Shown piece by piece: positions 1 through 64,000 of a DNA stretch of 64,000 bases. The DNA is from Longibacter salinarum. GTDB taxonomy: Bacteria > Bacteroidota > Rhodothermia > Rhodothermales > Salinibacteraceae. Position 1 is the stretch's first letter, and every line of letters starts with the position of its first letter. The notes below the pieces were generated by a model. That model saw only the letters and a list, made by a program, of their open reading frames with translations. It searched no databases and was not told the DNA's origin. Where the stretch lies: NCBI RefSeq assembly GCF_002554795.1, contig NZ_PDEQ01000002.1, positions 310,001 to 374,000 on the forward strand, given 5' to 3'. Made by a program: the position numbers and the translations under genes.

Positions 1-1425
1 GCGGATGCCATGCTGGAGGCGCTGGACGAAGCGGCTGAGCGAATCGACGACACGAGTCCGTCGGCGATGTGGGATGTTGCCGAGAGTGATGCGCCCGAGC
101 AAACGCAGTCGCAGGATACCGATGCAGACACGGCCGCGGATACGGCCGACGGCGACCCGACCGCCGATACGTCACCGGCGGATGACACGTCGGAGGCGGA
201 CGATGGAACGATCCTCGACGACTCGCTGCTGGACGAGATCGACGGGGGCGCGACCCAACCACCGGCGAAAGCGTCCGGCGGCCCCGCCCCAACGAAGCAG
301 CACGCCCCCAGTGCCTCTGATCATCGCGGTCGAGACGGGACAACAGACAAAGGTGTCCCGGTCGGCGTTGTGGCCGCCATTGTGGTCGCGATGCTTGCCG
401 TCGCTGGAGGCGGGTACGTTTTCTTCCAGCCGAGCAGCACCGCGATGTCCACGTTGACCCTGCAAACGAAACCGGGTTCTGCGGTTATCGAGATCGCCGA
501 TGATAGTGTCGGAGTCACGCCACTGGCGAACCATCAACTGCCGGCGGGGACGCACAGACTCAAGATCCGGAAGTCTGGATTCCAGCCCATCGACACGTCG
601 GTCACGGTCAAAGAAGGACAGACTCTCGTGCTGAGCGGGTTCGAACTACGCCCGCAACCGGTACAATTCGCTGTGTCTTCTGCTCCATCGGGTGCACGCG
701 TTCTCGTCGGAAGCAGCGAAATTGGCACCACGCCCATTCAAGGCGCGACCGTGGAGGCCGGGAAGGCACGGGTGCTATTGGAGAAGGGCGGGTACACCTC
801 GTTCGATACGACCATAACCTTCGAGCCCGGGAGCCAGGTCACGCTGGCGGGACTACAGCTCGATCGGGCCGATGAGGCGTCTACTCGGTCGACACGTGCT
901 CCTGCGGAATCTGCGCCTTCCCGGCAGCCGGCGGCGTCCGGACGTATATCCGTGACCGCCCCGTCTCAAGTTACAGTCTGGGTCGATGGCGAAGAGCGGA
1001 CAGGAGGCGGTACCTTCCGCCTCGCATCAGGCACTCGAACGGTGCGGTGCCTTCATCCCAGGTATCAGACCATCGAAAGGCAGGTAAATGTGTCTCAAAA
1101 TGACACGGTATCGATATCCTGCGTGTATCAGCACGTAATTTCTGTCAACTCTCTCGCGAGTTGGGGCAATATTTATATCGACGGCGTCAACTCCAAAATA
1201 AGCACGCCGGGGGAGAAGTCGTTGCCGCCAGGAACGTATCGCGTCGAGATTCGAAAGGAGCGAGAGGATGATTTTCGCATCCAAGGCGGTACGTACCGCC
1301 TCACTCCGGCTCAAGGCGGGGAAAACAAGGCGCGGCGAACGTTCGAAACGAGCTATTACGACGTGGAGATTGAGCCCGCATTTCAGAAATACAAGCATTA
1401 CATCACATTCTCCCCGGAATCGTAA
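1..1425 (+). CDS. PEGA-repeat membrane protein, 5' end outside window
   Basis: The reading frame is open to the left edge, so the ATG at 10 is probably internal and only the C-terminal part is present. Counting from that ATG, residues 1-115 are a low-complexity Asp/Thr/Ala-rich linker, 118-138 a single membrane segment, and 145-471 a row of three to four PEGA-like beta domains; the pattern of two hydrophobic strands around PAGTHRLKIRKSGF near 178-191 is typical. PEGA domains usually sit outside the cytoplasmic membrane. An acidic linker followed by a membrane segment and PEGA repeats is the usual C-terminal half of a membrane serine/threonine protein kinase, so a kinase domain upstream is my guess, not seen. 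It precedes two CsgG-like genes on the same strand, suggesting an envelope function. Confidence is good for PEGA, low for kinase. Confidence 0.75.
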   Translation, partial: ADAMLEALDEAAERIDDTSPSAMWDVAESDAPEQTQSQDTDADTAADTADGDPTADTSPADDTSEADDGTILDDSLLDEIDGGATQPPAKASGGPAPTKQHAPSASDHRGRDGTTDKGVPVGVVAAIVVAMLAVAGGGYVFFQPSSTAMSTLTLQTKPGSAVIEIADDSVGVTPLANHQLPAGTHRLKIRKSGFQPIDTSVTVKEGQTLVLSGFELRPQPVQFAVSSAPSGARVLVGSSEIGTTPIQGATVEAGKARVLLEKGGYTSFDTTITFEPGSQVTLAGLQLDRADEASTRSTRAPAESAPSRQPAASGRISVTAPSQVTVWVDGEERTGGGTFRLASGTRTVRCLHPRYQTIERQVNVSQNDTVSISCVYQHVISVNSLASWGNIYIDGVNSKISTPGEKSLPPGTYRVEIRKEREDDFRIQGGTYRLTPAQGGENKARRTFETSYYDVEIEPAFQKYKHYITFSPES

Positions 1426-1599
1426 TGTTGTTTTCAGTTTCGTGGTACAAAATGCCCCGATCGTTCACGTAGTGGGCGGAAAGTAATTTCTTTTTGTCTA
1501 AATGTGGCCCGCGCCTTGCGGGATGGAGTACACAGAGTTTCTGGATTCATCCATTGGATTATCTCTTGCTGCACGATCAATAGGTTAAGGTGACCCCAT

Positions 1600-2667
1600 A
1601 TGCAGGAACGTGCTACGACTCGAAGGTCTCGACTTCACCCGCTGTTGCTGGTGACGGTTCTCCTCCTGATGGGAGTGACGGCCGTCCACGCCCAGGATTC
1701 GGTTCTCAAGCAGGCGAAGGAGGAGTATCAGTTCGCGGAGTATGATAAGGCGAGCGAACTTTTTGCGCAGGTAGCGGACAATGAATCTGCCTCCAAAGCG
1801 GATCGATCGCAGGCGCTACGGTACTTGGCTCGCGTGTACGTTGCGAAGAATAAACAGTCGAAGGCGCGTGATGCTGTCCGGCAGCTTCTCAAGATGAAGC
1901 CGGGGGCCGAGTTCGATCCCGATGTGGAGCCGCCACCCATCATGCAGATCTACTATGATGTGCGCAAAGAGATGGATGGATATGGCGTGCAAAATGACGC
2001 CGGGCTCAAGACGCTGGCCGTCATGGACTTCTCGAACGACTCCGTCGATGAGCGCGAGCGCTTCGAAGGGCTTGAGAAGGGCCTGCCGTCCATGATGATC
2101 AATTACCTGAATGGCGGGACGGATCTGAAGGTCATTGAGCGAGAGCGGATTCAGTGGCTTCTAAACGAACTCGAGCTTCAGCGCGACGACCAGAAGGTGG
2201 ACCAGTCCACCGCGGTCCGGACCGGCAAGCTCCTTGGAGCTCATTCGGTCGTCTTCGGCAGCTATACGGTGTTTGAGGGGCAGATGATGATTCTTGCTCG
2301 CGTCGTGAAGGTCGAGACAGGAGAAGTACTTCTCGGCGAGCAGGTCACGGGCAAACCGGACGAGTTCTTTGAGTTGATCGAAGAGTTGAGCACCAAGATC
2401 ACGCGGTCCGTGAATGTCGAGATGGAGGAGGCCAAGATGGGAACGAGTGAAACCAAGTCGCTCGACGCCATGATGGCGTACTCAGATGGGCTCAGCCTGC
2501 TCGAGGATGGAAAGTACCGGGCCGCACGCGAGAAATTCCTGCAGGCGGTCGAGTACGACGAAAGCTTCAGTCGTGCACGCATCAAGGCGGAAAGCATCAA
2601 GCCGATGGTCGCTTCGACGGCCGGTGTGGAAGGTTCTGAAACGTCGACGACGCAGATGAATCGCTGA
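1600..2667 (+). CDS. Secreted TPR/CsgG-like (FlgO-like) protein
   Basis: 355 residues. The signal peptide is residues 1-31 (basic start, LLLVTVLLLMGV core, AHAQ-type cut site). Residues 35-95 look like TPR helices; about 140-270 form a CsgG/FlgO-like alpha/beta domain (LAVMDFSN, then LKVIERERIQWLLNELEL and GAHSVVFGSY); 285-325 is another TPR-like pair. The same motif order recurs in the next gene, so the two are paralogs. CsgG-family proteins are periplasmic or outer-membrane-associated and some form secretion channels; a channel cannot be inferred here, because the TPR flanks and the absence of a lipobox differ from classical CsgG. An AAGGTGA ribosome site lies about 8 bases before the ATG and fixes the start. 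The spacer to the previous gene is 174 bases and has no strong terminator. Confidence 0.75.
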   Translation: MQERATTRRSRLHPLLLVTVLLLMGVTAVHAQDSVLKQAKEEYQFAEYDKASELFAQVADNESASKADRSQALRYLARVYVAKNKQSKARDAVRQLLKMKPGAEFDPDVEPPPIMQIYYDVRKEMDGYGVQNDAGLKTLAVMDFSNDSVDERERFEGLEKGLPSMMINYLNGGTDLKVIERERIQWLLNELELQRDDQKVDQSTAVRTGKLLGAHSVVFGSYTVFEGQMMILARVVKVETGEVLLGEQVTGKPDEFFELIEELSTKITRSVNVEMEEAKMGTSETKSLDAMMAYSDGLSLLEDGKYRAAREKFLQAVEYDESFSRARIKAESIKPMVASTAGVEGSETSTTQMNR

Positions 2668-2967
2668 CGTCCTCACGTTTCGGCGATTGCCTGATCTTGA
2701 CTCCGCCCAAGCGTTTGTTTGTTAGCTCGGTCTAGGTCGCAGCGTCGAGTTGCGGCGTACCGCCAACAGACGCGTCGCGACGGCTCCCTTCGGTCGTTGG
2801 ATTCGACCTGATGCATGCAGTTGCCTCGTCCGAGTTGCGGGCGGGGCCTCTGTCGTGCTGCTTTCGAACGGGTGGTCGCGTAGCGCATCCACCGAGCGAC
2901 GGAGGGCAGGCATCTCCAGGCTTGGCTCTCCTCCAGTACCCCGACTCTTCAGTTCTCCCGTACCCCC
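2668..2967. other. Spacer without a recognisable gene
   Basis: Three hundred bases lie between the two CsgG-like genes. Short frames occur on both strands but none has a plausible product or ribosome site. No convincing terminator or promoter was seen. Confidence 0.5.
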
Positions 2968-4281
2968 ATGATGATGTGGATTCGAGGCATCGGGTGCGTC
3001 CTGGCTGCCGCCGTTCTAGCTTGCGGCCTAATGGCGTGCTCCTCGCCCTCCGTTTCGCTTGAGGAAGATCCGGAGGCGTACGCCAAAGAGGTTCAAAACC
3101 TCGAGGCGCGCCTGTCCGAGCGACCCGACGACGCGAAGGCCCTCCGCGACCTTGGTGCGATTTACATGCGTACGCAGCGGCCGGCACAGGCGTATGACCT
3201 GTTGAAGAAGGCATACTCCTACCAGCCGGAGGACCCGAAGACGCTTTTTTATCTCGGGCTTGCAAGTGAGGGCGTGGGCAAGCAGCAGGCTGCCCTGCGC
3301 ATTTTCAAAAAGTACGGTGAGGTGTCCCGCGCATCGGACTATCGCACACTCATGGAGGGCCGGTACGAATGGCTCGTGCGTGAGGAGGCGAAGGAGGACA
3401 TGCGCGAGATGATGCAGCGCGAGACAGAGATTGCGGATCAGCAAGTGTCTGAGCGTGTTGTGGCCGTTCTTCCGCTCGAGTTTCAGGGAGCCGATGACCA
3501 GTACAAACCCCTTGGGCGCGGTCTGGCAGCCATGGTTACGACTGACCTCGCCGGCATCGGTCGCCTGAAGGTCGTCGAGCGCATTCGTCTGCAGGCGCTT
3601 CTCGACGAACTGGAGCTCGGACAGACGGAGTATGTCAACTCGTCGACGGCGCCTCGGCTCGGGCGCATGCTCGGCGCGGGTCGCCTGGTGGGTGGAAGCT
3701 ATTTTGTGACCACGGACCAACGCCTTCGCGTTGACGTCACGCTTGCATCCATTGGTGCGGGCGTCCAGTTTCCGGACATCGACGGCGAGTCCGGGGAACT
3801 GCGAAATCTCTTCCGGCTGCAGAAGCAACTTGTCTTCCGCATCATCGATGGGCTGGATGTCGAGTTGACACCGCGTGAGCGGGCCAAGATCGAAGAGGTG
3901 CCGACGGAGAATCTCCAAGCGTTTCTGGCCTATTGTCGCGGACTGGAAGACGAAGATCGTGGCGACTTCGGTGCCGCAGAGCGGCACTACGGACGGTCGC
4001 AGGCGCTCGATCCGACGTTCGATGCGCCGCGTCAGCGTAAGGATAAGATGAAGGCCCTCGGTGCGGGTGGCGGATCGCCGCAGAATGCTATGGCTTCTGC
4101 CACTCAGGCACAGGCCGGAGCGACTTCGATCGACCTTCTCGACCAACGCCTCCGCAATATGGGCTTCGGGGTGTCTCTTTCCCCCGAAACGATTCGTGAA
4201 CCCGCCCAGGAGAGCGTCACAGGAACGCCGGAGGCATTGCCGCCTCCTCCGAGACCTCCCGCCGACCAGCCCCCAAACTGA
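2968..4281 (+). CDS. Lipoprotein with TPR and CsgG-like domain
   Basis: 437 residues. A type II signal sequence ends in the lipobox LMAC at 21-24, so the mature protein is probably lipid-anchored at the outer or inner membrane. TPR helices cover about 35-115 (DAKALRDLGAIYMRTQRPAQAYDL and a following repeat). A CsgG-like domain spans about 155-290 (VAVLPLEFQG, LKVVERIRLQALLDELEL, GRLVGGSYFV). A final TPR-like pair sits at 310-350, and the C-terminus is Pro-rich and likely disordered. It matches the preceding gene domain by domain, but is lipidated where the first is only secreted. Three ATG codons stand in a row at the start; any may be used. Function unknown; assembly or secretion of the giant surface protein encoded next is possible but only inferred from position. 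Confidence 0.75.
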   Translation: MMMWIRGIGCVLAAAVLACGLMACSSPSVSLEEDPEAYAKEVQNLEARLSERPDDAKALRDLGAIYMRTQRPAQAYDLLKKAYSYQPEDPKTLFYLGLASEGVGKQQAALRIFKKYGEVSRASDYRTLMEGRYEWLVREEAKEDMREMMQRETEIADQQVSERVVAVLPLEFQGADDQYKPLGRGLAAMVTTDLAGIGRLKVVERIRLQALLDELELGQTEYVNSSTAPRLGRMLGAGRLVGGSYFVTTDQRLRVDVTLASIGAGVQFPDIDGESGELRNLFRLQKQLVFRIIDGLDVELTPRERAKIEEVPTENLQAFLAYCRGLEDEDRGDFGAAERHYGRSQALDPTFDAPRQRKDKMKALGAGGGSPQNAMASATQAQAGATSIDLLDQRLRNMGFGVSLSPETIREPAQESVTGTPEALPPPPRPPADQPPN

Positions 4282-4386
4282 TCAGACCGAACGCACGCCC
4301 TCCGACACTGCGTGCGCTGCGGCGCCCTTTGATCCCTCCCCTCGCTCGCAGCGCTGATCCGGTTCTTCTTCGGTCCCCCCTTCGAT

Positions 4387-7300
4387 ATGAAACAATACGC
4401 TACACATTCGCCTCGCCCGCCTACCGCGGCCCGATGGTCGGCGGTCCTCTGGGCTCTTTGCCTGCTGGTCCTCGCGTCCTCGATGGGCTCGTCGCCGGCT
4501 CGCGCGCAGCTCGACCCGGGACCCTGGGTGACAAGCCAGGCCGACAATCGGAGGACGAGTCAAAGTAATGCGCTCCAGGATGTACCCGCTTTGACCGAGC
4601 CGACAAATCCCGTTTATTCACCGGTCGCGACGGATAGCAATGGAAACCTGTACTTCCTGACGTACGATGGGACGACCATGCGGCTTCGTTCCCATGCGCC
4701 CGATGGCACGACGCGGTGGGAGATCGATGTGACGGATACGACGGATAATACCGCACCTCAACTCCGCGCGTCACCGATCATCTCGGAGACCGGCCATGTG
4801 TACTTCGTTGCGCCGTCCTCGAACTCGGATTCGTTCGCCTCTCTATTTCGTGTACCGCTGGACGGGGGCATACCCGAAACGGTGGTCGACGACGGTACTC
4901 CCCTCTCAGGGACACCGACCATTGGCAACGACGGCGTCATTTATGTCCCACGATTCGACGGGTCCGTGCTCTTCGTGCAAGAGTCGGATGTTAGCGTAAT
5001 TGCGGGCGTCGAAACGGACGGCACGCGTGTCACTGCTCCTGTCATTGCATCGGACGGACGCATTGTCGTTGGAACGCAGAACGGAGGGGTCATTGCGATG
5101 TCGCCCGGGGGGGATGTGGGCGAGTCGATGGCCAATGTCGAAGGAGACTTTCTCCTGCCGCCCGCTATGAGCGATACCGGTGTTTTGTATCTAATCACGG
5201 CCGCAGATCCGGATAATGATCTGGTCGGAAGTAGTCCAGAGCTTGTTGCGATCGATATCAACAGCTCGGAAGAGGATGGGCTCCGGTGGCAGCGGACAAT
5301 CACTTCGGGCAAGGCGAAGGGGTTGACCGTCGGTCCCGAGGGCGACGTATATCTTTCGACGACGAGCAGTGACCCTGCAGGAGTTAGTACCGTCCATCGG
5401 TTTAGCTCTGAAGGCGAAGAGATCTGGGCTCGTAATATCGACGCAGACGTTTCGGCTCCATCGTTTCGGGACGCGGACCCCTCCGTGTACCTGACGTCGA
5501 ATGACTCCGGAACGTACAGGGTGGAGATTTTAGCCGGCGGATCCGGTGAGTCCCTGCCGAGCATTCCCCTTCCGGCGGCATCAACACCCAATTTACCGCC
5601 TACAATTGCTGGAAACGGTGATGTGGCCGTTCCTGCGCAGGATGGGCTTGTCCTTTCCGGATCGATGCGCCCGTCCGTTTCACCGCAAAGTCTCTCCCTT
5701 GGAACCATACTTGTCGATGACTTGGCGTCTTCGAGCGTCACGATCAGCCAACCGAATGGAGCATCAACGCTGACCGTCACGGATGTCAATGTCCTCGGTA
5801 CGGGGGCAGAGAAATACAGCGTGGGAGGGGCGTCTACATTGATTTCTGAAGGGATCCCGGCGGGCGACAACTACTCGCTTGATCTGGGATTCTCGTCTAG
5901 CACGGCCGGCACGTTCGACGCCACGCTCGTGATCTCGACCGGGCTGTACGGACAGTTGGAGGTCCCTCTAACGGGTCAGGCCGTTCAGTCCGGACTCTCC
6001 GGGCAGCCCAGTCCGCTTGTTTTCGGGAATGTTCAGTTCGGCACGTCGCGGACAAAAACGGTCGACATCAGCAGCTCGGACTCCGACGTCACGATCAGTT
6101 CGGCGACGGTGTTGAACGACACCGAGAATGAGTTCAGTGCGCAGGGTCTTGCCGGGGTGACCATCAATTCGGGCTCGACGGAACCGGTCGATGTGACGTT
6201 CTCCCCAGCGGTAAGTGGGATGCGGAGCGCGACGCTTCGTGTCGAGACCGATGGTGGACTTACGCTCGACGTGCCGCTGGAGGGAACGGGACTGGACGCG
6301 TCGATTGCGGCGTCCCCGAACCCGGCGGACTTTGGCTCCCTCGAGACCGGTACATCGGTGACCCAAACCGTCACTCTGTCGAATTCGGGCAGCGATGACC
6401 TGAGTATCAGCGGCATCGGGATCTCGTCCAGTGGTAGCACCGACTTCAGCGTGACCGGGGGCGGGGATCAGACTACACTCTCTGCCAACGGGTCCATTGC
6501 TGTTGATGTCACCTTCCAGCCGAGCGTCAGCGGCACGCGTACGAGCGAACTGGTCGTCAACACAACGGAGGGACTCGAGAGCCGCGTGGACCTCACAGGT
6601 GTAGGGGTTGCGCCGGAGCTCCTCATCAGTCCAGACCCCCTCGCATTCGGCCAAATCGAAGATGATGCTACCCTCACTAAAACGTTTACCATCGAAAACC
6701 CGAAGTCGGTGGATGTTGAGGTTACGGACATCTCGGTCGACAACAGCAACTTTCAGATCGCAAGCCCGACGTCATTTACGGTCGCCGGGAATGCCCCAGA
6801 AACGGTCGACGTAACCTTCGATCCCGCGACGACGGGAACGGTGACGGGTACGCTGACCGTCAATACGGATGCAGGATTCGATCGCACCCTCACCCTGGAA
6901 GGGGAAGCGCAGGACTTTGGTATTTCGGCGAGTCCGCGTCCTGTCGAGTTCGCGGGAACGCAGCGCAGCACGACGGACCAGATTCTCGTGACTGTCTCCA
7001 ATACGGGAACGGTCGACATCAACGGTATTTCGAGATCGATCGCGAATAACGGAGACGGCGAGTTTTCTATCGACGATACGGAGACGACGCTCGGCACGTC
7101 GCTAGCGGCTGGCACGTCGGAGGAGATCGCAGTTGAGTACACGCCGGACAATATCGAGACGAATTCTGGAACGTTAACGATTCAGTACGATGATCTGTCG
7201 GGGTCCACGAGCGGGTTGGTCGTCGATCTGTCGGGAGCTGGAATCGACAGTCAGAGCAACGACACGCTTACATTTGACCGTTCAACAAGCTTTTCCGATA

Positions 7301-10300
7301 CGGCACCCGGCGACCGTTCCTCTACCGAGACGATCACGATCTCCAACGATACAGGCTCAAATCAAGATGTCACAGAGATTGCCCTCGGTGGGGTAACGCC
7401 CAACCAGTTCGAAATTGTCGAGATCAGGGATGAAACGGGTACGACGTACCCGGTTAACGGAACGAGTTTCACCAACGGCGGGACTGCGCTGGATCTGAGT
7501 GGTGATTCGAGCGCGAATGAGCTGTTTGTCGATGTCACCTACGCTCCGTCGGCTGCCGGAGACCACAGCGCGCAGCTCGCGGTGTACGTCACAAACAACC
7601 TGAACAACTCTACCACGGTTCGTGGGACAGCGATATCGCCCACGCTGACAGCATCACCGGATCCCGTTGATCTGGGGGCGGTGTCGACGGGCACCACGAC
7701 CACCACGACGGTGACATTATCGAACTCGACGACAGTGGATTACACCATTTCGTCGATCTCGATTTCGGAGCCGAATGGCACTACGGGTTTTGCGCTCGAT
7801 ACGTCAACGCCCCTTCCGACGGGAGTGCCGGGCAACAGCTCCGTCGCCGTCGACATCGTTCATTCGTCGTCGATTGTTGGAACGGAAGGCGCGGTGTTGG
7901 AAGTGGCGTCGCCGAATGGTGGACTACAGGTGCCGATCGGGGCGTCGGTCGAAAACTACGGGCTTGCATTTACGCAAAGTCAGGTTACGTACGCGTCGGT
8001 GCCTGTCGACTCGTCGACATCCGAAGTCGTGACGCTGGAGAACAACGGCTCGGCAGCGGTCGACTATACCATCAGCGACATCACCTCGAACGATGGAGCG
8101 GATTTTTCCATCACAAGTGGCCAGACGAGTGGTACGATCGCGGCGGGGGATACGCGGACCGTGACGGTCACGTTTACGCCATCCGCTTCGGGAACGCGCA
8201 CCTCTGATCTCACGGTTGAGGGCAGCGTGAACGGTTCTGTCGTTGCCTCAGCGTCCGTTCCGCTGGAAGGGTCCGGGCTGTTTTACGCCTCCAACCTGAC
8301 GACGAGCGTCGTGGACTTCGGCCAGGTGCAGCTTGGCACCCGTTCGGCGGTCAGGACCGTGTCGATCGAGAACACGGGTTCGGCTGTGCTGTCGATTCTC
8401 GGTTTGTCGTTGCCTTCGGGTAGCCCATTTAGCATTACCAGTGGACGCAGTACGCTGTCGCTTGCCAGCGGCGAAGTACTGGAGATCTCGCTCGATTACG
8501 GCCCGACAGCTGCCGAACTTCAGACGGCTGCACTTGATGTATTGACGCTGACCGGAACCATCCGAATTGATCTTCAGGGACGGGGGATCAAAGAGCTGTC
8601 ACCGACGGAAAGTGAGCTAACCTTCCCACCGCGACTCGAAACGGAGACGCCCGACACATTGAATGCGGTTGTCACAAACGAAAACGACGTCTCCTCCGAA
8701 ATTACCAGTCTCTCTCTGTCGGGGACGGACGCATCTGCGTTCGTCGTCGCCGAACCGAGTACGCTACCCACGCTAAGCCCGGGTGCGTCTACCTCCATTC
8801 CGGTTGTGCTCGATGCAACGGTGCCCGGCATCTTCTCCGCCTCGCTCGATATCACGGCGACGACCGGGGCAGTCAGTATCGCCCTCTCGGGAGAAGTTTT
8901 GCCCGCGCCGGCCATCTCACCGGCCAATCTCGACTTCGGCCAGGTATTTGTCGACACATCCGATACGCTGTCGGTCACGGTTGAAAATACAGGTTCTCAG
9001 CAGATAAGCATTACCGAAAATACGGCTCTTGCTGCAGGCACGGCCGACATGGTTATCGATACGCCCCTGCCTGTTACGGTGCCGGCCGGACAGACGGAGA
9101 CGCTGGTCGTTATTTATAACCCGAACGATCCTGTCGGTCAAATTCAGGACACGCTGGCGGTTGAAACGACGCGCGATCTGGATTCCGATGGCGCCCTGCC
9201 GTACACGACACAGCAAACGGTTCCGATTTCGGCGAATGCCGTCATGCCACCGAACCTAACCGTCGACCCTGGAACGTACCTGGACTTTGGAGCCGTTATC
9301 CCGGGGCAGACAACCCGAACCCTTCCGATCCGATTTATCAATACGGGCGGTGCCACGCTGACGATTTCCAGCGCCGGGTTCGAGTCGCCGGACGGCACGT
9401 TCACCCTCTCGAAGGATATTGTCGGGACGATCGCTCCCAGCGACACCCTGTCCTTCACGATGACTGCCGACCCTTCAACCTTCGGGGAAACGCAGCGGGT
9501 CTTTCAGGTGGCATCCGACGGGGGCTCCCCTGCGTTCGACGTACGGCTTCGGGCTGTCGACATCGATCTTCAAGTTGCGGACACGCGCTTCAACGAGCCG
9601 ACGAACGTGGTCGCAACGCTTCCGACCTTCACGACGCTCCTTGACAGTAGTCTCTACGTCCGCGCGGGCGGAGATGTGCAGTACGAGGCCATCCCCCTCA
9701 CGCGCCAGACAGAAACCGAATGGACGGCTCAAATTCCCAGCCGTTTTTCGACACTTCGTGGGCTCGATTATTTCCTTCTGATCGAAGACGAGACGGATCA
9801 GATTACATTACCGGAGGCCACCGTTGCGCAATCGAAAGCGTCTCCGGTGCATGCACAGGTTGCGTTTGAGGAAATCACGGCGCCGATCGAGTTGCCCGCC
9901 GGAGCGCACCGCATGATTTCCATCCCTGCACAGCTAAATTCGTCGGACGCCACCGAAATCTTTGGCGACGACTACGGGGCGTTCGATCCCCGCGTGTGGC
10001 GACTCCTTCGCTACGATCCCGAAATCAGCGATTATCGCGAAGCACAGGGAATCCGATCTGTCGAGACTGGACAGGGCTTGTGGCTTGCCACGCGAGAAGG
10101 AACCCCCTTTACCGTCGGCTCGGGCGTGAGCACCGACGCCTCGCAACCCGTCACGATGCAGGTCCTCCCCGGATGGAATCAGATCGCGACGCCGTTCGGC
10201 TTTCCCATTGCCTGGTCTGATGTCGAGAACACCGGCGCACTCCAGGCGCCCGTGATCTACAGCGGTTCGCAATACGACTACACCGGCTCCGTGCTTCGCC

Positions 10301-11199
10301 CGTGGGACGGCGCCTGGGTGTTCAATCCGACGAGTCAGGCTGTTACGATCTCGATCCCGCCGCGTGCGGCAAACGCCAAACGCGATCAGCCTCCTGCGCT
10401 CGCGGCCAAGACTGCCGCGCGTGCCCCGGCCCGACCGGAGGATGGCTATACCATGCAACTTCAGGCACGCGTCCGCTCGAATGGCGAGACGCTTCGTGAC
10501 GACATCAACTACCTCGGAATCCGGAAGGGCGCAGCGACCGGAGCGGACAGCCTGGACTTCGCTGAAGCGCCTCCGATTGGAGATCACGTTCGAGTCAGCG
10601 TCCGGGAGAAGAATCGTCTCCTGGCCGGCAGCTACCGTCCGTTAGATGCGGAGGGGCAGGCATGGGATGTGGACGTGACGGCATTTACGAAAGAGACGCG
10701 CAGTGGTGGCCAGGAACAGGTGACATTGAACCTACTCGAGCATGGAGCACGTCCAGAAGGCTTCGACCTCTTCGTGTTCGACCTCGAACGTGAGATTCCG
10801 TTGCCGGTGACGGATGGATCCGTGTCCGTGCCGGTGAGCCGGACGTCTCCGACCCGGCTCCGTGTTGTAGCGGGAACCAAGTCGTTCGCCCGCAGCAATA
10901 ATGACGAGATTGCGCTAGAGCAGATCGATACTGCGCTCGACAAGACGTATCCCAACCCCTTCACCGATGCGGCAACGATCGACTTTCAGCTCGAGAAGCC
11001 CATGCATGTGCGCATGGAGGTGTACGACCTTCTCGGGCGCCGTGTCGCCGTACTCGTTGATGGCCAAAAGTCCGCTGGTCCGCACACGATCACGTGGCGA
11101 GCACAGGGCGGAGGGTCTCGCCTCGCGAGTGGCGTTTACTTCTTGAGAATGCGGGCGGGTGACTTCACCGCGACCCGGAAAATGACCCTCATTCGATAG
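4387..11199 (+). CDS. Giant secreted protein: propeller, 12 ASH repeats, sorting domain
   Basis: 2270 residues with a signal peptide at 1-40 (cut after ARA). Residues about 45-430 resemble a PQQ-type beta propeller (repeated YFVAPSSNS/GVIYVPRFDGS-type strands). Then come about twelve immunoglobulin-like choice-of-anchor-D/ASH repeats of roughly 110 residues, each opening with a motif like SPNPADFGSLETGTSVTQTV and closing near VPLEGTG; they reach residue ~1700. A non-repeat region follows, and the last ~80 residues are a type IX-style C-terminal sorting domain (YPNPFTDAATIDF, YDLLGRRVAVL, LASGVYFLRM). The protein is therefore expected at the cell surface or released. Acidic, Ser/Thr-rich and with almost no Cys, as usual for exported halophile proteins. 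It may be an adhesin or scaffold; no enzyme domain was seen. The barrel gene starts a few bases downstream. Confidence 0.85.
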   Translation: MKQYATHSPRPPTAARWSAVLWALCLLVLASSMGSSPARAQLDPGPWVTSQADNRRTSQSNALQDVPALTEPTNPVYSPVATDSNGNLYFLTYDGTTMRLRSHAPDGTTRWEIDVTDTTDNTAPQLRASPIISETGHVYFVAPSSNSDSFASLFRVPLDGGIPETVVDDGTPLSGTPTIGNDGVIYVPRFDGSVLFVQESDVSVIAGVETDGTRVTAPVIASDGRIVVGTQNGGVIAMSPGGDVGESMANVEGDFLLPPAMSDTGVLYLITAADPDNDLVGSSPELVAIDINSSEEDGLRWQRTITSGKAKGLTVGPEGDVYLSTTSSDPAGVSTVHRFSSEGEEIWARNIDADVSAPSFRDADPSVYLTSNDSGTYRVEILAGGSGESLPSIPLPAASTPNLPPTIAGNGDVAVPAQDGLVLSGSMRPSVSPQSLSLGTILVDDLASSSVTISQPNGASTLTVTDVNVLGTGAEKYSVGGASTLISEGIPAGDNYSLDLGFSSSTAGTFDATLVISTGLYGQLEVPLTGQAVQSGLSGQPSPLVFGNVQFGTSRTKTVDISSSDSDVTISSATVLNDTENEFSAQGLAGVTINSGSTEPVDVTFSPAVSGMRSATLRVETDGGLTLDVPLEGTGLDASIAASPNPADFGSLETGTSVTQTVTLSNSGSDDLSISGIGISSSGSTDFSVTGGGDQTTLSANGSIAVDVTFQPSVSGTRTSELVVNTTEGLESRVDLTGVGVAPELLISPDPLAFGQIEDDATLTKTFTIENPKSVDVEVTDISVDNSNFQIASPTSFTVAGNAPETVDVTFDPATTGTVTGTLTVNTDAGFDRTLTLEGEAQDFGISASPRPVEFAGTQRSTTDQILVTVSNTGTVDINGISRSIANNGDGEFSIDDTETTLGTSLAAGTSEEIAVEYTPDNIETNSGTLTIQYDDLSGSTSGLVVDLSGAGIDSQSNDTLTFDRSTSFSDTAPGDRSSTETITISNDTGSNQDVTEIALGGVTPNQFEIVEIRDETGTTYPVNGTSFTNGGTALDLSGDSSANELFVDVTYAPSAAGDHSAQLAVYVTNNLNNSTTVRGTAISPTLTASPDPVDLGAVSTGTTTTTTVTLSNSTTVDYTISSISISEPNGTTGFALDTSTPLPTGVPGNSSVAVDIVHSSSIVGTEGAVLEVASPNGGLQVPIGASVENYGLAFTQSQVTYASVPVDSSTSEVVTLENNGSAAVDYTISDITSNDGADFSITSGQTSGTIAAGDTRTVTVTFTPSASGTRTSDLTVEGSVNGSVVASASVPLEGSGLFYASNLTTSVVDFGQVQLGTRSAVRTVSIENTGSAVLSILGLSLPSGSPFSITSGRSTLSLASGEVLEISLDYGPTAAELQTAALDVLTLTGTIRIDLQGRGIKELSPTESELTFPPRLETETPDTLNAVVTNENDVSSEITSLSLSGTDASAFVVAEPSTLPTLSPGASTSIPVVLDATVPGIFSASLDITATTGAVSIALSGEVLPAPAISPANLDFGQVFVDTSDTLSVTVENTGSQQISITENTALAAGTADMVIDTPLPVTVPAGQTETLVVIYNPNDPVGQIQDTLAVETTRDLDSDGALPYTTQQTVPISANAVMPPNLTVDPGTYLDFGAVIPGQTTRTLPIRFINTGGATLTISSAGFESPDGTFTLSKDIVGTIAPSDTLSFTMTADPSTFGETQRVFQVASDGGSPAFDVRLRAVDIDLQVADTRFNEPTNVVATLPTFTTLLDSSLYVRAGGDVQYEAIPLTRQTETEWTAQIPSRFSTLRGLDYFLLIEDETDQITLPEATVAQSKASPVHAQVAFEEITAPIELPAGAHRMISIPAQLNSSDATEIFGDDYGAFDPRVWRLLRYDPEISDYREAQGIRSVETGQGLWLATREGTPFTVGSGVSTDASQPVTMQVLPGWNQIATPFGFPIAWSDVENTGALQAPVIYSGSQYDYTGSVLRPWDGAWVFNPTSQAVTISIPPRAANAKRDQPPALAAKTAARAPARPEDGYTMQLQARVRSNGETLRDDINYLGIRKGAATGADSLDFAEAPPIGDHVRVSVREKNRLLAGSYRPLDAEGQAWDVDVTAFTKETRSGGQEQVTLNLLEHGARPEGFDLFVFDLEREIPLPVTDGSVSVPVSRTSPTRLRVVAGTKSFARSNNDEIALEQIDTALDKTYPNPFTDAATIDFQLEKPMHVRMEVYDLLGRRVAVLVDGQKSAGPHTITWRAQGGGSRLASGVYFLRMRAGDFTATRKMTLIR

Positions 11200-11212
11200 C
11201 TTCGTGCCCTTC

Positions 11213-12373
11213 ATGTCGCATTCTCTCTCCGACAAGCGGTTCTCTCTGATGCGCTCGACTCTACACTTCATCGCACTTGCCCTTTCTGGCATGGCGTTGC
11301 TATGGTGCTCCGCGCCTGTTGTGTACGGGCAGACGGGGCCGACGCTTACGAGTCAGCAGCCCCCGATCCGTATCGCCGTGGAGCCGGCGTATCAGAGCGT
11401 CACGCATCAGGGGCGCGAGTTGTCGCAGTTCAGCACCCGGCTGATGGCGTCCGTCCCGTTGCTCAGAAATCTGCAGGCGTACGTTCGGGCCAGCGTGGCG
11501 CAGTCGGATGCGAACGGTCTCGAATCGGTGCAGGGGCTGGACGATGTTCGTCTTGGTGCATCGTACGCTAGAGCGCTATCACTCGGGAGCCTCGTGATGG
11601 CGGCGGACCTCTCGATTCCGACGGGGAAAAGAAACCTCTCAGCTGTGGAATGGCGGACGTCCATTCTCGCGAGTCAAAACATCTACGGCTTTCGCGTGGG
11701 TGGATTCGGTCAGGGGTTCAACGCCGAACCACGGTTGACGTGGGCGGTGCCGGTTCGGGAAAACGTGATGCTGGGAATCGGCGCAGGCTACACGTATCGC
11801 GGCCCGTACGAGCCCACAGAGGCTCTTCAGGGTGCGTACGATCCGGGGAATGAGGTGGAGGTGTTTGGAGGGGCGGACGTGCGCGTCGGGCAGCACCACG
11901 CGATTTCGACCGACCTTTCGTATACGCGATTTGGGTCCGACACCGTCGAAGGGGAGAAGCGCTACGAAGCTCGGTACAAGCTGGCCGGGACCGTTCAGTA
12001 CCTTTTCCAGCGTGATTTTACGACGGTTCGCGTCGTGGGACAACTTCAGCATTGGCCCGAGAGCCGCATTTTCGTCCCCAATCTCGGCTTTGGAGCCGAA
12101 CCGATTTTTGAGGACAATCAGGTTGTACCGTCGGAGTGGCTTCTGCGTGCGCGTGGGTCGTCTCGAGTCGTCGAGTGGATGGATCTGGGCGTAACGCTGA
12201 CCGGGCAACGCTTTGAGGAAACGGTTGTCCAGGAGGAGGCTGTCGTGGGCGCGGTCGAAGTGGCCCCAACCTTCCATTTGCCGGGCGACGTATATCTCAC
12301 CCCCGGAGTTGGGTATGCTATCGGCGATGTCGAACGGTTTGAGGCCCGAATTCGGACGGAAGTTCGTCTGTAA
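11213..12373 (+). CDS. Outer-membrane beta-barrel protein
   Basis: About 386 residues. A signal peptide is clear (MRSTLHFIALALSGMALLWC core, cut near VYGQ). The rest shows alternating hydrophobic/polar strands with turns and ends in an aromatic/charged strand (EARIRTEVRL), as expected for a barrel of perhaps 12-16 strands. A segment such as LGSLVMAADLSIPTGKRN resembles MetA-pathway-type transporters, but I cannot assign a substrate. The start is uncertain: GTG at 11204, ATG at 11213 or ATG at 11249 (which gives the tightest signal peptide). Only about a dozen bases separate it from the giant surface protein, so the two are almost certainly cotranscribed, and the barrel may anchor or export that protein; this is inference. 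Confidence 0.7.
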   Translation: MSHSLSDKRFSLMRSTLHFIALALSGMALLWCSAPVVYGQTGPTLTSQQPPIRIAVEPAYQSVTHQGRELSQFSTRLMASVPLLRNLQAYVRASVAQSDANGLESVQGLDDVRLGASYARALSLGSLVMAADLSIPTGKRNLSAVEWRTSILASQNIYGFRVGGFGQGFNAEPRLTWAVPVRENVMLGIGAGYTYRGPYEPTEALQGAYDPGNEVEVFGGADVRVGQHHAISTDLSYTRFGSDTVEGEKRYEARYKLAGTVQYLFQRDFTTVRVVGQLQHWPESRIFVPNLGFGAEPIFEDNQVVPSEWLLRARGSSRVVEWMDLGVTLTGQRFEETVVQEEAVVGAVEVAPTFHLPGDVYLTPGVGYAIGDVERFEARIRTEVRL

Positions 12374-13315
12374 TACGTTTTCCGAATGTTATTGTCGGGA
12401 TTGCCCAAACCGTGTCCTCGCAGCGGCTCCGAGTTGGGAAGAGAAACGTTTCAACAACACATGTTCGAACGTTCTTTTGTTAGGGTGTGGCGCGTCTGCC
12501 GAGTCGAAGCCGTTGGAGACACTGACATTTTAAAGTCGAAACGGTATAAGTGGAGCAGGTCGGGCCCCACTTCGGTTGCATAGGCGCAGCGTGTTAGAGC
12601 GAGGTGCTTGCAGCACGAGTGCGTCATATCGTTTGGACTCGTGCCATCGATCACCCGGTCACATCACGTGCTGAACTGTAATGATTTTGTCCGAGACAGA
12701 CACCCCGACGACGGGATGTCCGGTGCTTCATGTCGTCGTATGCTAAGACGATTGGAGAGGATATCTACTGTTTGGATCTAGTCTATATAAGAATCTACTT
12801 GCGGCGTACGCGTTCTTTTCACCTCGCAAGGCTGCGAAGCGCGTGGACTCAAGCGATCTCGTTCATCCGGAGAACGTGACACCACCTTTACGTCGACCGG
12901 TGGGACCAGGCTGGAAAAACACCGTCTGATGACCCTGAGCCTCGATGCGGGATGGAAAAGATTGTGGTGATCCCACGCACAAGGCGTCACATTCACGTGA
13001 ATCTGAGGGCCTCTTTTCCGTGATCAGCTCTTCTTTTCCTCGCAAAATGTCTAACGCGAGTATGGTGCGGGTTGTCAGGGGTCCGACGCATCGGATTAAA
13101 GTTCGGCGTAATTCGCGTGGGATTTAGCCGAATCAACAGGAATGGGTTGAGGTGAATGCCCCTTACGCCTTATGATGAGCATCGACTGATTTGATACCCG
13201 CGCTCCGGGACCCCTTAACTCGAATTTCAAGCGCTGTGGTACCGCTTTTCCGCGGGTCGTAACGTACCTTTTACGTCCGTGTCCCGGTCGACCACCGTTT
13301 CAACGCCGAGATCGT
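12374..13315. other. Long non-coding spacer upstream of the respiratory block
   Basis: About 940 bases separate the envelope block from actA. No frame looks coding: candidates are short, lack ribosome sites and have no recognisable product. I see no tRNA-like fold. A perfect 12-base palindrome, ATTCACGTGAAT, lies at 12991-13002. The stretch probably holds the promoter and upstream control sites of the respiratory cluster. Confidence 0.55.
12991..13002. promoter_or_regulatory. 12-base palindrome, possible operator
   Basis: ATTCACGTGAAT is a perfect dyad about 315 bases before the actA start codon. Its size and symmetry fit a dimeric regulator site, and its E-box-like CACGTG core is common. 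No regulator is known for it here, and chance occurrence is possible. Confidence 0.25.
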
Positions 13316-13963
13316 ATGCCGCAGATATTTCCGAAGAAGGCTAACGTCCTGCCGATCCTCTCTCTGGGGGGCGCTCTGTTGGGCGGCGTCGCGCTCATAT
13401 TCCTGGTTTGGTACTACTTCTCTCCCGAGTTTCTGGTGGTTGGTTATCAGCCCGATCAGCCCGTGGCATACAACCACGAGTTTCACGCCGGTCAGCTTGG
13501 AATGGATTGCCGGTACTGCCACAACTGGGTAGAGAACTCTGCGCACGCCAACGTGCCTCCCACCCAGACGTGCATGAACTGCCACAACCAGATTAAGACG
13601 CAGTCGCCGCAGCTGCTGAAGGTCCGAGAGAGTTGGGCCACGGACACGCCGATTCAGTGGGTGAAAGTGCATCACCTGCCGGATTACGCGCACTTCAGCC
13701 ACGCGTCGCACGTCAATAACGGCGTGGGGTGTGAGACCTGCCACGGCCGTATCGACAAGATGGAGGTCGTGTACCAGGCAGAGCCGCTGTCGATGGGTTG
13801 GTGCCTTGAGTGTCACCGCCAGCCGGAGCTCTACCTCCGTCCCAACGAGGAGGTGACGACGATGGGGTATGTTCACCCCGAAAACTTTGTCGAGATCAAC
13901 CTCGCCCGTATTCAGGAAGAGGGGATTCAACCGCCGACCAACTGTTCGGCTTGCCACTACTAA
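13316..13963 (+). CDS. actA: Alternative Complex III subunit A, pentahaem cytochrome c
   Basis: 215 residues. One membrane segment (13-34) anchors a periplasmic domain with five CxxCH haem c sites: CRYCH 65-69, CMNCH 86-90, CETCH 139-143, CLECH 163-167 and CSACH 210-214. Five haems, an N-terminal anchor and position directly before actB are diagnostic of ActA. In the Act complex it carries electrons away from the quinol-oxidising core. The protein ends one residue after the last haem motif. It is the first gene of a long co-oriented respiratory block. Confidence 0.93.
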   Translation: MPQIFPKKANVLPILSLGGALLGGVALIFLVWYYFSPEFLVVGYQPDQPVAYNHEFHAGQLGMDCRYCHNWVENSAHANVPPTQTCMNCHNQIKTQSPQLLKVRESWATDTPIQWVKVHHLPDYAHFSHASHVNNGVGCETCHGRIDKMEVVYQAEPLSMGWCLECHRQPELYLRPNEEVTTMGYVHPENFVEINLARIQEEGIQPPTNCSACHY

Positions 13964-14075
13964 TTCACGTTCGAGGAGCGGCTCTCTGGCTCGCTATCAG
14001 TGCGGTTGCATACTGCCGCCCCGGATTGTGAGCCGTTTCGTCTCTCAGTGGGCTGAAACATACGCCTACGCCTGA

Positions 14076-14091
14076 CCAGCCCGTGGGCTGG
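14076..14091 (+). other. Stem-loop in actA-actB spacer
   Basis: CCAGCC and GGCTGG pair around a CGTG loop. No T-run follows, so it is not an intrinsic terminator. It is one of a series of hairpins in the spacers of the respiratory block. Confidence 0.4.
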
Positions 14092-14179
14092 ACGACAGAG
14101 AGATGGTTTCGCTCGAAAGCTGTCGCCCCTTTGCGGCACCCCGCCTCTCGAAATACGCCATCCGACCCTGCTACGTAGC

Positions 14180-17100
14180 ATGATTGAGCTTGACGTCATC
14201 GATCCCAAGTCGGCCGACCGCGAGGAGCCTAGTGAGCGCTTCTGGCGAAGCCTTCCGCAGCTTGAGCGGAAGACGTCCGGCGATGGGGCTGACACTCCGA
14301 CACCTGAGTTTTCCGATGGGGCCAGCGAGCCGCCGAGCAAGGCGTCTCGTCGCCAGTTCCTGCAGTTGATGGGAGCAGCGATGGCCATGGCGGGTCTGAC
14401 CGCCTGCCGTCGACCCGATCAGCGCATCCTTCCGTACGCCCGGAAGCCGGAAGATGTCATTCCGGGGATTCCACAGCATTTTGCCACGGGCATGCCGTTC
14501 CGTGGGTCGTTGCGCCCGCTGCTGGTTGAGAGCCACGAAGGGCGTCCGACCAAGGTGGAAGGCAATCCTGATCACCCTGGGTCGAACGGGGGGACCAGCC
14601 CGTTTGAGCAGGCATCCGTTCTCAACCTGTACGATCCAGATCGCTCACGCTCCGTCTGGCGCGATGGTAGCAAGGCGGAATGGGCCGACTTCAAGTCGTT
14701 CTGTGTTGAACTCGCCAATCGGGCGGCGAATCAGGAGCTCGCTATCCTCATGCCAACGAGTTCGTCGCCGACGCTCGAGGCGATGCTAGAGAGGGCGCGC
14801 GGTCGCTTCGGCTCCGTTCGGGTCGTGGAATACGCAACCGAGGGCAACGACAACGCTCGCCTCGGCATGCAGCAAGCATTCGGACGTCCGTACCGCGCAC
14901 AATACGACTTTGAGCAGTCGGATGTCGTCCTGAGCCTCGACGCGGACTTCCTCGACGGCAAGTCGCCGGACTTTCTGAATAACAACCGGACGTTCTTCTC
15001 CGGTCGGCGCGTCGACTCCGTCGATGACGACATGAACCGCCTTTACGTTGTGGAAAGTCAGTATTCCACAACGGGCGGGACGGCTGATCACCGCCTTCGC
15101 ATGAAGGCCAGCGTCGTTTCGGCGTTTGCGGCCACCGTCGCTGCCGAGATGGGTCTCGGTACCGCTCCCGACTACGACTGGAGCGAGAAAGAGGCTGTTC
15201 ACGCCCGTGAGATCGCTCGAGATCTCCAGGAAGCTGGCTCGCGCGGTGTTGTTGTTGCTGGCGAAACGCAGCCTCCGGAGGTTCACGCCCTCGCGATGGC
15301 TATTAACGAGCGCCTTGGCGCGATCGGGAACAGCGTAATGCTCCTCGATACGGGTGTCGAGTCTGTCGAGGCGCAGGACGAAGAGCTCGCTACGCTCGTC
15401 GACGACATGAACGCCGGTCGTGTGGGCACGGTCCTGATGATGGGCGTCAATCCCGTTTACGATGCGCCCGCCGGGCTCAATTTCCGCGAGGCGCTACAGC
15501 GGGTGGACAACACCATCCACGTCGGGCTTCGCCGAAACGAAACCGCCCGCGCATCACGCTGGCATCTGCCGCGAGCGCACTATCTGGAAGCCTGGGGCGA
15601 CGGTCGTACCTTCGACGGTACGCTCTCGGTCATTCAACCACTTATTGCCCCGCTCTACAGCGCATCCCACTCCGAAATCGAGGTGCTCAACCTCCTCGGT
15701 ACGGGAATGGATGAGTCGGGATATGACCTTGTCCGGGACACCTGGCGTGGTCAAATCTCGGGTTCGTTCGAAGAGGGATGGCGCCGCGTTCTCCACGACG
15801 GCTACCTTGCTGATTCCGCCTATCCGACGGCATCACCCGGTTCGGCCAGCGTTCCCAGCATCGATACGCCGTCCGATGACGGGCTGGAGGTGATCTTTCG
15901 CCTTGATCCGTCCGTTCTCGACGGATCGTATGGAAATAACGCGTGGATGCAGGAGCTGCCGGACCCGGTCACGAAGATTACGTGGGATAACGTCGCCGTG
16001 ATGAGTGCCGCGACGGCTGCCGATCTCGGCCTCTCCGCCGACGGTACGTACGACGAGGGTCAGGAAAACGGTTACAGCGAAGGAAACTTCTTCGTCGATC
16101 GCGTCAATCTGACAATCGACGGCGAAACCATCAACATTCCCGTCTGGGTTCAGCCGGGTCTTCCCGATGGAACGATTGGTCTGACGCACGGCTACGGCCG
16201 CGCGATCTCGACCACACGCGATCCGGAAGGAACGCCGTTCTGGGATACAGATAACGCGACGGACGTCTACTTCGACGGACCGATTGCTGGAGGGGTTGGA
16301 TCTGATGGTGAGCCGGTCAATTCCGTTGGTGTGCGGACCTCGCATCTGCGCCCATCCGGGTCGCGCATAGCAACGGGGGCGACGGTCGAGAAAGCCAGTA
16401 GTGGTTACATGATCGCGACCACCCAAGAGACCGGCTCCATGCACGGTCGAGCCATCGTGCGCTGGGGATCTCTCGAGGAGTTTCGCAACAACCCTGAGTT
16501 TGTCAAGGAGGAGACCGAACCGGTCCCGGGCGACGAGTACGACTCCTTCGAAGAGTTTCCGGAGCTGTGGGCGAAGAATCACCCCAGCGAAGCTGCGGCG
16601 ATGAAGGATAGCAACTACTTCGATAACCAGTGGGGCATGGTCATCGACCTCAACACGTGCACGGGCTGCAACGCCTGTGTCGTGGCCTGCACGAGCGAAA
16701 ACAATGTGCAGGTGGTCGGGAAAGAATCCGTAAGTAACGGCCGTCACATGTACTGGCTCCGGATGGACCGGTACTATTACTCGGGTGAGGACGACCGAGA
16801 AGAGCCCGAGATGATGATGCAGCCGGTGATGTGCCAGCACTGCGAGAACGCTCCCTGCGAGTCGGTTTGCCCGGTCGCAGCCACGGTGCACTCGCCGGAT
16901 GGCACCAACCAGATGATCTACAACCGTTGCATCGGGACGCGGTACTGCTCCAACAACTGCCCGTACAAGGTCCGCCGGTTCAACTTCTTCAACTGGACGA
17001 AGACGCTGCCGCAGGAAGTCAAAATGGCGCAGAACCCGAACGTCACCGTTCGGTCCCGTGGCGTCATGGAGAAATGCTCCTGGTGCGTTCACCGGATTCG

Positions 17101-17422
17101 CGACAATCAGCACCGGGCGAATCAGGAAGAGCGCGATCTTCGTGCGGATGAAATCCAGACGGCATGCCAGCAGGCCTGCCCGACAGAGGCCATCACGTTC
17201 GGCGATCTCAACAACCCCGAAAGTTCGGTGGTTGAGAAGCGGAAGAACCCGCGCCGCTACGAGCTGCTGTCGTACCTCAACGTCAAGCCGCGCCTGTCGT
17301 ACCTGGGCCGGGTTCGCAACGTCAACCCGCGCATTCAGGAGGCGCTCGGCCTCGATATGGAGGAAGGGCCCGCCGCGCCGGAAAGCGCCGACGAGCCGGA
17401 GACGGCAGAAGCGACGGCGTAA
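14180..17422 (+). CDS. actB: Alternative Complex III subunit B, molybdopterin-family/Fe-S fusion
   Basis: 1080 residues, as in fused ActB proteins. A Tat-like signal sits inside an extended N-terminus: RR at 57-58 followed by QFLQLMG and a hydrophobic stretch ending at Cys76 in a lipobox-like LTAC, so the protein is probably folded before export and may be lipidated. Residues ~80-800 resemble the molybdopterin oxidoreductase family, which in ActB is known not to bind molybdenum. The C-terminal domain starts near 815 and has four cysteine clusters: CTGCNACVVAC (827-837), CQHC..CESVCP, CIGTRYCSNNCP and CSWC..CQQACP, matching three 4Fe-4S and one 3Fe-4S centre. The tail is acidic and Ala/Glu-rich. 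The start ATG at 14180 keeps the YW/FWRSL segment typical of ActB. Confidence 0.93.
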   Translation: MIELDVIDPKSADREEPSERFWRSLPQLERKTSGDGADTPTPEFSDGASEPPSKASRRQFLQLMGAAMAMAGLTACRRPDQRILPYARKPEDVIPGIPQHFATGMPFRGSLRPLLVESHEGRPTKVEGNPDHPGSNGGTSPFEQASVLNLYDPDRSRSVWRDGSKAEWADFKSFCVELANRAANQELAILMPTSSSPTLEAMLERARGRFGSVRVVEYATEGNDNARLGMQQAFGRPYRAQYDFEQSDVVLSLDADFLDGKSPDFLNNNRTFFSGRRVDSVDDDMNRLYVVESQYSTTGGTADHRLRMKASVVSAFAATVAAEMGLGTAPDYDWSEKEAVHAREIARDLQEAGSRGVVVAGETQPPEVHALAMAINERLGAIGNSVMLLDTGVESVEAQDEELATLVDDMNAGRVGTVLMMGVNPVYDAPAGLNFREALQRVDNTIHVGLRRNETARASRWHLPRAHYLEAWGDGRTFDGTLSVIQPLIAPLYSASHSEIEVLNLLGTGMDESGYDLVRDTWRGQISGSFEEGWRRVLHDGYLADSAYPTASPGSASVPSIDTPSDDGLEVIFRLDPSVLDGSYGNNAWMQELPDPVTKITWDNVAVMSAATAADLGLSADGTYDEGQENGYSEGNFFVDRVNLTIDGETINIPVWVQPGLPDGTIGLTHGYGRAISTTRDPEGTPFWDTDNATDVYFDGPIAGGVGSDGEPVNSVGVRTSHLRPSGSRIATGATVEKASSGYMIATTQETGSMHGRAIVRWGSLEEFRNNPEFVKEETEPVPGDEYDSFEEFPELWAKNHPSEAAAMKDSNYFDNQWGMVIDLNTCTGCNACVVACTSENNVQVVGKESVSNGRHMYWLRMDRYYYSGEDDREEPEMMMQPVMCQHCENAPCESVCPVAATVHSPDGTNQMIYNRCIGTRYCSNNCPYKVRRFNFFNWTKTLPQEVKMAQNPNVTVRSRGVMEKCSWCVHRIRDNQHRANQEERDLRADEIQTACQQACPTEAITFGDLNNPESSVVEKRKNPRRYELLSYLNVKPRLSYLGRVRNVNPRIQEALGLDMEEGPAAPESADEPETAEATA

Positions 17423-17450
17423 CCGCCAAACGAAACACACCGTGCACTAC

Positions 17451-17470
17451 CAGGGCGCACCTGCGCCCTG
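17451..17470 (+). other. Stem-loop in actB-actC spacer
   Basis: CAGGGCGC pairs perfectly with GCGCCCTG around ACCT. No T-run follows. It lies 29 bases after the actB stop and could stabilise or help process the message. Confidence 0.5.
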
Positions 17471-17501
17471 ACGTTCACCCTAGAATCTAAGCGAGATCAC
17501 C

Positions 17502-19001
17502 GTGGACAACACGACCAGCCAACCCACGGCCGAACATCACCACAGTGCCGGGCACGCTCACAACGAGTCGCTCGTCAAAGGCAATCTCTCGTTCCACGAC
17601 ATCACGGAGATGGTGTCGCGGCACACAGAGAAGAAGACGCCGCTTGCGTGGTACATTGCGTTCGGTCTGGCTTCCTCCATGGCCGCGCTGCTACTCCTTA
17701 GCCTGGCTTATCAGGTCTGGAACGGCGTCGGCGTATGGGGCAACAACCAGCCCGTCGCCTGGGGCTGGCCGATCGTCAACTTCGTGTTCTGGGTTGGTAT
17801 CGGTCACGCCGGAACGCTGATCTCGGCGATTCTCTTCCTCTTCCGGCAAAAATGGCGTACCTCTATTAACCGGGCGGCAGAGGCGATGACGCTCTTTGCC
17901 GTGATGTGTGCACTCATCTTCCCGACCTTCCACGTGGGCCGGGTCTGGGTGATCTACTGGACGCTACCGATCCCGAACCAGATGGAGATGTGGCCGCAGT
18001 TCAAGAGCCCGCTCCTCTGGGACGTATTCGCTGTTTCGAGCTACTTCATCGTTTCGCTTGTTTTCTGGTACGTGGGACTGATACCGGACCTTGCGACGAT
18101 TCGCGACCGCTCGAGCACGTGGCTGCGCAGGAAAGTGACCGGGTTCTTCTCACTCGGCTGGACCGGTGCCAACCGGCACTGGCGCAATTACGAGAAAGCA
18201 TACTTGCTTCTCGCCGGTCTTGCCACGCCGCTCGTTCTCTCGGTTCACTCCGTGGTGTCCTTTGACTTTGCCGTCTCCGTCCTTCCTGGGTGGCACACGA
18301 CGATTTTCCCACCCTACTTTGTTGCCGGTGCCATCTTCTCCGGCTTCGCGATGGTGGTGACGCTCATGGTTATCGCGCGAAAGGTCTACGGCCTCGAAAA
18401 CGTCATCACGTTGGACGTCCTCGAGAAGATGAACATCATCATTCTCGTGACGGGTACGATCGTCGGTTTTGCCTACATCACAGAGTTCTTCATGGCGTGG
18501 TACTCGCAGGTTGAGTACGAGCAATACGCCTTTATTAACCGGGCCTTCGGTCCGTACGCCTGGGCGTACTGGATCATGATGACCTGTAACCTGATCTCGC
18601 CGCAGCTCTTCTGGTTCAAGAAGCTCCGCCGGTCGATTCCGGTCATGTTCGCGCTCTCTATTGTCGTGAACATCGGTATGTGGTTCGAGCGCTTCGTGAT
18701 TACGATCACGTCGCTGCACCGCGACTTCCTGCCGAGTTCCTGGGGCTACTTTGAGCCGACGCTGACCGACGTCACGACGTTCATCGGCTCGTTCGGCCTC
18801 TTCTTTACACTCTTCCTGCTCTTCCTGCGGTTTGTCCCGATGGTTGCCATGGCAGAGGTGAAGGGCGTGATGCCGGAAGCCGATCCGCATTACTACGACG
18901 AAGGTGACGGCCATACGGCTGAAAGCAAGGTGCCGTATATCCAGCCGGCACAGGAAGACAACGGACGAAACGAAGCCGGTGAGACCCGGGGCGGCAAGTA
19001 A
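17502..19001 (+). CDS. actC: Alternative Complex III subunit C, NrfD-type quinol-binding membrane protein
   Basis: 499 residues beginning at a GTG. A His-rich polar N-terminus (~45 residues) is followed by about ten membrane segments of the NrfD/PsrC fold, for example near 50-72, 85-105 and 125-145, with conserved WYIAFG and [20 protein letters not shown] motifs. In ActC this subunit carries a quinol site and is a proposed proton path. It pairs with ActF, the related NrfD-like subunit three genes later. The C-terminal tail is polar and acidic. The upstream spacer is 79 bases. Confidence 0.92.
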
Positions 19002-19021
19002 TCCGGCCCGGCAATACCGGC

Positions 19022-19045
19022 CGAGGCTCATCGGATCGAGCCTCG
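19022..19045 (+). other. Stem-loop in actC-actD spacer
   Basis: CGAGGCTC and GAGCCTCG form a perfect 8-base-pair stem with an 8-base loop. No T-run follows. Confidence 0.45.
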
Positions 19046-19085
19046 CGCCGCAACCCTGACGCGCACTACGAATGCTCCCTGAGCT

Positions 19086-19709
19086 ATGCTAGACGAACTG
19101 ACACGCGAACTGAAAGCCACGATGGGCATCTATGAGAGCGACGAGGAGCAGGTTTACGGCCTGCTCGCGGAGTTCTCAGATCCCGGGGCTCTGCTCCACG
19201 CGGCGGAGGCCGTGCGCGAAAACGGCTACAGCCACTTCGATACGCACAGCCCGTTCCCGATTCACGGCATGGACCGTGCAATGGGGCTCGGCAACTCGAA
19301 GGTTGGCTTCTTCTCGTTCGGGGGCGCTGTCACCGGCCTCGCTGTCGGATATCTGTTGCAGTGGTGGACATCGGCCGTCGATTACCCGATTAACATCAGC
19401 GGCAAGCCGTTCTTCGCCGTCGAGCCGTCTGTGCCGATCATGTTCGAACTGACCATTTTGTTCGGCGCGCTCGGCGCTGTGGCGGGAATGCTCGCCCTGA
19501 ACGGTCTGCCCCGCCCGTACAACCCGCTGTTTTACTCCGAGCGGTTCGAGCGCGTGACCGACGATGCCTTTTTCTTGCACATCGCTGCAAGCGACAGTCA
19601 GTTCGATGAGACAGACACAGCGAACCTGCTCCGCAAGGCGGGGGCGTTGAATGTCGAACTCGTGCAGGACGACGGGACCGCAGAAACGGCGCCTGCCTCT
19701 AGCCTCTAG
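19086..19709 (+). CDS. actD: Alternative Complex III subunit D (DUF3341)
   Basis: 207 residues. The N-terminal domain has the DUF3341 signature (GLLAEFSDPGALLHAAEAVR, then YSHFDTHSPFPIHGMDRAMG at ~50-70). Two membrane segments follow, near 76-98 and 118-140, with a periplasmic loop containing KPFFAVEPSVPIMFE. The remaining C-terminus is soluble. ActD is a structural subunit of the complex whose exact role is still unclear. The 84-base spacers on both sides fit an operon. Confidence 0.92.
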   Translation: MLDELTRELKATMGIYESDEEQVYGLLAEFSDPGALLHAAEAVRENGYSHFDTHSPFPIHGMDRAMGLGNSKVGFFSFGGAVTGLAVGYLLQWWTSAVDYPINISGKPFFAVEPSVPIMFELTILFGALGAVAGMLALNGLPRPYNPLFYSERFERVTDDAFFLHIAASDSQFDETDTANLLRKAGALNVELVQDDGTAETAPASSL

Positions 19710-19793
19710 ACCTTACCGCTCCTTCCGCTGCCGCCGCCGTCTCGGAGTGCTTCTGTCCCGCGACGGCCGCTGACCACCGATACCCGACGACTG

Positions 19794-20471
19794 ATGCGCA
19801 ACCTACTCACGACCGGACTGATTCTCAGCGTCCTTCTGCTGGCCGGATGCCGGGGAACGACGTCGGATCGCAATCCGATTCACCCGAACCCCAACATGGA
19901 CTGGCAGCCGAAGTACCAGGCCCAGGAGAAGAACACGTTCTTCGCCGACGAAGCCGCCATGCGGAAGCCCGTTGCTGGTACTGTGGCACGTGGACTGCTG
20001 AAAGAGGACCCGATCTTCTATACGGGCCGAACCGAGGCAGGAGACTACGTGGAGCGCCTTCCGATCGAAACCACTCGCGACTTGCTGGAGCGCGGGAAGG
20101 AGCGCTATGAAATTTTCTGTGCCGTTTGCCACGGGAAGTCCGGCGATGGCAACGGCGTAATTATGGTTGGCGGTCCACAGGGGAAAGGGTATGGCTACAC
20201 CCCGGCACCTAGTTACCACGTTGATCGCCTCCGGCAGGTGAGTGATGGCTATCTCTACGACGTGATCGCAAACGGCATTCGCAACATGCCCGGATACGCA
20301 CAGCAGATCCCGGTTCGTGATCGCTGGGCCATTGTCGCCTACATCAAGGCGCTACAGTTAAGTCAGAACGCGACACGTGAGGATCTGACGTCAGAGCAAA
20401 TTGCCCGGATCCAGAGCGGACGTAGCGCCAACATCGACGGATCCCGTTCCGGCGCTTCTAGCTCGCAATAA
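19794..20471 (+). CDS. actE: Alternative Complex III subunit E, monohaem cytochrome c lipoprotein
   Basis: 225 residues. The lipobox LAGC (Cys19) predicts lipidation at the periplasmic face. One haem c site, CAVCH (109-113), with the likely sixth ligand Met165 in NMPGY, makes this a class I monohaem cytochrome. ActE accepts electrons from ActA/ActB in the complex and can pass them to the oxidase. The Ser/Gly/Arg-rich C-terminus is probably disordered. Confidence 0.93.
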   Translation: MRNLLTTGLILSVLLLAGCRGTTSDRNPIHPNPNMDWQPKYQAQEKNTFFADEAAMRKPVAGTVARGLLKEDPIFYTGRTEAGDYVERLPIETTRDLLERGKERYEIFCAVCHGKSGDGNGVIMVGGPQGKGYGYTPAPSYHVDRLRQVSDGYLYDVIANGIRNMPGYAQQIPVRDRWAIVAYIKALQLSQNATREDLTSEQIARIQSGRSANIDGSRSGASSSQ

Positions 20472-20600
20472 CTCGACCGCCTCTGACTCCTTCTGGTGGC
20501 TCGCGCCACGACGTCACCGGAACCCTTCGTACTCGACACGACCGTTTTCGGGACTCCGTCCCTCAGGCGCGTCCCGACACCACCGAACACGACACACCCC

Positions 20601-21863
20601 ATGGCCGACTCCGTTCGCTCCAACTCCGTACTGGGATGGCTGGCCGACCCGCTGGCATCGACTGCTGACGCCGCTCAGCGTGCCTACCGCTTTACCGCCG
20701 ACCGGCGCTCCTACCTGGCGCCTCTCGCGATTGGTGTGGCCCTGCTGCTGGTGAGCCTCGTCGGCTTTGCCACGGACGCCTCGCAGTTCTACTTCTCCTA
20801 CTTCATCGGATGGATTAGTTGCCTCACCATTGCTGTGGGCGCGCTGTTCTTCCTGTTCTTCAACCACTTGACGAAGGCGTCGTGGAGCGTCGTCGTTCGG
20901 CGTGTGAATGAGTCGATCGTCTGGGCTTTTCCCTTACTGTTTGTCTTAGGCATCCCAATCGTCTTCGGGATGCACGACCTGTATCACTGGACGCATGAAG
21001 AGCTCTACGTTGTCGGAGGTCCAGAGTACGATCCCATCCTCGCTGGAAAACGTGGATACCTGAATACGCCTTTCTGGATCGCCCGCGTCGTCGTGTACTT
21101 CGCGCTGTGGACGTTCCTCAGCTACAAGCTCTATGCGGATTCCGTTCGGAGCGATGTGGAAGGAGGCGAAGGGCTGCCCGCAAAGCTCCGTAAAACCTCC
21201 GCGTGGGGGCTTCCGCTGACAGCGGTCGCGACGGCATTCGCGAGCTACGACCTGCTGATGTCTACCGATCCGCACTGGTTCTCGACGATCTTCGGCGTTT
21301 ACTTCTTCATTGGCGGCATCCTAGCCGCCGTGTCGCTCATGGTCGTTCTCCTCGCCTCGTTCCAGCGGATCAGTGGCATGCTGGATGGCGTCGTGACGAC
21401 CGAGCATTACCATGACCTCGGCAAGTACATGTTTGGCTTCACGGTTTTCTGGGCCTACATCGCCTTTAGCCAGTACATGCTGATCTGGTACGCCGGCATT
21501 CCGGAAGAGACGATCTTTTACAAGCACCGACTCATGCACGGATGGGAATGGCACAGCGCGTTCCTTGTACTCTTCCACTTTATCGTCCCGTTCCTCGTGC
21601 TCCTTCCCCGGTTCACGAAGCGGTCGCTGCCGACGCTCTCCTTCATGGCCGTCTGGTTGATCGGGATGCACTGGTTCGACATTCACTGGATTGCGGCCCC
21701 GGTCCACGATGCACACCACACGTTCCACTGGCTTGACCTGACCCTTGGACTGGGTCTCTTCCTCGTCTTTGCCGGGACCATCGTGTACCGCCTCACTCGA
21801 CATTCCCTGGTGCCTGAGAAGGATCCGTACCTGGGAGACTCGCTACATTTTGAAAACGTGTAG
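20601..21863 (+). CDS. actF: Alternative Complex III subunit F, NrfD-type membrane protein
   Basis: About 420 residues from the ATG at 20601; an in-frame GTG at 20496 would add 35 residues without a recognisable feature and is less likely. About ten membrane segments of the NrfD family are seen (e.g. LAPLAIGVALLLVSLVGFA near 35-55). MSTDPHWFSTIFGVYFFIG and TVFWAYIAFSQYMLIWY are conserved ActF motifs. It is the partner of ActC in the membrane core. It ends the act genes and is followed by a 215-base spacer. Confidence 0.92.
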   Translation: MADSVRSNSVLGWLADPLASTADAAQRAYRFTADRRSYLAPLAIGVALLLVSLVGFATDASQFYFSYFIGWISCLTIAVGALFFLFFNHLTKASWSVVVRRVNESIVWAFPLLFVLGIPIVFGMHDLYHWTHEELYVVGGPEYDPILAGKRGYLNTPFWIARVVVYFALWTFLSYKLYADSVRSDVEGGEGLPAKLRKTSAWGLPLTAVATAFASYDLLMSTDPHWFSTIFGVYFFIGGILAAVSLMVVLLASFQRISGMLDGVVTTEHYHDLGKYMFGFTVFWAYIAFSQYMLIWYAGIPEETIFYKHRLMHGWEWHSAFLVLFHFIVPFLVLLPRFTKRSLPTLSFMAVWLIGMHWFDIHWIAAPVHDAHHTFHWLDLTLGLGLFLVFAGTIVYRLTRHSLVPEKDPYLGDSLHFENV

Positions 21864-21988
21864 GTGTCGGAGCGTTGTGTACGTCTCCACGCACCAATAC
21901 GAGCGATATCCGTGGTGCTGCCCGCTTGGGTGGCATCACGCATGTAGAGACATTGTTAGGCGGGGCGTAGAGCTGCGTCACACGTGCG

Positions 21989-21994
21989 TATAAT
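21989..21994 (+). promoter_or_regulatory. Candidate internal promoter -10 box
   Basis: TATAAT stands about 85 bases before the next start codon, in the long actF-downstream spacer. No good -35 box lies at the usual distance, although the adjoining TAATTTTC also resembles the Bacteroidota -7 element. A separate promoter for the downstream genes is possible. Confidence 0.3.
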
Positions 21995-22078
21995 TTTCGA
22001 TGATCTTCACGCGTGGAGACGACCAACTAACCCGGGTCCGCGTTTTTCCCTAACCCATACGCTGAGCAGAGACCGTTC

Positions 22079-22903
22079 ATGGATACCACCGACTCGAATA
22101 CACGCTTGGAGTCTCCGGCTCTTGTATCCCCGCGAGGGGCCGAGGTCGTGTATGGCCGCGAAGTCACATTCCAATGGGATGACGTTGACGGTGCGGACGC
22201 CTACACGCTTCAAGTGTCGTCGGATGCGAAGTTCAACAACGTCGTACTGCGGGAGGACGTCGGGAAGCAAACGGCTGTCACCGTTGGAGACTATTTTCCG
22301 ACCGACAACAGTACTTACTTCTGGCGTGTGATCGCCCGCGGCAACGGGGGCGAGACGCCCGGAGAGCGCATCGAGAGTTTCATTGCGGCCACTGAGCAGG
22401 ACGCAAACCGCGTCATCTCGTCGCCCGCTGAAGAGATGGGCCCTGCAACCCAACTCGTACGTGCCGCGAAGCAAGACGTCTCCTCAGAAATGCTTGAGCC
22501 GGAAAGTCGGTTCGAGAAAGAGAAGGAGATGGGTGTTGCTTACGAGGGCGTGGCGACCGGTCAGATCATGTCGATCGCATTGTCGATCCTCGTCGCGATT
22601 GGGATTGCCGTCATCGTACTGTTCAACTGGTACAATACAACGACGGCTGTCCAGCGTGAAGCCTCAAGTCAGGCAGGCGAATACACGCAGCTTCGCGAGA
22701 TTGAAGCACAGGCCGACGAGCAGTTGAGTCAGTCCGGTGTCGTTGATGAGCAGGCCGGTGTGTACCGGATTCCGATTGAGGAAGCGATGGACATCATCGC
22801 TACAGAGCAGTTCCGCGCGCAGCAGGCCGAACGTGTGGGCGAGTCGCCAGCGGTAACCGGCGGCGCACAGAATCAGGACGATATCCCAGATGGGCAGCCG
22901 TAA
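22079..22903 (+). CDS. Unknown single-pass protein with FN3-like domain, in respiratory block
   Basis: 274 residues, no signal peptide. Residues 12-103 look like a fibronectin type III-like sandwich (VTFQWDDVDGADAYTLQVS, then STYFWRVIARG near 78-88). A charged linker leads to one membrane segment (163-185), and the last ~90 residues include a Gln/Glu-rich helix and the segment YRIPIEEAMDIIA, a motif that looks conserved by design. Orientation is uncertain: without a signal the FN3-like domain is probably cytoplasmic unless the segment inverts. It lies between actF and the SCO1 gene in the same direction, which suggests a role in assembling or coupling the Act complex and caa3 oxidase. I do not recognise the family. 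Confidence 0.8.
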   Translation: MDTTDSNTRLESPALVSPRGAEVVYGREVTFQWDDVDGADAYTLQVSSDAKFNNVVLREDVGKQTAVTVGDYFPTDNSTYFWRVIARGNGGETPGERIESFIAATEQDANRVISSPAEEMGPATQLVRAAKQDVSSEMLEPESRFEKEKEMGVAYEGVATGQIMSIALSILVAIGIAVIVLFNWYNTTTAVQREASSQAGEYTQLREIEAQADEQLSQSGVVDEQAGVYRIPIEEAMDIIATEQFRAQQAERVGESPAVTGGAQNQDDIPDGQP

Positions 22904-22910
22904 CCTAGTT

Positions 22911-22930
22911 TGACACCGAGCGGCGTGTCA
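22911..22930 (+). other. Stem-loop before the SCO1 gene
   Basis: TGACAC pairs with GTGTCA around an 8-base loop, directly after the stop codon of the unknown membrane protein. No T-run follows. Confidence 0.35.
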
Positions 22931-23038
22931 GGTGTGGCTACGGCGCCTCCTGTCGGCACACGAGAACACCAAGGTTCCGTCAGGTCCGCCCTCCTTGTGT
23001 TGTTGGCGGTAGAAGCGCTTTTGAAAGACTGAACCCGA

Positions 23039-23938
23039 ATGATGGTACGCACCCGCACGGTGCTTGTCACCGTACTCATTCTGCTCTTCGCGAGCGTGTC
23101 TCTGGCGGCCGCCCAGGCGCCACCAGAGAAGCAGAAGCGTCGCGAATTCGAGGGGGTGGGCATTGATGCGAAGCACGGTCAAACGATTCCGAAGGACCTC
23201 GTCTTTAGGAATAGCGAGGGCGATCCCGTTAGCCTGGAGCAGTACTTCGACGGAGAGAAACCCGTCATTATCAACTTTCTGTACCACGAGTGCCCGATGT
23301 TGTGCGGCCTCATGCTAAACGGCATGACGTCCACTCTGTCGGAGATGTCGTGGACGCCCGGGGAGGAGTTTCGCGTGTTGTCGATCAGCTTCAACCATCG
23401 CGAGACGTCCAGCGTGGCACGGGAGGCGAAAGAAACGTATATCAAACAGCTTGGAAAACCGGATGCGGCCGATGGATGGCACTTCCTCACGGGAAGTAAA
23501 GCCTCCATCGACGCGCTGACATCCTCGACTGGATTCCAGTTTCGATGGGTGGAAGAGCAGCAAGAATATGCGCATCCGACCGCGTGGGTCTTTCTCAGTG
23601 GCAATGGAAAGATCACGCAGTACATTTATGGAATGGAACCGAAGGCAGGCGACGTCCGCAAGGCGCTCGTTGAAGCATCGGACGGGTCGGTGGGGAACCC
23701 CCTTGATCAGGTTGCGATGTACTGCTTTCAGTTTGATCCGGAGGCCAATACGTATACGGCCGACGCATTCAACCTGATGAAGATCGGGAGTGTCATCACC
23801 GTTTTTATACTCGGTGGCGCCCTGTTCTTCTTCTGGCGTCGTGAGAATGAAGATCTCCGCGACATGGAGGATCGTGATCCTCTAAAGGAAATTGACGAAC
23901 TCGAGGACACCGGCGCATTGAAAGAGCGTTTCGGATGA
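23039..23938 (+). CDS. SCO1/SenC-type copper chaperone
   Basis: 299 residues. A signal peptide (1-25, cut near AAAQ) is followed by a thioredoxin-fold SCO domain with the copper site CPMLC (Cys85, Cys89) and the third ligand His179 in EYAHPT. SCO proteins deliver or reduce copper for the CuA centre of cytochrome oxidase subunit II, encoded next. Unlike short SCO proteins it has a C-terminal membrane segment (~249-267) and a charged cytoplasmic tail. Start chosen at the first ATG of an MM pair. Confidence 0.92.
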   Translation: MMVRTRTVLVTVLILLFASVSLAAAQAPPEKQKRREFEGVGIDAKHGQTIPKDLVFRNSEGDPVSLEQYFDGEKPVIINFLYHECPMLCGLMLNGMTSTLSEMSWTPGEEFRVLSISFNHRETSSVAREAKETYIKQLGKPDAADGWHFLTGSKASIDALTSSTGFQFRWVEEQQEYAHPTAWVFLSGNGKITQYIYGMEPKAGDVRKALVEASDGSVGNPLDQVAMYCFQFDPEANTYTADAFNLMKIGSVITVFILGGALFFFWRRENEDLRDMEDRDPLKEIDELEDTGALKERFG

Positions 23939-23958
23939 ACCTCCCCCGCACTCACAGA

Positions 23959-23992
23959 CGGAAGCATCGTGTCGTAGACACAGGTTCTTCCG
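23959..23992 (+). other. Stem-loop in SCO1-coxB spacer
   Basis: Outer CGGAA/TTCCG and inner GTGTC/GACAC pair around GTA with small internal loops. No T-run follows; part of the hairpin series in this block. Confidence 0.35.
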
Positions 23993-24057
23993 GGCTGGAG
24001 TGCTTCGGCCATCGGCCGTAACCCCATTTGCAACTGAACACCATTACCGACCTGAAT

Positions 24058-25026
24058 ATGGGCGACCAGGGCACATTTTGGCTTCCAGACGGCGCTTCCA
24101 CGATCGCGCCGGAGGTAGACAGCCTGTTTATGTTCGTGACGTGGGTCAGCACGATTCTGTTTGTTGGGGTCGTACTGGCAATGCTGTACTTCGCGATTCG
24201 CTACCGGCGTAAAAGCCCAGGGGACCGTCCGCAGCCGATCAAAGAGAGCAAGATCCTGGAGATTTCCTGGATTGTCGTTCCTACGATTCTGGTGCTGCTG
24301 GTCTTCAACTGGGGCTTCAAGTCGTTCGTCAAGATGGGCGTTGCCCCGCCGAACGCATACGAGATTCGCGCCGAGGCATGGAAGTGGAACTGGCGATTCA
24401 CGTACCCCAACGGGACGACGAGCCAGGATCTCTACGTGCCGGTCAATCAGCCGGTGAAGATGAAGATGAGCAGCCAAGATGTCATCCACAGCTTCTTCGT
24501 GCCGGCCTTCCGCGTCAAGAAGGATGTTGTCCCGAATCGGTATAGTCAGGTATGGTTCGAAGCAACCGAGACTGGAAACTTCGACGTCTTCTGTACGGAG
24601 TATTGCGGCACAGCGCACTCGGATATGATGGCGACCGTGAAGGTTGTCTCTCAGTCCGAGTTCAACGAGTGGCTCGAATCCGGTGGGGGAGCGACAGACG
24701 ACATGCCGCTGCCGGAGCTCGGCGAACTCCTGTACGAGCAGCAGGGTTGCCAGACCTGCCACTCGATGGACGGCTCGCCGAAGGTTGGACCGACATGGAA
24801 AGATCTGTACGGCAAGCCGAATCACCCTATGGCAGATGGATCGACCGTGACGGCCGACGAGGACTACCTCAAGGAAGCGATTGTCGAGCCTGGAGCCAAG
24901 ATTGTCGAGGGGTATCAGAATGTGATGCCCGCATCGTATTCGTCGCTCAGCGAGCGTGAGCTGGCTGCTTTGATCGAATTCATGAAGGCAAACAGTCAGT
25001 ACGCCGAAGACGGATCCGGCAGCTAA
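24058..25026 (+). CDS. coxB: Cytochrome c oxidase subunit II with fused cytochrome c (caa3)
   Basis: 322 residues from the ATG at 24058; a TTG at 24028 would add ten residues. Two membrane helices (about 22-47 and 66-90) hold a periplasmic cupredoxin domain with CuA ligands His144 and CTEYCGTAHSDM (Cys179, Cys183, His187, Met190). A cytochrome c domain is fused at the C-terminus (CQTCH 231-235, candidate Met ligand in NVMPAS). This fusion defines a caa3 oxidase, which takes electrons without a separate soluble cytochrome. It follows SCO1 and precedes coxA as in Rhodothermus. Confidence 0.93.
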   Translation: MGDQGTFWLPDGASTIAPEVDSLFMFVTWVSTILFVGVVLAMLYFAIRYRRKSPGDRPQPIKESKILEISWIVVPTILVLLVFNWGFKSFVKMGVAPPNAYEIRAEAWKWNWRFTYPNGTTSQDLYVPVNQPVKMKMSSQDVIHSFFVPAFRVKKDVVPNRYSQVWFEATETGNFDVFCTEYCGTAHSDMMATVKVVSQSEFNEWLESGGGATDDMPLPELGELLYEQQGCQTCHSMDGSPKVGPTWKDLYGKPNHPMADGSTVTADEDYLKEAIVEPGAKIVEGYQNVMPASYSSLSERELAALIEFMKANSQYAEDGSGS

Positions 25027-25038
25027 AGACCAGACGCC

Positions 25039-25056
25039 GTCGCAGACATTTGCGAC
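25039..25056 (+). other. Stem-loop in coxB-coxA spacer
   Basis: GTCGCA pairs with TGCGAC around GACATT, 12 bases after the coxB stop. A second GC-rich hairpin (GGCGC/GCGCC) follows at about 25103-25125. Neither has a T-run. Confidence 0.35.
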
Positions 25057-25187
25057 ACAAGATCCGACCGCTCGGTTTTCGTAACATGATCCGAGCTCCG
25101 GTCGGCGCTGGAACCACGCGCCGGTCCGGTCGAGTATCGAAATGAGAAGCATCTGTACGAACCTCCATTTACCGGACCAACGCACAC

Positions 25188-26933
25188 ATGGACTCCGCGA
25201 CGAAAGGGGCCGAAGTGGGGCATGAGGAGCACCACGACGAGGCGCATGACCAGAATTATCTCCAGTACGAGCCAGGCATTTGGAACTGGCTGACGACGAA
25301 GGACCACAAGAAGATCGGCATCATGTATGCCGTCTCGCTTGCGGTGGTCTTCCTCGTAGCCGGCGTCCTCGCACTGATGGTGCGGACCGAGCTCGTCTCC
25401 CAGGGCGAGACGATCATGGATGCGGACACCTACAATCAGGTGTTCACGATGCACGGCATCCTGATGGTCTTCCTGTTCCTGGTGCCATCGATTCCTGCCA
25501 TCCTGGGCAACTTTGTCTTGCCCCTTCAGATTGGCGCCAAGGACGTAGCCTTCCCTCGTCTCAACCTGGCGAGCTGGTACGTGTACATGATTGGTGCCAT
25601 CATGACGTGCGCCGCGTTGTACTTCGGCGGCGTTGACACAGGATGGACGTTCTATACGCCATATTCCTCGACGACCGGCGGCGGGGTCCTCTGGATGACG
25701 TCCGCTATTTTCGTCTCCGGGTTCGCTTCGATCTTTACGGGGCTGAACTTCATCGTGACCATCCATAAGATGCGTGCGCCGGGGATGACCTGGAACCGGC
25801 TCCCGCTCTTCATCTGGGGGCTCTACGCGACGTCCATCGTACAGGTGCTCGCGACTCCGGTTATCGGGATCACGATGCTTCTCCTGATCCTCGAGCGCAC
25901 TCTCGGAATAGGGATCTTTGATCCGGCGCTCGGCGGGGACCCGGTGCTCTTCCAGCACTTCTTCTGGTTCTACTCACATCCGGCGGTTTACATCATGATT
26001 CTGCCGGCATTCGGGATCATGAGCGAGCTGATTGCAACGTTCAGCCGCCAGCGCATCTTCGGGTATCGCGCTATCGCCCTGTCCTCAGTCGCGATCGCCA
26101 TGCTTGGTTTCCTCGTCTGGGGACACCACATGTTCGTCTCCGGGCAGTCGGCGATCTCGTCGATTATCTTCTCGCTGATCACCTACCTGATCGGCATCCC
26201 GTCCGGTATTAAGGTCTTCAACTGGGTCGCCACGATGTACCGTGGTTCGATCTGGCTGCAGACCCCGATGCTCTACGCTCTCAGCTTCCTGTTCCTGTTC
26301 ACGATTGGTGGCTTCACCGGCATTATGGTCGGTGTTCTCGCCGTGGATGTGCACCTCCACGACACGTACTACGTTGTTGGACACTTCCACTACGTGATGA
26401 TGGGCGGTTCAGTCATGGCGCTTCTGGGCGGCATGCACTACTGGTGGCCGAAGATCACGGGGCGAATGTATAACGAGACGCTCGGGAAGATCGCCGTCTT
26501 CCTGATCTTCGTCGGGTTCAACGCGACATTCTTCACGCAGCTTGTTCTCGGCGCGAAGGGTATGCCGCGACGCTACTATGACTACGTTGAGCGCTTCGAG
26601 GCTCTCCACCAGATCTCGACCTATGGGTCGTACATCCTCGGTGCCGGCCTCTTCCTCGTGCTGTTCTATGGTCTCTACTCTCTCTTCTACGGCGAGAAGG
26701 CGTCCGCGAACCCCTGGGCCGCTGCCACACTCGAGTGGACCAACGTCGCTGCGTTGCCCGATCCGCACAACTTCGTCCGGACACCGCTTGTAACGCGCGG
26801 CCCGTACGACTTCCACCTCGCCGACGAGGTATTCGGTGGCGACGGCATGGGAGACGGAGCCACGAAAACCCTCGATGTCCCGGAGCCGGCTCCCGCTGCA
26901 CCGGAGACAGCAGAAGAGTCATCGAAGGCTTAA
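25188..26933 (+). CDS. coxA: Cytochrome c oxidase subunit I (caa3, YSHPAV type)
   Basis: 581 residues with about twelve membrane helices plus an extra C-terminal segment. Haem-copper motifs are present: a CuB-ligand region [10 protein letters not shown] (Tyr262, His264) and [20 protein letters not shown] with the haem a/a3 ligands. The Glu of the classical D-channel motif GHPEV is replaced by the Tyr-Ser pair of YSHPAV, the signature first described for the Rhodothermus marinus caa3 oxidase (A2 type). It reduces oxygen to water and pumps protons. Subunit III is a separate gene downstream. The acidic, Pro/Ala-rich tail is probably disordered. Confidence 0.95.
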
Positions 26934-26944
26934 ACACACTCCGA

Positions 26945-26981
26945 CCGTGGCAGGCATTCACGTGCCTGCCACGGCTTTCTC
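26945..26981 (+). terminator. Terminator-like hairpin between coxA and coxC
   Basis: CCGTGGCAGGCA and TGCCTGCCACGG form a perfect 12-base-pair stem around TTCACG, followed by CTTTCTC. It lies 11 bases after the coxA stop but inside an apparent operon. The weak T-run suggests partial termination or a 3'-end stabiliser for the upstream message. Confidence 0.55.
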
Positions 26982-27094
26982 ACTCTGTACGTGCCGGTGT
27001 ACCCCACCTCGGATTGCCCCGCTATCCGGAGACTGGCGCTGCGCGCCCCGGCGCGCGGTACCATCGGCCTCTTTATCGCTAGAACGCTAGATTC

Positions 27095-27823
27095 ATGGCA
27101 ACGGATACCACGACCGAAACGCCGGCCGCTCCGGCACAGACGGAGGTGGATCATCACCACGAGGAGCACCTCTCTCACCTGCAACACCACTTTGTTTCGT
27201 CGGAGCAGCAGTTTGACTCCGCGAAGCTCGGCATGTGGCTGTTTCTCATCACGGAGGTCCTGCTCTTCAGCGGCATGTTCGTCGCGTATGCCGTCTTCCG
27301 CCAGTGGCACCCGGAAACCTTCAGTGTGGCCAGCCAAACGCTTGACTGGCACTTGGGTGGACTCAACACGGTCGTCCTGCTGGCGTCGTCGTTTACGATC
27401 GCTCTGGCGATCCACTACATCCAGAAAGGGGAGACCATGCGATCTTTCTGGCTCCAAATAACGACGATCTCACTTGCCGGCGTCTTCCTCGTAATCAAGT
27501 ACTTCGAGTACACGGCCAAATTCGAACACGGCGTCTTTCCCGGCGCCATGTTTGACCCTCATGGCACGGCGCACGGCGTCGACTACGGAGCGCTTGCAAG
27601 CTATGCCTACGCCCCGCAGTTCTTCAGCATTTACTTCGTCATGACGGGCATCCACGGATTCCACGTCGTCGTGGGAATGATCCTGATCGGCTGGATTGCG
27701 AGCCGGACGTACCGCGGACACTTCAATAGCGAGTACTACACGCATATCGAACTGTCTGGCCTGTACTGGCACCTGGTCGACCTGGTCTGGATTTTCCTTT
27801 TCCCGCTCCTCTACCTCGTGTAG
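27095..27823 (+). CDS. coxC: Cytochrome c oxidase subunit III
   Basis: 242 residues. A polar, His-rich N-terminus (~35 residues) is followed by about five membrane helices, with the family motifs [30 protein letters not shown] and [20 protein letters not shown]. Subunit III supports proton uptake stability and assembly. It begins 161 bases after coxA, downstream of a strong hairpin, and coxD follows after 46 bases. Confidence 0.94.
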
Positions 27824-27869
27824 CGCTCGAACTGCCTCCTCGCTACACACCGAATCCAAGACGTTCCCT

Positions 27870-28355
27870 ATGTCGCACGAATCGCATCACATCATCCCCT
27901 TCAAGACCCTCGCCACGGTCTTTGCATCTCTGATTGGTCTGACTGTGCTCACAGTCGTTGCCGCTCAGTTGCCTCTTGGCCCGCTCGACATGCCGGTGGC
28001 TATTCTGATTGCGGTGGTTAAGGCTTCGCTCGTCGTGATGTTCTTCATGGCGCTGAAGTACGATAAGCCGGTCAACTCCCTGACGTTTTCCGTTGGGACG
28101 CTCTTCGTCGTGATCTTTATCACGTTTACGCTCTTCGATACTGCGTTTCGTGGGGATCTAGGCGACGTATCCGCCGAAACGGTGGACGAGATCACACAGC
28201 AGGAGACCGAAGCGAGTGAGCGGCAGAAGACGTTTTCTGCCGAGCAGATGGCCGTCAGTCCTGCAGACTACGAGGCGCTTCGCAACGGTGAGTCTTCTGA
28301 CACGTCGGCTGCCTCGGATACGACGGCATCCGATACCACAGAGACGACCGAGTAA
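27870..28355 (+). CDS. coxD: Cytochrome c oxidase subunit IV family protein
   Basis: 161 residues from the ATG at 27870; longer readings extend into coxC in the wrong frame. Three membrane helices (about 14-35, 42-60, 68-88) with VVKASLVVMFFMALKYD match the prokaryotic COX4 family. The final ~65 residues are a polar Ser/Thr/Glu/Asp tail, longer than in most relatives (~100-110 residues). Spacing and order fit the caa3 operon. Confidence 0.88.
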   Translation: MSHESHHIIPFKTLATVFASLIGLTVLTVVAAQLPLGPLDMPVAILIAVVKASLVVMFFMALKYDKPVNSLTFSVGTLFVVIFITFTLFDTAFRGDLGDVSAETVDEITQQETEASERQKTFSAEQMAVSPADYEALRNGESSDTSAASDTTASDTTETTE

Positions 28356-28457
28356 TTCAGCCCTGAAGTAATCATTCTGGTATACGCTGCGTGGCGACGG
28401 CGGCTTGAGCCAAACGGGTGGGACCTTCGACTGCGCCGGATGCATATACCATGAAGA

Positions 28458-28487
28458 GGGGCAACTGACCCCATATCAGGTTGCCCC
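28458..28487 (+). other. Strong stem-loop between coxD and the last gene of the block
   Basis: GGGGCAACTGA pairs with TCAGGTTGCCCC (one bulged G) around CCCCATA. It is about 100 bases after the coxD stop and 58 before the next start, with no T-run. It may cap the 3' end of the cox message or act in the leader of the small gene. Confidence 0.5.
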
Positions 28488-28545
28488 ACGGGCCCGACTT
28501 TCGGGGCCGCTCCTTGACCGCAGATGTCGGAGCCTTCACCTAACT

Positions 28546-28857
28546 ATGTCTCTGCTATTCTTTACGATCCTCGGCCCCATCCTCGTCTTCCTGCTGCTGT
28601 GGGTCGCGGCGACAGCGTATCGCATATATTTTCCCGAGCAGCCACTGCCGTTCGAGAAGGATCCGGTCATGCTTCGCGAAAAGGCGAGGCGAGCAGGACA
28701 GAGTGTGCCGGTCGGTGTACGAGAGATCAGAGCCGATCAGCGTCGGAAGAAGCGGCAGCGAGCTCAGATCCTATCCCCGGACTACAACTACTTCTGGGGT
28801 GGCTCAGATGGCTTTCCAGAGGCCTGGCGCGAAGATCTCTGGCGACGTCGCAATTAG
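28546..28857 (+). CDS. Small single-pass membrane protein, unknown
   Basis: 103 residues from the ATG at 28546. One N-terminal membrane segment (3-27), then a strongly basic stretch (KARRAGQSVPVGVREIRADQ, RRKKRQR) and an aromatic C-terminus (SPDYNYFWGG..WREDLWRRR). Being last in the respiratory block and upstream of the shared terminator, it may be an oxidase accessory or assembly protein. No family recognised. Coding status is supported by the clear membrane topology and the terminator right behind it. Confidence 0.65.
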   Translation: MSLLFFTILGPILVFLLLWVAATAYRIYFPEQPLPFEKDPVMLREKARRAGQSVPVGVREIRADQRRKKRQRAQILSPDYNYFWGGSDGFPEAWREDLWRRRN

Positions 28858-28890
28858 CGGTGCTGTAAACAGAACATTCTCATATTGAAT

Positions 28891-28923
28891 AACCGCCGGT
28901 TCCATCTTCTGGAATCGGCGGTT
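28891..28923. terminator. Intrinsic terminator, probably bidirectional
   Basis: AACCGCCGGTTCC and GGAATCGGCGGTT pair with one mismatch around a 7-base loop. It lies 33 bases after the last respiratory gene and about 45 bases beyond the stop of the converging nucleosidase-like gene, so it can serve both. Confidence 0.7.
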
Positions 28924-28969
28924 GCGTTTGCTCCCGTGTGCTGGAAGAGCGACGTCGGGTGTACAGACC

Positions 28970-29575
28970 TCAGGCCTCGGCAAGGATCTGGGAGGAAAGA
29001 AACGAACTGAGCCGCTCGTGAGCCTTCTGTCGATCCCGAAGAAACGAGTCGCTGTCTACGCCCATCTGACTCGCAACGACCTTAACGATATGGCAGGGGA
29101 TTCCGCGCTGCGCGGCTACATAAGCGAGTGCGTAGCTCGACGTGTCGTTGACATCCGCGATCCGTTGCCAATAGCTGTGCTCTTCGTCATCACCGATGTC
29201 ATGGTCCTGCGTGACAATCGTACATTCCGCATCCGTTTCGAACGGGCAATCTAACGGCATTCGAGGGTAGCTCGGGGCATCGAGGTGAACTCGGTCGCCT
29301 TCGAGCACGAACGACCCCGCGAGGAGTGTCCCGACATCGTAGTTGTCAGAAAGCGCCGTGCATGTACCTACGTGGATGAGACGGGCGACAGAATGATCGC
29401 GCAAGAGGCGCTCTGTATTGAGCGTAGCTTTGATTTTACCTACGCCAAGAACGCCGAGGACTACGTCACCGAGGGAGAGAATATCGCCTTCCATAAGATT
29501 GTCGGGACGTATTCCGTCCAGAGAGGACAAAATGTCGTCCGCTTCTTCCGCCGTTGTAAACACTAATCCTGTCAT
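28970..29575 (-). CDS. Divergent nucleoside phosphorylase/nucleosidase family protein
   Basis: 201 residues from the ATG at 29575. The PNP/UDP-phosphorylase fold is suggested by LSLGDVVLGVLGVGKIKATL (~34-52) followed by LIHVGTCTALSD (67-77) and DTSSYALAYVAAQRGIPCHIVKVVAS (144-169). In canonical MTA/SAH nucleosidases the matching segments read like VDMEGAA and end in an SD pair; here the Glu and the Asp are not at the expected places (KVVASQ), so substrate or even activity may differ. It is transcribed away from metF, which could hint at a link to methionine or adenosyl recycling, but only by position. Confidence 0.7.
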   Translation of the reverse strand: MTGLVFTTAEEADDILSSLDGIRPDNLMEGDILSLGDVVLGVLGVGKIKATLNTERLLRDHSVARLIHVGTCTALSDNYDVGTLLAGSFVLEGDRVHLDAPSYPRMPLDCPFETDAECTIVTQDHDIGDDEEHSYWQRIADVNDTSSYALAYVAAQRGIPCHIVKVVASQMGVDSDSFLRDRQKAHERLSSFLSSQILAEA

Positions 29576-29707
29576 CGAACACCGGGTGGGTTGAAAGGTA
29601 TGACAAACGGTGTTTACGGCTGCTAGGCCGCAGAATTGAACGTACGCTTCCAGGATCTTGCCTGGGATCGGTCTTTGCACCTATCCATCCTGTCGAGATT
29701 ACAATCT

Positions 29708-29726
29708 GTCTGTCGGTTCGACGGAC
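29708..29726 (+). other. Short stem-loop in the metF leader region
   Basis: GTCTGTCG pairs with CGACGGAC (one G-T pair) around GTT, 42 bases before metF, between divergent genes. It has no riboswitch core. Confidence 0.3.
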
Positions 29727-29768
29727 GGGCTATTAAGTAAACCATCGAACGGCTGAAAGTCACGTCGC

Positions 29769-30725
29769 ATGAAAGTCATAGAGCATCTTGAGCGAGCGAA
29801 TAATCCCCTGATCTCCTATGAGATCATTCCCCCAAAGCGTGGAGGCTCGGCTGAGCAAATGCTAGGCGTCGTGGAGGAGCTGATGCCGTACGAACCTCCA
29901 TTTATTGACGTTACCAGTCACTCCGCCGAAGTGTCCTACAAACAGATGCCGGATGGGGCGTGGCAGCGGTGTGTGAAGCGGAAACGTCCGGGCACGCTCG
30001 GGTTGTGCGCTGCGATCGAAGCGCGTTTCGGGATTGATACGGTCCCACACCTCCTCTGCCGGGGCTTTACGCGAGAAGAAACCGAGGACGCACTCATCGA
30101 GCTGAACTACCTCGGGATCGACAATGTGCTCGCCATACGAGGCGACGACAAAGGATACGATAAGCAGATTCCGAATGAACGTTCGCAGAACGAATATGCG
30201 GTGGACCTCGTGCGCCAGGTTCGAGCGATGAACCACGGGGAATATCTGGAGGACCTGATGGAGGCGGCACCAACCGACTTCTGCATTGGGGTTGGCGGAT
30301 ACCCGGAAAAGCATTTTGAGGCGCCCAACTTGGCCTGGGACATCATGCACCTGAAGAAAAAGGTGGATGCCGGTGCCCATTATGTCGTGACGCAGATGTT
30401 TTTTGATAATGAGAAGTACTTCGACTTTGTGGACCGGTGCCGAGAGGTGGGAATCGACGTTCCAATTATTCCTGGAATCAAGATTATCACCAACAAGCGG
30501 CACCTTCGGTCGCTCCCGCGCTACTTCCATACAGAGATTCCGGAAGACCTTGCGGCGGAAGTTGAGGCTGCTGATCCGGAGCATGTTGATGATGTTGGCG
30601 TGGAGTGGGCTCTTCGCCAGACCGAGGAACTCATGAGTGCAGGCGTCCCGTGTGCCCACTTTTATATCATGTCAAGTGCCAAAACGGTGAAACGGATCGT
30701 GGAGCCTCTCCGCGAGATGGCGTAA
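29769..30725 (+). CDS. metF: Methylenetetrahydrofolate reductase
   Basis: 318 residues. Family motifs run through the whole length: SYEIIPPKRGG near 16-26 (catalytic Glu equivalent), FIDVTSHSAE, PHLLCRGFTREETEDAL, NVLAIRGDD (flavin contact), FCIGVGGYPEKH, KKKVDAGAHYVVTQMFFD and IIPGIKIIT. It reduces 5,10-methylene-THF to 5-methyl-THF for methionine synthesis, complementing metX and metY further along. Length is close to the usual ~300. A terminator follows directly. Confidence 0.95.
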   Translation: MKVIEHLERANNPLISYEIIPPKRGGSAEQMLGVVEELMPYEPPFIDVTSHSAEVSYKQMPDGAWQRCVKRKRPGTLGLCAAIEARFGIDTVPHLLCRGFTREETEDALIELNYLGIDNVLAIRGDDKGYDKQIPNERSQNEYAVDLVRQVRAMNHGEYLEDLMEAAPTDFCIGVGGYPEKHFEAPNLAWDIMHLKKKVDAGAHYVVTQMFFDNEKYFDFVDRCREVGIDVPIIPGIKIITNKRHLRSLPRYFHTEIPEDLAAEVEAADPEHVDDVGVEWALRQTEELMSAGVPCAHFYIMSSAKTVKRIVEPLREMA

Positions 30726-30761
30726 CGGCTGATACGATGCCGTCAGTGTCAACATAGGAAG

Positions 30762-30800
30762 CGCCCGAAACGGGATGAACCGTTCCGGGCGGTTTTCTTG
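30762..30800. terminator. Intrinsic terminator of metF, possibly shared with hpf
   Basis: CGCCCGAAACGG and CCGTTCCGGGCG pair with one mismatch around GATGAA, followed by GTTTTCTT. It is 37 bases after metF; on the other strand it lies 40-75 bases beyond the hpf stop. Confidence 0.8.
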
Positions 30801-30838
30801 GTTCGCACACGCGTGGTGCAAAGGAAGATATGTGTCGC

Positions 30839-31150
30839 CTAGTGCGCGTCGCGCTTTTTACTTCGAAGCTGAGACTTATACTTCTCGAGCTGGCGCCTCA
30901 GTTGGTCCACGCAGCTGTTGATGGCCTGCTCATAGGTCGAGGCCGAATTCTCGGCCGTCAGGCGCTTTTGATAGACATCGATGTTGATTTCCACCTGTTT
31001 GTCCTGGGCGGGCGAATTGTCCTCACCAAGGATGATGTGGGTGCTCACGATCCCGTCGTAAAAGCGTTCCAGCTTCTCGGCACGTTTTTCAGCGTACTCT
31101 TTCACGTGGTCCGTAACGTCAACGTGCCGAACCGTGATCTGCGTGTTCAT
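30839..31150 (-). CDS. hpf: Ribosome hibernation-promoting factor, short form
   Basis: 103 residues from the ATG at 31150. Motifs of the HPF/RaiA/YfiA family: ITVRHVDVTDHVKEYAEKRAEKLERF at the start and KQVEINIDVYQKRLTAENSA in the middle, ending in a basic helix (RRQLEKYKSQLRSKKR). It lacks the C-terminal dimerisation domain of long HPF. It binds the small ribosomal subunit in slow growth. It follows ybeY by 122 bases on the same strand. Confidence 0.88.
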   Translation of the reverse strand: MNTQITVRHVDVTDHVKEYAEKRAEKLERFYDGIVSTHIILGEDNSPAQDKQVEINIDVYQKRLTAENSASTYEQAINSCVDQLRRQLEKYKSQLRSKKRDAH

Positions 31151-31272
31151 AATACTGAGACGGTTGATTGAGCGAATAACTGAGGCTCGAACGCTCTGTG
31201 AAACGAGAGGCGAGGGTTCGAGGACTGTACACATTCCCGACCCCGCTGCAATGTTTCGATGGGCTGTCGGAT

Positions 31273-31743
31273 TCACGATCGGCCGTCGGACTCAGGCGAC
31301 CATCCGGCCTGCCGAAGATACAGATCTTCGAGTTCGTGCATTCGCTGCTTCTCCTCATCGGTTGCGTCGTCGTATCCCGCGAGATGAAGTACACCATGGG
31401 CTACGTAGCGCCCGACCTCCGTCTCGTAGGTCGAACCAAACTCCTCATGTCTCTCAGCAGCTGTGTCGAGGTCGATGTAGACCTCACCCTCAAGAGCAGA
31501 TTCAGCCGGATCGGCCAATGAGAACGACAGGACGTCGGTGTTATAGTCGTGGTCGAGGTATTCCCGATTCAGTCTGCGCACCGTCTGGTGGTCAGCACAA
31601 ACGATGCTGACGTGGCGAATGGATTTGCCTTCACCGTTCACGACCGCATGAACGAGGTCGGTGAGTGACTCCGTGTCAACCGTACGGTCATCATGATCGA
31701 CGACAATAGAAACGGGCTCGGCATACGATGGGGCGTCGGACAT
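31273..31743 (-). CDS. ybeY: rRNA maturation endonuclease YbeY
   Basis: 156 residues from the ATG at 31743. The metal motif reads HGVLHLAGYDD (His116, His120, Asp126). In E. coli the third ligand is His; an Asp here is, as far as I recall, common in Bacteroidota-type YbeY. LNREYLDHDYNTDVLSF is another family block. YbeY acts in 16S rRNA 3' maturation and ribosome quality control. It is flanked by two other RNA/ribosome-related genes (csp upstream, hpf downstream) on the same strand. Confidence 0.9.
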   Translation of the reverse strand: MSDAPSYAEPVSIVVDHDDRTVDTESLTDLVHAVVNGEGKSIRHVSIVCADHQTVRRLNREYLDHDYNTDVLSFSLADPAESALEGEVYIDLDTAAERHEEFGSTYETEVGRYVAHGVLHLAGYDDATDEEKQRMHELEDLYLRQAGWSPESDGRS

Positions 31744-31862
31744 ATCGTCACGCGGATTGAATACTGTCGGACAAACACACCACGCCCTCACGCCCGTGGG
31801 GACATGTTGTTCGCGACTCTACCCAGCGAGATATGCTAGGACGGATCGCTAACTCTCCGTGC

Positions 31863-32240
31863 TCAGAGAGTTGGCGAGGTTCCTTCATCCGGGGCGTTCT
31901 TCTCGGTTGGTGCGTCCAGGCTGGGCTGTGCCTCGAGATGTTCTTCCGGCTGGACGGGTTCGATGTCGCTCGTTTCTGTGTCGAGCTCGGATGAGGGAGA
32001 CGGCTGCGATGTGGACGTGTCGTCCTCCTCTAGTGCACGCACGTTCACAGCGTGCAATCCCTTCGGTCCGTCGTTCATCTCGAACTGGACGGACTGACCC
32101 GTTCGGAGGGTCTTGAAGTCATCGTCTGAATCGATCTGCGAGTAGTGAATGAATACGTCGTTGCCTCCTTCCGGATGGTTGATGAAGCCGTAGCCTTTCT
32201 TGGCGTCAAACCACTTCACCGTACTATACTGAGTCGTCAT
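31863..32240 (-). CDS. Cold-shock domain protein with acidic C-terminal tail
   Basis: 125 residues. The cold-shock domain (1-69) has RNP1 as KKGYGFI (14-20) and RNP2 as DVFIHYSQI (28-36); it binds single-stranded RNA or DNA. The remaining ~55 residues are a Glu/Asp/Ser/Pro-rich tail, absent from the ~67-residue classical CspA, and probably disordered. A sigma-70 promoter nearly 300 bases upstream would give a long untranslated leader, as in classical cold-shock mRNAs. Confidence 0.9.
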   Translation of the reverse strand: MTTQYSTVKWFDAKKGYGFINHPEGGNDVFIHYSQIDSDDDFKTLRTGQSVQFEMNDGPKGLHAVNVRALEEDDTSTSQPSPSSELDTETSDIEPVQPEEHLEAQPSLDAPTEKNAPDEGTSPTL

Positions 32241-32521
32241 GTCTGGGCCTCCACGTAGACGAAGCCAAAACCGGGCTTCCCCCGAAACTCTCGTGGACGA
32301 TTAGATGCGCGCATTCCCTGTGTCCGGTGTGCGGACGACGATTAGAGAGCGCATGCAACCATTCAGTCCTTTCCAGAGCAGAAATGGGGGACCACAACCA
32401 AGGCTTCGATTCAACGGACTTGCGAGCATTACTGGCGCAGGGAGATGTCATGTCCACTAAAGCTCCGTTCCCTGCACCCCGAGTTGGGGAGCACCACGGC
32501 ACATGACCTGCTTGGTAAAGA

Positions 32522-32551
32522 AATATAGACGCTCGTTCGCCTCGCTGTCAA
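32522..32551 (-). promoter_or_regulatory. Sigma-70-type promoter of the csp gene
   Basis: On the minus strand TTGACA and TATATT are separated by 18 bases, an almost ideal match to the housekeeping consensus. The predicted start site near 32515 would leave a leader of about 275 bases before the csp ATG. Confidence 0.65.
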
Positions 32552-32961
32552 GCGACGCAGTGCGACAAATACACCCGTTGGCAGGGCGTCGAAGGCTTAT
32601 ATTGGGGCAATCTGCTTCCCCAGCGCTATATCGTAGAAATTGTGAAGGGCCAGGGGCGCAGCATCTGTAAAAACGCTGCATGTGACCCCTAAAGATACAT
32701 AATCTTAACGATTCAATATCACAGCACGGTGCCAGTCATGCAGTAAAAGAGCGCGGGAAGACGGCACTGTTAGTGATGTCATATATAACATAAAAGAGAA
32801 TGTCGAATGAGTGTTGTAGTGCTACTGATCTGTTGGTGACAGCGTGGTGGATTTGTGCGTAAAGGCAGGTGGGATATGGTGAGAGGACACGTCGCAAAAA
32901 GGTGCTAGACGTAATCGGTGCCAGGAACCATTTTTTCTGTTTATTAAGCCGGGCGCATGAA
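32552..32961. other. AT-richer structured spacer, possible small RNA
   Basis: Four hundred bases without a plausible gene, visibly richer in A/T than the surroundings. Two stable hairpins are seen: TGGGG/CCCCA at 32603-32622, flanked by ATAT on both sides, and a nested stem AGGGG..GCAGC/GCTGC..CCCCT at 32652-32690. A TATATAAC box near 32780 could start a plus-strand transcript. No known RNA family core was recognised. Confidence 0.35.
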
Positions 32962-32994
32962 AAGAGGGGACGAGCACACGGCTCGTCCCCTCTT
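32962..32994 (-). terminator. Strong intrinsic terminator of the DUF2723 operon
   Basis: AAGAGGGGACGAGC and GCTCGTCCCCTCTT form a perfect 14-base-pair stem with a 5-base loop; on the minus strand it is followed by TTTTC. It lies 34 bases past the stop codon of the DUF2723 gene. Confidence 0.88.
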
Positions 32995-33028
32995 AAAGGC
33001 GCAATCGATACGGAATCAGGCTTGGATG

Positions 33029-35974
33029 TTATGGCCTACCGCCACCTCCATTCTGGTTCTCTGTTGGAGGGGCGACATTCGGCTGAGCGCCTTCCGGTTG
33101 CAGCATCTCAGGTGGCATTCCATTCGTGTCGCCAGATCCTGCAAGTCCAAGCATCTGGCGTTGGCGATCGGATAGGGCCACGTTGGCGTCAGAGAGTGCT
33201 TGCTCGAGTTCGCTGTCAAACGACGCGAGTGCTTCCTCCATGCCGGCGTCCCGGTATGCTCCACGGATCGAACCGGCATACTGGAGCGCGTAGGTCATGG
33301 AGCGGCGCGATCCCTGTCGCACCTCGTGTAGTACGACGGGTTCGGACTCCTGCATCACCCGGATCGTTCGGTCCATGTCGCCAGCCACCTCGAGGGCTCG
33401 GGCCATCAGGACGAACGTCTGGATGTCGCCCGCAACGGTGGAGAAGGGCACCTGGTCTAGGAAGGTACCGAGGAGGTTGCGAGCCCGGTCCGGGTAGCCC
33501 TGGCGGGCAAGCTGTTCTCCAGCCTGGGAGAAGCTAATCCGGTATCCGTCAATCATGCGACGCGCATTTTCATTCAGATACAGGTCCGGATCCGAGAGGT
33601 TTGTGAAGCGGAACGCGTTCATGCGCTCCTCGGTCAGCCCGGGCACTGCTCGGCCGATCGCCGCATCGCTACGAATCGGTACGACCCGGTTGGCCTGTCC
33701 TTCGAGCTGGAAGAAGGGGTCGAGGTTCAACGTGCCATCGCGCGCAACCGTCGTTGCGAAGTAGATCGGGCGATTCCAGCCGTCCTCTGCCGCCGTCCGA
33801 ATCATGTTGTAGGCGACAAGGTCGGCTACTTGCAGAACCCGGACATCTCGGCCGTAGGCCCGCCCCTCAAGCCGCCACGACATCGGACGCTGAATGGAGA
33901 GGGAGTCGGTCGTCCGCTCCGCGAGGTAGACGTCACTGAATTGATCCGCTGCATCCGCCTGAACAGGGATCTGCACGCGTCGTGGTTCAAAGCGCGTCGG
34001 GCGCAGGTTGTTGATCTGCTGCTCCGACATGGAAATCGGTAGCGGTTCGGACTTGTACGCCTGCTCGTTCTTCATTTGCTTGACGTACCAGTCGGTGTTC
34101 AGCAACGACAGGTTCGCCACCCGGACATCGGTACGAATACCTTCAACTTCCTGCATGTACCAGAGCGGATACGTGTCGTTGTCGCCGTTCGTGAACAGAA
34201 CGCCGTTCTCCGCGACGCTGTTTAGCATGTTGTACGCGTAATCACGCGCCACGAAGTTGCCGGAGCGATCATGGTCGTCATAGTTTTCGGCCGTCATCCA
34301 CAGCGGTACCGCGGCGAAGATGAGAGCAGCAACGCCCGTCATCACGCTTGTTCGTTGCATGCTCTTCAGGCTGCTCCGGATGGCGTCGTACGCGAGTTCG
34401 AGCATGCCCCCGGCCCCGATTCCGATCCACAGGGAGAAGGCGAAGAAACTCGCTACGTAGGCATAGTCACGTTCTCGCGGCTGGTTGGGCGACTGGTTCA
34501 GGTAGATGATAATCCCGATCCCCGTCACGAGGAACAGGGTAAACACGCTAAACGCACGACGCCAGTCGCGGCTTGCGTGGTAAAATGCACCAAACAGCCC
34601 GAGAAGAAGAGGAAGGGCAAAGTAGACGTTGTGTGATGCCTTCTCGCTCGGCGTCTGGCGAAGTTGGGTGTCCGGTGGATCGACGAACGAAATACCCGTC
34701 ACGGCCGGAGCATCCTGCACGTCGCTCTGCCGGCCCGCAAAGTTCCAGAGGAAGTACCGGACATACATGTGGCCGACCTGGTATTCCCAGAAAAACTCCC
34801 AGTCGGAATCATACCGATCGTACACGCGCCAGTGCGATTGACTGATCGAGTGGCGTCGGGGAAACCACTCCGGGCTGGCTTCTCCTTCGCGCGGGACAAC
34901 CCCACTTTCGTCGTCGTAGGTCATGCCCTTCAGAAGAGGCGTTGACCCATACTGTTCGCGTTCGAGATACGAGACGAACCGTTCGGGTGTGTCCGGATCA
35001 TTCAGGTCAATGTTCGGCTCGGTCGCGCTGCGAATGAAAATGAGCGCGTACGACGAATACCCGACCAGGATGACCGTGAGGCAGAGAAGCGCGATGTTAG
35101 CGACCTGCATCTGCCGTTTGTGCGTCACGTAGAGACCACCGAGGACAAGGGCCACGAGCAGGAAAACGGCAATCAGCGGCGAGCCAACGGCACCGATGAA
35201 CTTCGGCACGTAGAGAATGACGCCGGGGTAGATCGTAAAGAAGACGATCGACGCGACCACGCCCGTCACAAGGATCATCTTCAAGCGTTTACCCGAGTCC
35301 CACTCCGGCTGGTCGTACTCGGTAAAGAAGATGATGAGTGCGACGAAGAAGAACGCCAGCAGGTTCAGCAGGTGAACGCCAATAGCGAGCCCGAAGAAAT
35401 AGGCGATCAGAACCAGGTAGCGGTTCGCGCTAAGGCCAAACGGGTGGCGACCACCGGCGAGGAGGCGTTCCTCAGCAGCAGCTTCGTCGCTCCAGCGCAT
35501 GGCGAGGTAGACCACCAGCGCCGTAAAGAACATCGAGAGGGCGTAGACCTCGGCTTCGACCGCGTTGAACCAGAAGGTGTCACTTGCTGCGAAGGCGAGG
35601 GCTCCGATAATGCCGCTCCCGAGTCCGACGACGCGTTGTTCGGGCGACCATGTCGACGGCGCGCCATGCCACCGTCGAACCAGTCGGAGAATGATCAGAT
35701 GGGTCAATAAGACGGTACCCGCACTTGAGAGTACGGAGATCATGTTGACCGCCAGGGCGACGTAATCGGTGGGGACGAACATGGAGAAGAACCGCCCCAT
35801 GAGCATGTAAAATGGAGCCCCGGGAGGGTGCATCACCTGGAGCTTGTACACGCTGGCGATAAACTCACCGGCGTCCCAGAACGAGGTCGTCGGGGCAACC
35901 GTCAGCGAGTAAAGCACCAGGGCCCACACGAAGACGAAGCCGGCGGCGATACGATCAGTCCACTTCCAGTTCAT
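33029..35974 (-). CDS. DUF2723 family multi-pass membrane protein
   Basis: 981 residues. About 12-14 membrane helices fill the first ~590 residues, and the rest is a soluble, TPR-like C-terminal half. The first loop carries TTSFWDAGEFIA (30-40) with acidic Asp34/Glu37 and VMHPPGAPFYM (47-57), the hallmark of DUF2723 and similar to the acidic first loop of GT-C glycosyltransferases such as protein O-mannosyltransferases. The family is typical of Bacteroidota and relatives. I infer a lipid-linked sugar transferase acting on the outer face of the membrane; the acceptor is unknown. It is the last gene of a four-gene minus-strand operon. The C-terminus is Asn/Gly/Pro-rich. Confidence 0.85.
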   Translation of the reverse strand: MNWKWTDRIAAGFVFVWALVLYSLTVAPTTSFWDAGEFIASVYKLQVMHPPGAPFYMLMGRFFSMFVPTDYVALAVNMISVLSSAGTVLLTHLIILRLVRRWHGAPSTWSPEQRVVGLGSGIIGALAFAASDTFWFNAVEAEVYALSMFFTALVVYLAMRWSDEAAAEERLLAGGRHPFGLSANRYLVLIAYFFGLAIGVHLLNLLAFFFVALIIFFTEYDQPEWDSGKRLKMILVTGVVASIVFFTIYPGVILYVPKFIGAVGSPLIAVFLLVALVLGGLYVTHKRQMQVANIALLCLTVILVGYSSYALIFIRSATEPNIDLNDPDTPERFVSYLEREQYGSTPLLKGMTYDDESGVVPREGEASPEWFPRRHSISQSHWRVYDRYDSDWEFFWEYQVGHMYVRYFLWNFAGRQSDVQDAPAVTGISFVDPPDTQLRQTPSEKASHNVYFALPLLLGLFGAFYHASRDWRRAFSVFTLFLVTGIGIIIYLNQSPNQPRERDYAYVASFFAFSLWIGIGAGGMLELAYDAIRSSLKSMQRTSVMTGVAALIFAAVPLWMTAENYDDHDRSGNFVARDYAYNMLNSVAENGVLFTNGDNDTYPLWYMQEVEGIRTDVRVANLSLLNTDWYVKQMKNEQAYKSEPLPISMSEQQINNLRPTRFEPRRVQIPVQADAADQFSDVYLAERTTDSLSIQRPMSWRLEGRAYGRDVRVLQVADLVAYNMIRTAAEDGWNRPIYFATTVARDGTLNLDPFFQLEGQANRVVPIRSDAAIGRAVPGLTEERMNAFRFTNLSDPDLYLNENARRMIDGYRISFSQAGEQLARQGYPDRARNLLGTFLDQVPFSTVAGDIQTFVLMARALEVAGDMDRTIRVMQESEPVVLHEVRQGSRRSMTYALQYAGSIRGAYRDAGMEEALASFDSELEQALSDANVALSDRQRQMLGLAGSGDTNGMPPEMLQPEGAQPNVAPPTENQNGGGGRP

Positions 35975-36052
35975 TCTGTCGAATTACCAAAGGGGAGAAG
36001 ACGAAGCAGCAGGCCGAGCGGCCCGCGCTGGAAAAGTCGAAAGAGGGTGCAG

Positions 36053-36685
36053 TTACCAGTCAGCCTGCGTATTGTCGATAAGCTGCTGGATGGTCGACAT
36101 CTGCATCTCGCCGTAGTTCATAGCGAAGGCGAGCTCACCATTCTGGTGAAAGATCCACGTCGACGGGCTCCACGTGAACGGGAGGCCGAGAAATTGACGG
36201 CGGCGCAGGTCCTCGTTGTCACTCGAACCGGTGTCGGGCAACGTAAGTGTCGTCACGCGGTCGGGGATATCGTACTGATCGAGAACGGATGCGCCGCTTT
36301 CCCCATCGTTCCAGATGCTGATAAATACGAAGTCAATGTCCGGATTATTACGGACGAGATCGCCCCAGCCAGATTCGAGTTCGTTTTTGGCGTTCGAGCA
36401 CCACGGCGCCCAGAAATGAACGACGTTTACGCCGTCCTCCTTTAGCATTTCGCGAACCGCCTTTTCCGCGTCGGTCGGTGCCGGTGCGGACATAATGGGC
36501 GTGGGGTTTGTGACATCCCCAACCGAGTCACGGTCAGCGTCAAGAGGTGTTGGACCGTCTTGCGCAAGGGCAGCAGGACTCAAGATGCCAGACGCGCCAA
36601 GGATTACGAGAGCGAGAAGGACGGAAGTCAGTTGTAGGTTGACTCGGGGGAAGGTCGAACGTCCGGACACGAGGTCTGAGATCAT
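36053..36685 (-). CDS. Exported thioredoxin-like protein with one active-site cysteine
   Basis: 210 residues. A signal peptide ends near residue 42 (SPAALAQ). The thioredoxin/TlpA-like fold is suggested by VNVVHFWAPWCSNAKNELE (87-104), DFVFISIWND, and GLPFTWSPSTWIFHQNGEL, which includes the cis-Pro-like loop. The usual WCxxC is WCSNA, so only Cys96 remains and ordinary dithiol exchange is not expected. It could be a monothiol isomerase-like, chaperone or binding protein. It lies between rsmI and the DUF2723 gene with 62- and 78-base spacers, consistent with one operon. Confidence 0.78.
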   Translation of the reverse strand: MISDLVSGRSTFPRVNLQLTSVLLALVILGASGILSPAALAQDGPTPLDADRDSVGDVTNPTPIMSAPAPTDAEKAVREMLKEDGVNVVHFWAPWCSNAKNELESGWGDLVRNNPDIDFVFISIWNDGESGASVLDQYDIPDRVTTLTLPDTGSSDNEDLRRRQFLGLPFTWSPSTWIFHQNGELAFAMNYGEMQMSTIQQLIDNTQADW

Positions 36686-36747
36686 GACGGGATGTAGATC
36701 ACGAGTGAGGGGAATAGGCAGGTGCTTCCGTGGAGAGGGCTCGCGGA

Positions 36748-37419
36748 CTACGCGTCCGCTCCGCCGAGGACAATGACGATCTCCCCTCTGACTTTTTCAT
36801 ACCCGGCAAAATACGAGTGCACCTCTCGTAGCGTTCCACGTTCAATTTCTTCGTAGGTCTTCGTCAACTCACGTGCAACGGCGACGGGGCGCTCTGGACC
36901 GCATTGTTCGATCAGATCGTCGAGGGTGCGGAGGAGGCGATGCGGCGATTCGTAGAAGACGACGGTACGAGGTTCGCTCGCGATGGTCTTGATTCGGGTC
37001 TGGCGCCCTTTCTTCTTTGGTAGAAAGCCTTCAAACACGAAGCGGTCGCAGGGCAGGGCACTTGCCGTCAGCGCGGGGACAAAGGCGGTGGGGCCGGGGA
37101 GAGCCTGGATGTCAACGCCGGCCCGGTGTGCCGCGCGGACGAGGAAAAAACCGGGATCCGATATGCCCGGTGCCCCGGCGTCGGTGATCAATGCGATCTG
37201 ATGACCGGCCCGCATTCGCTTCACCAACTGCGGGGCTTTCTCTCGTTCATTGTGGTCGTGGTACGATGTCGTTGGCGTATCGATGCCGTACTTCGAGAGG
37301 AACACACCGGAGGTGCGCGTATCTTCGCACGCAATCAGGTCGGACTCACGTAGTACCCGAATGGCTCGGATCGTGACGTCTTCTAGATTGCCAATGGGGG
37401 TGGGTACGAGGTAAAGCAC
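36748..37419 (-). CDS. rsmI: 16S rRNA (cytidine-1402 2'-O)-methyltransferase
   Basis: 223 residues from a GTG start. Family signatures: LYLVPTPIGNLEDVTIRA (2-19), ACEDTRTS, ALITDAGAPGISDPG (SAM site), LPGPTAFVPALTASALP and RTVVFYESPHRLLRTL. It lacks the C-terminal ~50 residues of E. coli RsmI, as many relatives do. It methylates the ribosomal decoding centre using SAM. It begins 36 bases after the LptF-like gene. Confidence 0.93.
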   Translation of the reverse strand: MLYLVPTPIGNLEDVTIRAIRVLRESDLIACEDTRTSGVFLSKYGIDTPTTSYHDHNEREKAPQLVKRMRAGHQIALITDAGAPGISDPGFFLVRAAHRAGVDIQALPGPTAFVPALTASALPCDRFVFEGFLPKKKGRQTRIKTIASEPRTVVFYESPHRLLRTLDDLIEQCGPERPVAVARELTKTYEEIERGTLREVHSYFAGYEKVRGEIVIVLGGADA

Positions 37420-37455
37420 CGGCAGGCGGAGAAAGGAGAAGGGAGAAACGCTGCG

Positions 37456-38913
37456 TCAGGAGCGTCCGACGAGGGACTTCAGCCACATCCACAGACGGCT
37501 TCGCAGGGGAGGCGTGGCGCGAAGGTCGAGGATCACATACATCACGAGCCACAATCCGACGACGATCATGATGGCGTTGGCGATCCACATACCAACCCAC
37601 GGTTCGAGCAGGCCACGGTCGGCGAGTTTCTCACCCTGGACGAGTGTGACCCAGTAGAACATGAAGATCCCCAGGGCGATGCCTCCGATCGTTGCCAGTC
37701 CGCCGCGTCGGATGCTGAGCCCGAGGGGGGCACCGATAAACATAAAAATGAGGCACGCGATCGCGATCGAAAACTTTTTGTAGATCTCGACACGATAGCG
37801 CTGAATACGTTTGGTCTTCCAGCCGAGCGTACGTGCTGCACTTCGTGCAACGGACTGAGCGGATCGCGCTTCCTGCAGCGCTTTACCAGCGACGGCATGC
37901 TGTTGCGACACGGCTAATCCGTGAAGGCCGGCGTACGGCGTCGGGACGGGAATCGTGTCGAGGGCCGAACCACCGCTCGTGGAGTCCGGATGGACCAGTT
38001 GGGGTAGGTCGTTGCGCGGCGATTCGGAATCAAGATGGACGTATCCGACGAGGTTGGACTGGAGGTCTACAAGTTGCGAGTCTCGCTCCACCTTCAAGGA
38101 GTCGACCACATCAATCATCGTTGCAGTCGGCATGGTGCGGTCAGATCGGCGACTGCCGTCGTCCGAACGCTGGAATACGAAGTCCGACAGGTCGAGGCGC
38201 AGCGAGTGACGCGCGAAGGAGAGGCGTTCGTACTTGGATGTTCGCCCCCCGGTACCCGGTCGAGGGCGATGCATCTCGCCGTCGTAGAGCAACAGTGTGA
38301 TGCTGGTGCCGTCGCGGCTCGGCTGAAGCCGTCCGTGTGCAGCCTTGATTACGGCCTGTTCGCTTCGCCCCTCCGTGTAGTCGTAGATCGTGATGTTGTA
38401 CAGCTTATTCGTACCCTCGGGACGGTCGCCAATCAGAATGCTGTAGTCGTCGACTCCGTTGTAGAAGACGCCGGGTTGAAGGTCGAATCCAGGACGTTTT
38501 GTACGAATGTCCTTCCACAGCACGCTCGCCCGATGATTGGCCTCCGGTAGCATCACGTTGTTGAAATACATCATCCCGCCCGTCACGAGCAGTCCGACGA
38601 CGAGGGTAGGCCAGACGAGTTGAGCGAACGAGATGCCCGTACTCTTGATGACGGCATAGTACTGCGATTCAGCCAGTCCGCCAAACGTCATGAGTGCTGC
38701 CAGAAGAACCGACATCGGCACCGCCAGCACGACCATGTACGCGAGGTTGTAGACGATCAACTCAAGGATGACCGTCATCGGTATGCCCTTCCCGGCGATC
38801 TCTGGTAGCCAGCGAATCAGGAATTGCATGACCAACAGGAACATGAGCGTGCCCAGCCAGCCCAGGAACGGGCCCGGCAGGCGGCGCAGAATGATCCAGT
38901 GTAGGCGCTTCAC
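37456..38913 (-). CDS. LptF/LptG family permease of lipopolysaccharide export
   Basis: 485 residues from a GTG start. Three helices at the N-terminus (about 12-30, 48-75, 98-120) and three at the C-terminus (about 385-475) flank a large periplasmic jellyroll-like region, as in YjgP/YjgQ. The block VPMSVLLAALMTFGGLAESQYYAVIKSTGIS (coupling region) and FIGAPLGLSIRRGG are typical. The periplasmic part is ~100 residues longer than in E. coli LptF/G (~360 total), with an insertion near 240-330 containing DSTSGGSALDTIPVPTPYAG. Only one such gene is seen here, so F versus G cannot be decided. It heads the four-gene operon. Confidence 0.9.
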   Translation of the reverse strand: MKRLHWIILRRLPGPFLGWLGTLMFLLVMQFLIRWLPEIAGKGIPMTVILELIVYNLAYMVVLAVPMSVLLAALMTFGGLAESQYYAVIKSTGISFAQLVWPTLVVGLLVTGGMMYFNNVMLPEANHRASVLWKDIRTKRPGFDLQPGVFYNGVDDYSILIGDRPEGTNKLYNITIYDYTEGRSEQAVIKAAHGRLQPSRDGTSITLLLYDGEMHRPRPGTGGRTSKYERLSFARHSLRLDLSDFVFQRSDDGSRRSDRTMPTATMIDVVDSLKVERDSQLVDLQSNLVGYVHLDSESPRNDLPQLVHPDSTSGGSALDTIPVPTPYAGLHGLAVSQQHAVAGKALQEARSAQSVARSAARTLGWKTKRIQRYRVEIYKKFSIAIACLIFMFIGAPLGLSIRRGGLATIGGIALGIFMFYWVTLVQGEKLADRGLLEPWVGMWIANAIMIVVGLWLVMYVILDLRATPPLRSRLWMWLKSLVGRS

Positions 38914-39080
38914 AGGTACGGGTGCGACGAGGAACGTGACAACAGCATAACGTCAACCTTTAACTCCGCGTGCTGTTCGCAGGGAAAGAAACTCGCCCGC
39001 CCGGCATCGGAGGACACCCATTCAACATGATTCTAGTAGGTCCATACGGCACCGATCGGGTACGACATGAACGTTCACGT

Positions 39081-40283
39081 CTACCGTACATCGTCTACAA
39101 GCGTGATCTGCAGACCGTCGCGAACGAACTCGTGGTAGGCTTCCGGGACCGCATCTTTTGAGACGGAGTGCATCTGCATTTCTCGGCGCTTCGGGTAGGT
39201 CTTCCGAAGGCGGCTAAAGTACGCGCCACGCTCATCTGGTGGCACATCCAGGACCTTCTGAAGTCGGTGATGGTCGGCTGCGACATCGCATGCTTGCCGG
39301 GCGAGGGCGTCGAGGTACTCCGTTCGTGGCAGACGCGCGTCGGGCGGGGAAAGGCGAAGAGCCCCCAGACGGGCCGGTGCCAGAGCCGCGTCCGGCGACC
39401 ATGCAGGCTCGATGTCGAGAAACTCGCAGAAGGCGTGGTAAAGCATCGAAGTGCCGCGGACCTTCCCGTCAAACGCGTAGCCCGCCACGTGCGGTGTGGA
39501 TAGATCGACGTGGCGAAGCAACTCCGCGTCTGGGGTGGGCTCATTCTCCCAGACGTCGAGGGCTGTGGCCGTCACGTTGGCCCTCGGGGCACGAAGGCAG
39601 CTCGATAGGGCCTGGTTGTCAATGACTGCCCCGCGTGACGTATTGATCAGCCACGTCTCTTTCTGAAGTTGTCCAATCCGATCGCCGTTGAACAGGTGGT
39701 GCGTTGGATGCGGACCGTGTGTCGTCAGCGGCGTATGGAGTGAAATGAGATTTGCCTTTTCGAGCACGTGATCGAGCGATACATAGGGGTGGTCTTCTCC
39801 TCGTTTGTCTGCCTCTTCTGCGAGCGGTGGATCATTCTGCAGGACGTTTGCGCCCAGTGCTCGCAGCCGTGCCGCTACACGAGAGCCGGTGTTGCCGCAT
39901 CCAATGATTCCGGCTGTACGGTCGGCGAGAGACGTGTCAGTCTTAAGCGCCAGATGGAGAGCAATGGCGACCACGTAGTCCGCTACGGAGTCGGCGTTGG
40001 AGGCCGGTGCATGTGCGAACGCGATGCCTTCATTTTGTAGCCATTCCTGATCGATATGGTCGGTTCCGATCGTTGCAGAGCCCACGAACCGGACCGGGGT
40101 CCCTGACAACAGCTCGGGGCCGACGGTGGTGACGCTGCGAACGAAGAGGGCATCGATGTCCATCAAATCAGCTCGCTCGATTGCCCGGCCCGGTAGGGTT
40201 TGTACCGTTCCAAGTGAGCCAAAAGCTTCTGAGGCGAGGGGAATATTCTCATCCGCAAGTACAGAAAGCGACAGGGTGGGCAT
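39081..40283 (-). CDS. pdxB: Erythronate-4-phosphate dehydrogenase
   Basis: 400 residues from the ATG at 40283. The D-2-hydroxyacid dehydrogenase layout is clear: LADENIPLASEAFGSLG at the start as in PdxB, IGTDHIDQEWL, the NAD motif GIIGCGNTGSRVAARLRALG (~130-150) and INTSRGAVIDNQAL, plus HVAGYAFDGKVRGTSML. A C-terminal dimerisation domain of the PdxB type follows (~290-400). It oxidises 4-phosphoerythronate in the DXP-dependent route to pyridoxal phosphate; pdxJ of the same pathway is 6 kb away. Confidence 0.9.
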   Translation of the reverse strand: MPTLSLSVLADENIPLASEAFGSLGTVQTLPGRAIERADLMDIDALFVRSVTTVGPELLSGTPVRFVGSATIGTDHIDQEWLQNEGIAFAHAPASNADSVADYVVAIALHLALKTDTSLADRTAGIIGCGNTGSRVAARLRALGANVLQNDPPLAEEADKRGEDHPYVSLDHVLEKANLISLHTPLTTHGPHPTHHLFNGDRIGQLQKETWLINTSRGAVIDNQALSSCLRAPRANVTATALDVWENEPTPDAELLRHVDLSTPHVAGYAFDGKVRGTSMLYHAFCEFLDIEPAWSPDAALAPARLGALRLSPPDARLPRTEYLDALARQACDVAADHHRLQKVLDVPPDERGAYFSRLRKTYPKRREMQMHSVSKDAVPEAYHEFVRDGLQITLVDDVR

Positions 40284-40609
40284 AAGCACAGGTGTACGGA
40301 GGAAGCGCTTTTTCCAATTTATAAGATTGACCAGACCATAATAGATCCACTGATAGGGTCGTAAACATTTTAAAGACGGAAGGAACCAGGCGTCAAGAGA
40401 TAGGGAAGGTCGTGTCAAGATCCCTCGCGCTGGACCCACAAGGCAAATCAATACAACGAGTTACATAAAATCCGATTCGGAAACCTGCTTATGCAGCACT
40501 CGTTGATCGCTCCGAACTTGGAAAAGGGGCACAAGCGCTAAGTCCTTATTTTCCAATCCCATACGGCGTAATTTGCAGTGTCGGGCGTCGTTCGCAGCTT
40601 GTATAACAA
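40284..40609. promoter_or_regulatory. Divergent control region between pdxB and the hydrolase gene
   Basis: This 326-base AT-richer spacer must hold the promoters of two divergent genes. A candidate for pdxB on the minus strand is TTTACG (40360-40365) and TATTAT (40338-40343) with 16 bases between. No convincing plus-strand promoter was found. Confidence 0.4.
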
Positions 40610-41323
40610 ATGGGCAACCGCATGAGCTACCGCGCTATTTTCTTCGGTCTGAGTATCGTCTTGGTCTTCTCGGCCGCCAAAGTGTCGACGTTGACCTTCG
40701 GCGAATCAGGCAGGTCTTCGTCTCTCTATGCTGCTTCCTGGGCAGCCGCTTTTACGCCGGCTCCCTCGCATGGACCACGTACCATTACGGCAGCAGATAC
40801 GACGGGAGAGGCGTATGAACTTTTGAGCGCGATTTACGGCTACTCACAGCACACGTCTGGACAGAGTGCGTCGCTTCCGTCCATCGATAACGCCACGCTG
40901 TGGCTGGCCCGCTGCATCTACTCCGAGACCAAGATTCCGCACGAGCAAGAACTCGTCGCGTGGGTTGTTCGGAATCGGGTTGAGACAGAATACCGGGGAC
41001 GGTCGGACTACAAGGATGTCGTGCTCGACCCGTACCAGTTCAGTGCGTTCAATCCCAACTCGCAGAAACGCTCGTTCTACATGAATCTGACACCGGAGAC
41101 GCAGCTTCCGGGCTGGCAACGAGCGCTCACAATTGCGCACTACGTTCGACGTGCGGACCCAGCGTATCGGCCGTTCTCGATCAAAACCAGGCACTTCTTC
41201 AGCGAGATCTCAATGCCGAACAACCAGTTCCCGTACTGGGTGCAGCAGCGTGAGCACGTCTCTCCCGGTTGGAATTACACGGTGGACTCCCGCCGCTTCC
41301 GGTTCTATGAGAAGATATCCTGA
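40610..41323 (+). CDS. SleB/CwlJ-type cell wall hydrolase
   Basis: 237 residues. A signal peptide or anchor occupies ~10-30. The catalytic-domain signature starts near 95: LWLARCIYSETKIPHEQELVAWVVRNRVETEYRG, with Glu in the YSE position usual for Hydrolase_2/SleB lytic enzymes, then VVLDPYQFSAFNP. It probably cleaves peptidoglycan in the periplasm. Starts are possible at 40610 or at the ATG at 40622. A good terminator follows. The family was first defined in spore germination, but homologs are frequent in non-spore-formers. Confidence 0.8.
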   Translation: MGNRMSYRAIFFGLSIVLVFSAAKVSTLTFGESGRSSSLYAASWAAAFTPAPSHGPRTITAADTTGEAYELLSAIYGYSQHTSGQSASLPSIDNATLWLARCIYSETKIPHEQELVAWVVRNRVETEYRGRSDYKDVVLDPYQFSAFNPNSQKRSFYMNLTPETQLPGWQRALTIAHYVRRADPAYRPFSIKTRHFFSEISMPNNQFPYWVQQREHVSPGWNYTVDSRRFRFYEKIS

Positions 41324-41356
41324 GCGGACGGATCTCTACATTCTTTGATGTCCAGG

Positions 41357-41393
41357 CGCCGGAGCTCCAGTACTGCTGGAGTCCGGCGTTTTC
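41357..41393 (+). terminator. Intrinsic terminator of the hydrolase gene
   Basis: CGCCGGA/TCCGGCG and CTCCAG/CTGGAG stack with one bulged G around TACTG, followed by TTTTC. It lies 33 bases after the stop. Confidence 0.85.
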
Positions 41394-41579
41394 GTGTATA
41401 CCAGCAAGGAGGGCTTTTCTGTGATCCTGAAAACCGCACTTTCGTATGTCTGATCGGTGGATGCGTACGGGCATGCGACCGGCGATGGAGACGACGGAGC
41501 TTCTGGCTGCCCGCCGTAGTGATTGGGCGGCAGGGGAGACGACGAGGTCCGATGTCGCGATTTCAGCATGTCGCAAAAG

Positions 41580-41620
41580 AAAAGAGGTGCACGGACGATG
41601 ATGGTCCATGCACCTCTTTT
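41580..41620 (-). terminator. Intrinsic terminator of the small barrel gene
   Basis: AAAAGAGGTGCA pairs with TGCACCTCTTTT, with an inner GGAC/GTCC stem. On the minus strand the stem ends in a T-run, 36 bases past the stop of the barrel gene. Confidence 0.85.
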
Positions 41621-41655
41621 GCAATTCTCTCTGTCACGAGAGGTCACTTCCTTCG

Positions 41656-42297
41656 CTAGAATATGACGTTGAGTCGCAGGCTGAATGCGCTGAACTTCGG
41701 ACTTTCGGAAACTTCGACAGCATCCGTGTCCACGTACTCCGAAATTCCAAATTCGTACCGCAGTTCGGGTTGCAGTTTGAACGGAACGGCAGGGAGGTTC
41801 AGCTGCACACCAGCACCCACGTTCGCAGACAGGGACATGTCCTCCGTGAAGTCGTCGAAGTCATCACCGTTACCGAAGCCGTCCACGTTCGACCGCGGGA
41901 TGGTTAGCATCGGGCCGGCAAGGACATATGGCGTAATGACCGGCGTGACCAGCAGGTTGAGTCGTACGTCGACCGGAACCTCAAATGTGCTAATATCAAT
42001 CGTTCCGGCTGCGCCACCCCCTGTCGTGTTTCCGAATTCGTAAGTACCGACCTTTCGGTAAAAGAAGCCCGGGCGGATGTTCACGGGACCGAACCCAGCG
42101 TCGTACACCACACCGATGTGGTAACCGGTGGAATTTTCGAAGTTTGCGTCCGCGCTGCTTGTGCTGATGTCGTCAGACGATTCAAAGTTGAGGCCTCCGG
42201 CAATCCCGAGTTGGGCATGAGCCGGCGAAGCTCCCACGAGAACGATGATGGCGAGAGCGAGGGCAGAAGTAGCAAAGCGTTTGAGCATTGCGCGCAT
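41656..42297 (-). CDS. Small outer-membrane beta-barrel protein
   Basis: 213 residues. The signal peptide is 1-28 (ASPAHAQ). About eight amphipathic strands follow, with a Gly/Asn/Asp-rich middle loop (NVDGFGNGDDFDDF), and it ends in an aromatic strand (FSLRLNVIF, C-terminal Phe), the outer-membrane insertion signal. It resembles the PorT/OmpW-like eight-stranded barrel group of Bacteroidota. Function unknown. It has its own terminator and faces bshA divergently. Confidence 0.8.
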   Translation of the reverse strand: MRAMLKRFATSALALAIIVLVGASPAHAQLGIAGGLNFESSDDISTSSADANFENSTGYHIGVVYDAGFGPVNIRPGFFYRKVGTYEFGNTTGGGAAGTIDISTFEVPVDVRLNLLVTPVITPYVLAGPMLTIPRSNVDGFGNGDDFDDFTEDMSLSANVGAGVQLNLPAVPFKLQPELRYEFGISEYVDTDAVEVSESPKFSAFSLRLNVIF

Positions 42298-42652
42298 GAA
42301 CCGGTAGAGGGCTATGGAAACGATTGTGAGCGTAGAATCGAAGCTGGGTCGGCGTGAGCCCGTATCATTGGCTCGACCGTCGAGACAACAGACCTTCAGA
42401 TTCCAATTCGTACACTACGAGCCGCAGGTACGGTGTCCAAAGTCACAAGCGGATTATTACATTCTTCCGACGATATGTGCGCTAACGCGGGTGGACGTGA
42501 CTGCGGAACGCGATGTGGCGATTATTAGAAATTACGGTCCCGTGACGGCTATGTCGGTCTTCGACGCCGGAGTCCATGCGGTCTCCGCAACCTGCCATTA
42601 GGTCGTGAGTTGGTTCTGCATCCAATCGATTGGCTTTACGTCTACGCATCCG
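42298..42652. other. Divergent spacer before bshA
   Basis: 355 bases between divergent genes. No coding frame is plausible. Promoters for both genes are expected here, but no clear boxes were found. Confidence 0.4.
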
Positions 42653-43801
42653 ATGAAAATAGGTATCACCTGTTATCCCACGTACGGCGGAAGTGGCGTC
42701 GTGGCGACCGAACTTGGTAAGGCGCTTGCAAATCGCGGTCACGAGATCCACTTCATTTCGTCATCGATGCCCTTCCGGCTCTCTCACATTGCCGGAAACA
42801 TCTTTTTCCACGAGGTGAATGTTCAGTCGTATCCGCTCTTCGAGTATCCCCCGTACACGCTCTCGCTGACGAGCAAAATGGTGGATATCGCGAAGCACGC
42901 GGGTCTCGACCTCATGCACGTGCACTACGCCATTCCTCATGCCACCAGCGCCGTGATGGCGCGGCAGATACTCGCGACGGAAGGGGTGCACATGCCGGTC
43001 GTCACGACCCTCCACGGCACCGATATTACGCTCATTGGGCAAGACCCTTCGTTCGCGCCGGTCGTCACGTGGTCAATCAATGAGTCTGATGGCGTCACCG
43101 CCGTGTCCAACTATCTGCGGCAGGAGACCTACGACCATTTCGACATCGATAACGGGATCGAGGTCATTCCCAATTTTATCGATACGGAGCGTTTTTTCCG
43201 GCAAAACAAAGAGCACTTCAAGCAGGCGCTTTGTCCGAACGGGGAGAAGGTCATCGCGCACGTGTCGAACTTTCGGCCAGTCAAGAACGCGCAGCAGGTC
43301 GTGGAAATCTTTCATCGGCTTCGCGAGGACGACCTACCGGTCAAGCTCCTGCTCGTGGGCGATGGTCCTGATCGCGTTCCATCCGAACGCAAGGCCCGCG
43401 ACCTCGGGGTTTATGACGATATCCGCTTTCTCGGAAAGCAGGATCCCGTGGAGGAAATCCTGTCGATTGCCGATGTCTTTCTGATGCCGAGTGGCTCTGA
43501 GACATTCGGTCTGGCTGCGCTCGAAGCAATGGCTTGTGACGTTCCCGTGGTGGCGAGCAACGTCGGTGGGCTTCCAGAACTCGTCGAGGATGGCGAAACG
43601 GGCTTCCTCTGTGAATTGGACGACATCGACGCGTTCGAAGAGGCGTGTCGCCGCCTGCTGGTCGACGAGGATCTTCACACGCGGATGTCAGACGCGGCTC
43701 GCTCGCGAGCGGAGGACACGTTCGACATCCGGCAGATCGTTCCGCACTACGAGCGCTACTACGAGAAGGTGCGAGAGAACCTGCTGGAATCGGTGGGATA
43801 G
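42653..43801 (+). CDS. bshA: N-acetyl-alpha-D-glucosaminyl L-malate synthase
   Basis: 382 residues from the ATG at 42653. GT4 glycosyltransferase with BshA features: MKIGITCYPTYGGSGVVATELG at the N-terminus, DLMHVHYAIPHA, TTLHGTDITLIG, and the sugar-nucleotide motif SGSETFGLAALEAMACDVPVVAS (about 280-302) with NVGGLPEL. It joins GlcNAc to malate as the first step of bacillithiol synthesis, so the cell probably uses this low-molecular-weight thiol. It stands alone, without bshB or bshC nearby. Confidence 0.93.
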   Translation: MKIGITCYPTYGGSGVVATELGKALANRGHEIHFISSSMPFRLSHIAGNIFFHEVNVQSYPLFEYPPYTLSLTSKMVDIAKHAGLDLMHVHYAIPHATSAVMARQILATEGVHMPVVTTLHGTDITLIGQDPSFAPVVTWSINESDGVTAVSNYLRQETYDHFDIDNGIEVIPNFIDTERFFRQNKEHFKQALCPNGEKVIAHVSNFRPVKNAQQVVEIFHRLREDDLPVKLLLVGDGPDRVPSERKARDLGVYDDIRFLGKQDPVEEILSIADVFLMPSGSETFGLAALEAMACDVPVVASNVGGLPELVEDGETGFLCELDDIDAFEEACRRLLVDEDLHTRMSDAARSRAEDTFDIRQIVPHYERYYEKVRENLLESVG

Positions 43802-43898
43802 GCCGGAAGGGCTGCCCATGTATCGTTGGGTGTAGCACCACGAAAGGAAGGGAGCGCGCCGATGCCTTCCGAATGTCCTCACGCCTGCTGACCAGATC

Positions 43899-44540
43899 CT
43901 AGATGTCGTTTAGAAACGGGTTTTGTCGGCGCTCCCGTGCCACCGTGGTTTTCGGTCCGTGGCCTGGGTAGATCGTGAATGCGTCCCCGAGCGGCAGAAT
44001 CTTGTCCCGGATTGATGCCATGAGTTGCGGCATCGACGTTTGCGGCAATCCCTCCGTGCGTCCGATCGAATCCTGAAACAGAACGTCGCCGGTCACGGCC
44101 TGATCGCTGTCGCGGTCGACGAAGCAGATCGAGTCCGGTGAGTGCCCGGGCGTGTGGAGTACGTCCAGCGTTACGGTCCCGAATGAAATCGTGTCTCCTT
44201 CCTCCAGGAACGTATCCGGCACCGACGGTGGGTCCACCTCGACACCGAATGCCTTCGCCTGATCCACGGACCGCTCGATAAACGGGATTGAGGCCTCGTG
44301 CATCTTGAACTCGTCGTCGTATCTCGCCTCGAAGAACGCACAGCCGAAGATGTGATCGATGTGCGCGTGCGTCAGAAGCAGATGTTTTACCGTCAAATCA
44401 TTGGACTCGAGAAACTGCGTGACCTCGTCTTTTTCCTCGGCGGATGCACAACTCGGATCGATGACAACGGCTTCGCCTGCATCATAGCAGACGTAGCAAT
44501 TCGTCATGAACGGGTTGTAAGTAAACGACTGGACCTTCAT
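43899..44540 (-). CDS. MBL-fold metallohydrolase, glyoxalase II-like
   Basis: 213 residues. The zinc motif THAHIDH is at 57-63, followed by HTPGHSPDS, TGDVLF (bridging Asp) and YPGHGPKTT near the C-terminus. This is the short glyoxalase II-like/YcbL group (~210 residues), without the longer C-terminal domain of classical glyoxalase II. Substrate is likely a thioester; with bshA next door, a bacillithiol thioester is an attractive guess but unproven. The two genes converge. Confidence 0.88.
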   Translation of the reverse strand: MKVQSFTYNPFMTNCYVCYDAGEAVVIDPSCASAEEKDEVTQFLESNDLTVKHLLLTHAHIDHIFGCAFFEARYDDEFKMHEASIPFIERSVDQAKAFGVEVDPPSVPDTFLEEGDTISFGTVTLDVLHTPGHSPDSICFVDRDSDQAVTGDVLFQDSIGRTEGLPQTSMPQLMASIRDKILPLGDAFTIYPGHGPKTTVARERRQNPFLNDI

Positions 44541-44769
44541 GAGGCGAGGCGTGAAGTGAATGTAGGGAGGGGCTGACGTGCGGCGTGTGCACGGAAGAAA
44601 TCTCTACGAGTCTGCAAGATGAACGTTCGCCGGTGTCGTCCGTGCCAATTACATAACGGTGACATAGAAGACGGTGAGTCGGGGGAGACTGGCGTAATCG
44701 TGGTATGGAGGATACCGTCCCGTTGCAGAACGCACTCTTCCGACCCCGCTATCACGGTCGTATTCAACG

Positions 44770-45105
44770 ATGACGAACCCCCCACCGAAGAAGTCGGATC
44801 GGAGTATTCATTTCCACAACAGCTTCGATGCCCGTCCGCGAGAGCGAGCGCTCATTCGCGACGCGATCTCCTGCTGCGCCCCAGAGCTTTCGGAAACGCT
44901 GTCGCCAGAGTGGATTGTTGTCCGGGAAGTTGTGGCGGACGAACCGCTGTACCTCGTCCACTACCGCACGACGCGAACGACGATCACGGCCACATCTGCG
45001 GAAGAACTCGCTGAGCAGATTCGCGATGGCGTGTTTGACGACATCGGCGAGCAGGATGGGGCGCCTCCGTCTGCCCTCGAGTCCTCTAGGGTGCCGGGAG
45101 AGTGA
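44770..45105 (+). CDS. Small unknown protein
   Basis: 111 residues. The sequence has natural composition: a basic N-terminus, an alternating strand pattern (EWIVVREVVADEPLYLVHYR) and an acidic helix (TSAEELAEQIRDGVFDDIG). No signal peptide or membrane segment. It could be a small cytoplasmic regulator, but no family is recognised. Overlapping frames on either strand look less protein-like. Confidence 0.55.
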   Translation: MTNPPPKKSDRSIHFHNSFDARPRERALIRDAISCCAPELSETLSPEWIVVREVVADEPLYLVHYRTTRTTITATSAEELAEQIRDGVFDDIGEQDGAPPSALESSRVPGE

Positions 45106-45364
45106 CCCTTCTCGCCAGGTTCGAAGTGGGTGATCCATGTGCTCGGATCTGTACGTTTTCTCGGCCGGCTCATTTGAAAAAGCATTACGAGAATCACCGT
45201 CGTGTGGCGACCGTCCTGTCGATGTCGTCCAGGTAGAGAATCGTGTATCCGAACGTCATGGTCGTGTCCGTCGGAGAGGATGAGTGCGCTCGATTCCACC
45301 GAGTGGCGGGGAACCGAGCGGCGGCCGCTTCACCCGTCGAGTATCGGGTGTCGGGCGTCCGCGT

Positions 45365-46276
45365 CTAGCCGCGATAGCCGTACGACTTCAGGTAAGATTC
45401 CTGGTCGCGCCAGTCTTTCCTGACCTTCACGTGGAGCTGCAGATAGACGTCCGACTGAACGAACTGCTCGATGTCCTTCCGCGCGGACATGCCGAGCCGT
45501 TTCAGTGCGCGGCCGCCCTTTCCGATCAGGATGCCCTTGTGCGACTTCCGGTTGACGACGATTTCCGCATCGATGAAATCCTTTTCGTTCGTGCGCTCCT
45601 CGTACTCGACGATGTTGACCTGCACGGAGTATGGGATTTCCTCATGGTATTGCTGAAAGACCTTCTCCCGAATGATCTCTGCGACGAAGAAGCGCTCTGG
45701 ATGCTCACTGACCATTTCCTTCGGGTAGAAGGGCGGTCCTTCCGGAAGGCGATCGACGATCAGGTCGAGTAGCGTATCCACGTTCGTGCCCTTGACGGCC
45801 GAGGTGGGAACGATCTCGTCGAATCCTCGAAGCTCCATGTACGACTCCACGAGCGGGAGCGCCTGCTCATTGGGAATCAAATCCATTTTCGTGAGCACGA
45901 GAAACGCTGGCCGGTCCCCGGCCTGTTTCAGGCTGAAGGTATCCGGCGTCCCCTTCGTTGCGTCGTGGAGGAAGAGGAGCAGGTCAGCGTCACGGACTGC
46001 ATCTTCCACCTGCCCCATCATCGCCTTGTGGAGACGGTACTGGGGCTTGATGATCCCGGGCGTGTCCAGAAAGATCACCTGATGATCTTCGCGGGAGTGG
46101 ATCCCAATGACGCGGTTACGGGTCGTCTGTGGCTTCCGCGTGACGATCGACAGCTTTTGCCCGACCATCGCGTTCATCAGCGTGGACTTGCCGACGTTCG
46201 GCTTACCGATCAGGGCGACATAGCCGCTTTTGTGTCCGTCGGGAAGGTCTTCGAAAAATGGAGAAGGGGCGTCCAT
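45365..46276 (-). CDS. era: Ribosome-assembly GTPase Era
   Basis: 303 residues from the ATG at 46276; a TTG three codons upstream is unlikely. GTPase motifs: G1 GKPNVGKST, G2 region PQTTRNR, G3 DTPGI and G4 TKMD. The C-terminal KH domain ends with IDAEIVVNRKSHKGILIGKGG and VKVRKDWRDQESYLKSYGY, characteristic of Era. It binds 16S rRNA near the 3' end, the same region matured by YbeY and modified by RsmI/RsmD elsewhere in the window. The first ~20 residues are a short nonconserved extension. Confidence 0.96.
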   Translation of the reverse strand: MDAPSPFFEDLPDGHKSGYVALIGKPNVGKSTLMNAMVGQKLSIVTRKPQTTRNRVIGIHSREDHQVIFLDTPGIIKPQYRLHKAMMGQVEDAVRDADLLLFLHDATKGTPDTFSLKQAGDRPAFLVLTKMDLIPNEQALPLVESYMELRGFDEIVPTSAVKGTNVDTLLDLIVDRLPEGPPFYPKEMVSEHPERFFVAEIIREKVFQQYHEEIPYSVQVNIVEYEERTNEKDFIDAEIVVNRKSHKGILIGKGGRALKRLGMSARKDIEQFVQSDVYLQLHVKVRKDWRDQESYLKSYGYRG

Positions 46277-46398
46277 GCTCTGCAAAGTCGGGTCGAGGTG
46301 AAAATACGTGTCGCGGTTGAACCTGGAGGCAGATGCAGATGCATCTCTCCGGTCGGAGCGAAAAGGTGGTCAGCGTTTGTGTGGGTTAGCGTCGCGAA

Positions 46399-46428
46399 AA
46401 TTTACTTCTTCATCAATTTACTTCTTCA
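46399..46428. repeat. 16-base tandem duplication over the pdxJ stop codon
   Basis: AATTTACTTCTTCA occurs at 46399-46412 and 46415-46428. On the minus strand the first-read copy supplies the last lysines and the TAA of pdxJ; the second lies just downstream. It looks like a recent slippage duplication that did not alter the protein. Confidence 0.7.
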
Positions 46429-47140
46429 CGACGGAAATCATGTCTCGGACGGCCTGGTCCATGCCCGTCAGGACGGCCCGTGCGATGATGGCGAAGCCGA
46501 TGGAGACTTCGGCCACGTGGGGTACCGTCTTCCGGAAAAGAGAAAAGTTGTTGTAGTCGAGGCCGTGACCCGCATGGACGCGCAGACCGGCGTCGTGGGC
46601 TACCTGCGCCCCGTTGGCGAGGCGCTGGGCTTCTGCGCGGCGGTCTGCTTCGGTTTCCGCGTTAGCATAGTCGCCGGTATGGAGTTCGACCGTATTGGCG
46701 CCGGCGTCGGCGGCGGCCCGAATGTGCTCCGGGACGGGGTCAACGAAGAGAGCAACCTGCTCGATGCCTGCATCATACAGCTTAGGAATCACGGTGTCGA
46801 GCCGGTCGCGGTTGGCGGTGACATTGAGTCCGCCCTCCGTCGTAACCTCCTCGCGGCGCTCCGGGACCAGCGTAGCCAGGTCTGGCGCAACGTCGCAGCA
46901 AATGTCGACGACTTCCGGTTCCGTTGAGAGTTCAAAGTCGAGTTTGCCTTTTACGGTTTCGCGAAGCAGGCGAACATCCCGTTCCGTGATGTGCCGACGG
47001 TCTTCTCGCAGGTGAAAGACGATCCCGTCGGCTCCTGCTTGCTCGCATAGGGCAGCGGCATGGATCGGGTCCGGAAACGACTCCTCACGCGCGTTTCGCA
47101 GCGTAGCAACGTGGTCGACATTGATCAGCAGACGGATCAC
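46418..47140 (-). CDS. pdxJ: Pyridoxine 5'-phosphate synthase
   Basis: 240 residues from a GTG start at 47140, which gives the usual N-terminus VIRLLINVDHVATLRNAR. Other family blocks: DGIVFHLREDRRHI, NVTANRDRLDTVI, VSLFVDP-like VALFVDPVPEHI, ELHTGDYANA and HAGHGLDYNN. It condenses the aminoacetone-phosphate intermediate with DXP to form PNP. A 16-base tandem duplication at the 3' end includes the stop codon (46399-46428). Confidence 0.95.
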   Translation of the reverse strand: MIRLLINVDHVATLRNAREESFPDPIHAAALCEQAGADGIVFHLREDRRHITERDVRLLRETVKGKLDFELSTEPEVVDICCDVAPDLATLVPERREEVTTEGGLNVTANRDRLDTVIPKLYDAGIEQVALFVDPVPEHIRAAADAGANTVELHTGDYANAETEADRRAEAQRLANGAQVAHDAGLRVHAGHGLDYNNFSLFRKTVPHVAEVSIGFAIIARAVLTGMDQAVRDMISVVKK

Positions 47141-47716
47141 AGGCACAGGGTTCAAGATGACGGGGCAAGAATGAACGAGAGTGCAACTGATGCCCCGTAA
47201 TCTTTGTTTTCGCAAATAGACCGTGCTGGCAGAAACGCGTCGGAAGAATCGTAGGATTTCGAATCTTGACCCTCACTGGGCATTTGCGAACTGGGTTTTA
47301 GCCCGTGATAGGATGGGAAGGCGTGCGAAGATTGTCTTGTTGGTGAGGGAAGAGGTGGCGTGCTTGATTCTTTGCACCTGCTTTACCGAATTCCTGATTA
47401 ACGTTTCCGACTCGGTCACAACTGGTTGCATTTCGGGGAGTGGGCACGTACTTTTGGCCGTGTTGCCGTTGTGCCCGCAACGTAGTTCATTGCAGCATCG
47501 TCCTTATTTGGATCCACACGGCCGAGTGCAGTCCCGTCTATACGGCTCTAGTGTGTGGCCGGGGCGATTAGTCATTCCGGGATTTGCGTGTTAGCCGATT
47601 CGAAGAGTCGACACGGCTCGCCGAATGTGTTTTCACGTCCTCGTACGCTACGCCGCTGCTCTACGCGACGGCGTCGTCCGATTCGCTTTTTACAATCAAT
47701 CATCGTTGACGCTCAC
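47141..47716. other. Long spacer without recognised gene
   Basis: 576 bases between divergent genes. The longest frame (47223-47594, +) encodes a Cys/Arg-rich, unconvincing sequence without a ribosome site. No RNA gene, repeat or terminator was recognised. Confidence 0.5.
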
Positions 47717-48178
47717 ATGGCTTCGAGCCGCCAGAATCTTCGCACCGGAGTTCAAATCGTGTTGGGGATCGCCATCATTGTCCTGTCTTACTTTTTGTAC
47801 CGGGCGATCACCGAACCGTACGATAGAATCGAGCGACAGCAGCGACTGACGGAGCAGACCCGGGAGCGGATGTCGAACATCCGGACCGCTCTCGTTGATT
47901 ACGAGCGGGACAGCGCCGCCTTTCCTGACTCGCTCGATACCCTTCGCATTCATATTGAGCGTGACTCGTTGCTGACGAACGCCCAGGACAGCATCTTCGG
48001 AGGCCCGGTTAATCTCGACTCCCTCTTTTTCTCGCCTCGGACGGGCAAGCGCTTCCTCTACACGGTTAGCGATACCGGCAAGGTCGAAACATACTTGCTC
48101 GAAGACCCGGATACCGACGACAAGATCGGTACGCTGTCTGGCGACCCGACTCAGACAAACGTTGCCTCCTGGGAGTAA
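47717..48178 (+). CDS. Membrane-anchored pseudopilin-like unknown
   Basis: 153 residues from the ATG at 47717. An N-terminal membrane segment (12-28) continues into a helix (30-65) and then LVDYERDSAAFPDSLDTL, which resembles the YxxDxGxYPxTLxxL segment of type II pseudopilins (GspG). The C-terminal block with SFFSPRTG-like LFFSPRTGKRFLYTVS and EDPDTDDKIGTL also recalls GspG. The prepilin peptidase site is missing, so it may only share the fold. The next gene is an unknown of the DUF3822 type. Function unassigned. Confidence 0.65.
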   Translation: MASSRQNLRTGVQIVLGIAIIVLSYFLYRAITEPYDRIERQQRLTEQTRERMSNIRTALVDYERDSAAFPDSLDTLRIHIERDSLLTNAQDSIFGGPVNLDSLFFSPRTGKRFLYTVSDTGKVETYLLEDPDTDDKIGTLSGDPTQTNVASWE

Positions 48179-48436
48179 CGCGTGATTATTACGGCTGCGT
48201 CGGGTGATAGCATCCGGCGCAGCATTCCAAATGAGCTGTTCAACCTGCGCTGCCGGATGCGGTGCCTATCGTCTCCTGGCAGAGTCGGCCAGCTGAGTTT
48301 ACGAAGTCGCATCGCATCGTTTCGCGCCGTACCTTGTCTATGAGAATGTGTCCTTCCGATCTGGTGGTGCTCTAATTTTGGGCTCCACGGGGTCGGGAGC
48401 TCATCCCGTGATCGCCTCGACGTAACCTGAATCGGC

Positions 48437-49366
48437 ATGAGTGAAGCGGTCCTTGCAGCGATCGATATCTACGGCTCGCAGCTTCGGTATGCCGAGGTTG
48501 AAAAAGAGGAGGACGCTGCGCCCCGGCTGTTGCGGCTCGGGAGTTGTGAGTTCGACTTTGATCTCGTCCAGGATCTCCTGCGCTCCGGAGCACCGCAGCA
48601 CGGAGGAGAGGTTGTCGCGGCCCTGCAGGAAGCTTTCGACGCGACGGAGGCGTCTCGCCTACGGATCTGTGTTCACCCACCGGATTCGTTTACGTTTTTT
48701 ACGCCTCTCTCCGCAACGCTACCTGTCCGGAGTCGGCAAGAACAGATCCACCAGCAGGCTGCTCTGTTAACCGGCACGCGTGATCCCGAAGGTCTGGATC
48801 TGGCGTCCGAAACCGTGCGCACGGCGCAGGACAGCGAGGGAGAAGCAGTGATGTGGGTTCACGTGCTGGCTACACCTGGCCCGATTCACGAGCGATTTGA
48901 GCGGTTAGCCAGTTCGTTGCCGGTTACCGGATTCGACTGGGTCGTCAGCACGCAGTCGGCCGCCAAGGTTGCTGCGCATACGGATCTTACGGGGATTACG
49001 CAGGCGCAGGCGCTGCGTCCGTTCACGCTCTCCGTGGGCCGATACGAAGGGCACACCGAGTACACGCTGTCTCGGGATCGCCAGTGGTATCATAGCCACT
49101 ACACGCACGAGGCAGATACGCCGACGGATCGCCTGTATTTTGCGATCGGCTTGCTGAATCGTCTCGGTGTGTCGCCTGGGGCCGTGGGACGACTCTTCGT
49201 CTATGGTCTGGATGTGGATCCCAATGCCTACGCGCCATTTCAGACGATCTTCGGTGTGGAGCCGGAGACGCTAGATCCGCTGAGTGTCCTGCGTGCGGAT
49301 CGGAGTCGGTTCGGGACATCGTTCGATGTCGGTGCGTACGCATCGTGTGTTGGCGCACTGCTCTAA
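48437..49366 (+). CDS. Unknown cytoplasmic protein, DUF3822-like by position
   Basis: 309 residues, no signal peptide or membrane segment. The start AAIDIYGSQLRYAEVE resembles an actin/ASKHA-type first strand pair, and the middle has VHPPDSFTFFTPLSA and VMWVHVLATPGPIHERF. From memory, Bacteroidota often encode a DUF3822 protein immediately before rsmD, which is the arrangement here, so I suggest it is the Rhodothermota counterpart. A PilM-like fold is an alternative. No catalytic motif was found. Confidence 0.6.
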   Translation: MSEAVLAAIDIYGSQLRYAEVEKEEDAAPRLLRLGSCEFDFDLVQDLLRSGAPQHGGEVVAALQEAFDATEASRLRICVHPPDSFTFFTPLSATLPVRSRQEQIHQQAALLTGTRDPEGLDLASETVRTAQDSEGEAVMWVHVLATPGPIHERFERLASSLPVTGFDWVVSTQSAAKVAAHTDLTGITQAQALRPFTLSVGRYEGHTEYTLSRDRQWYHSHYTHEADTPTDRLYFAIGLLNRLGVSPGAVGRLFVYGLDVDPNAYAPFQTIFGVEPETLDPLSVLRADRSRFGTSFDVGAYASCVGALL

Positions 49367-49522
49367 CGCCGTCTCCGCTCAGGTGGCGCGTTGTGCCGTA
49401 TATCCGTGCCAGCGGAACGAGCCGCGCCGAACAATCAGGATGATCTGGCCGTCGCCATCATCCCTGCCAGTGTCTTCTGTGATGCCTCCCTGTTTGCTTT
49501 CTTTGCTTTCCTCTATTCTTCC

Positions 49523-50254
49523 ATGCGCATAATTGCCGGACGCTTTCGCGGTCACACGATTGAGTCGCCGCCCGGTCATTTGACCCGACCATCGACCGCA
49601 CGCACGCGCGAATCTCTCTTCGCGCTCATCGACAGCCGAATTTATCTAGACGGCGCGGAGGTTCTGGATCTGTTCGCTGGAACCGGTGCTCTCGGACTCG
49701 AAGCAATCAGCCGGGGGGCATCCCTGGTCACGTTCGTCGAGCAGGATGCGGAGGTGCTCGAGTACGCACGTCGGAATGCACAGGAGCTGGGGGTTGAGGA
49801 CCAGTGCATCTTTATCAACGGAGATGCGCTGACGTACCTGCGTCGCTACAACGGGCCCGAGCTCGATCTCATTCTTGCGGACCCGCCGTACGATCTCGAC
49901 GGCCTGCGCGACATTCCCGATCTCGCGATTCCCCATCTCCAGACAGATGGTGTGCTCACGCTTGAGCACAGTTCGCACGACTGGTTCGATGAGCATCCGA
50001 ATCAGATGACAAGCCGAAAATACGGGCGCACGATCGTCACGATTTTCCGTCCGCCGCTTCCGCCTGAGGATGAGGAATCGGAAGCAGAAGGGGAAGCCTT
50101 GGACGGAGAGAGCGAGGAAACGGACGATCTCATCGCGGACGTGCTCGGGGCCTCGTTCGATGAAGACGAAGCGCCAGCCGCCCCCTCGCCTGAAGAAGCA
50201 CAGGATCTGGACGATGATGCGAATGTCCGGACCGACGGAAGCGACGCTTCGTAG
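49523..50254 (+). CDS. rsmD: 16S rRNA (guanine-966 N2)-methyltransferase, acidic tail
   Basis: 243 residues from the ATG at 49523. RsmD family features: MRIIAGRFRGHTIESPPG, TRPSTARTRESLFALI, the SAM site VLDLFAGTGALGLEAISRGA and the catalytic ADPPYDL. It methylates G966 in the small subunit. Typical length is ~185; the final ~60 residues (from about PPEDEESEAEGEALDGESEE) are a strongly acidic extra tail. coaD follows 56 bases later, as in many bacteria. Confidence 0.93.
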   Translation: MRIIAGRFRGHTIESPPGHLTRPSTARTRESLFALIDSRIYLDGAEVLDLFAGTGALGLEAISRGASLVTFVEQDAEVLEYARRNAQELGVEDQCIFINGDALTYLRRYNGPELDLILADPPYDLDGLRDIPDLAIPHLQTDGVLTLEHSSHDWFDEHPNQMTSRKYGRTIVTIFRPPLPPEDEESEAEGEALDGESEETDDLIADVLGASFDEDEAPAAPSPEEAQDLDDDANVRTDGSDAS

Positions 50255-50310
50255 TCGGATCCGTATCGCGTTAATTCCCCATCGTTCTCGTTTAGCTCGC
50301 CTGATCTCGT

Positions 50311-50808
50311 ATGCCCGATCCTGTTGCACTCTATCCCGGTACCTTCGACCCGTTCACGTACGGGCATCGGGACATCCTGGAACGTGCCCTCCGGTTGTTC
50401 GATCGTGTTGAGGTAACGGTCGGCGTCAACGCAGAGAAAAAGACCCTCTTTTCGACGCAGGAACGCATCGACCTGATCAAGCAATGCACGGTCGACCTCG
50501 ACGGGGTCAGTGTTGCGGCGCACGAAGGGCTGATCGTTGATCGGGCCGAAGCGGTCGGAGCACGTGCCCTGGTGCGGGGCCTGCGTCAGGTGAGCGACTT
50601 CGACTACGAGTTTCGGATGGCGTTTGCCAATCGGAAGCTCTACGACGACGTGGAGACGGTTTTCTTGATGACATCCGAAGAGTACGCGCTCATTAGCTCA
50701 TCGATGGTTCGGGATGCGCATCGATGGGATGGGGATGTCTCGAAATTCGTGCCGCCCCCCGTCGTTGCTGCACTTGCGGAGAAGAAAGCCGCTGCCGGTG
50801 CGTCGTAA
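50311..50808 (+). CDS. coaD: Phosphopantetheine adenylyltransferase
   Basis: 165 residues. The nucleotidyltransferase motif YPGTFDPFTYGHRDILERA (8-26) and the ISSSMVRD block near 130 are diagnostic. It makes dephospho-CoA from 4'-phosphopantetheine and ATP. Length matches the family (~160). The rsmD-coaD pairing is widespread. Confidence 0.96.
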   Translation: MPDPVALYPGTFDPFTYGHRDILERALRLFDRVEVTVGVNAEKKTLFSTQERIDLIKQCTVDLDGVSVAAHEGLIVDRAEAVGARALVRGLRQVSDFDYEFRMAFANRKLYDDVETVFLMTSEEYALISSSMVRDAHRWDGDVSKFVPPPVVAALAEKKAAAGAS

Positions 50809-50958
50809 GTTCACCGGCACATCAGCCCAAATACCGCGTGTCAGTTTTGTGTGACGGGCGATAAATCCGCTCTGATCGAACGCGTCGAGTCCGAAGACGC
50901 ACGATCGGGTTTACGGAGCCGCCTTCCCTGCCTCTTTTACCCCAGTTTTCTACCGCCC

Positions 50959-52179
50959 ATGCCGACCGACTCTACTACTGTTCGTTTCAACGAACGCGTG
51001 GCGGCGATGCAGCCGTCTGCTACTCTCGCGATGAAGTCGCGCGCGACGGAGATGCGTCGTCAGGGGCATCCGGTGGTCGCCCTCAGTGCGGGGGAGCCGG
51101 ACTTCGACACACCGAGCGAGATCTCGGAGGCCGGTATCGAGGCCATCCGGACCGGGTACACGCATTACACGGAGAACCCCGGCGCCATGGAATTGCGCGA
51201 GGCCATTAGCCGAAAGCTGGCGCGGGACAACAACCTGCAGTACAGCCCCTCGCAAATTCTTTGCAGCAACGGCGCCAAACAGTCGATCGCGCTTGCGACG
51301 ACCGTCCTGTGCGATGAAGGAGACGAGGTGTTGATCCCGGCGCCATACTGGGTCAGTTACCCGGAGATGGCGCGATTTGCTGGAGCGGAGCCTCGCGTGG
51401 TGTCGGCGTCGGTCGAAAACGAGTACCGTCTGACGCCGGAACAGCTGGACGAAGCACTGACCGATCGGACACGCCTTTTTATTCTGTGCTCGCCATCCAA
51501 CCCAACCGGATCGGTCTACACGAGGGACGAGCTTGAAGCCCTCGCCGATGTCTTTCGGCAGTACCCGGATGTCTACATTCTGGCGGACGAAATCTACGAG
51601 TACGTTCTGTTCGATGACGCGGAGCACGTATCCTTCGCGACCCTCGATGGAATGTACGACCGAACGATCACGGTCAATGGGTTTTCGAAAGGGTTCGCCA
51701 TGACCGGATGGCGGCTGGGATATCTTGCCGCACCGGAGGCCGTCACGAAGGCGTGCGCAAAAGTGCAGGGCCAGTTCACGTCGGCTCCCTGTAGCGTCTC
51801 GCAAAAGGCGGGAGTGGCGGCGATGACGATGGACATGTCGCCCGTGTACCGGATGGTCGAAGCCTTTCGGCAGCGGCGCGACTACATGGTCGAACGGCTT
51901 CGCCAGATCGACGGAATCCGATGCCCACTTCCGAAGGGCGCTTTCTACCTGTACCCGGATGTATCCGAGTTCTTCGGAATGAAGACACCGGATGGCAACC
52001 GCATCGAGGATAGCAGCGATCTGTGCTTTTACCTTCTGGACGAGGAGCACGTTGCTCTCGTGCCAGGCACCGCATTTGGTGAACCGAAGGGCCTCCGCAT
52101 CTCCTATGCTTCCTCGATGGAGGATCTCAAGACCGCCATGGACCGGATTCAGCGAGGACTTGCGAACTTGTCCGCGTAA
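50959..52179 (+). CDS. Class I/II aminotransferase, aspartate aminotransferase type
   Basis: 406 residues from the ATG at 50959. Fold type I PLP enzyme of the Iγ/AspC-like subgroup: ALSAGEPDFDTPSEI (N-terminal binding), GAKQSIA, APYWVSYPEM, CSPSNPTGSVYTRDEL, ILADEIYEYVLFDD, and the Schiff-base lysine in NGFSKGFAMTGWRLGY (Lys244). The terminal LRISYASS carries the substrate-binding Arg. It probably interconverts aspartate/glutamate and 2-oxoacids; related enzymes also accept prephenate, so an exact substrate is not fixed. Confidence 0.9.
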   Translation: MPTDSTTVRFNERVAAMQPSATLAMKSRATEMRRQGHPVVALSAGEPDFDTPSEISEAGIEAIRTGYTHYTENPGAMELREAISRKLARDNNLQYSPSQILCSNGAKQSIALATTVLCDEGDEVLIPAPYWVSYPEMARFAGAEPRVVSASVENEYRLTPEQLDEALTDRTRLFILCSPSNPTGSVYTRDELEALADVFRQYPDVYILADEIYEYVLFDDAEHVSFATLDGMYDRTITVNGFSKGFAMTGWRLGYLAAPEAVTKACAKVQGQFTSAPCSVSQKAGVAAMTMDMSPVYRMVEAFRQRRDYMVERLRQIDGIRCPLPKGAFYLYPDVSEFFGMKTPDGNRIEDSSDLCFYLLDEEHVALVPGTAFGEPKGLRISYASSMEDLKTAMDRIQRGLANLSA

Positions 52180-52348
52180 AATCGGAAGCAGAAATCCAAC
52201 CCGGTCGAACGAGATCGAACTTACGCCCTCGACGGTGCATTCACGTTATGTACGTTTCGGGTGACCGGAGACGTTTTCGCTTCGGCACCGGACGACTTCA
52301 CTTCGGTGTGATCTTCGCTCCGTTGTCTCGGGGTCGTTATTTCTGTTG

Positions 52349-53758
52349 ATGAACGCTGCCGAACACGTGGATTCTGACTTCTCTCGGTCCGACGCCTCCT
52401 CCGATTCCTCGTCCCATGGCTCTACGCCGGATGGCGCGGCTTCACGTGATGGTGGCGATGACAACAACGCGTTCGGTGGAGCGGAGTCGCCATGGCAGGG
52501 TGAGGAAGAGCAGGCATCAGATAAGCCCTCAGGCAACGGCGTTCCGCCGCGCCGGGTCATCGTTTCTTCCGGTGACGACGACGTATGGCACGAGGAGGTC
52601 GCGGGGCAGCGACCGGAGCCGAAGACGTACAAGGATCGGACGTGGCTTCATCTCTTGCTTTTTCTGCTAACGGTCGCATCGACGGTTTACGTCGGTGGTA
52701 TGTTTGCCGGCCGCATCGAAGTGTATGAGGCCCAGGGCTACAGTCACATGCTCTGGGATGGGATCAAGTATTCCTTTGCGCTGCTCGGCGCGCTGACGGT
52801 TCACGAGTTCGGGCACTATTTTGCCGCTCGGCATCATCGGATTAACACGTCGCTTCCGTACTACATTCCGTTGCCCGTTATGCCCATCGGCACGCTGGGG
52901 GCGGTGATCCGGATCCGCGAGCCGATTCCGAGTGAACGGAAGCTCTTTGACATTGGAGCAGCCGGCCCGCTTGCGGGATTCGTGATCGCGCTTGTGGCTG
53001 TGTTGTATGGTTTCATAACGCTTCCGCCCCCGGAGTATCTCCTGGATTTGGGCGGTCACGAAGCGTTGAAAGAACATATCCGGCAATTCGGAACGTTCCC
53101 CTCCGTCATGCCCGAGAGCGAGGGGGGCGAAGTGATCGTGTTGGGGGAAACGCTTCTTTTCTGGATATTGTCGCAGTTCTTCGAGCACGTGCCGCCGATG
53201 TACGAGCTCTATCACTATCCGGTGCTCTATGCCGGGTGGCTGGGGCTCTTTTTTACAGCTCTGAACCTTCTTCCGGTCGGGCAGCTTGACGGAGGACATA
53301 TTCTCTACGCTCTCTTTGGCGAAACATGGCATCGTCGCCTGGCCCGGGGCTTCGTGCTGCTCCTGCTTCTGTCTGGAAGCATCGGGTTTTTGCAGTCCGC
53401 CCGGCCTGAACTCTATGCTATGGCAGACTGGGTCGGCGACTCGACGTACATCATTCTCGCCGTTATTCTCTTCGTCTATCTGTATCGGACGTTCAATGGG
53501 GATCACCGCTACATTGCCACGTCCCTGCTCGTGCTCCTAGTGGGAGCCCGTGGCGCGATGTGGCTAGGCGAGCCGTTTACGAACGTCGGCTACAGCGGAT
53601 GGCTCGTCTGGACGGCGCTGATCGTGTTTTTCGTGCGCGTCGAACACCCGCCGGTTCGGTATCGCGAGCCCCTCACACCCATGCGCCGCTTCCTGGGCTA
53701 CGTGAGTATCGCGATCTTCTTCCTGTGCTTCAGCTTCCGGCCGATCTATCTGATGTAG
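52349..53758 (+). CDS. Site-2 protease family (M50) metalloprotease
   Basis: 469 residues from the ATG at 52349. The first ~95 residues are Ser/Asp/Gly-rich and likely disordered. Then come six or more membrane helices with the zinc motif HEFGH (152-156) and a second ligand site near 313 in NLLPVGQLDGGHI. This is intramembrane protease group 3-like, close to plant EGY proteins (LPYYIPLPVMPIGTLGAVIRI). S2P proteases cleave membrane-bound regulators. The N-terminal extension has no recognised domain. The target is unknown. Confidence 0.9.
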   Translation: MNAAEHVDSDFSRSDASSDSSSHGSTPDGAASRDGGDDNNAFGGAESPWQGEEEQASDKPSGNGVPPRRVIVSSGDDDVWHEEVAGQRPEPKTYKDRTWLHLLLFLLTVASTVYVGGMFAGRIEVYEAQGYSHMLWDGIKYSFALLGALTVHEFGHYFAARHHRINTSLPYYIPLPVMPIGTLGAVIRIREPIPSERKLFDIGAAGPLAGFVIALVAVLYGFITLPPPEYLLDLGGHEALKEHIRQFGTFPSVMPESEGGEVIVLGETLLFWILSQFFEHVPPMYELYHYPVLYAGWLGLFFTALNLLPVGQLDGGHILYALFGETWHRRLARGFVLLLLLSGSIGFLQSARPELYAMADWVGDSTYIILAVILFVYLYRTFNGDHRYIATSLLVLLVGARGAMWLGEPFTNVGYSGWLVWTALIVFFVRVEHPPVRYREPLTPMRRFLGYVSIAIFFLCFSFRPIYLM

Positions 53759-53913
53759 ACGCTGCGGTTCTGTTGGTCACAGGGGCGCGTGCGATTCGGT
53801 CGGACGATTCTTATCTATGGGTTTGATCGCCCGCCCGTATTGCCTATACTTGGGGCGGCTCATCGTCAAACGCCTCTTCGCTCGTGTGTTCACTCCTCGT
53901 TTCCATCGCCGAC

Positions 53914-54390
53914 GTGCTCGACTCTTTCTGGAAAGCCGGTGTCTCGACACTGCTCGTCGTCGCCGTCGCTATATCGATGTTGACGGCCTGCGATCAGGTG
54001 CCGGGCTCTGCGGATCGTTCATTGCAGCCACCGGTCGTCGCCGACTTCGATTATTCGCCTGATTCCGTTGACGCCGGAACGGTCGATCCCTCCCGCGTTA
54101 CGGATACTACGGTCACTGTGGACCTTCGCCTGTTGACGGCGGTCGAGGACACCGATAGCGACATCGAACGCGTCGTTTTCACAATCGAACCGGGTTCCGC
54201 GCCCAGGGCCACGATCGACGGGACTCTGTCGGAAGTATCTGGCCAAGAGGGTGTTTACGGCGCGGCGATTGACCTGACCCTGCCACGAGCCGATGCGCTT
54301 TACACTCTGCGCGTCTTTGCGGTCGACACGGATAGCCTGACTAGCAACGTTGGCCTCGGGCAACTCCGTGTGCTTCCGGGCACGCCGTGA
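53914..54390 (+). CDS. Small lipoprotein, unknown
   Basis: 158 residues from a GTG at 53914, which gives a compact lipoprotein signal (LDSFWKAGVSTLLVVAVAI, then LTAC). An upstream GTG at 53884 is possible. The mature part is acidic, Thr/Val/Asp-rich, with a beta-sandwich-like pattern (VTVDLRLLTAVEDTDSDIERVVFTIE). It resembles the small lipoproteins that sit beside exported sorting-domain proteins. No family recognised. It is followed 239 bases later by the propeller protein. Confidence 0.65.
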   Translation: MLDSFWKAGVSTLLVVAVAISMLTACDQVPGSADRSLQPPVVADFDYSPDSVDAGTVDPSRVTDTTVTVDLRLLTAVEDTDSDIERVVFTIEPGSAPRATIDGTLSEVSGQEGVYGAAIDLTLPRADALYTLRVFAVDTDSLTSNVGLGQLRVLPGTP

Positions 54391-54629
54391 CGGGGGCAGA
54401 ACCTGTTTGGCGGACGGTCTCTGGTCTGCGACTTCGTGGATCTCGCCCTGTGCAGCTACTTCACTCGCCAGGTAGCTCCGCTACATGACTCGCTTGAGCG
54501 CTCCACACGGGCTTCGCCCACTGTGTTTACTGCGTCAGTCGCTTCGCTCGTGTCGGCTACCGATTCATCCACCAAACAGGTTCACATCTCTCTGCCGGTC
54601 TCACGATCTTTTGTCATTGTTCTCGCTCC

Positions 54630-56225
54630 ATGCGATTCTTTTCTCTTTGTCTCGTTGCCGTACTATTGGTCGGGGTGCCGGATGTCAAGGCCCAGTCCGA
54701 CTCGTTTTCGAAAGGCCGCTGGGAGAAGCAGGCAAAGCGCCTGACGCCGATCCAGGGAGGCTCGGTTGTTAGCAACTTTATTCAGATCATGGCGGCAGGG
54801 GGCGACTCGCTCTGGCATGGACCGCTACTCTCGGTCTATGTAGAGGATGCTCCAGAAGGACAGCGGTTTCTGACGGTGGACGATCCTACCCTCACAGAGG
54901 AGGAGAACGTCGTGTTTGCCCTGGACGTTGTAAGCGATCCCCTGCCGACGTCGACGATCTGGGCTGGGCTTGCATTTTCGGGAACGGACAACCAACCGAC
55001 GGCGGGCGGCCTCCTCGTTTCAACGGATGGTGGGGCGAACTTTTCGTACCTGAATCCTCCGCTCGATGCGCCAGGTGACACCACGATTCAGTACGGATCT
55101 TCGACGCTTACAGCCATCCCGATCACGGAACCCTCCGGTGCCGCCCCGCAGGATATCGACGTGGATGAGGCATCCGGGACGACGTGGCTAGCCGGTGCGC
55201 GCCGAGGTCTGCGTCGGACGACCGATGGCGGACAGACGTGGTCTCGCGTAGTGCTGCCACCCGACTCTGCCGTCTCCATTACGCCGGATGACCCCAACGA
55301 CTTCACGCTCGGTCCTCCGCTCAACGACGGCCGCGGAAACCGAAATCACTTTGTGTTTAGCACGCTCGTCGACGAGACCGGCACCGTGTGGGCCGGTACG
55401 GCCGCGGGAATTAATCGGTCGCGTCCGCAGGACGTGATCAACGGGGAGCGCGCGTGGCTTCACATCATCGCCGACGGGACGCGGAATTTTCTCACGGGGA
55501 ACAGCGTGGTCCGCATTCAGGAGCAACCGACGCCGGGACGCAACCCGGTCTGGATCGCCTCCTGGGCACTTGACCAGACGGATCGATTCGGCGTGACGGT
55601 GACGACCGATGGCGGCCAAACGTATCGGCAGACGCTCCTCGGCGAGAGAGTCTATGACTTCGCGTTTCGCGGCGATCGGGTTTATGCCGCGGCGGAGGAC
55701 GCATTATATCGCAGCGAGGACGGCGGCCGGACGTGGATTTCGCAGACGACGTTCCAGCCAGAAGATGGTGAGCCCGATAAGCTCCCCCGCGATCTTGGTC
55801 TGCGGGCGGTCGTCACGACGCCACGGGCGCTCTGGCTTGGCACGACCGACGGACTGCTCCGGAGTACGAACGAGGGGCGGACATGGCAGATCTTCCGGAC
55901 CAGTGCGCCGGTAAATCCCGATGACCCCACGGATGAAGCACCGGATGTCGCGACGTACGCGTATCCCAATCCGTTCTCTCCGGCCAGCGACGAATTCACG
56001 CGCATTCGCTACGAGACAGAAGGTCCAACCTCGGTCGAGATCAACATTTACGACTTCAGCATGAACCGCGTCCGAACGATCAGGGACGATGTGGGACAGG
56101 GACAGGTTGAATCGACCTGGGATGGGACGGATGAGGGCGGTCTTCGCCTTCCAAACGGGACTTATTTCTATACGGTTGATACCGGCCGTACAACGGTTCG
56201 TGGAAAGATTCTCTTGCTCGAATGA
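54630..56225 (+). CDS. Secreted Asp-box propeller with C-terminal sorting domain
   Basis: 531 residues. Signal peptide 1-21. At least five Asp-box repeats mark a sialidase/Ycf48-like beta propeller: STDGGANF, TTDGGQTW, TTDGGQTY, SEDGGRTW and STNEGRTW. The last ~85 residues are a FlgD/type IX-type domain (YPNPFSPASDEFTRIRYE, IYDFSMNRV, LPNGTYFYTV), predicting export across the outer membrane. Asp-boxes do not prove sialidase activity; no catalytic Arg triad was identified. The downstream barrel starts at or just after its stop codon. Confidence 0.85.
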   Translation: MRFFSLCLVAVLLVGVPDVKAQSDSFSKGRWEKQAKRLTPIQGGSVVSNFIQIMAAGGDSLWHGPLLSVYVEDAPEGQRFLTVDDPTLTEEENVVFALDVVSDPLPTSTIWAGLAFSGTDNQPTAGGLLVSTDGGANFSYLNPPLDAPGDTTIQYGSSTLTAIPITEPSGAAPQDIDVDEASGTTWLAGARRGLRRTTDGGQTWSRVVLPPDSAVSITPDDPNDFTLGPPLNDGRGNRNHFVFSTLVDETGTVWAGTAAGINRSRPQDVINGERAWLHIIADGTRNFLTGNSVVRIQEQPTPGRNPVWIASWALDQTDRFGVTVTTDGGQTYRQTLLGERVYDFAFRGDRVYAAAEDALYRSEDGGRTWISQTTFQPEDGEPDKLPRDLGLRAVVTTPRALWLGTTDGLLRSTNEGRTWQIFRTSAPVNPDDPTDEAPDVATYAYPNPFSPASDEFTRIRYETEGPTSVEINIYDFSMNRVRTIRDDVGQGQVESTWDGTDEGGLRLPNGTYFYTVDTGRTTVRGKILLLE

Positions 56226-56284
56226 CCGATCGCACTTGTCTCTCGATGTCACCTCGCCCGCCACGCACCACGCTCGTATCCGGT

Positions 56285-57319
56285 ATGACTAAACGGCTTC
56301 TCGCACCGCTCCTTGTCGTCGTGACGATTCTCCTCGTTTCGGTGCCTGACGCCCGAGGGCAGGAGGCAGCCGCCGGTGCGTTCGCTCGTTTCGGGTTTGA
56401 TGCTCACGGGTTGGCCCTTGGTAATGCGCTGGGTGCCTCACCGGCGTCGAACACGAGTCCGTACTACAATCCGGCGCTGGCGCCAAACGCCGAGGGGCAG
56501 ACACTGACGGCATCCGTTGGCCTTCTGTCCTTTGATCGCCAGCTGCAATCATTGCAGTTTGGTACGCCGCTCGGGCCGTCGGCCGGGGTCGCGCTCGGGA
56601 TCATTCGCGCCGGTGTCGATGATATCGACGGACGTGATGCGAACGGAAACCGAACGGAAACGCTTGCCACCGATGAATATGCTCTTTTTCTTGCGTTCGG
56701 AAACCGGTTCAAAGAACGGCTGTCCATTGGTGCGTCGCTGAAGCTGTACCAGGCGAATTATCTCGATGACGTCGACAATCCGCTCGGGTTTGGGTTGGAT
56801 CTTGGCTTGACGTACGATGTGACGGAGCGAGGAGCGGTCTCTTTCATCGTGGCAGACCTTCTCGCAAAGTACGAGTGGAATACGTCCGCGCAGGGAGGTC
56901 GGACGAACACGGATCGCTTTCCAGTCCGGCTTCGCCTGGCTGGACATTACGGTTTCCTCTCCGACGGTCGGCTGAAGGTGATGGCCGAATACGAGTCGCA
57001 ATTTGTGCGGCGGGACGAACGCCAGCGAGTCCCCGCACTGTCCGGCGGGTCGCCGACAACGCAGTTTCAGACGGAGTCGCTGCTTCTACATCAGGGCGGC
57101 GGGCGGATCGGTGTGGCCTACCCACTGGCCGAGATCCTTGAGATCCGAGGCGGAGTGGATCGCATCGGCGTAGACGGTACCTCCGGCATGCGCCCGAGCG
57201 CAGGATTTGGCGTTCGCGAATCGATCGGCGAGCTCGACCTCGAAGTCAGCTATGCATTCGTGCTCGAGCCATATGTCACGGATACGGCGAACTTCGTCTC
57301 CGTGCGAATGCATTTCTAG
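56285..57319 (+). CDS. PorV/PorQ-like outer-membrane barrel
   Basis: About 344 residues from the ATG at 56285, which gives a standard signal peptide (MTKRLLAPLLVVVTILLVSV, cut near ARGQ). An ATG at 56222 overlaps the previous stop by four bases (ATGA) and could allow coupled translation. The N-terminal GFDAHGLALGNALGASPASNTSPYYNPALAP is the PorV/PorQ signature region, followed by ~14 strands and an aromatic last strand (VSVRMHF, C-terminal Phe). PorV and PorQ act in the type IX secretion system. Tight linkage to the sorting-domain protein supports a substrate-partner pair. Confidence 0.8.
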   Translation: MTKRLLAPLLVVVTILLVSVPDARGQEAAAGAFARFGFDAHGLALGNALGASPASNTSPYYNPALAPNAEGQTLTASVGLLSFDRQLQSLQFGTPLGPSAGVALGIIRAGVDDIDGRDANGNRTETLATDEYALFLAFGNRFKERLSIGASLKLYQANYLDDVDNPLGFGLDLGLTYDVTERGAVSFIVADLLAKYEWNTSAQGGRTNTDRFPVRLRLAGHYGFLSDGRLKVMAEYESQFVRRDERQRVPALSGGSPTTQFQTESLLLHQGGGRIGVAYPLAEILEIRGGVDRIGVDGTSGMRPSAGFGVRESIGELDLEVSYAFVLEPYVTDTANFVSVRMHF

Positions 57320-57606
57320 AATCGCTACAGGTGTCGGCTGAGGCCGGGATCGTTGCTATCTTTTCGTGCCCAACGGTTCATGAGCGTGCTCGTAACGAGG
57401 TTCATACCGTTTGGCTGGTGCCCGGAACCTTCCAGAAATAATGTCGGTTACGCTACCAACATAATACGATATTGACCTGCTTTACGACGCAGGTGTCGTA
57501 TAAACCATAGAAGCTAGCGAAACGCCGGTGGGTCTCTGGGTCCACCTCTAGCCGTTTGTCCGGTCGGGAAACCGACGGACGATAGCGGCTGCTTCGCCAG
57601 TTTCAT
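57320..57606 (+). other. Spacer and structured leader upstream of the SAM riboswitch
   Basis: Contains the end of the upstream operon, a TTGACC box (57470-57475) that may be part of the met promoter, and an extended hairpin at 57550-57590: AGCCG/CGGCT enclosing GTCCGGTCGG and CCGACGGAC around GAAA. No gene is plausible here. Confidence 0.4.
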
Positions 57607-59361
<1,755 letters not shown>

Positions 59362-59378
59362 TGTTGCTTCCTTCGTTC

Positions 59379-59407
59379 GGGGACGCGTCCATGATGGAGG
59401 CGTCCCC
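59379..59407 (+). other. Stem-loop in metY-metX spacer
   Basis: GGGGACGC pairs with GCGTCCCC, with an inner TCC/GGA pairing. It starts 18 bases past the metY stop and has no T-run, so it may tune or stabilise the message between the two genes. Confidence 0.5.
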
Positions 59408-59489
59408 GCGCGGAGATAGCATCCGGCTTCGTGCAATCGCACGGCGCTGGATCCACCCAAACCGCCTACTGATCAAGGGAGCATCAAGT

Positions 59490-60626
59490 ATGTCATCACG
59501 AACATTTGACCGCCACGGGCTGGAGTCCGGCGCGGTCCTGAAGGACGCTATTGTCGAATATGAGACGTGGGGAACGCTCAATGAGGCCGGTACGAACGCC
59601 ATCGTCGTCTGTCATGCGTTAACCGGAGATGCACACGCCGACGACTGGTGGGAGCACCTGATCGGCCCCGGACGCCCGATCGATACCGACCGCTACTTTG
59701 TCGTTTGCGCGAATACGATCGGCTCCCCGTATGGAACCGCATCGCCGCTCAGTCTGAATCCCGACACGGGGGAGCGCTACGGCGCTACCTTTCCGCAGGC
59801 GACGGTTCGCGATACCGTTCGCCTACATCATCGACTGCTGTGGAGTCTCGGCGTGCGACGGGTTGCAGCGGTTGTGGGTGGATCGATGGGCGGGATGCAG
59901 GTCCTGGAATGGGCCGTGAGCGGATCCTTCGTCCAGACGATTGTGCCTATCGCCGTCGGGGGGCGCCATTCGCCGTGGCAGATTGGCTGGAGCGAGGCGC
60001 AGCGCCAGGCCATCATGGCGGATCCGAATTGGAATGGCGGTCAATACACGGACGACGCGCGGCCCTCGCGCGGGCTGTCTGCCGCTCGGATGATGGCGAT
60101 GGTTTCGTACCGGTCGCGCGGCTCGTTCGAGCAGCGCTTCGGGCGTCGTCTTCAATCGAACAACGGATCTTCGAGTGCGGACGCCGCCCCGTTTGAGGTG
60201 GAGAGTTATCTGCGGTACCAGGGTCGAAAGCTTGACGATCGGTTCGACGCCAACTGCTATGTTCACCTGACCCGTCAGATGGACTCACACGACATCTCGC
60301 GCGGACGCGGGGCCTACGAAGACGTGCTGGCATCGATCGAGCAGCCGGCGCTCGTGATTGGTATTTCGTCGGATGTATTGTACCCGGTTGAAGAGCAGGA
60401 GGAACTGGCGTCGCTCCTCCCAAACGCGAGCCTTCATGTCGTTGACTCACCACACGGGCACGACGGATTTCTTATCGAGCAGGATGCGATCGCAGAGGTC
60501 TTGCACCCGTGGTTGGAAACGCATAGCAGGCCCAGCGCTCAAGGAGCGTCTACCTTCTCCGTGGAAGCCAACGTCTCATCCGTCCCGCGTGCTCCTCTAT
60601 CGAAATCATCGACGTCTGGATCATGA
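59490..60626 (+). CDS. metX: Homoserine O-acetyltransferase
   Basis: 378 residues from the ATG at 59490, preceded by AAGGGAG at a good distance. Alpha/beta-hydrolase of the MetX family: HALTGDAHADDWWE, NTIGSPYGTASPLS, nucleophile elbow GGSMGGMQVLEW (Ser132), DANCYVHLTRQMDSHDI, ISSDVLYP (catalytic Asp) and SPHGHDGFLIE (catalytic His). It acetylates (or succinylates) homoserine as the branch step to methionine. The final ~30 residues are nonconserved Ser-rich. Confidence 0.95.
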   Translation: MSSRTFDRHGLESGAVLKDAIVEYETWGTLNEAGTNAIVVCHALTGDAHADDWWEHLIGPGRPIDTDRYFVVCANTIGSPYGTASPLSLNPDTGERYGATFPQATVRDTVRLHHRLLWSLGVRRVAAVVGGSMGGMQVLEWAVSGSFVQTIVPIAVGGRHSPWQIGWSEAQRQAIMADPNWNGGQYTDDARPSRGLSAARMMAMVSYRSRGSFEQRFGRRLQSNNGSSSADAAPFEVESYLRYQGRKLDDRFDANCYVHLTRQMDSHDISRGRGAYEDVLASIEQPALVIGISSDVLYPVEEQEELASLLPNASLHVVDSPHGHDGFLIEQDAIAEVLHPWLETHSRPSAQGASTFSVEANVSSVPRAPLSKSSTSGS

Positions 60627-60875
60627 TGGAAAGTACAGCACACAATTCGGCGTCAGTTTTTCAGACAGACGACGAACTGTCGCGTGGATTGAAATAATGG
60701 CGGATGGAAATCCCCGGCGAGCGCCTTCAGGTCACTTTCCCCGGGGACTGTTCGGGGCTGGAATGGACATTGTTTGTCACGTACATGCACGTAAAGTTGT
60801 GATCGGGTGCATGCGAATGCCCGACACTCGACATTCGATCATTAACGACATCGAATTGTTGACGAGGTGATCGTT

Positions 60876-61316
60876 ATGACGCAGATGACACGTCACTCTC
60901 CGACGCGGACGCTGCGCGATCTGCAGCGGGAGGTAGATGACATCTTCGGTCGCTTCTTCAGTGAAGGCTCCGGATCGGGAAGCAACACAACGACCTGGAC
61001 GCCGAGGACCGATATGGTCGAATCGGAGGAGGGGTACCACCTTCAGCTCGACGTTCCAGGCATGTCGAAGGATGATCTGAATATCAACATTCAGAATAAC
61101 ACATTGACAATCAGCGGTGAGCGCTCGATGCAGCGTACATCCGAAGGCGAAGAGCGCGTTCGGGTTGAGCGTGCATTCGGCACGTTCCACCGCACGTTTG
61201 CGCTTCCCCGTTCCGTCGATGCCGAGAATATTCAGGCCAAGTACGAAGACGGCGTGCTAACGGTTAACGTACCCAAGGCCGAAAATGCACAACGTCGTCG
61301 CATTGAGATCGAATAG
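60876..61316 (+). CDS. Small heat-shock protein, Hsp20 family
   Basis: 146 residues from the ATG at 60876, with GAGGTGA as ribosome site (the upstream GTG at 60867 overlaps that site). The alpha-crystallin domain runs from about 42 to 135 (TDMVESEEGYHLQLDVPGMSKDDL, FGTFHRTFALPRSVDAENI, YEDGVLTVNVPK). The C-terminal IEIE replaces the usual IXI motif. A holdase chaperone. The upstream spacer of ~250 bases contains no recognised heat-shock element of high quality. Confidence 0.92.
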   Translation: MTQMTRHSPTRTLRDLQREVDDIFGRFFSEGSGSGSNTTTWTPRTDMVESEEGYHLQLDVPGMSKDDLNINIQNNTLTISGERSMQRTSEGEERVRVERAFGTFHRTFALPRSVDAENIQAKYEDGVLTVNVPKAENAQRRRIEIE

Positions 61317-61336
61317 AACCGTATGCAGGCATTGCC

Positions 61337-61388
61337 CCGGTTCACTGAGCCGGTTCACTGAGCCGGTTCATTGAGCCGGTGCATTGAC
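61337..61388 (+). repeat. Four 13-base tandem repeats
   Basis: CCGGTTCACTGAG occurs twice exactly, then CCGGTTCATTGAG and CCGGTGCATTGAC. It begins 20 bases after the hsp20 stop. Each unit can fold partly with its neighbour (CCGG). Confidence 0.85.
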
Positions 61389-61468
61389 ACCAGGCTTGTC
61401 CTGTTGATGTGATGCTTGCCGAGGTCCACGATGGCAGGCTTGATCTCACGGACGAACAGCAATGACGG

Positions 61469-61508
61469 CCTCCGACCGGTTCCGCCCCGGTCGGGGGCTT
61501 TTCCTTTT
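61469..61508 (+). terminator. Intrinsic terminator downstream of hsp20
   Basis: CCGACCGG and CCGGTCGG, with outer CC/GG pairs, enclose a 7-base loop and are followed by CTTTTCCTTTT. It lies 153 bases after the stop, beyond the tandem repeats. The rest of 61317-61808 holds no recognisable gene. Confidence 0.85.
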
Positions 61509-61808
61509 CACTGCCCGGCGTGAGCGATCGATTGCTCGTGACGACTTCTTTACGCGATCGCCTGGGGGATCGATGACCTTTCATCGCTATCTACCTCCGC
61601 CTGTATTGACATGTTGCTACAGAATTGTGTAGGTTTCCACCAACGGTGTTTGCATTTCCGCCGAATAGACTGAAATCTAGATATGCCGGCCACGCTACGA
61701 ACCGCCGGCAGCGGTGCCTGCTCCCCTGGGTGGCGCGTCCGATCCGCCGTGATCGGAGTCCACTCCTGCACCGATAACGTCCCTACACATGGAACCGACT
61801 CGATTCGC

Positions 61809-62246
61809 ATGAACGATTCCAATTCCGAACGCTCCGACTCACAACGCACAGATCAGTCCGACAGCAACGCTCGAAAAGGCGTTTCCCGTCGCGGATTCAT
61901 CCAGAAACTCTCCGCTCTCGGTCTCGCCGGGTTTGGTGCAAGTGCCATCCTTGCCGGATGCGGCGGCTCCGACGACTCTGGCAGCGCCACGTCCGACACC
62001 GCGGCCTCAGGCAACCTCCAGTGCGATGATCTCTCGGGTCTTACGGCAAGTGAACGTGAACGTCGTCAGACGCAGGTCGAGGCGCTTCAGTACGTCGAAG
62101 AGTCCGAGACAGAGGGCCAGTATTGCGATAACTGTTTGTTCTACCAGCAACCCGAAGAAGGATCTGAGTGCGGTGGCTGCCAGCTCTTCCCGGGCCCGGT
62201 GAACCCGAAAGGATGGTGCAACACGTGGCAGGCAAAAGCTGGGTGA
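61809..62246 (+). CDS. High-potential iron-sulfur protein with Tat signal
   Basis: 145 residues from the ATG at 61809. A Tat-type leader (SRRGFIQKL, Arg27-Arg28) ends at Cys51 in a lipobox-like LAGC, so it may be a Tat-exported lipoprotein. The 4Fe-4S ligands are Cys106, Cys109, Cys124 and Cys137 (CDNCLFY..CQLFPGP..GWCNTW), the HiPIP pattern. In Rhodothermus marinus a HiPIP carries electrons from the Act complex to the caa3 oxidase; both are encoded 34-48 kb away here, so the same role is likely. Cys121 is an extra residue in the site. Confidence 0.92.
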   Translation: MNDSNSERSDSQRTDQSDSNARKGVSRRGFIQKLSALGLAGFGASAILAGCGGSDDSGSATSDTAASGNLQCDDLSGLTASERERRQTQVEALQYVEESETEGQYCDNCLFYQQPEEGSECGGCQLFPGPVNPKGWCNTWQAKAG

Positions 62247-62280
62247 TTTAGCCCCGATGTAGCACCGGATTCAATCGAGC

Positions 62281-62322
62281 ACGGCTCTCGACTTCGTTCT
62301 CTCATAACGGATCGAGGGCCGT
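62281..62322 (+). terminator. Weak terminator-like hairpin after the HiPIP gene
   Basis: ACGGCTCTCGA pairs with TCGAGGGCCGT (one G-T pair) around a 20-base loop. The T-run is poor, so termination is uncertain. Confidence 0.4.
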
Positions 62323-62475
62323 TGCTATGTTCGGATGACGTGGTAGCCGCACCGCGGTACAAATTCTGATGGAGAGCCAGGCGCGGATGAATACGGGCCG
62401 TGCAACCGGCTCGGGTTGCTCCGCGTGCAACGCCCGGCTCATCGCTTCCCCACGAATTTCCGATTCCGGTTACAG

Positions 62476-63261
62476 ATGCGCAGTTTTTTTCGCGACGAAT
62501 GGCGTCGTCTACGTCGAGCCGTGGAGTCTCTCGACCTTCAGACGATGGTGGTGCTGACGCTTGCCGCCTTTATCGTGATTCTGCACTTCAACATTGGGAG
62601 TCGCAGCGTCTTTCTGAGCAACTTCGCAGACGGATTCGATCCATCCTGGCGGACTCTCTGGTCGTGGGGATGGTGGTTTGGCACGAAGGGTATTCTCGGC
62701 TTCGTCGTCCCGCTGCTCGTGTTGTACTTCGCCTTTGGTCGTTCCGCTCGCGAGTGTGGTGTTGGGCTGGGCAACTGGCGTCTCGCGTCGGGAATCGCCG
62801 CCCTCTACCTGCCGCTCGTGGCCATCGGTACGTGGATTCTAAGTGACGGCGCTGCCTTCCAGAGCCAGTATCCACACTTCCGTGGAGCCGCCTTCAAATG
62901 GCAGTTCTTCCTGATCTACGAAGCCCTGTTCCTGTTTTACTGGATGGGCTGGGAGTACCTCTGGCGTGGCTTCGTCCTGTTCGGGACGGTACATAAACTC
63001 GGGCTCTATGCCATTTTCGTTCAAGCGGTGCCGTTCGCCGTGCTCCACGTGGACAAGCCGTGGCCCGAAGCGATGCTGTCGATCGTAGGAGGCGTGGCTC
63101 TCGGGGCGCTCTGCTGGCGGTGCCGCTCGTTCTGGATCGCCGTCCCGATTCACGCCGCACAGATGATGTTGCTGGATTTCTGGTGCACGCTCCGAGCGAG
63201 AACAGAGGTCGATGGCTGGGGCCTATCCGCACTAATGGACGCTCTTGCCGCTCTTACGTGA
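62476..63261 (+). CDS. CPBP-like intramembrane protein, degenerate motif
   Basis: 261 residues from the ATG at 62476. About seven membrane helices. The CPBP (Abi/CAAX-type) motifs are recognisable but altered: WEYLWRGF at 159-166 stands in for EExxxR with the first Glu replaced by Trp, FAVLH (187-191) fits FxxxH, and HAAQM (226-230) fits only the first residue of HxxxN/D. It may be an inactive or specialised member. Bacterial CPBP proteins include protease-like and bacteriocin self-immunity types. The neighbours give no hint. Confidence 0.78.
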   Translation: MRSFFRDEWRRLRRAVESLDLQTMVVLTLAAFIVILHFNIGSRSVFLSNFADGFDPSWRTLWSWGWWFGTKGILGFVVPLLVLYFAFGRSARECGVGLGNWRLASGIAALYLPLVAIGTWILSDGAAFQSQYPHFRGAAFKWQFFLIYEALFLFYWMGWEYLWRGFVLFGTVHKLGLYAIFVQAVPFAVLHVDKPWPEAMLSIVGGVALGALCWRCRSFWIAVPIHAAQMMLLDFWCTLRARTEVDGWGLSALMDALAALT

Positions 63262-63389
63262 GACTTCAGGCTGTGCGCGCCTCGCCACGCGGCGCTGAAG
63301 TCGCCCGTCGTATACCGCAACGGTTGATCTTCGCCCTCAACGGCGCCATTTTTCAGCACCTCCCGATTCATCGTCTCAGTCGGACATCC

Positions 63390-64000
63390 ATGACTGTTGC
63401 TTTTCAGGGTGAGCTCGGTGCCTACAGTGAGGAAGCCGTTCGGCGGGTATATCCCGACGCCGACCTCGTTCCGTGTACCACATTCGTGGACGCATTCGAA
63501 GCGGTCGCGGATGGCGCAGCCGACCGTGCGGTCCTGCCTATCGAAAACTCGCTGTTTGGCAGTGTGCATGTCAATTACGACCACCTCCGATCGTACGATG
63601 TGACGATCATCGGAGAAGTCCAGGTTCGCATCCGGCACTGCCTGATGGCGCCGGACGGGGCGACGATGGACTCGATTCGGTGTGTGCGATCTCATCCGCA
63701 GGCCATTGGGCAATGCCGCCAGTCTCTCCGAGAGCTCACGCCTGAGGCGCGCACCGAACCCGCGTCAGATACCGCCGGAGCGGCCCGTGAAGTCGCCGAG
63801 CAAGGAGATATGAGTGTCGCGGCCATTGCGAGCCGGCGTGCGGCCGAGCGGTATGGGCTGACGGTGGTGGCGGAAAGAATTGAGGACAACCCTCAGAACT
63901 ACACTCGTTTCCTCGTCCTGGCCGACGCAGACGATGACGCTACGCCGATCGGTTCGGACGATGCGCCCTTCAAGACGTCGATCGTCTTTGCCCTGAGGGA
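63390..64000 (+). CDS. pheA: Prephenate dehydratase, 3' end outside window
   Basis: The frame opens with an ATG at 63390 and runs to the right edge without a stop, giving the first ~203 residues. PDT family blocks: VAFQGELGAYSEEAV, VLPIENSLFGSVHVNYD, IIGEVQVRIRHCLMA, CVRSHPQAIGQC, SDTAGAAREVAE and NYTRFLVLA (the TRF catalytic motif). An ACT regulatory domain is beginning at the edge (FKTSIVFAL). It converts prephenate to phenylpyruvate in phenylalanine synthesis. No chorismate mutase domain precedes it. Confidence 0.93.
   Translation, partial: MTVAFQGELGAYSEEAVRRVYPDADLVPCTTFVDAFEAVADGAADRAVLPIENSLFGSVHVNYDHLRSYDVTIIGEVQVRIRHCLMAPDGATMDSIRCVRSHPQAIGQCRQSLRELTPEARTEPASDTAGAAREVAEQGDMSVAAIASRRAAERYGLTVVAERIEDNPQNYTRFLVLADADDDATPIGSDDAPFKTSIVFALR

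Follow-up and report, generated by a model that had tools for sequence, protein, structure and literature searches.

A probable ActG subunit with an FN3-like N-terminal head encoded between actF and SCO1 in Longibacter salinarum

ActG, the seventh subunit of alternative complex III (ACIII), is the least understood one. In Chloroflexus, one account describes actG as closing one act cluster and directly preceding SCO1 in the other (PMC3150298). In Rhodothermus marinus the subunit was described as encoded by the act cluster, with one predicted transmembrane (TM) helix, and was detected in the purified ACIII by peptide mass fingerprinting, with no density in the map; the same account found ActG to be missing in some act clusters and considered it dispensable for catalysis (PMC5928083). 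R. marinus actG is mentioned again in PMC3534657, whereas PMC9316378 calls ActG Chloroflexus-specific and absent from R. marinus ACIII.

The locus compared here lies in a window, the whole stretch of 64,000 nucleotides analysed, from Longibacter salinarum (contig NZ_PDEQ01000002.1). A preliminary description had placed an FN3-like membrane protein between actF and SCO1 inside a respiratory block, and this was borne out: an exact open reading frame was found within actABCDEF-SCO-cox, one hydrophobic helix makes its product a membrane protein, and all genes run in the order ActA-like, ActB, ActC, ActD, ActE, ActF, the window gene, SCO1 and oxidase subunits II, I, III and IV (Table 1). A same-genus orthologue is 80% identical across residues 1-267. 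The protein has a single hydrophobic stretch, contains no cysteine and carries no redox cofactor motif. An identity as an SCO-type copper chaperone was not supported, with no cysteines (the copper ligands) and no Pfam or NCBIfam family match.

Table 1. Features of the act-SCO-cox block and of the protein in the slot after ActF (positions in the window)
Feature	Position	Strand	Evidence
ActA-like multihaem cytochrome	13316..13963	+	five CxxCH motifs; immediately precedes ActB; name from position and haem count
ActB	14180..17422	+	ORF; homologues at same place in relatives
ActC	17502..19001	+	ORF; homologues in relatives
ActD	19086..19709	+	PF11821 E=1.8e-67
ActE monohaem cytochrome c	19794..20471	+	PF13442 E=2.9e-13
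ActF	20589..21863 (listed ORF start 20496)	+	ORF; relatives' homologues
Probable ActG-family protein with N-terminal FN3-like domain, 274 aa	22079..22903	+	ORF with ATG start; slot orthologues; profile match 8k9e_G
FN3-like beta-sandwich, residues ~12-105	22112..22393	+	AlphaFold strands 15-104, pLDDT ~90-97; Foldseek
Acidic helical linker, FN3 to membrane helix, residues ~106-150	22394..22528	+	low-confidence model helices 106-114, 122-138, 142-150
Single transmembrane helix, residues 163-181	22565..22621	+	hydropathy; model helix 160-217
ActG motif YRIPIEEAMDIIA, residues 229-241, within hairpin-helix C-terminal segment	22763..22801	+	alignments and slot-protein count
SCO1/SenC copper chaperone	23039..23938	+	PF02630 E=1.3e-6
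caa3-type oxidase subunit II, fused cytochrome c	24028..25026	+	TIGR02866, PF00116, PF00034
Oxidase subunits I, III, IV	25188..28355	+	collinear homologues in relatives; names by position

Assignment of the slot protein to ActG

No named family was found for the window protein in Pfam or NCBIfam, and RefSeq gives it no family name either; matches to Pfam Wzz (E=0.14), NCBIfam PotD (E=0.08) and a PHROG major tail protein (E=0.012) were regarded as chance. When the protein was searched alone against the PDB, nothing was obtained at E<=1, and the R. marinus-like protein of 130 residues alone reached E=0.046. Since these single-sequence matches were weak, profiles built without PDB sequences were run against 177,635 PDB sequences, and the link to ActG depends on them. 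A profile of 36 slot proteins yielded a single match at E<=10, chain 8k9e_G, which is named ActG (E=0.0005). The core-only profile ranked the same chain first (E=1.5e-4), as did profile A4, made from 29 family members including the window core (E=8.5e-8). The next match of A4 was the TM region of an ABC exporter at E=0.0025, so that weak TM-driven matches do occur; the alignment with 8k9e_G covers the motif segment behind the TM helix and not the helix. Judged from the sequence of its TM and motif core, the window protein is very probably ActG, the small single-helix subunit of ACIII. The absence of a known family claimed in the preliminary description thus stands for Pfam and NCBIfam but not for the PDB.

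The R. marinus slot was approached through ActF. The R. marinus protein retrieved with the window ActF as query matches chain F of 6F0K, an entry given as the R. marinus ACIII structure in PMC8552683. In one genome (L036), ActF is identical to 6f0k chain F across 412 residues, and hence this genome belongs to R. marinus or is extremely near to it. Its slot protein, of the Rhodothermus marinus type, has 130 residues, one TM helix and the motif YRVPIDRAM. Its equation with the ActG described for R. marinus is based on its position, its number of TM helices and elimination. The sequence evidence speaks against the absence of ActG from R. marinus ACIII, the point on which PMC9316378 and PMC5928083 differ, and unnamed slot genes of several phyla would be joined in one family that bears on this conflict at the sequence level.

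Distribution of the slot gene

A homologue with TM helix and motif occupied the position between ActF and SCO or CoxB, where a search for homologues had been proposed, in every act-cox locus obtained from relatives (37 of 37); the absence of homologues that the preliminary description had named as a refutation was not observed. These loci come from 40 regions taken from relatives, of which 37 contain ActF; 35 of the homologues were found by script and two (L052 and L067) by reading open frames. The three regions without ActF are L066 and L068, with a second FN3-type match, and L074, a weak match in the window's own genome. The window query matched 57 of 60 relatives, with many of the weaker matches being FN3 stretches only, and many slot homologues are short (113-160 residues). 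In 59 of 59 further regions, from genomes with a core match, the gene preceding ActG was ActF, and in a set of named loci retrieved through the motif ActG occupied the slot every time (17 of 17); this set includes a Rhodothermus sp. MAG, Salinibacter altiplanensis, Longimonas halophila, two Zixiibacteriota and one Gemmatimonadetes. Since the core or the motif was the criterion of selection, these two sets speak to where the gene lies and not to whether it is there. In seven annotated plasmid records from Alpha- and Betaproteobacteria and Planctomycetota, the gene in this slot is labelled "hypothetical protein"; an eighth record has no annotation at this position. Genes so labelled would gain a name, ActG. 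Two further observations concern the window's family: ActB matches are split in some loci (L056, L058, L072, L073), with the break near residues 783-791 of the window ActB, and L072 and L073 have no SCO between ActG and CoxB.

Among 296 genomes of the same phylum, ActD was found in 220 and the ActG core in 87 with profile A6, a count that replaces the 82 of 296 obtained with profile A2, which missed ActG in G062 and G243. All 87 carriers have ActD, and none of the 76 genomes without ActD has ActG; one of the 87, G233 (E=6.5e-5, three stops, motif uncovered, far from ActD), we regard as chance. In a second phylum (39 genomes) ActG was found in 11 and ActD in 21, every ActG carrier again having ActD. 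Nine of these 11 genes lie by act genes (eight on the ActD contig, and that of G360 beside ActE and ActF), and the other two, at L202:8480-8848(-) and L203:8642-9001, are ActG-type genes that head an SCO-cox cluster on a stretch where no act gene was seen. Both genomes, which belong to the phylum of a Zixiibacteriota match, carry ActD elsewhere. The scan of the phylum with the Gemmatimonadetes match covered two genomes only.

Seventeen act clusters without an A2 match (for three of them, without an A4 match) were inspected, L205-L221. In L215 and L216 ActG was present by a wider profile; in seven (L208-L211, L218, L220, L221) the slot was empty before a divergent oxidase; in another seven (L205-L207, L212-L214, L219) a cytochrome c occupied it, in L206 by tblastn match only; and L217 had no oxidase on the stretch examined. 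The absence of ActG from some act clusters, together with the act-free SCO-cox loci, leaves room for the assembly or coupling idea.

Conserved core and variable heads

A motif P-[IVM]-x-x-[AV] was found downstream of the TM helix in 94 of 94 tabulated slot proteins, and it is real and far above chance, its P and A being invariant in alignments A1, A2, A4 and A6. The distance from the end of the TM helix to the motif has a mode of 47 residues and a range of 38-68 (n=94), and the tail before the helix varies from 17 to 206 residues in the same proteins; this tight spacing beside a variable tail suggests that the protein works through its TM and motif segment. In the window protein the motif, of the type YRIPIxxAM, is followed by 33 more residues, so that of the claim that the protein ends with a regular motif the motif was upheld but not its terminal place. 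The AlphaFold model of the core alone is poor, with a mean pLDDT of 72.6 and a pTM of 0.32. Similar proteins were observed away from act genes: a 270-residue protein with an FN3-like part, a TM helix and YRISIDEAMKQ beside a ferredoxin-like gene in the window's own genome (L223:9295-10107, G000:C1), and full-length FN3-TM-IPI/IPV proteins in two genomes of the order, on stretches with no act or cox match (L066:11397-12269 and L068:1548-2378).

The N-terminal part is different from lineage to lineage. In the window protein, AlphaFold modelled residues 11-110 as a beta sandwich (pLDDT ~90-97), and FN3 domains headed the Foldseek results for this model (best E=1.8e-5; 127 chains at E<=0.001), in agreement with the FN3-like character proposed from the sequence. 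The head is called FN3-like because no curated FN3 family matched, the Pfam and NCBIfam scan giving no FN3 model at E<=1. An FN3 domain was found in 15 of 97 slot proteins (families f1, f7, f8, f11, f12) by a domain-restricted profile; a count of 20 of 97 that added f10 and f13 came from an over-long profile and was rejected. A helix-turn-helix (HTH) head is present in 30 of the 97, all among the 35 members of the sister family f18, and 21 of these 30 match the transposase HTH PF01527 at E<=0.1 (best 8.5e-8); the remaining slot proteins have neither domain. In part of L131-L180 the HTH was seen to be continuous with the TM and motif core. In a tree of ActD, ActE, ActF and CoxB, HTH heads fall in one clade of 35, with losses, and FN3 heads are scattered inside one clade of the order whose inner branches are weakly supported, which suggests an early gain of the FN3 head and its repeated loss. 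In the literature searched, no description of an FN3-headed or HTH-headed ActG was found; while the subunit was known already, a swappable N-terminal domain appears not to have been described before, and these heads show the N-terminus of ActG to be a hot spot of domain fusion. The window's own genome also encodes, at L222:9402-10340 (G000:C4), a 312-residue protein that combines a pair of FN3-like stretches with a TM helix at its C-terminus. Its gene immediately follows one for a CcoI-like copper ATPase, and an SCO-like gene lies a few genes further on (names by eye), so that this is a second FN3-TM protein beside oxidase-maturation genes.

Topology, role and described counterparts

The overall explanation favoured here, which is likely to hold, is a variant of ActG with a lineage-specific FN3-like head and its N-terminus probably inside, which may clamp or couple ACIII to the caa3 oxidase. 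The suggestive evidence on topology makes it probable that the ActG helix is N-in/C-out, with the FN3 head cytoplasmic and the motif segment periplasmic. Where sister act clusters lack ActG, the product of the slot gene has a TM helix, next a cytochrome c domain and last a motif resembling IPIxxA, an order by which the motif side would be periplasmic. This short motif beat all 1,400 shuffles in two of six valid cytochrome proteins and failed to do so in three, with no match in one; L206 was left out of the six since its guessed stretch contained stops. Proteins of this kind, TM-cytochrome c with an IPI/IPV..A motif after ActF, were observed at L207:5337-6263 and in the slots of L205, L212, L213, L214 and L219, with two CxxCH sites each in L205 and L207, and are possibly ActG-cytochrome fusions. 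The opposite orientation, with the N-terminus and FN3 head in the periplasm and the YRIPIxxAM segment in the cytoplasm, is unlikely, even if FN3 domains are usually periplasmic and many longer ORFs of relatives contain stretches of a similar FN3-like kind. The N-side flank is strongly acidic and the C-side slightly more basic, but the charge bias does not decide the orientation (mean K+R near the helix 1.21 on the N-side and 1.33 on the C-side; N>C in 30, C>N in 36 and a tie in 28 of 94). The arguments against the periplasmic head are indirect: a tail of 160 residues would need to cross the membrane with no signal peptide seen by eye, f18 carries HTH heads, and cytochrome c lies between helix and similar motif in the sister clusters. 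The N-in orientation is favoured because of these sister-slot cytochromes and because HTH heads suit the cytoplasm. If it is right, FN3 and HTH domains would project into the cytoplasm from a respiratory complex, an unexpected arrangement.

Based on gene order and presence in ACIII structures, a role of ActG in coupling or stabilising ACIII with caa3 is put forward tentatively, at somewhat less than even likelihood. In this mechanism, the YRIPIxxAM hairpin-helix would lie in the periplasm and clasp ACIII from that side, close to its haem subunits; as a peripheral clamp, ActG would stabilise ACIII or couple it to the caa3 oxidase encoded downstream, and the FN3 head would be an accessory docking module outside the ancestral function. 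Less probable is that ActG acts mainly as a maturation factor linked to the caa3 oxidase or SCO, encoded with ACIII and sometimes bound to it. The ActG-type genes of L202 and L203 directly before SCO and cox, with no act gene on the stretch, argue for such a factor, as do the seven Bacteroidota-type clusters with an empty slot, a divergent oxidase and no SCO, and the R. marinus ActG that gave no density and was judged dispensable for catalysis. Against it, deposited ACIII structures include ActG among their chains, cluster 1 of Chloroflexus is actABCDEFG with no cox genes (PMC3150298), the Salinibacter-type loci L072, L073, L107 and L113 keep ActG without SCO, and both genomes with act-free loci have ActD elsewhere. 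The undescribed assembly or coupling factor of the preliminary description, unrelated to any known subunit, would fit the missing Pfam or NCBIfam family and the single sequence without PDB match, but it is contradicted by the profile match of the core to ActG of ACIII structures, a subunit already fingerprinted in R. marinus ACIII, and by the R. marinus slot homologue, and is highly improbable.

A bolder reading, which we consider doubtful, is that ActG serves as a membrane port for interchangeable cytoplasmic domains in the main respiratory complex: FN3-like in the window lineage, and in f18 a domesticated transposase-type HTH through which ACIII and caa3 would be tied to DNA binding or to a position on the chromosome. 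If true, respiration would be linked directly to DNA.

Among known structures, the best Foldseek FN3 domains (1wk0, 3n1g_D, 2doc) have the same beta-sandwich as window residues ~12-105 at 8-23% identity in the rows listed, but the head of the window protein is attached to the TM anchor of a subunit in a respiratory complex. In R. marinus, ActH (Rmar_1979) is likewise a lineage-specific extra component of ACIII (PMC5928083), but it is all-helical, periplasmic and named from another locus tag, with a fold unrelated to the window protein. R. marinus ActG shares with the window protein the slot after actF, a single helix and the motif, but at 130 residues it lacks the FN3 head. Chain G (ActG) of 8k9e, 8k9f, 8x2j and 9ilt, whose organism we take to be Chloroflexus aurantiacus, resembles the window protein in a TM helix followed by a segment ending HIPIDRAMDLIVE. 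This ActG has 112 residues and no N-terminal domain, whereas the window protein carries about 150 residues more, with an FN3 fold.
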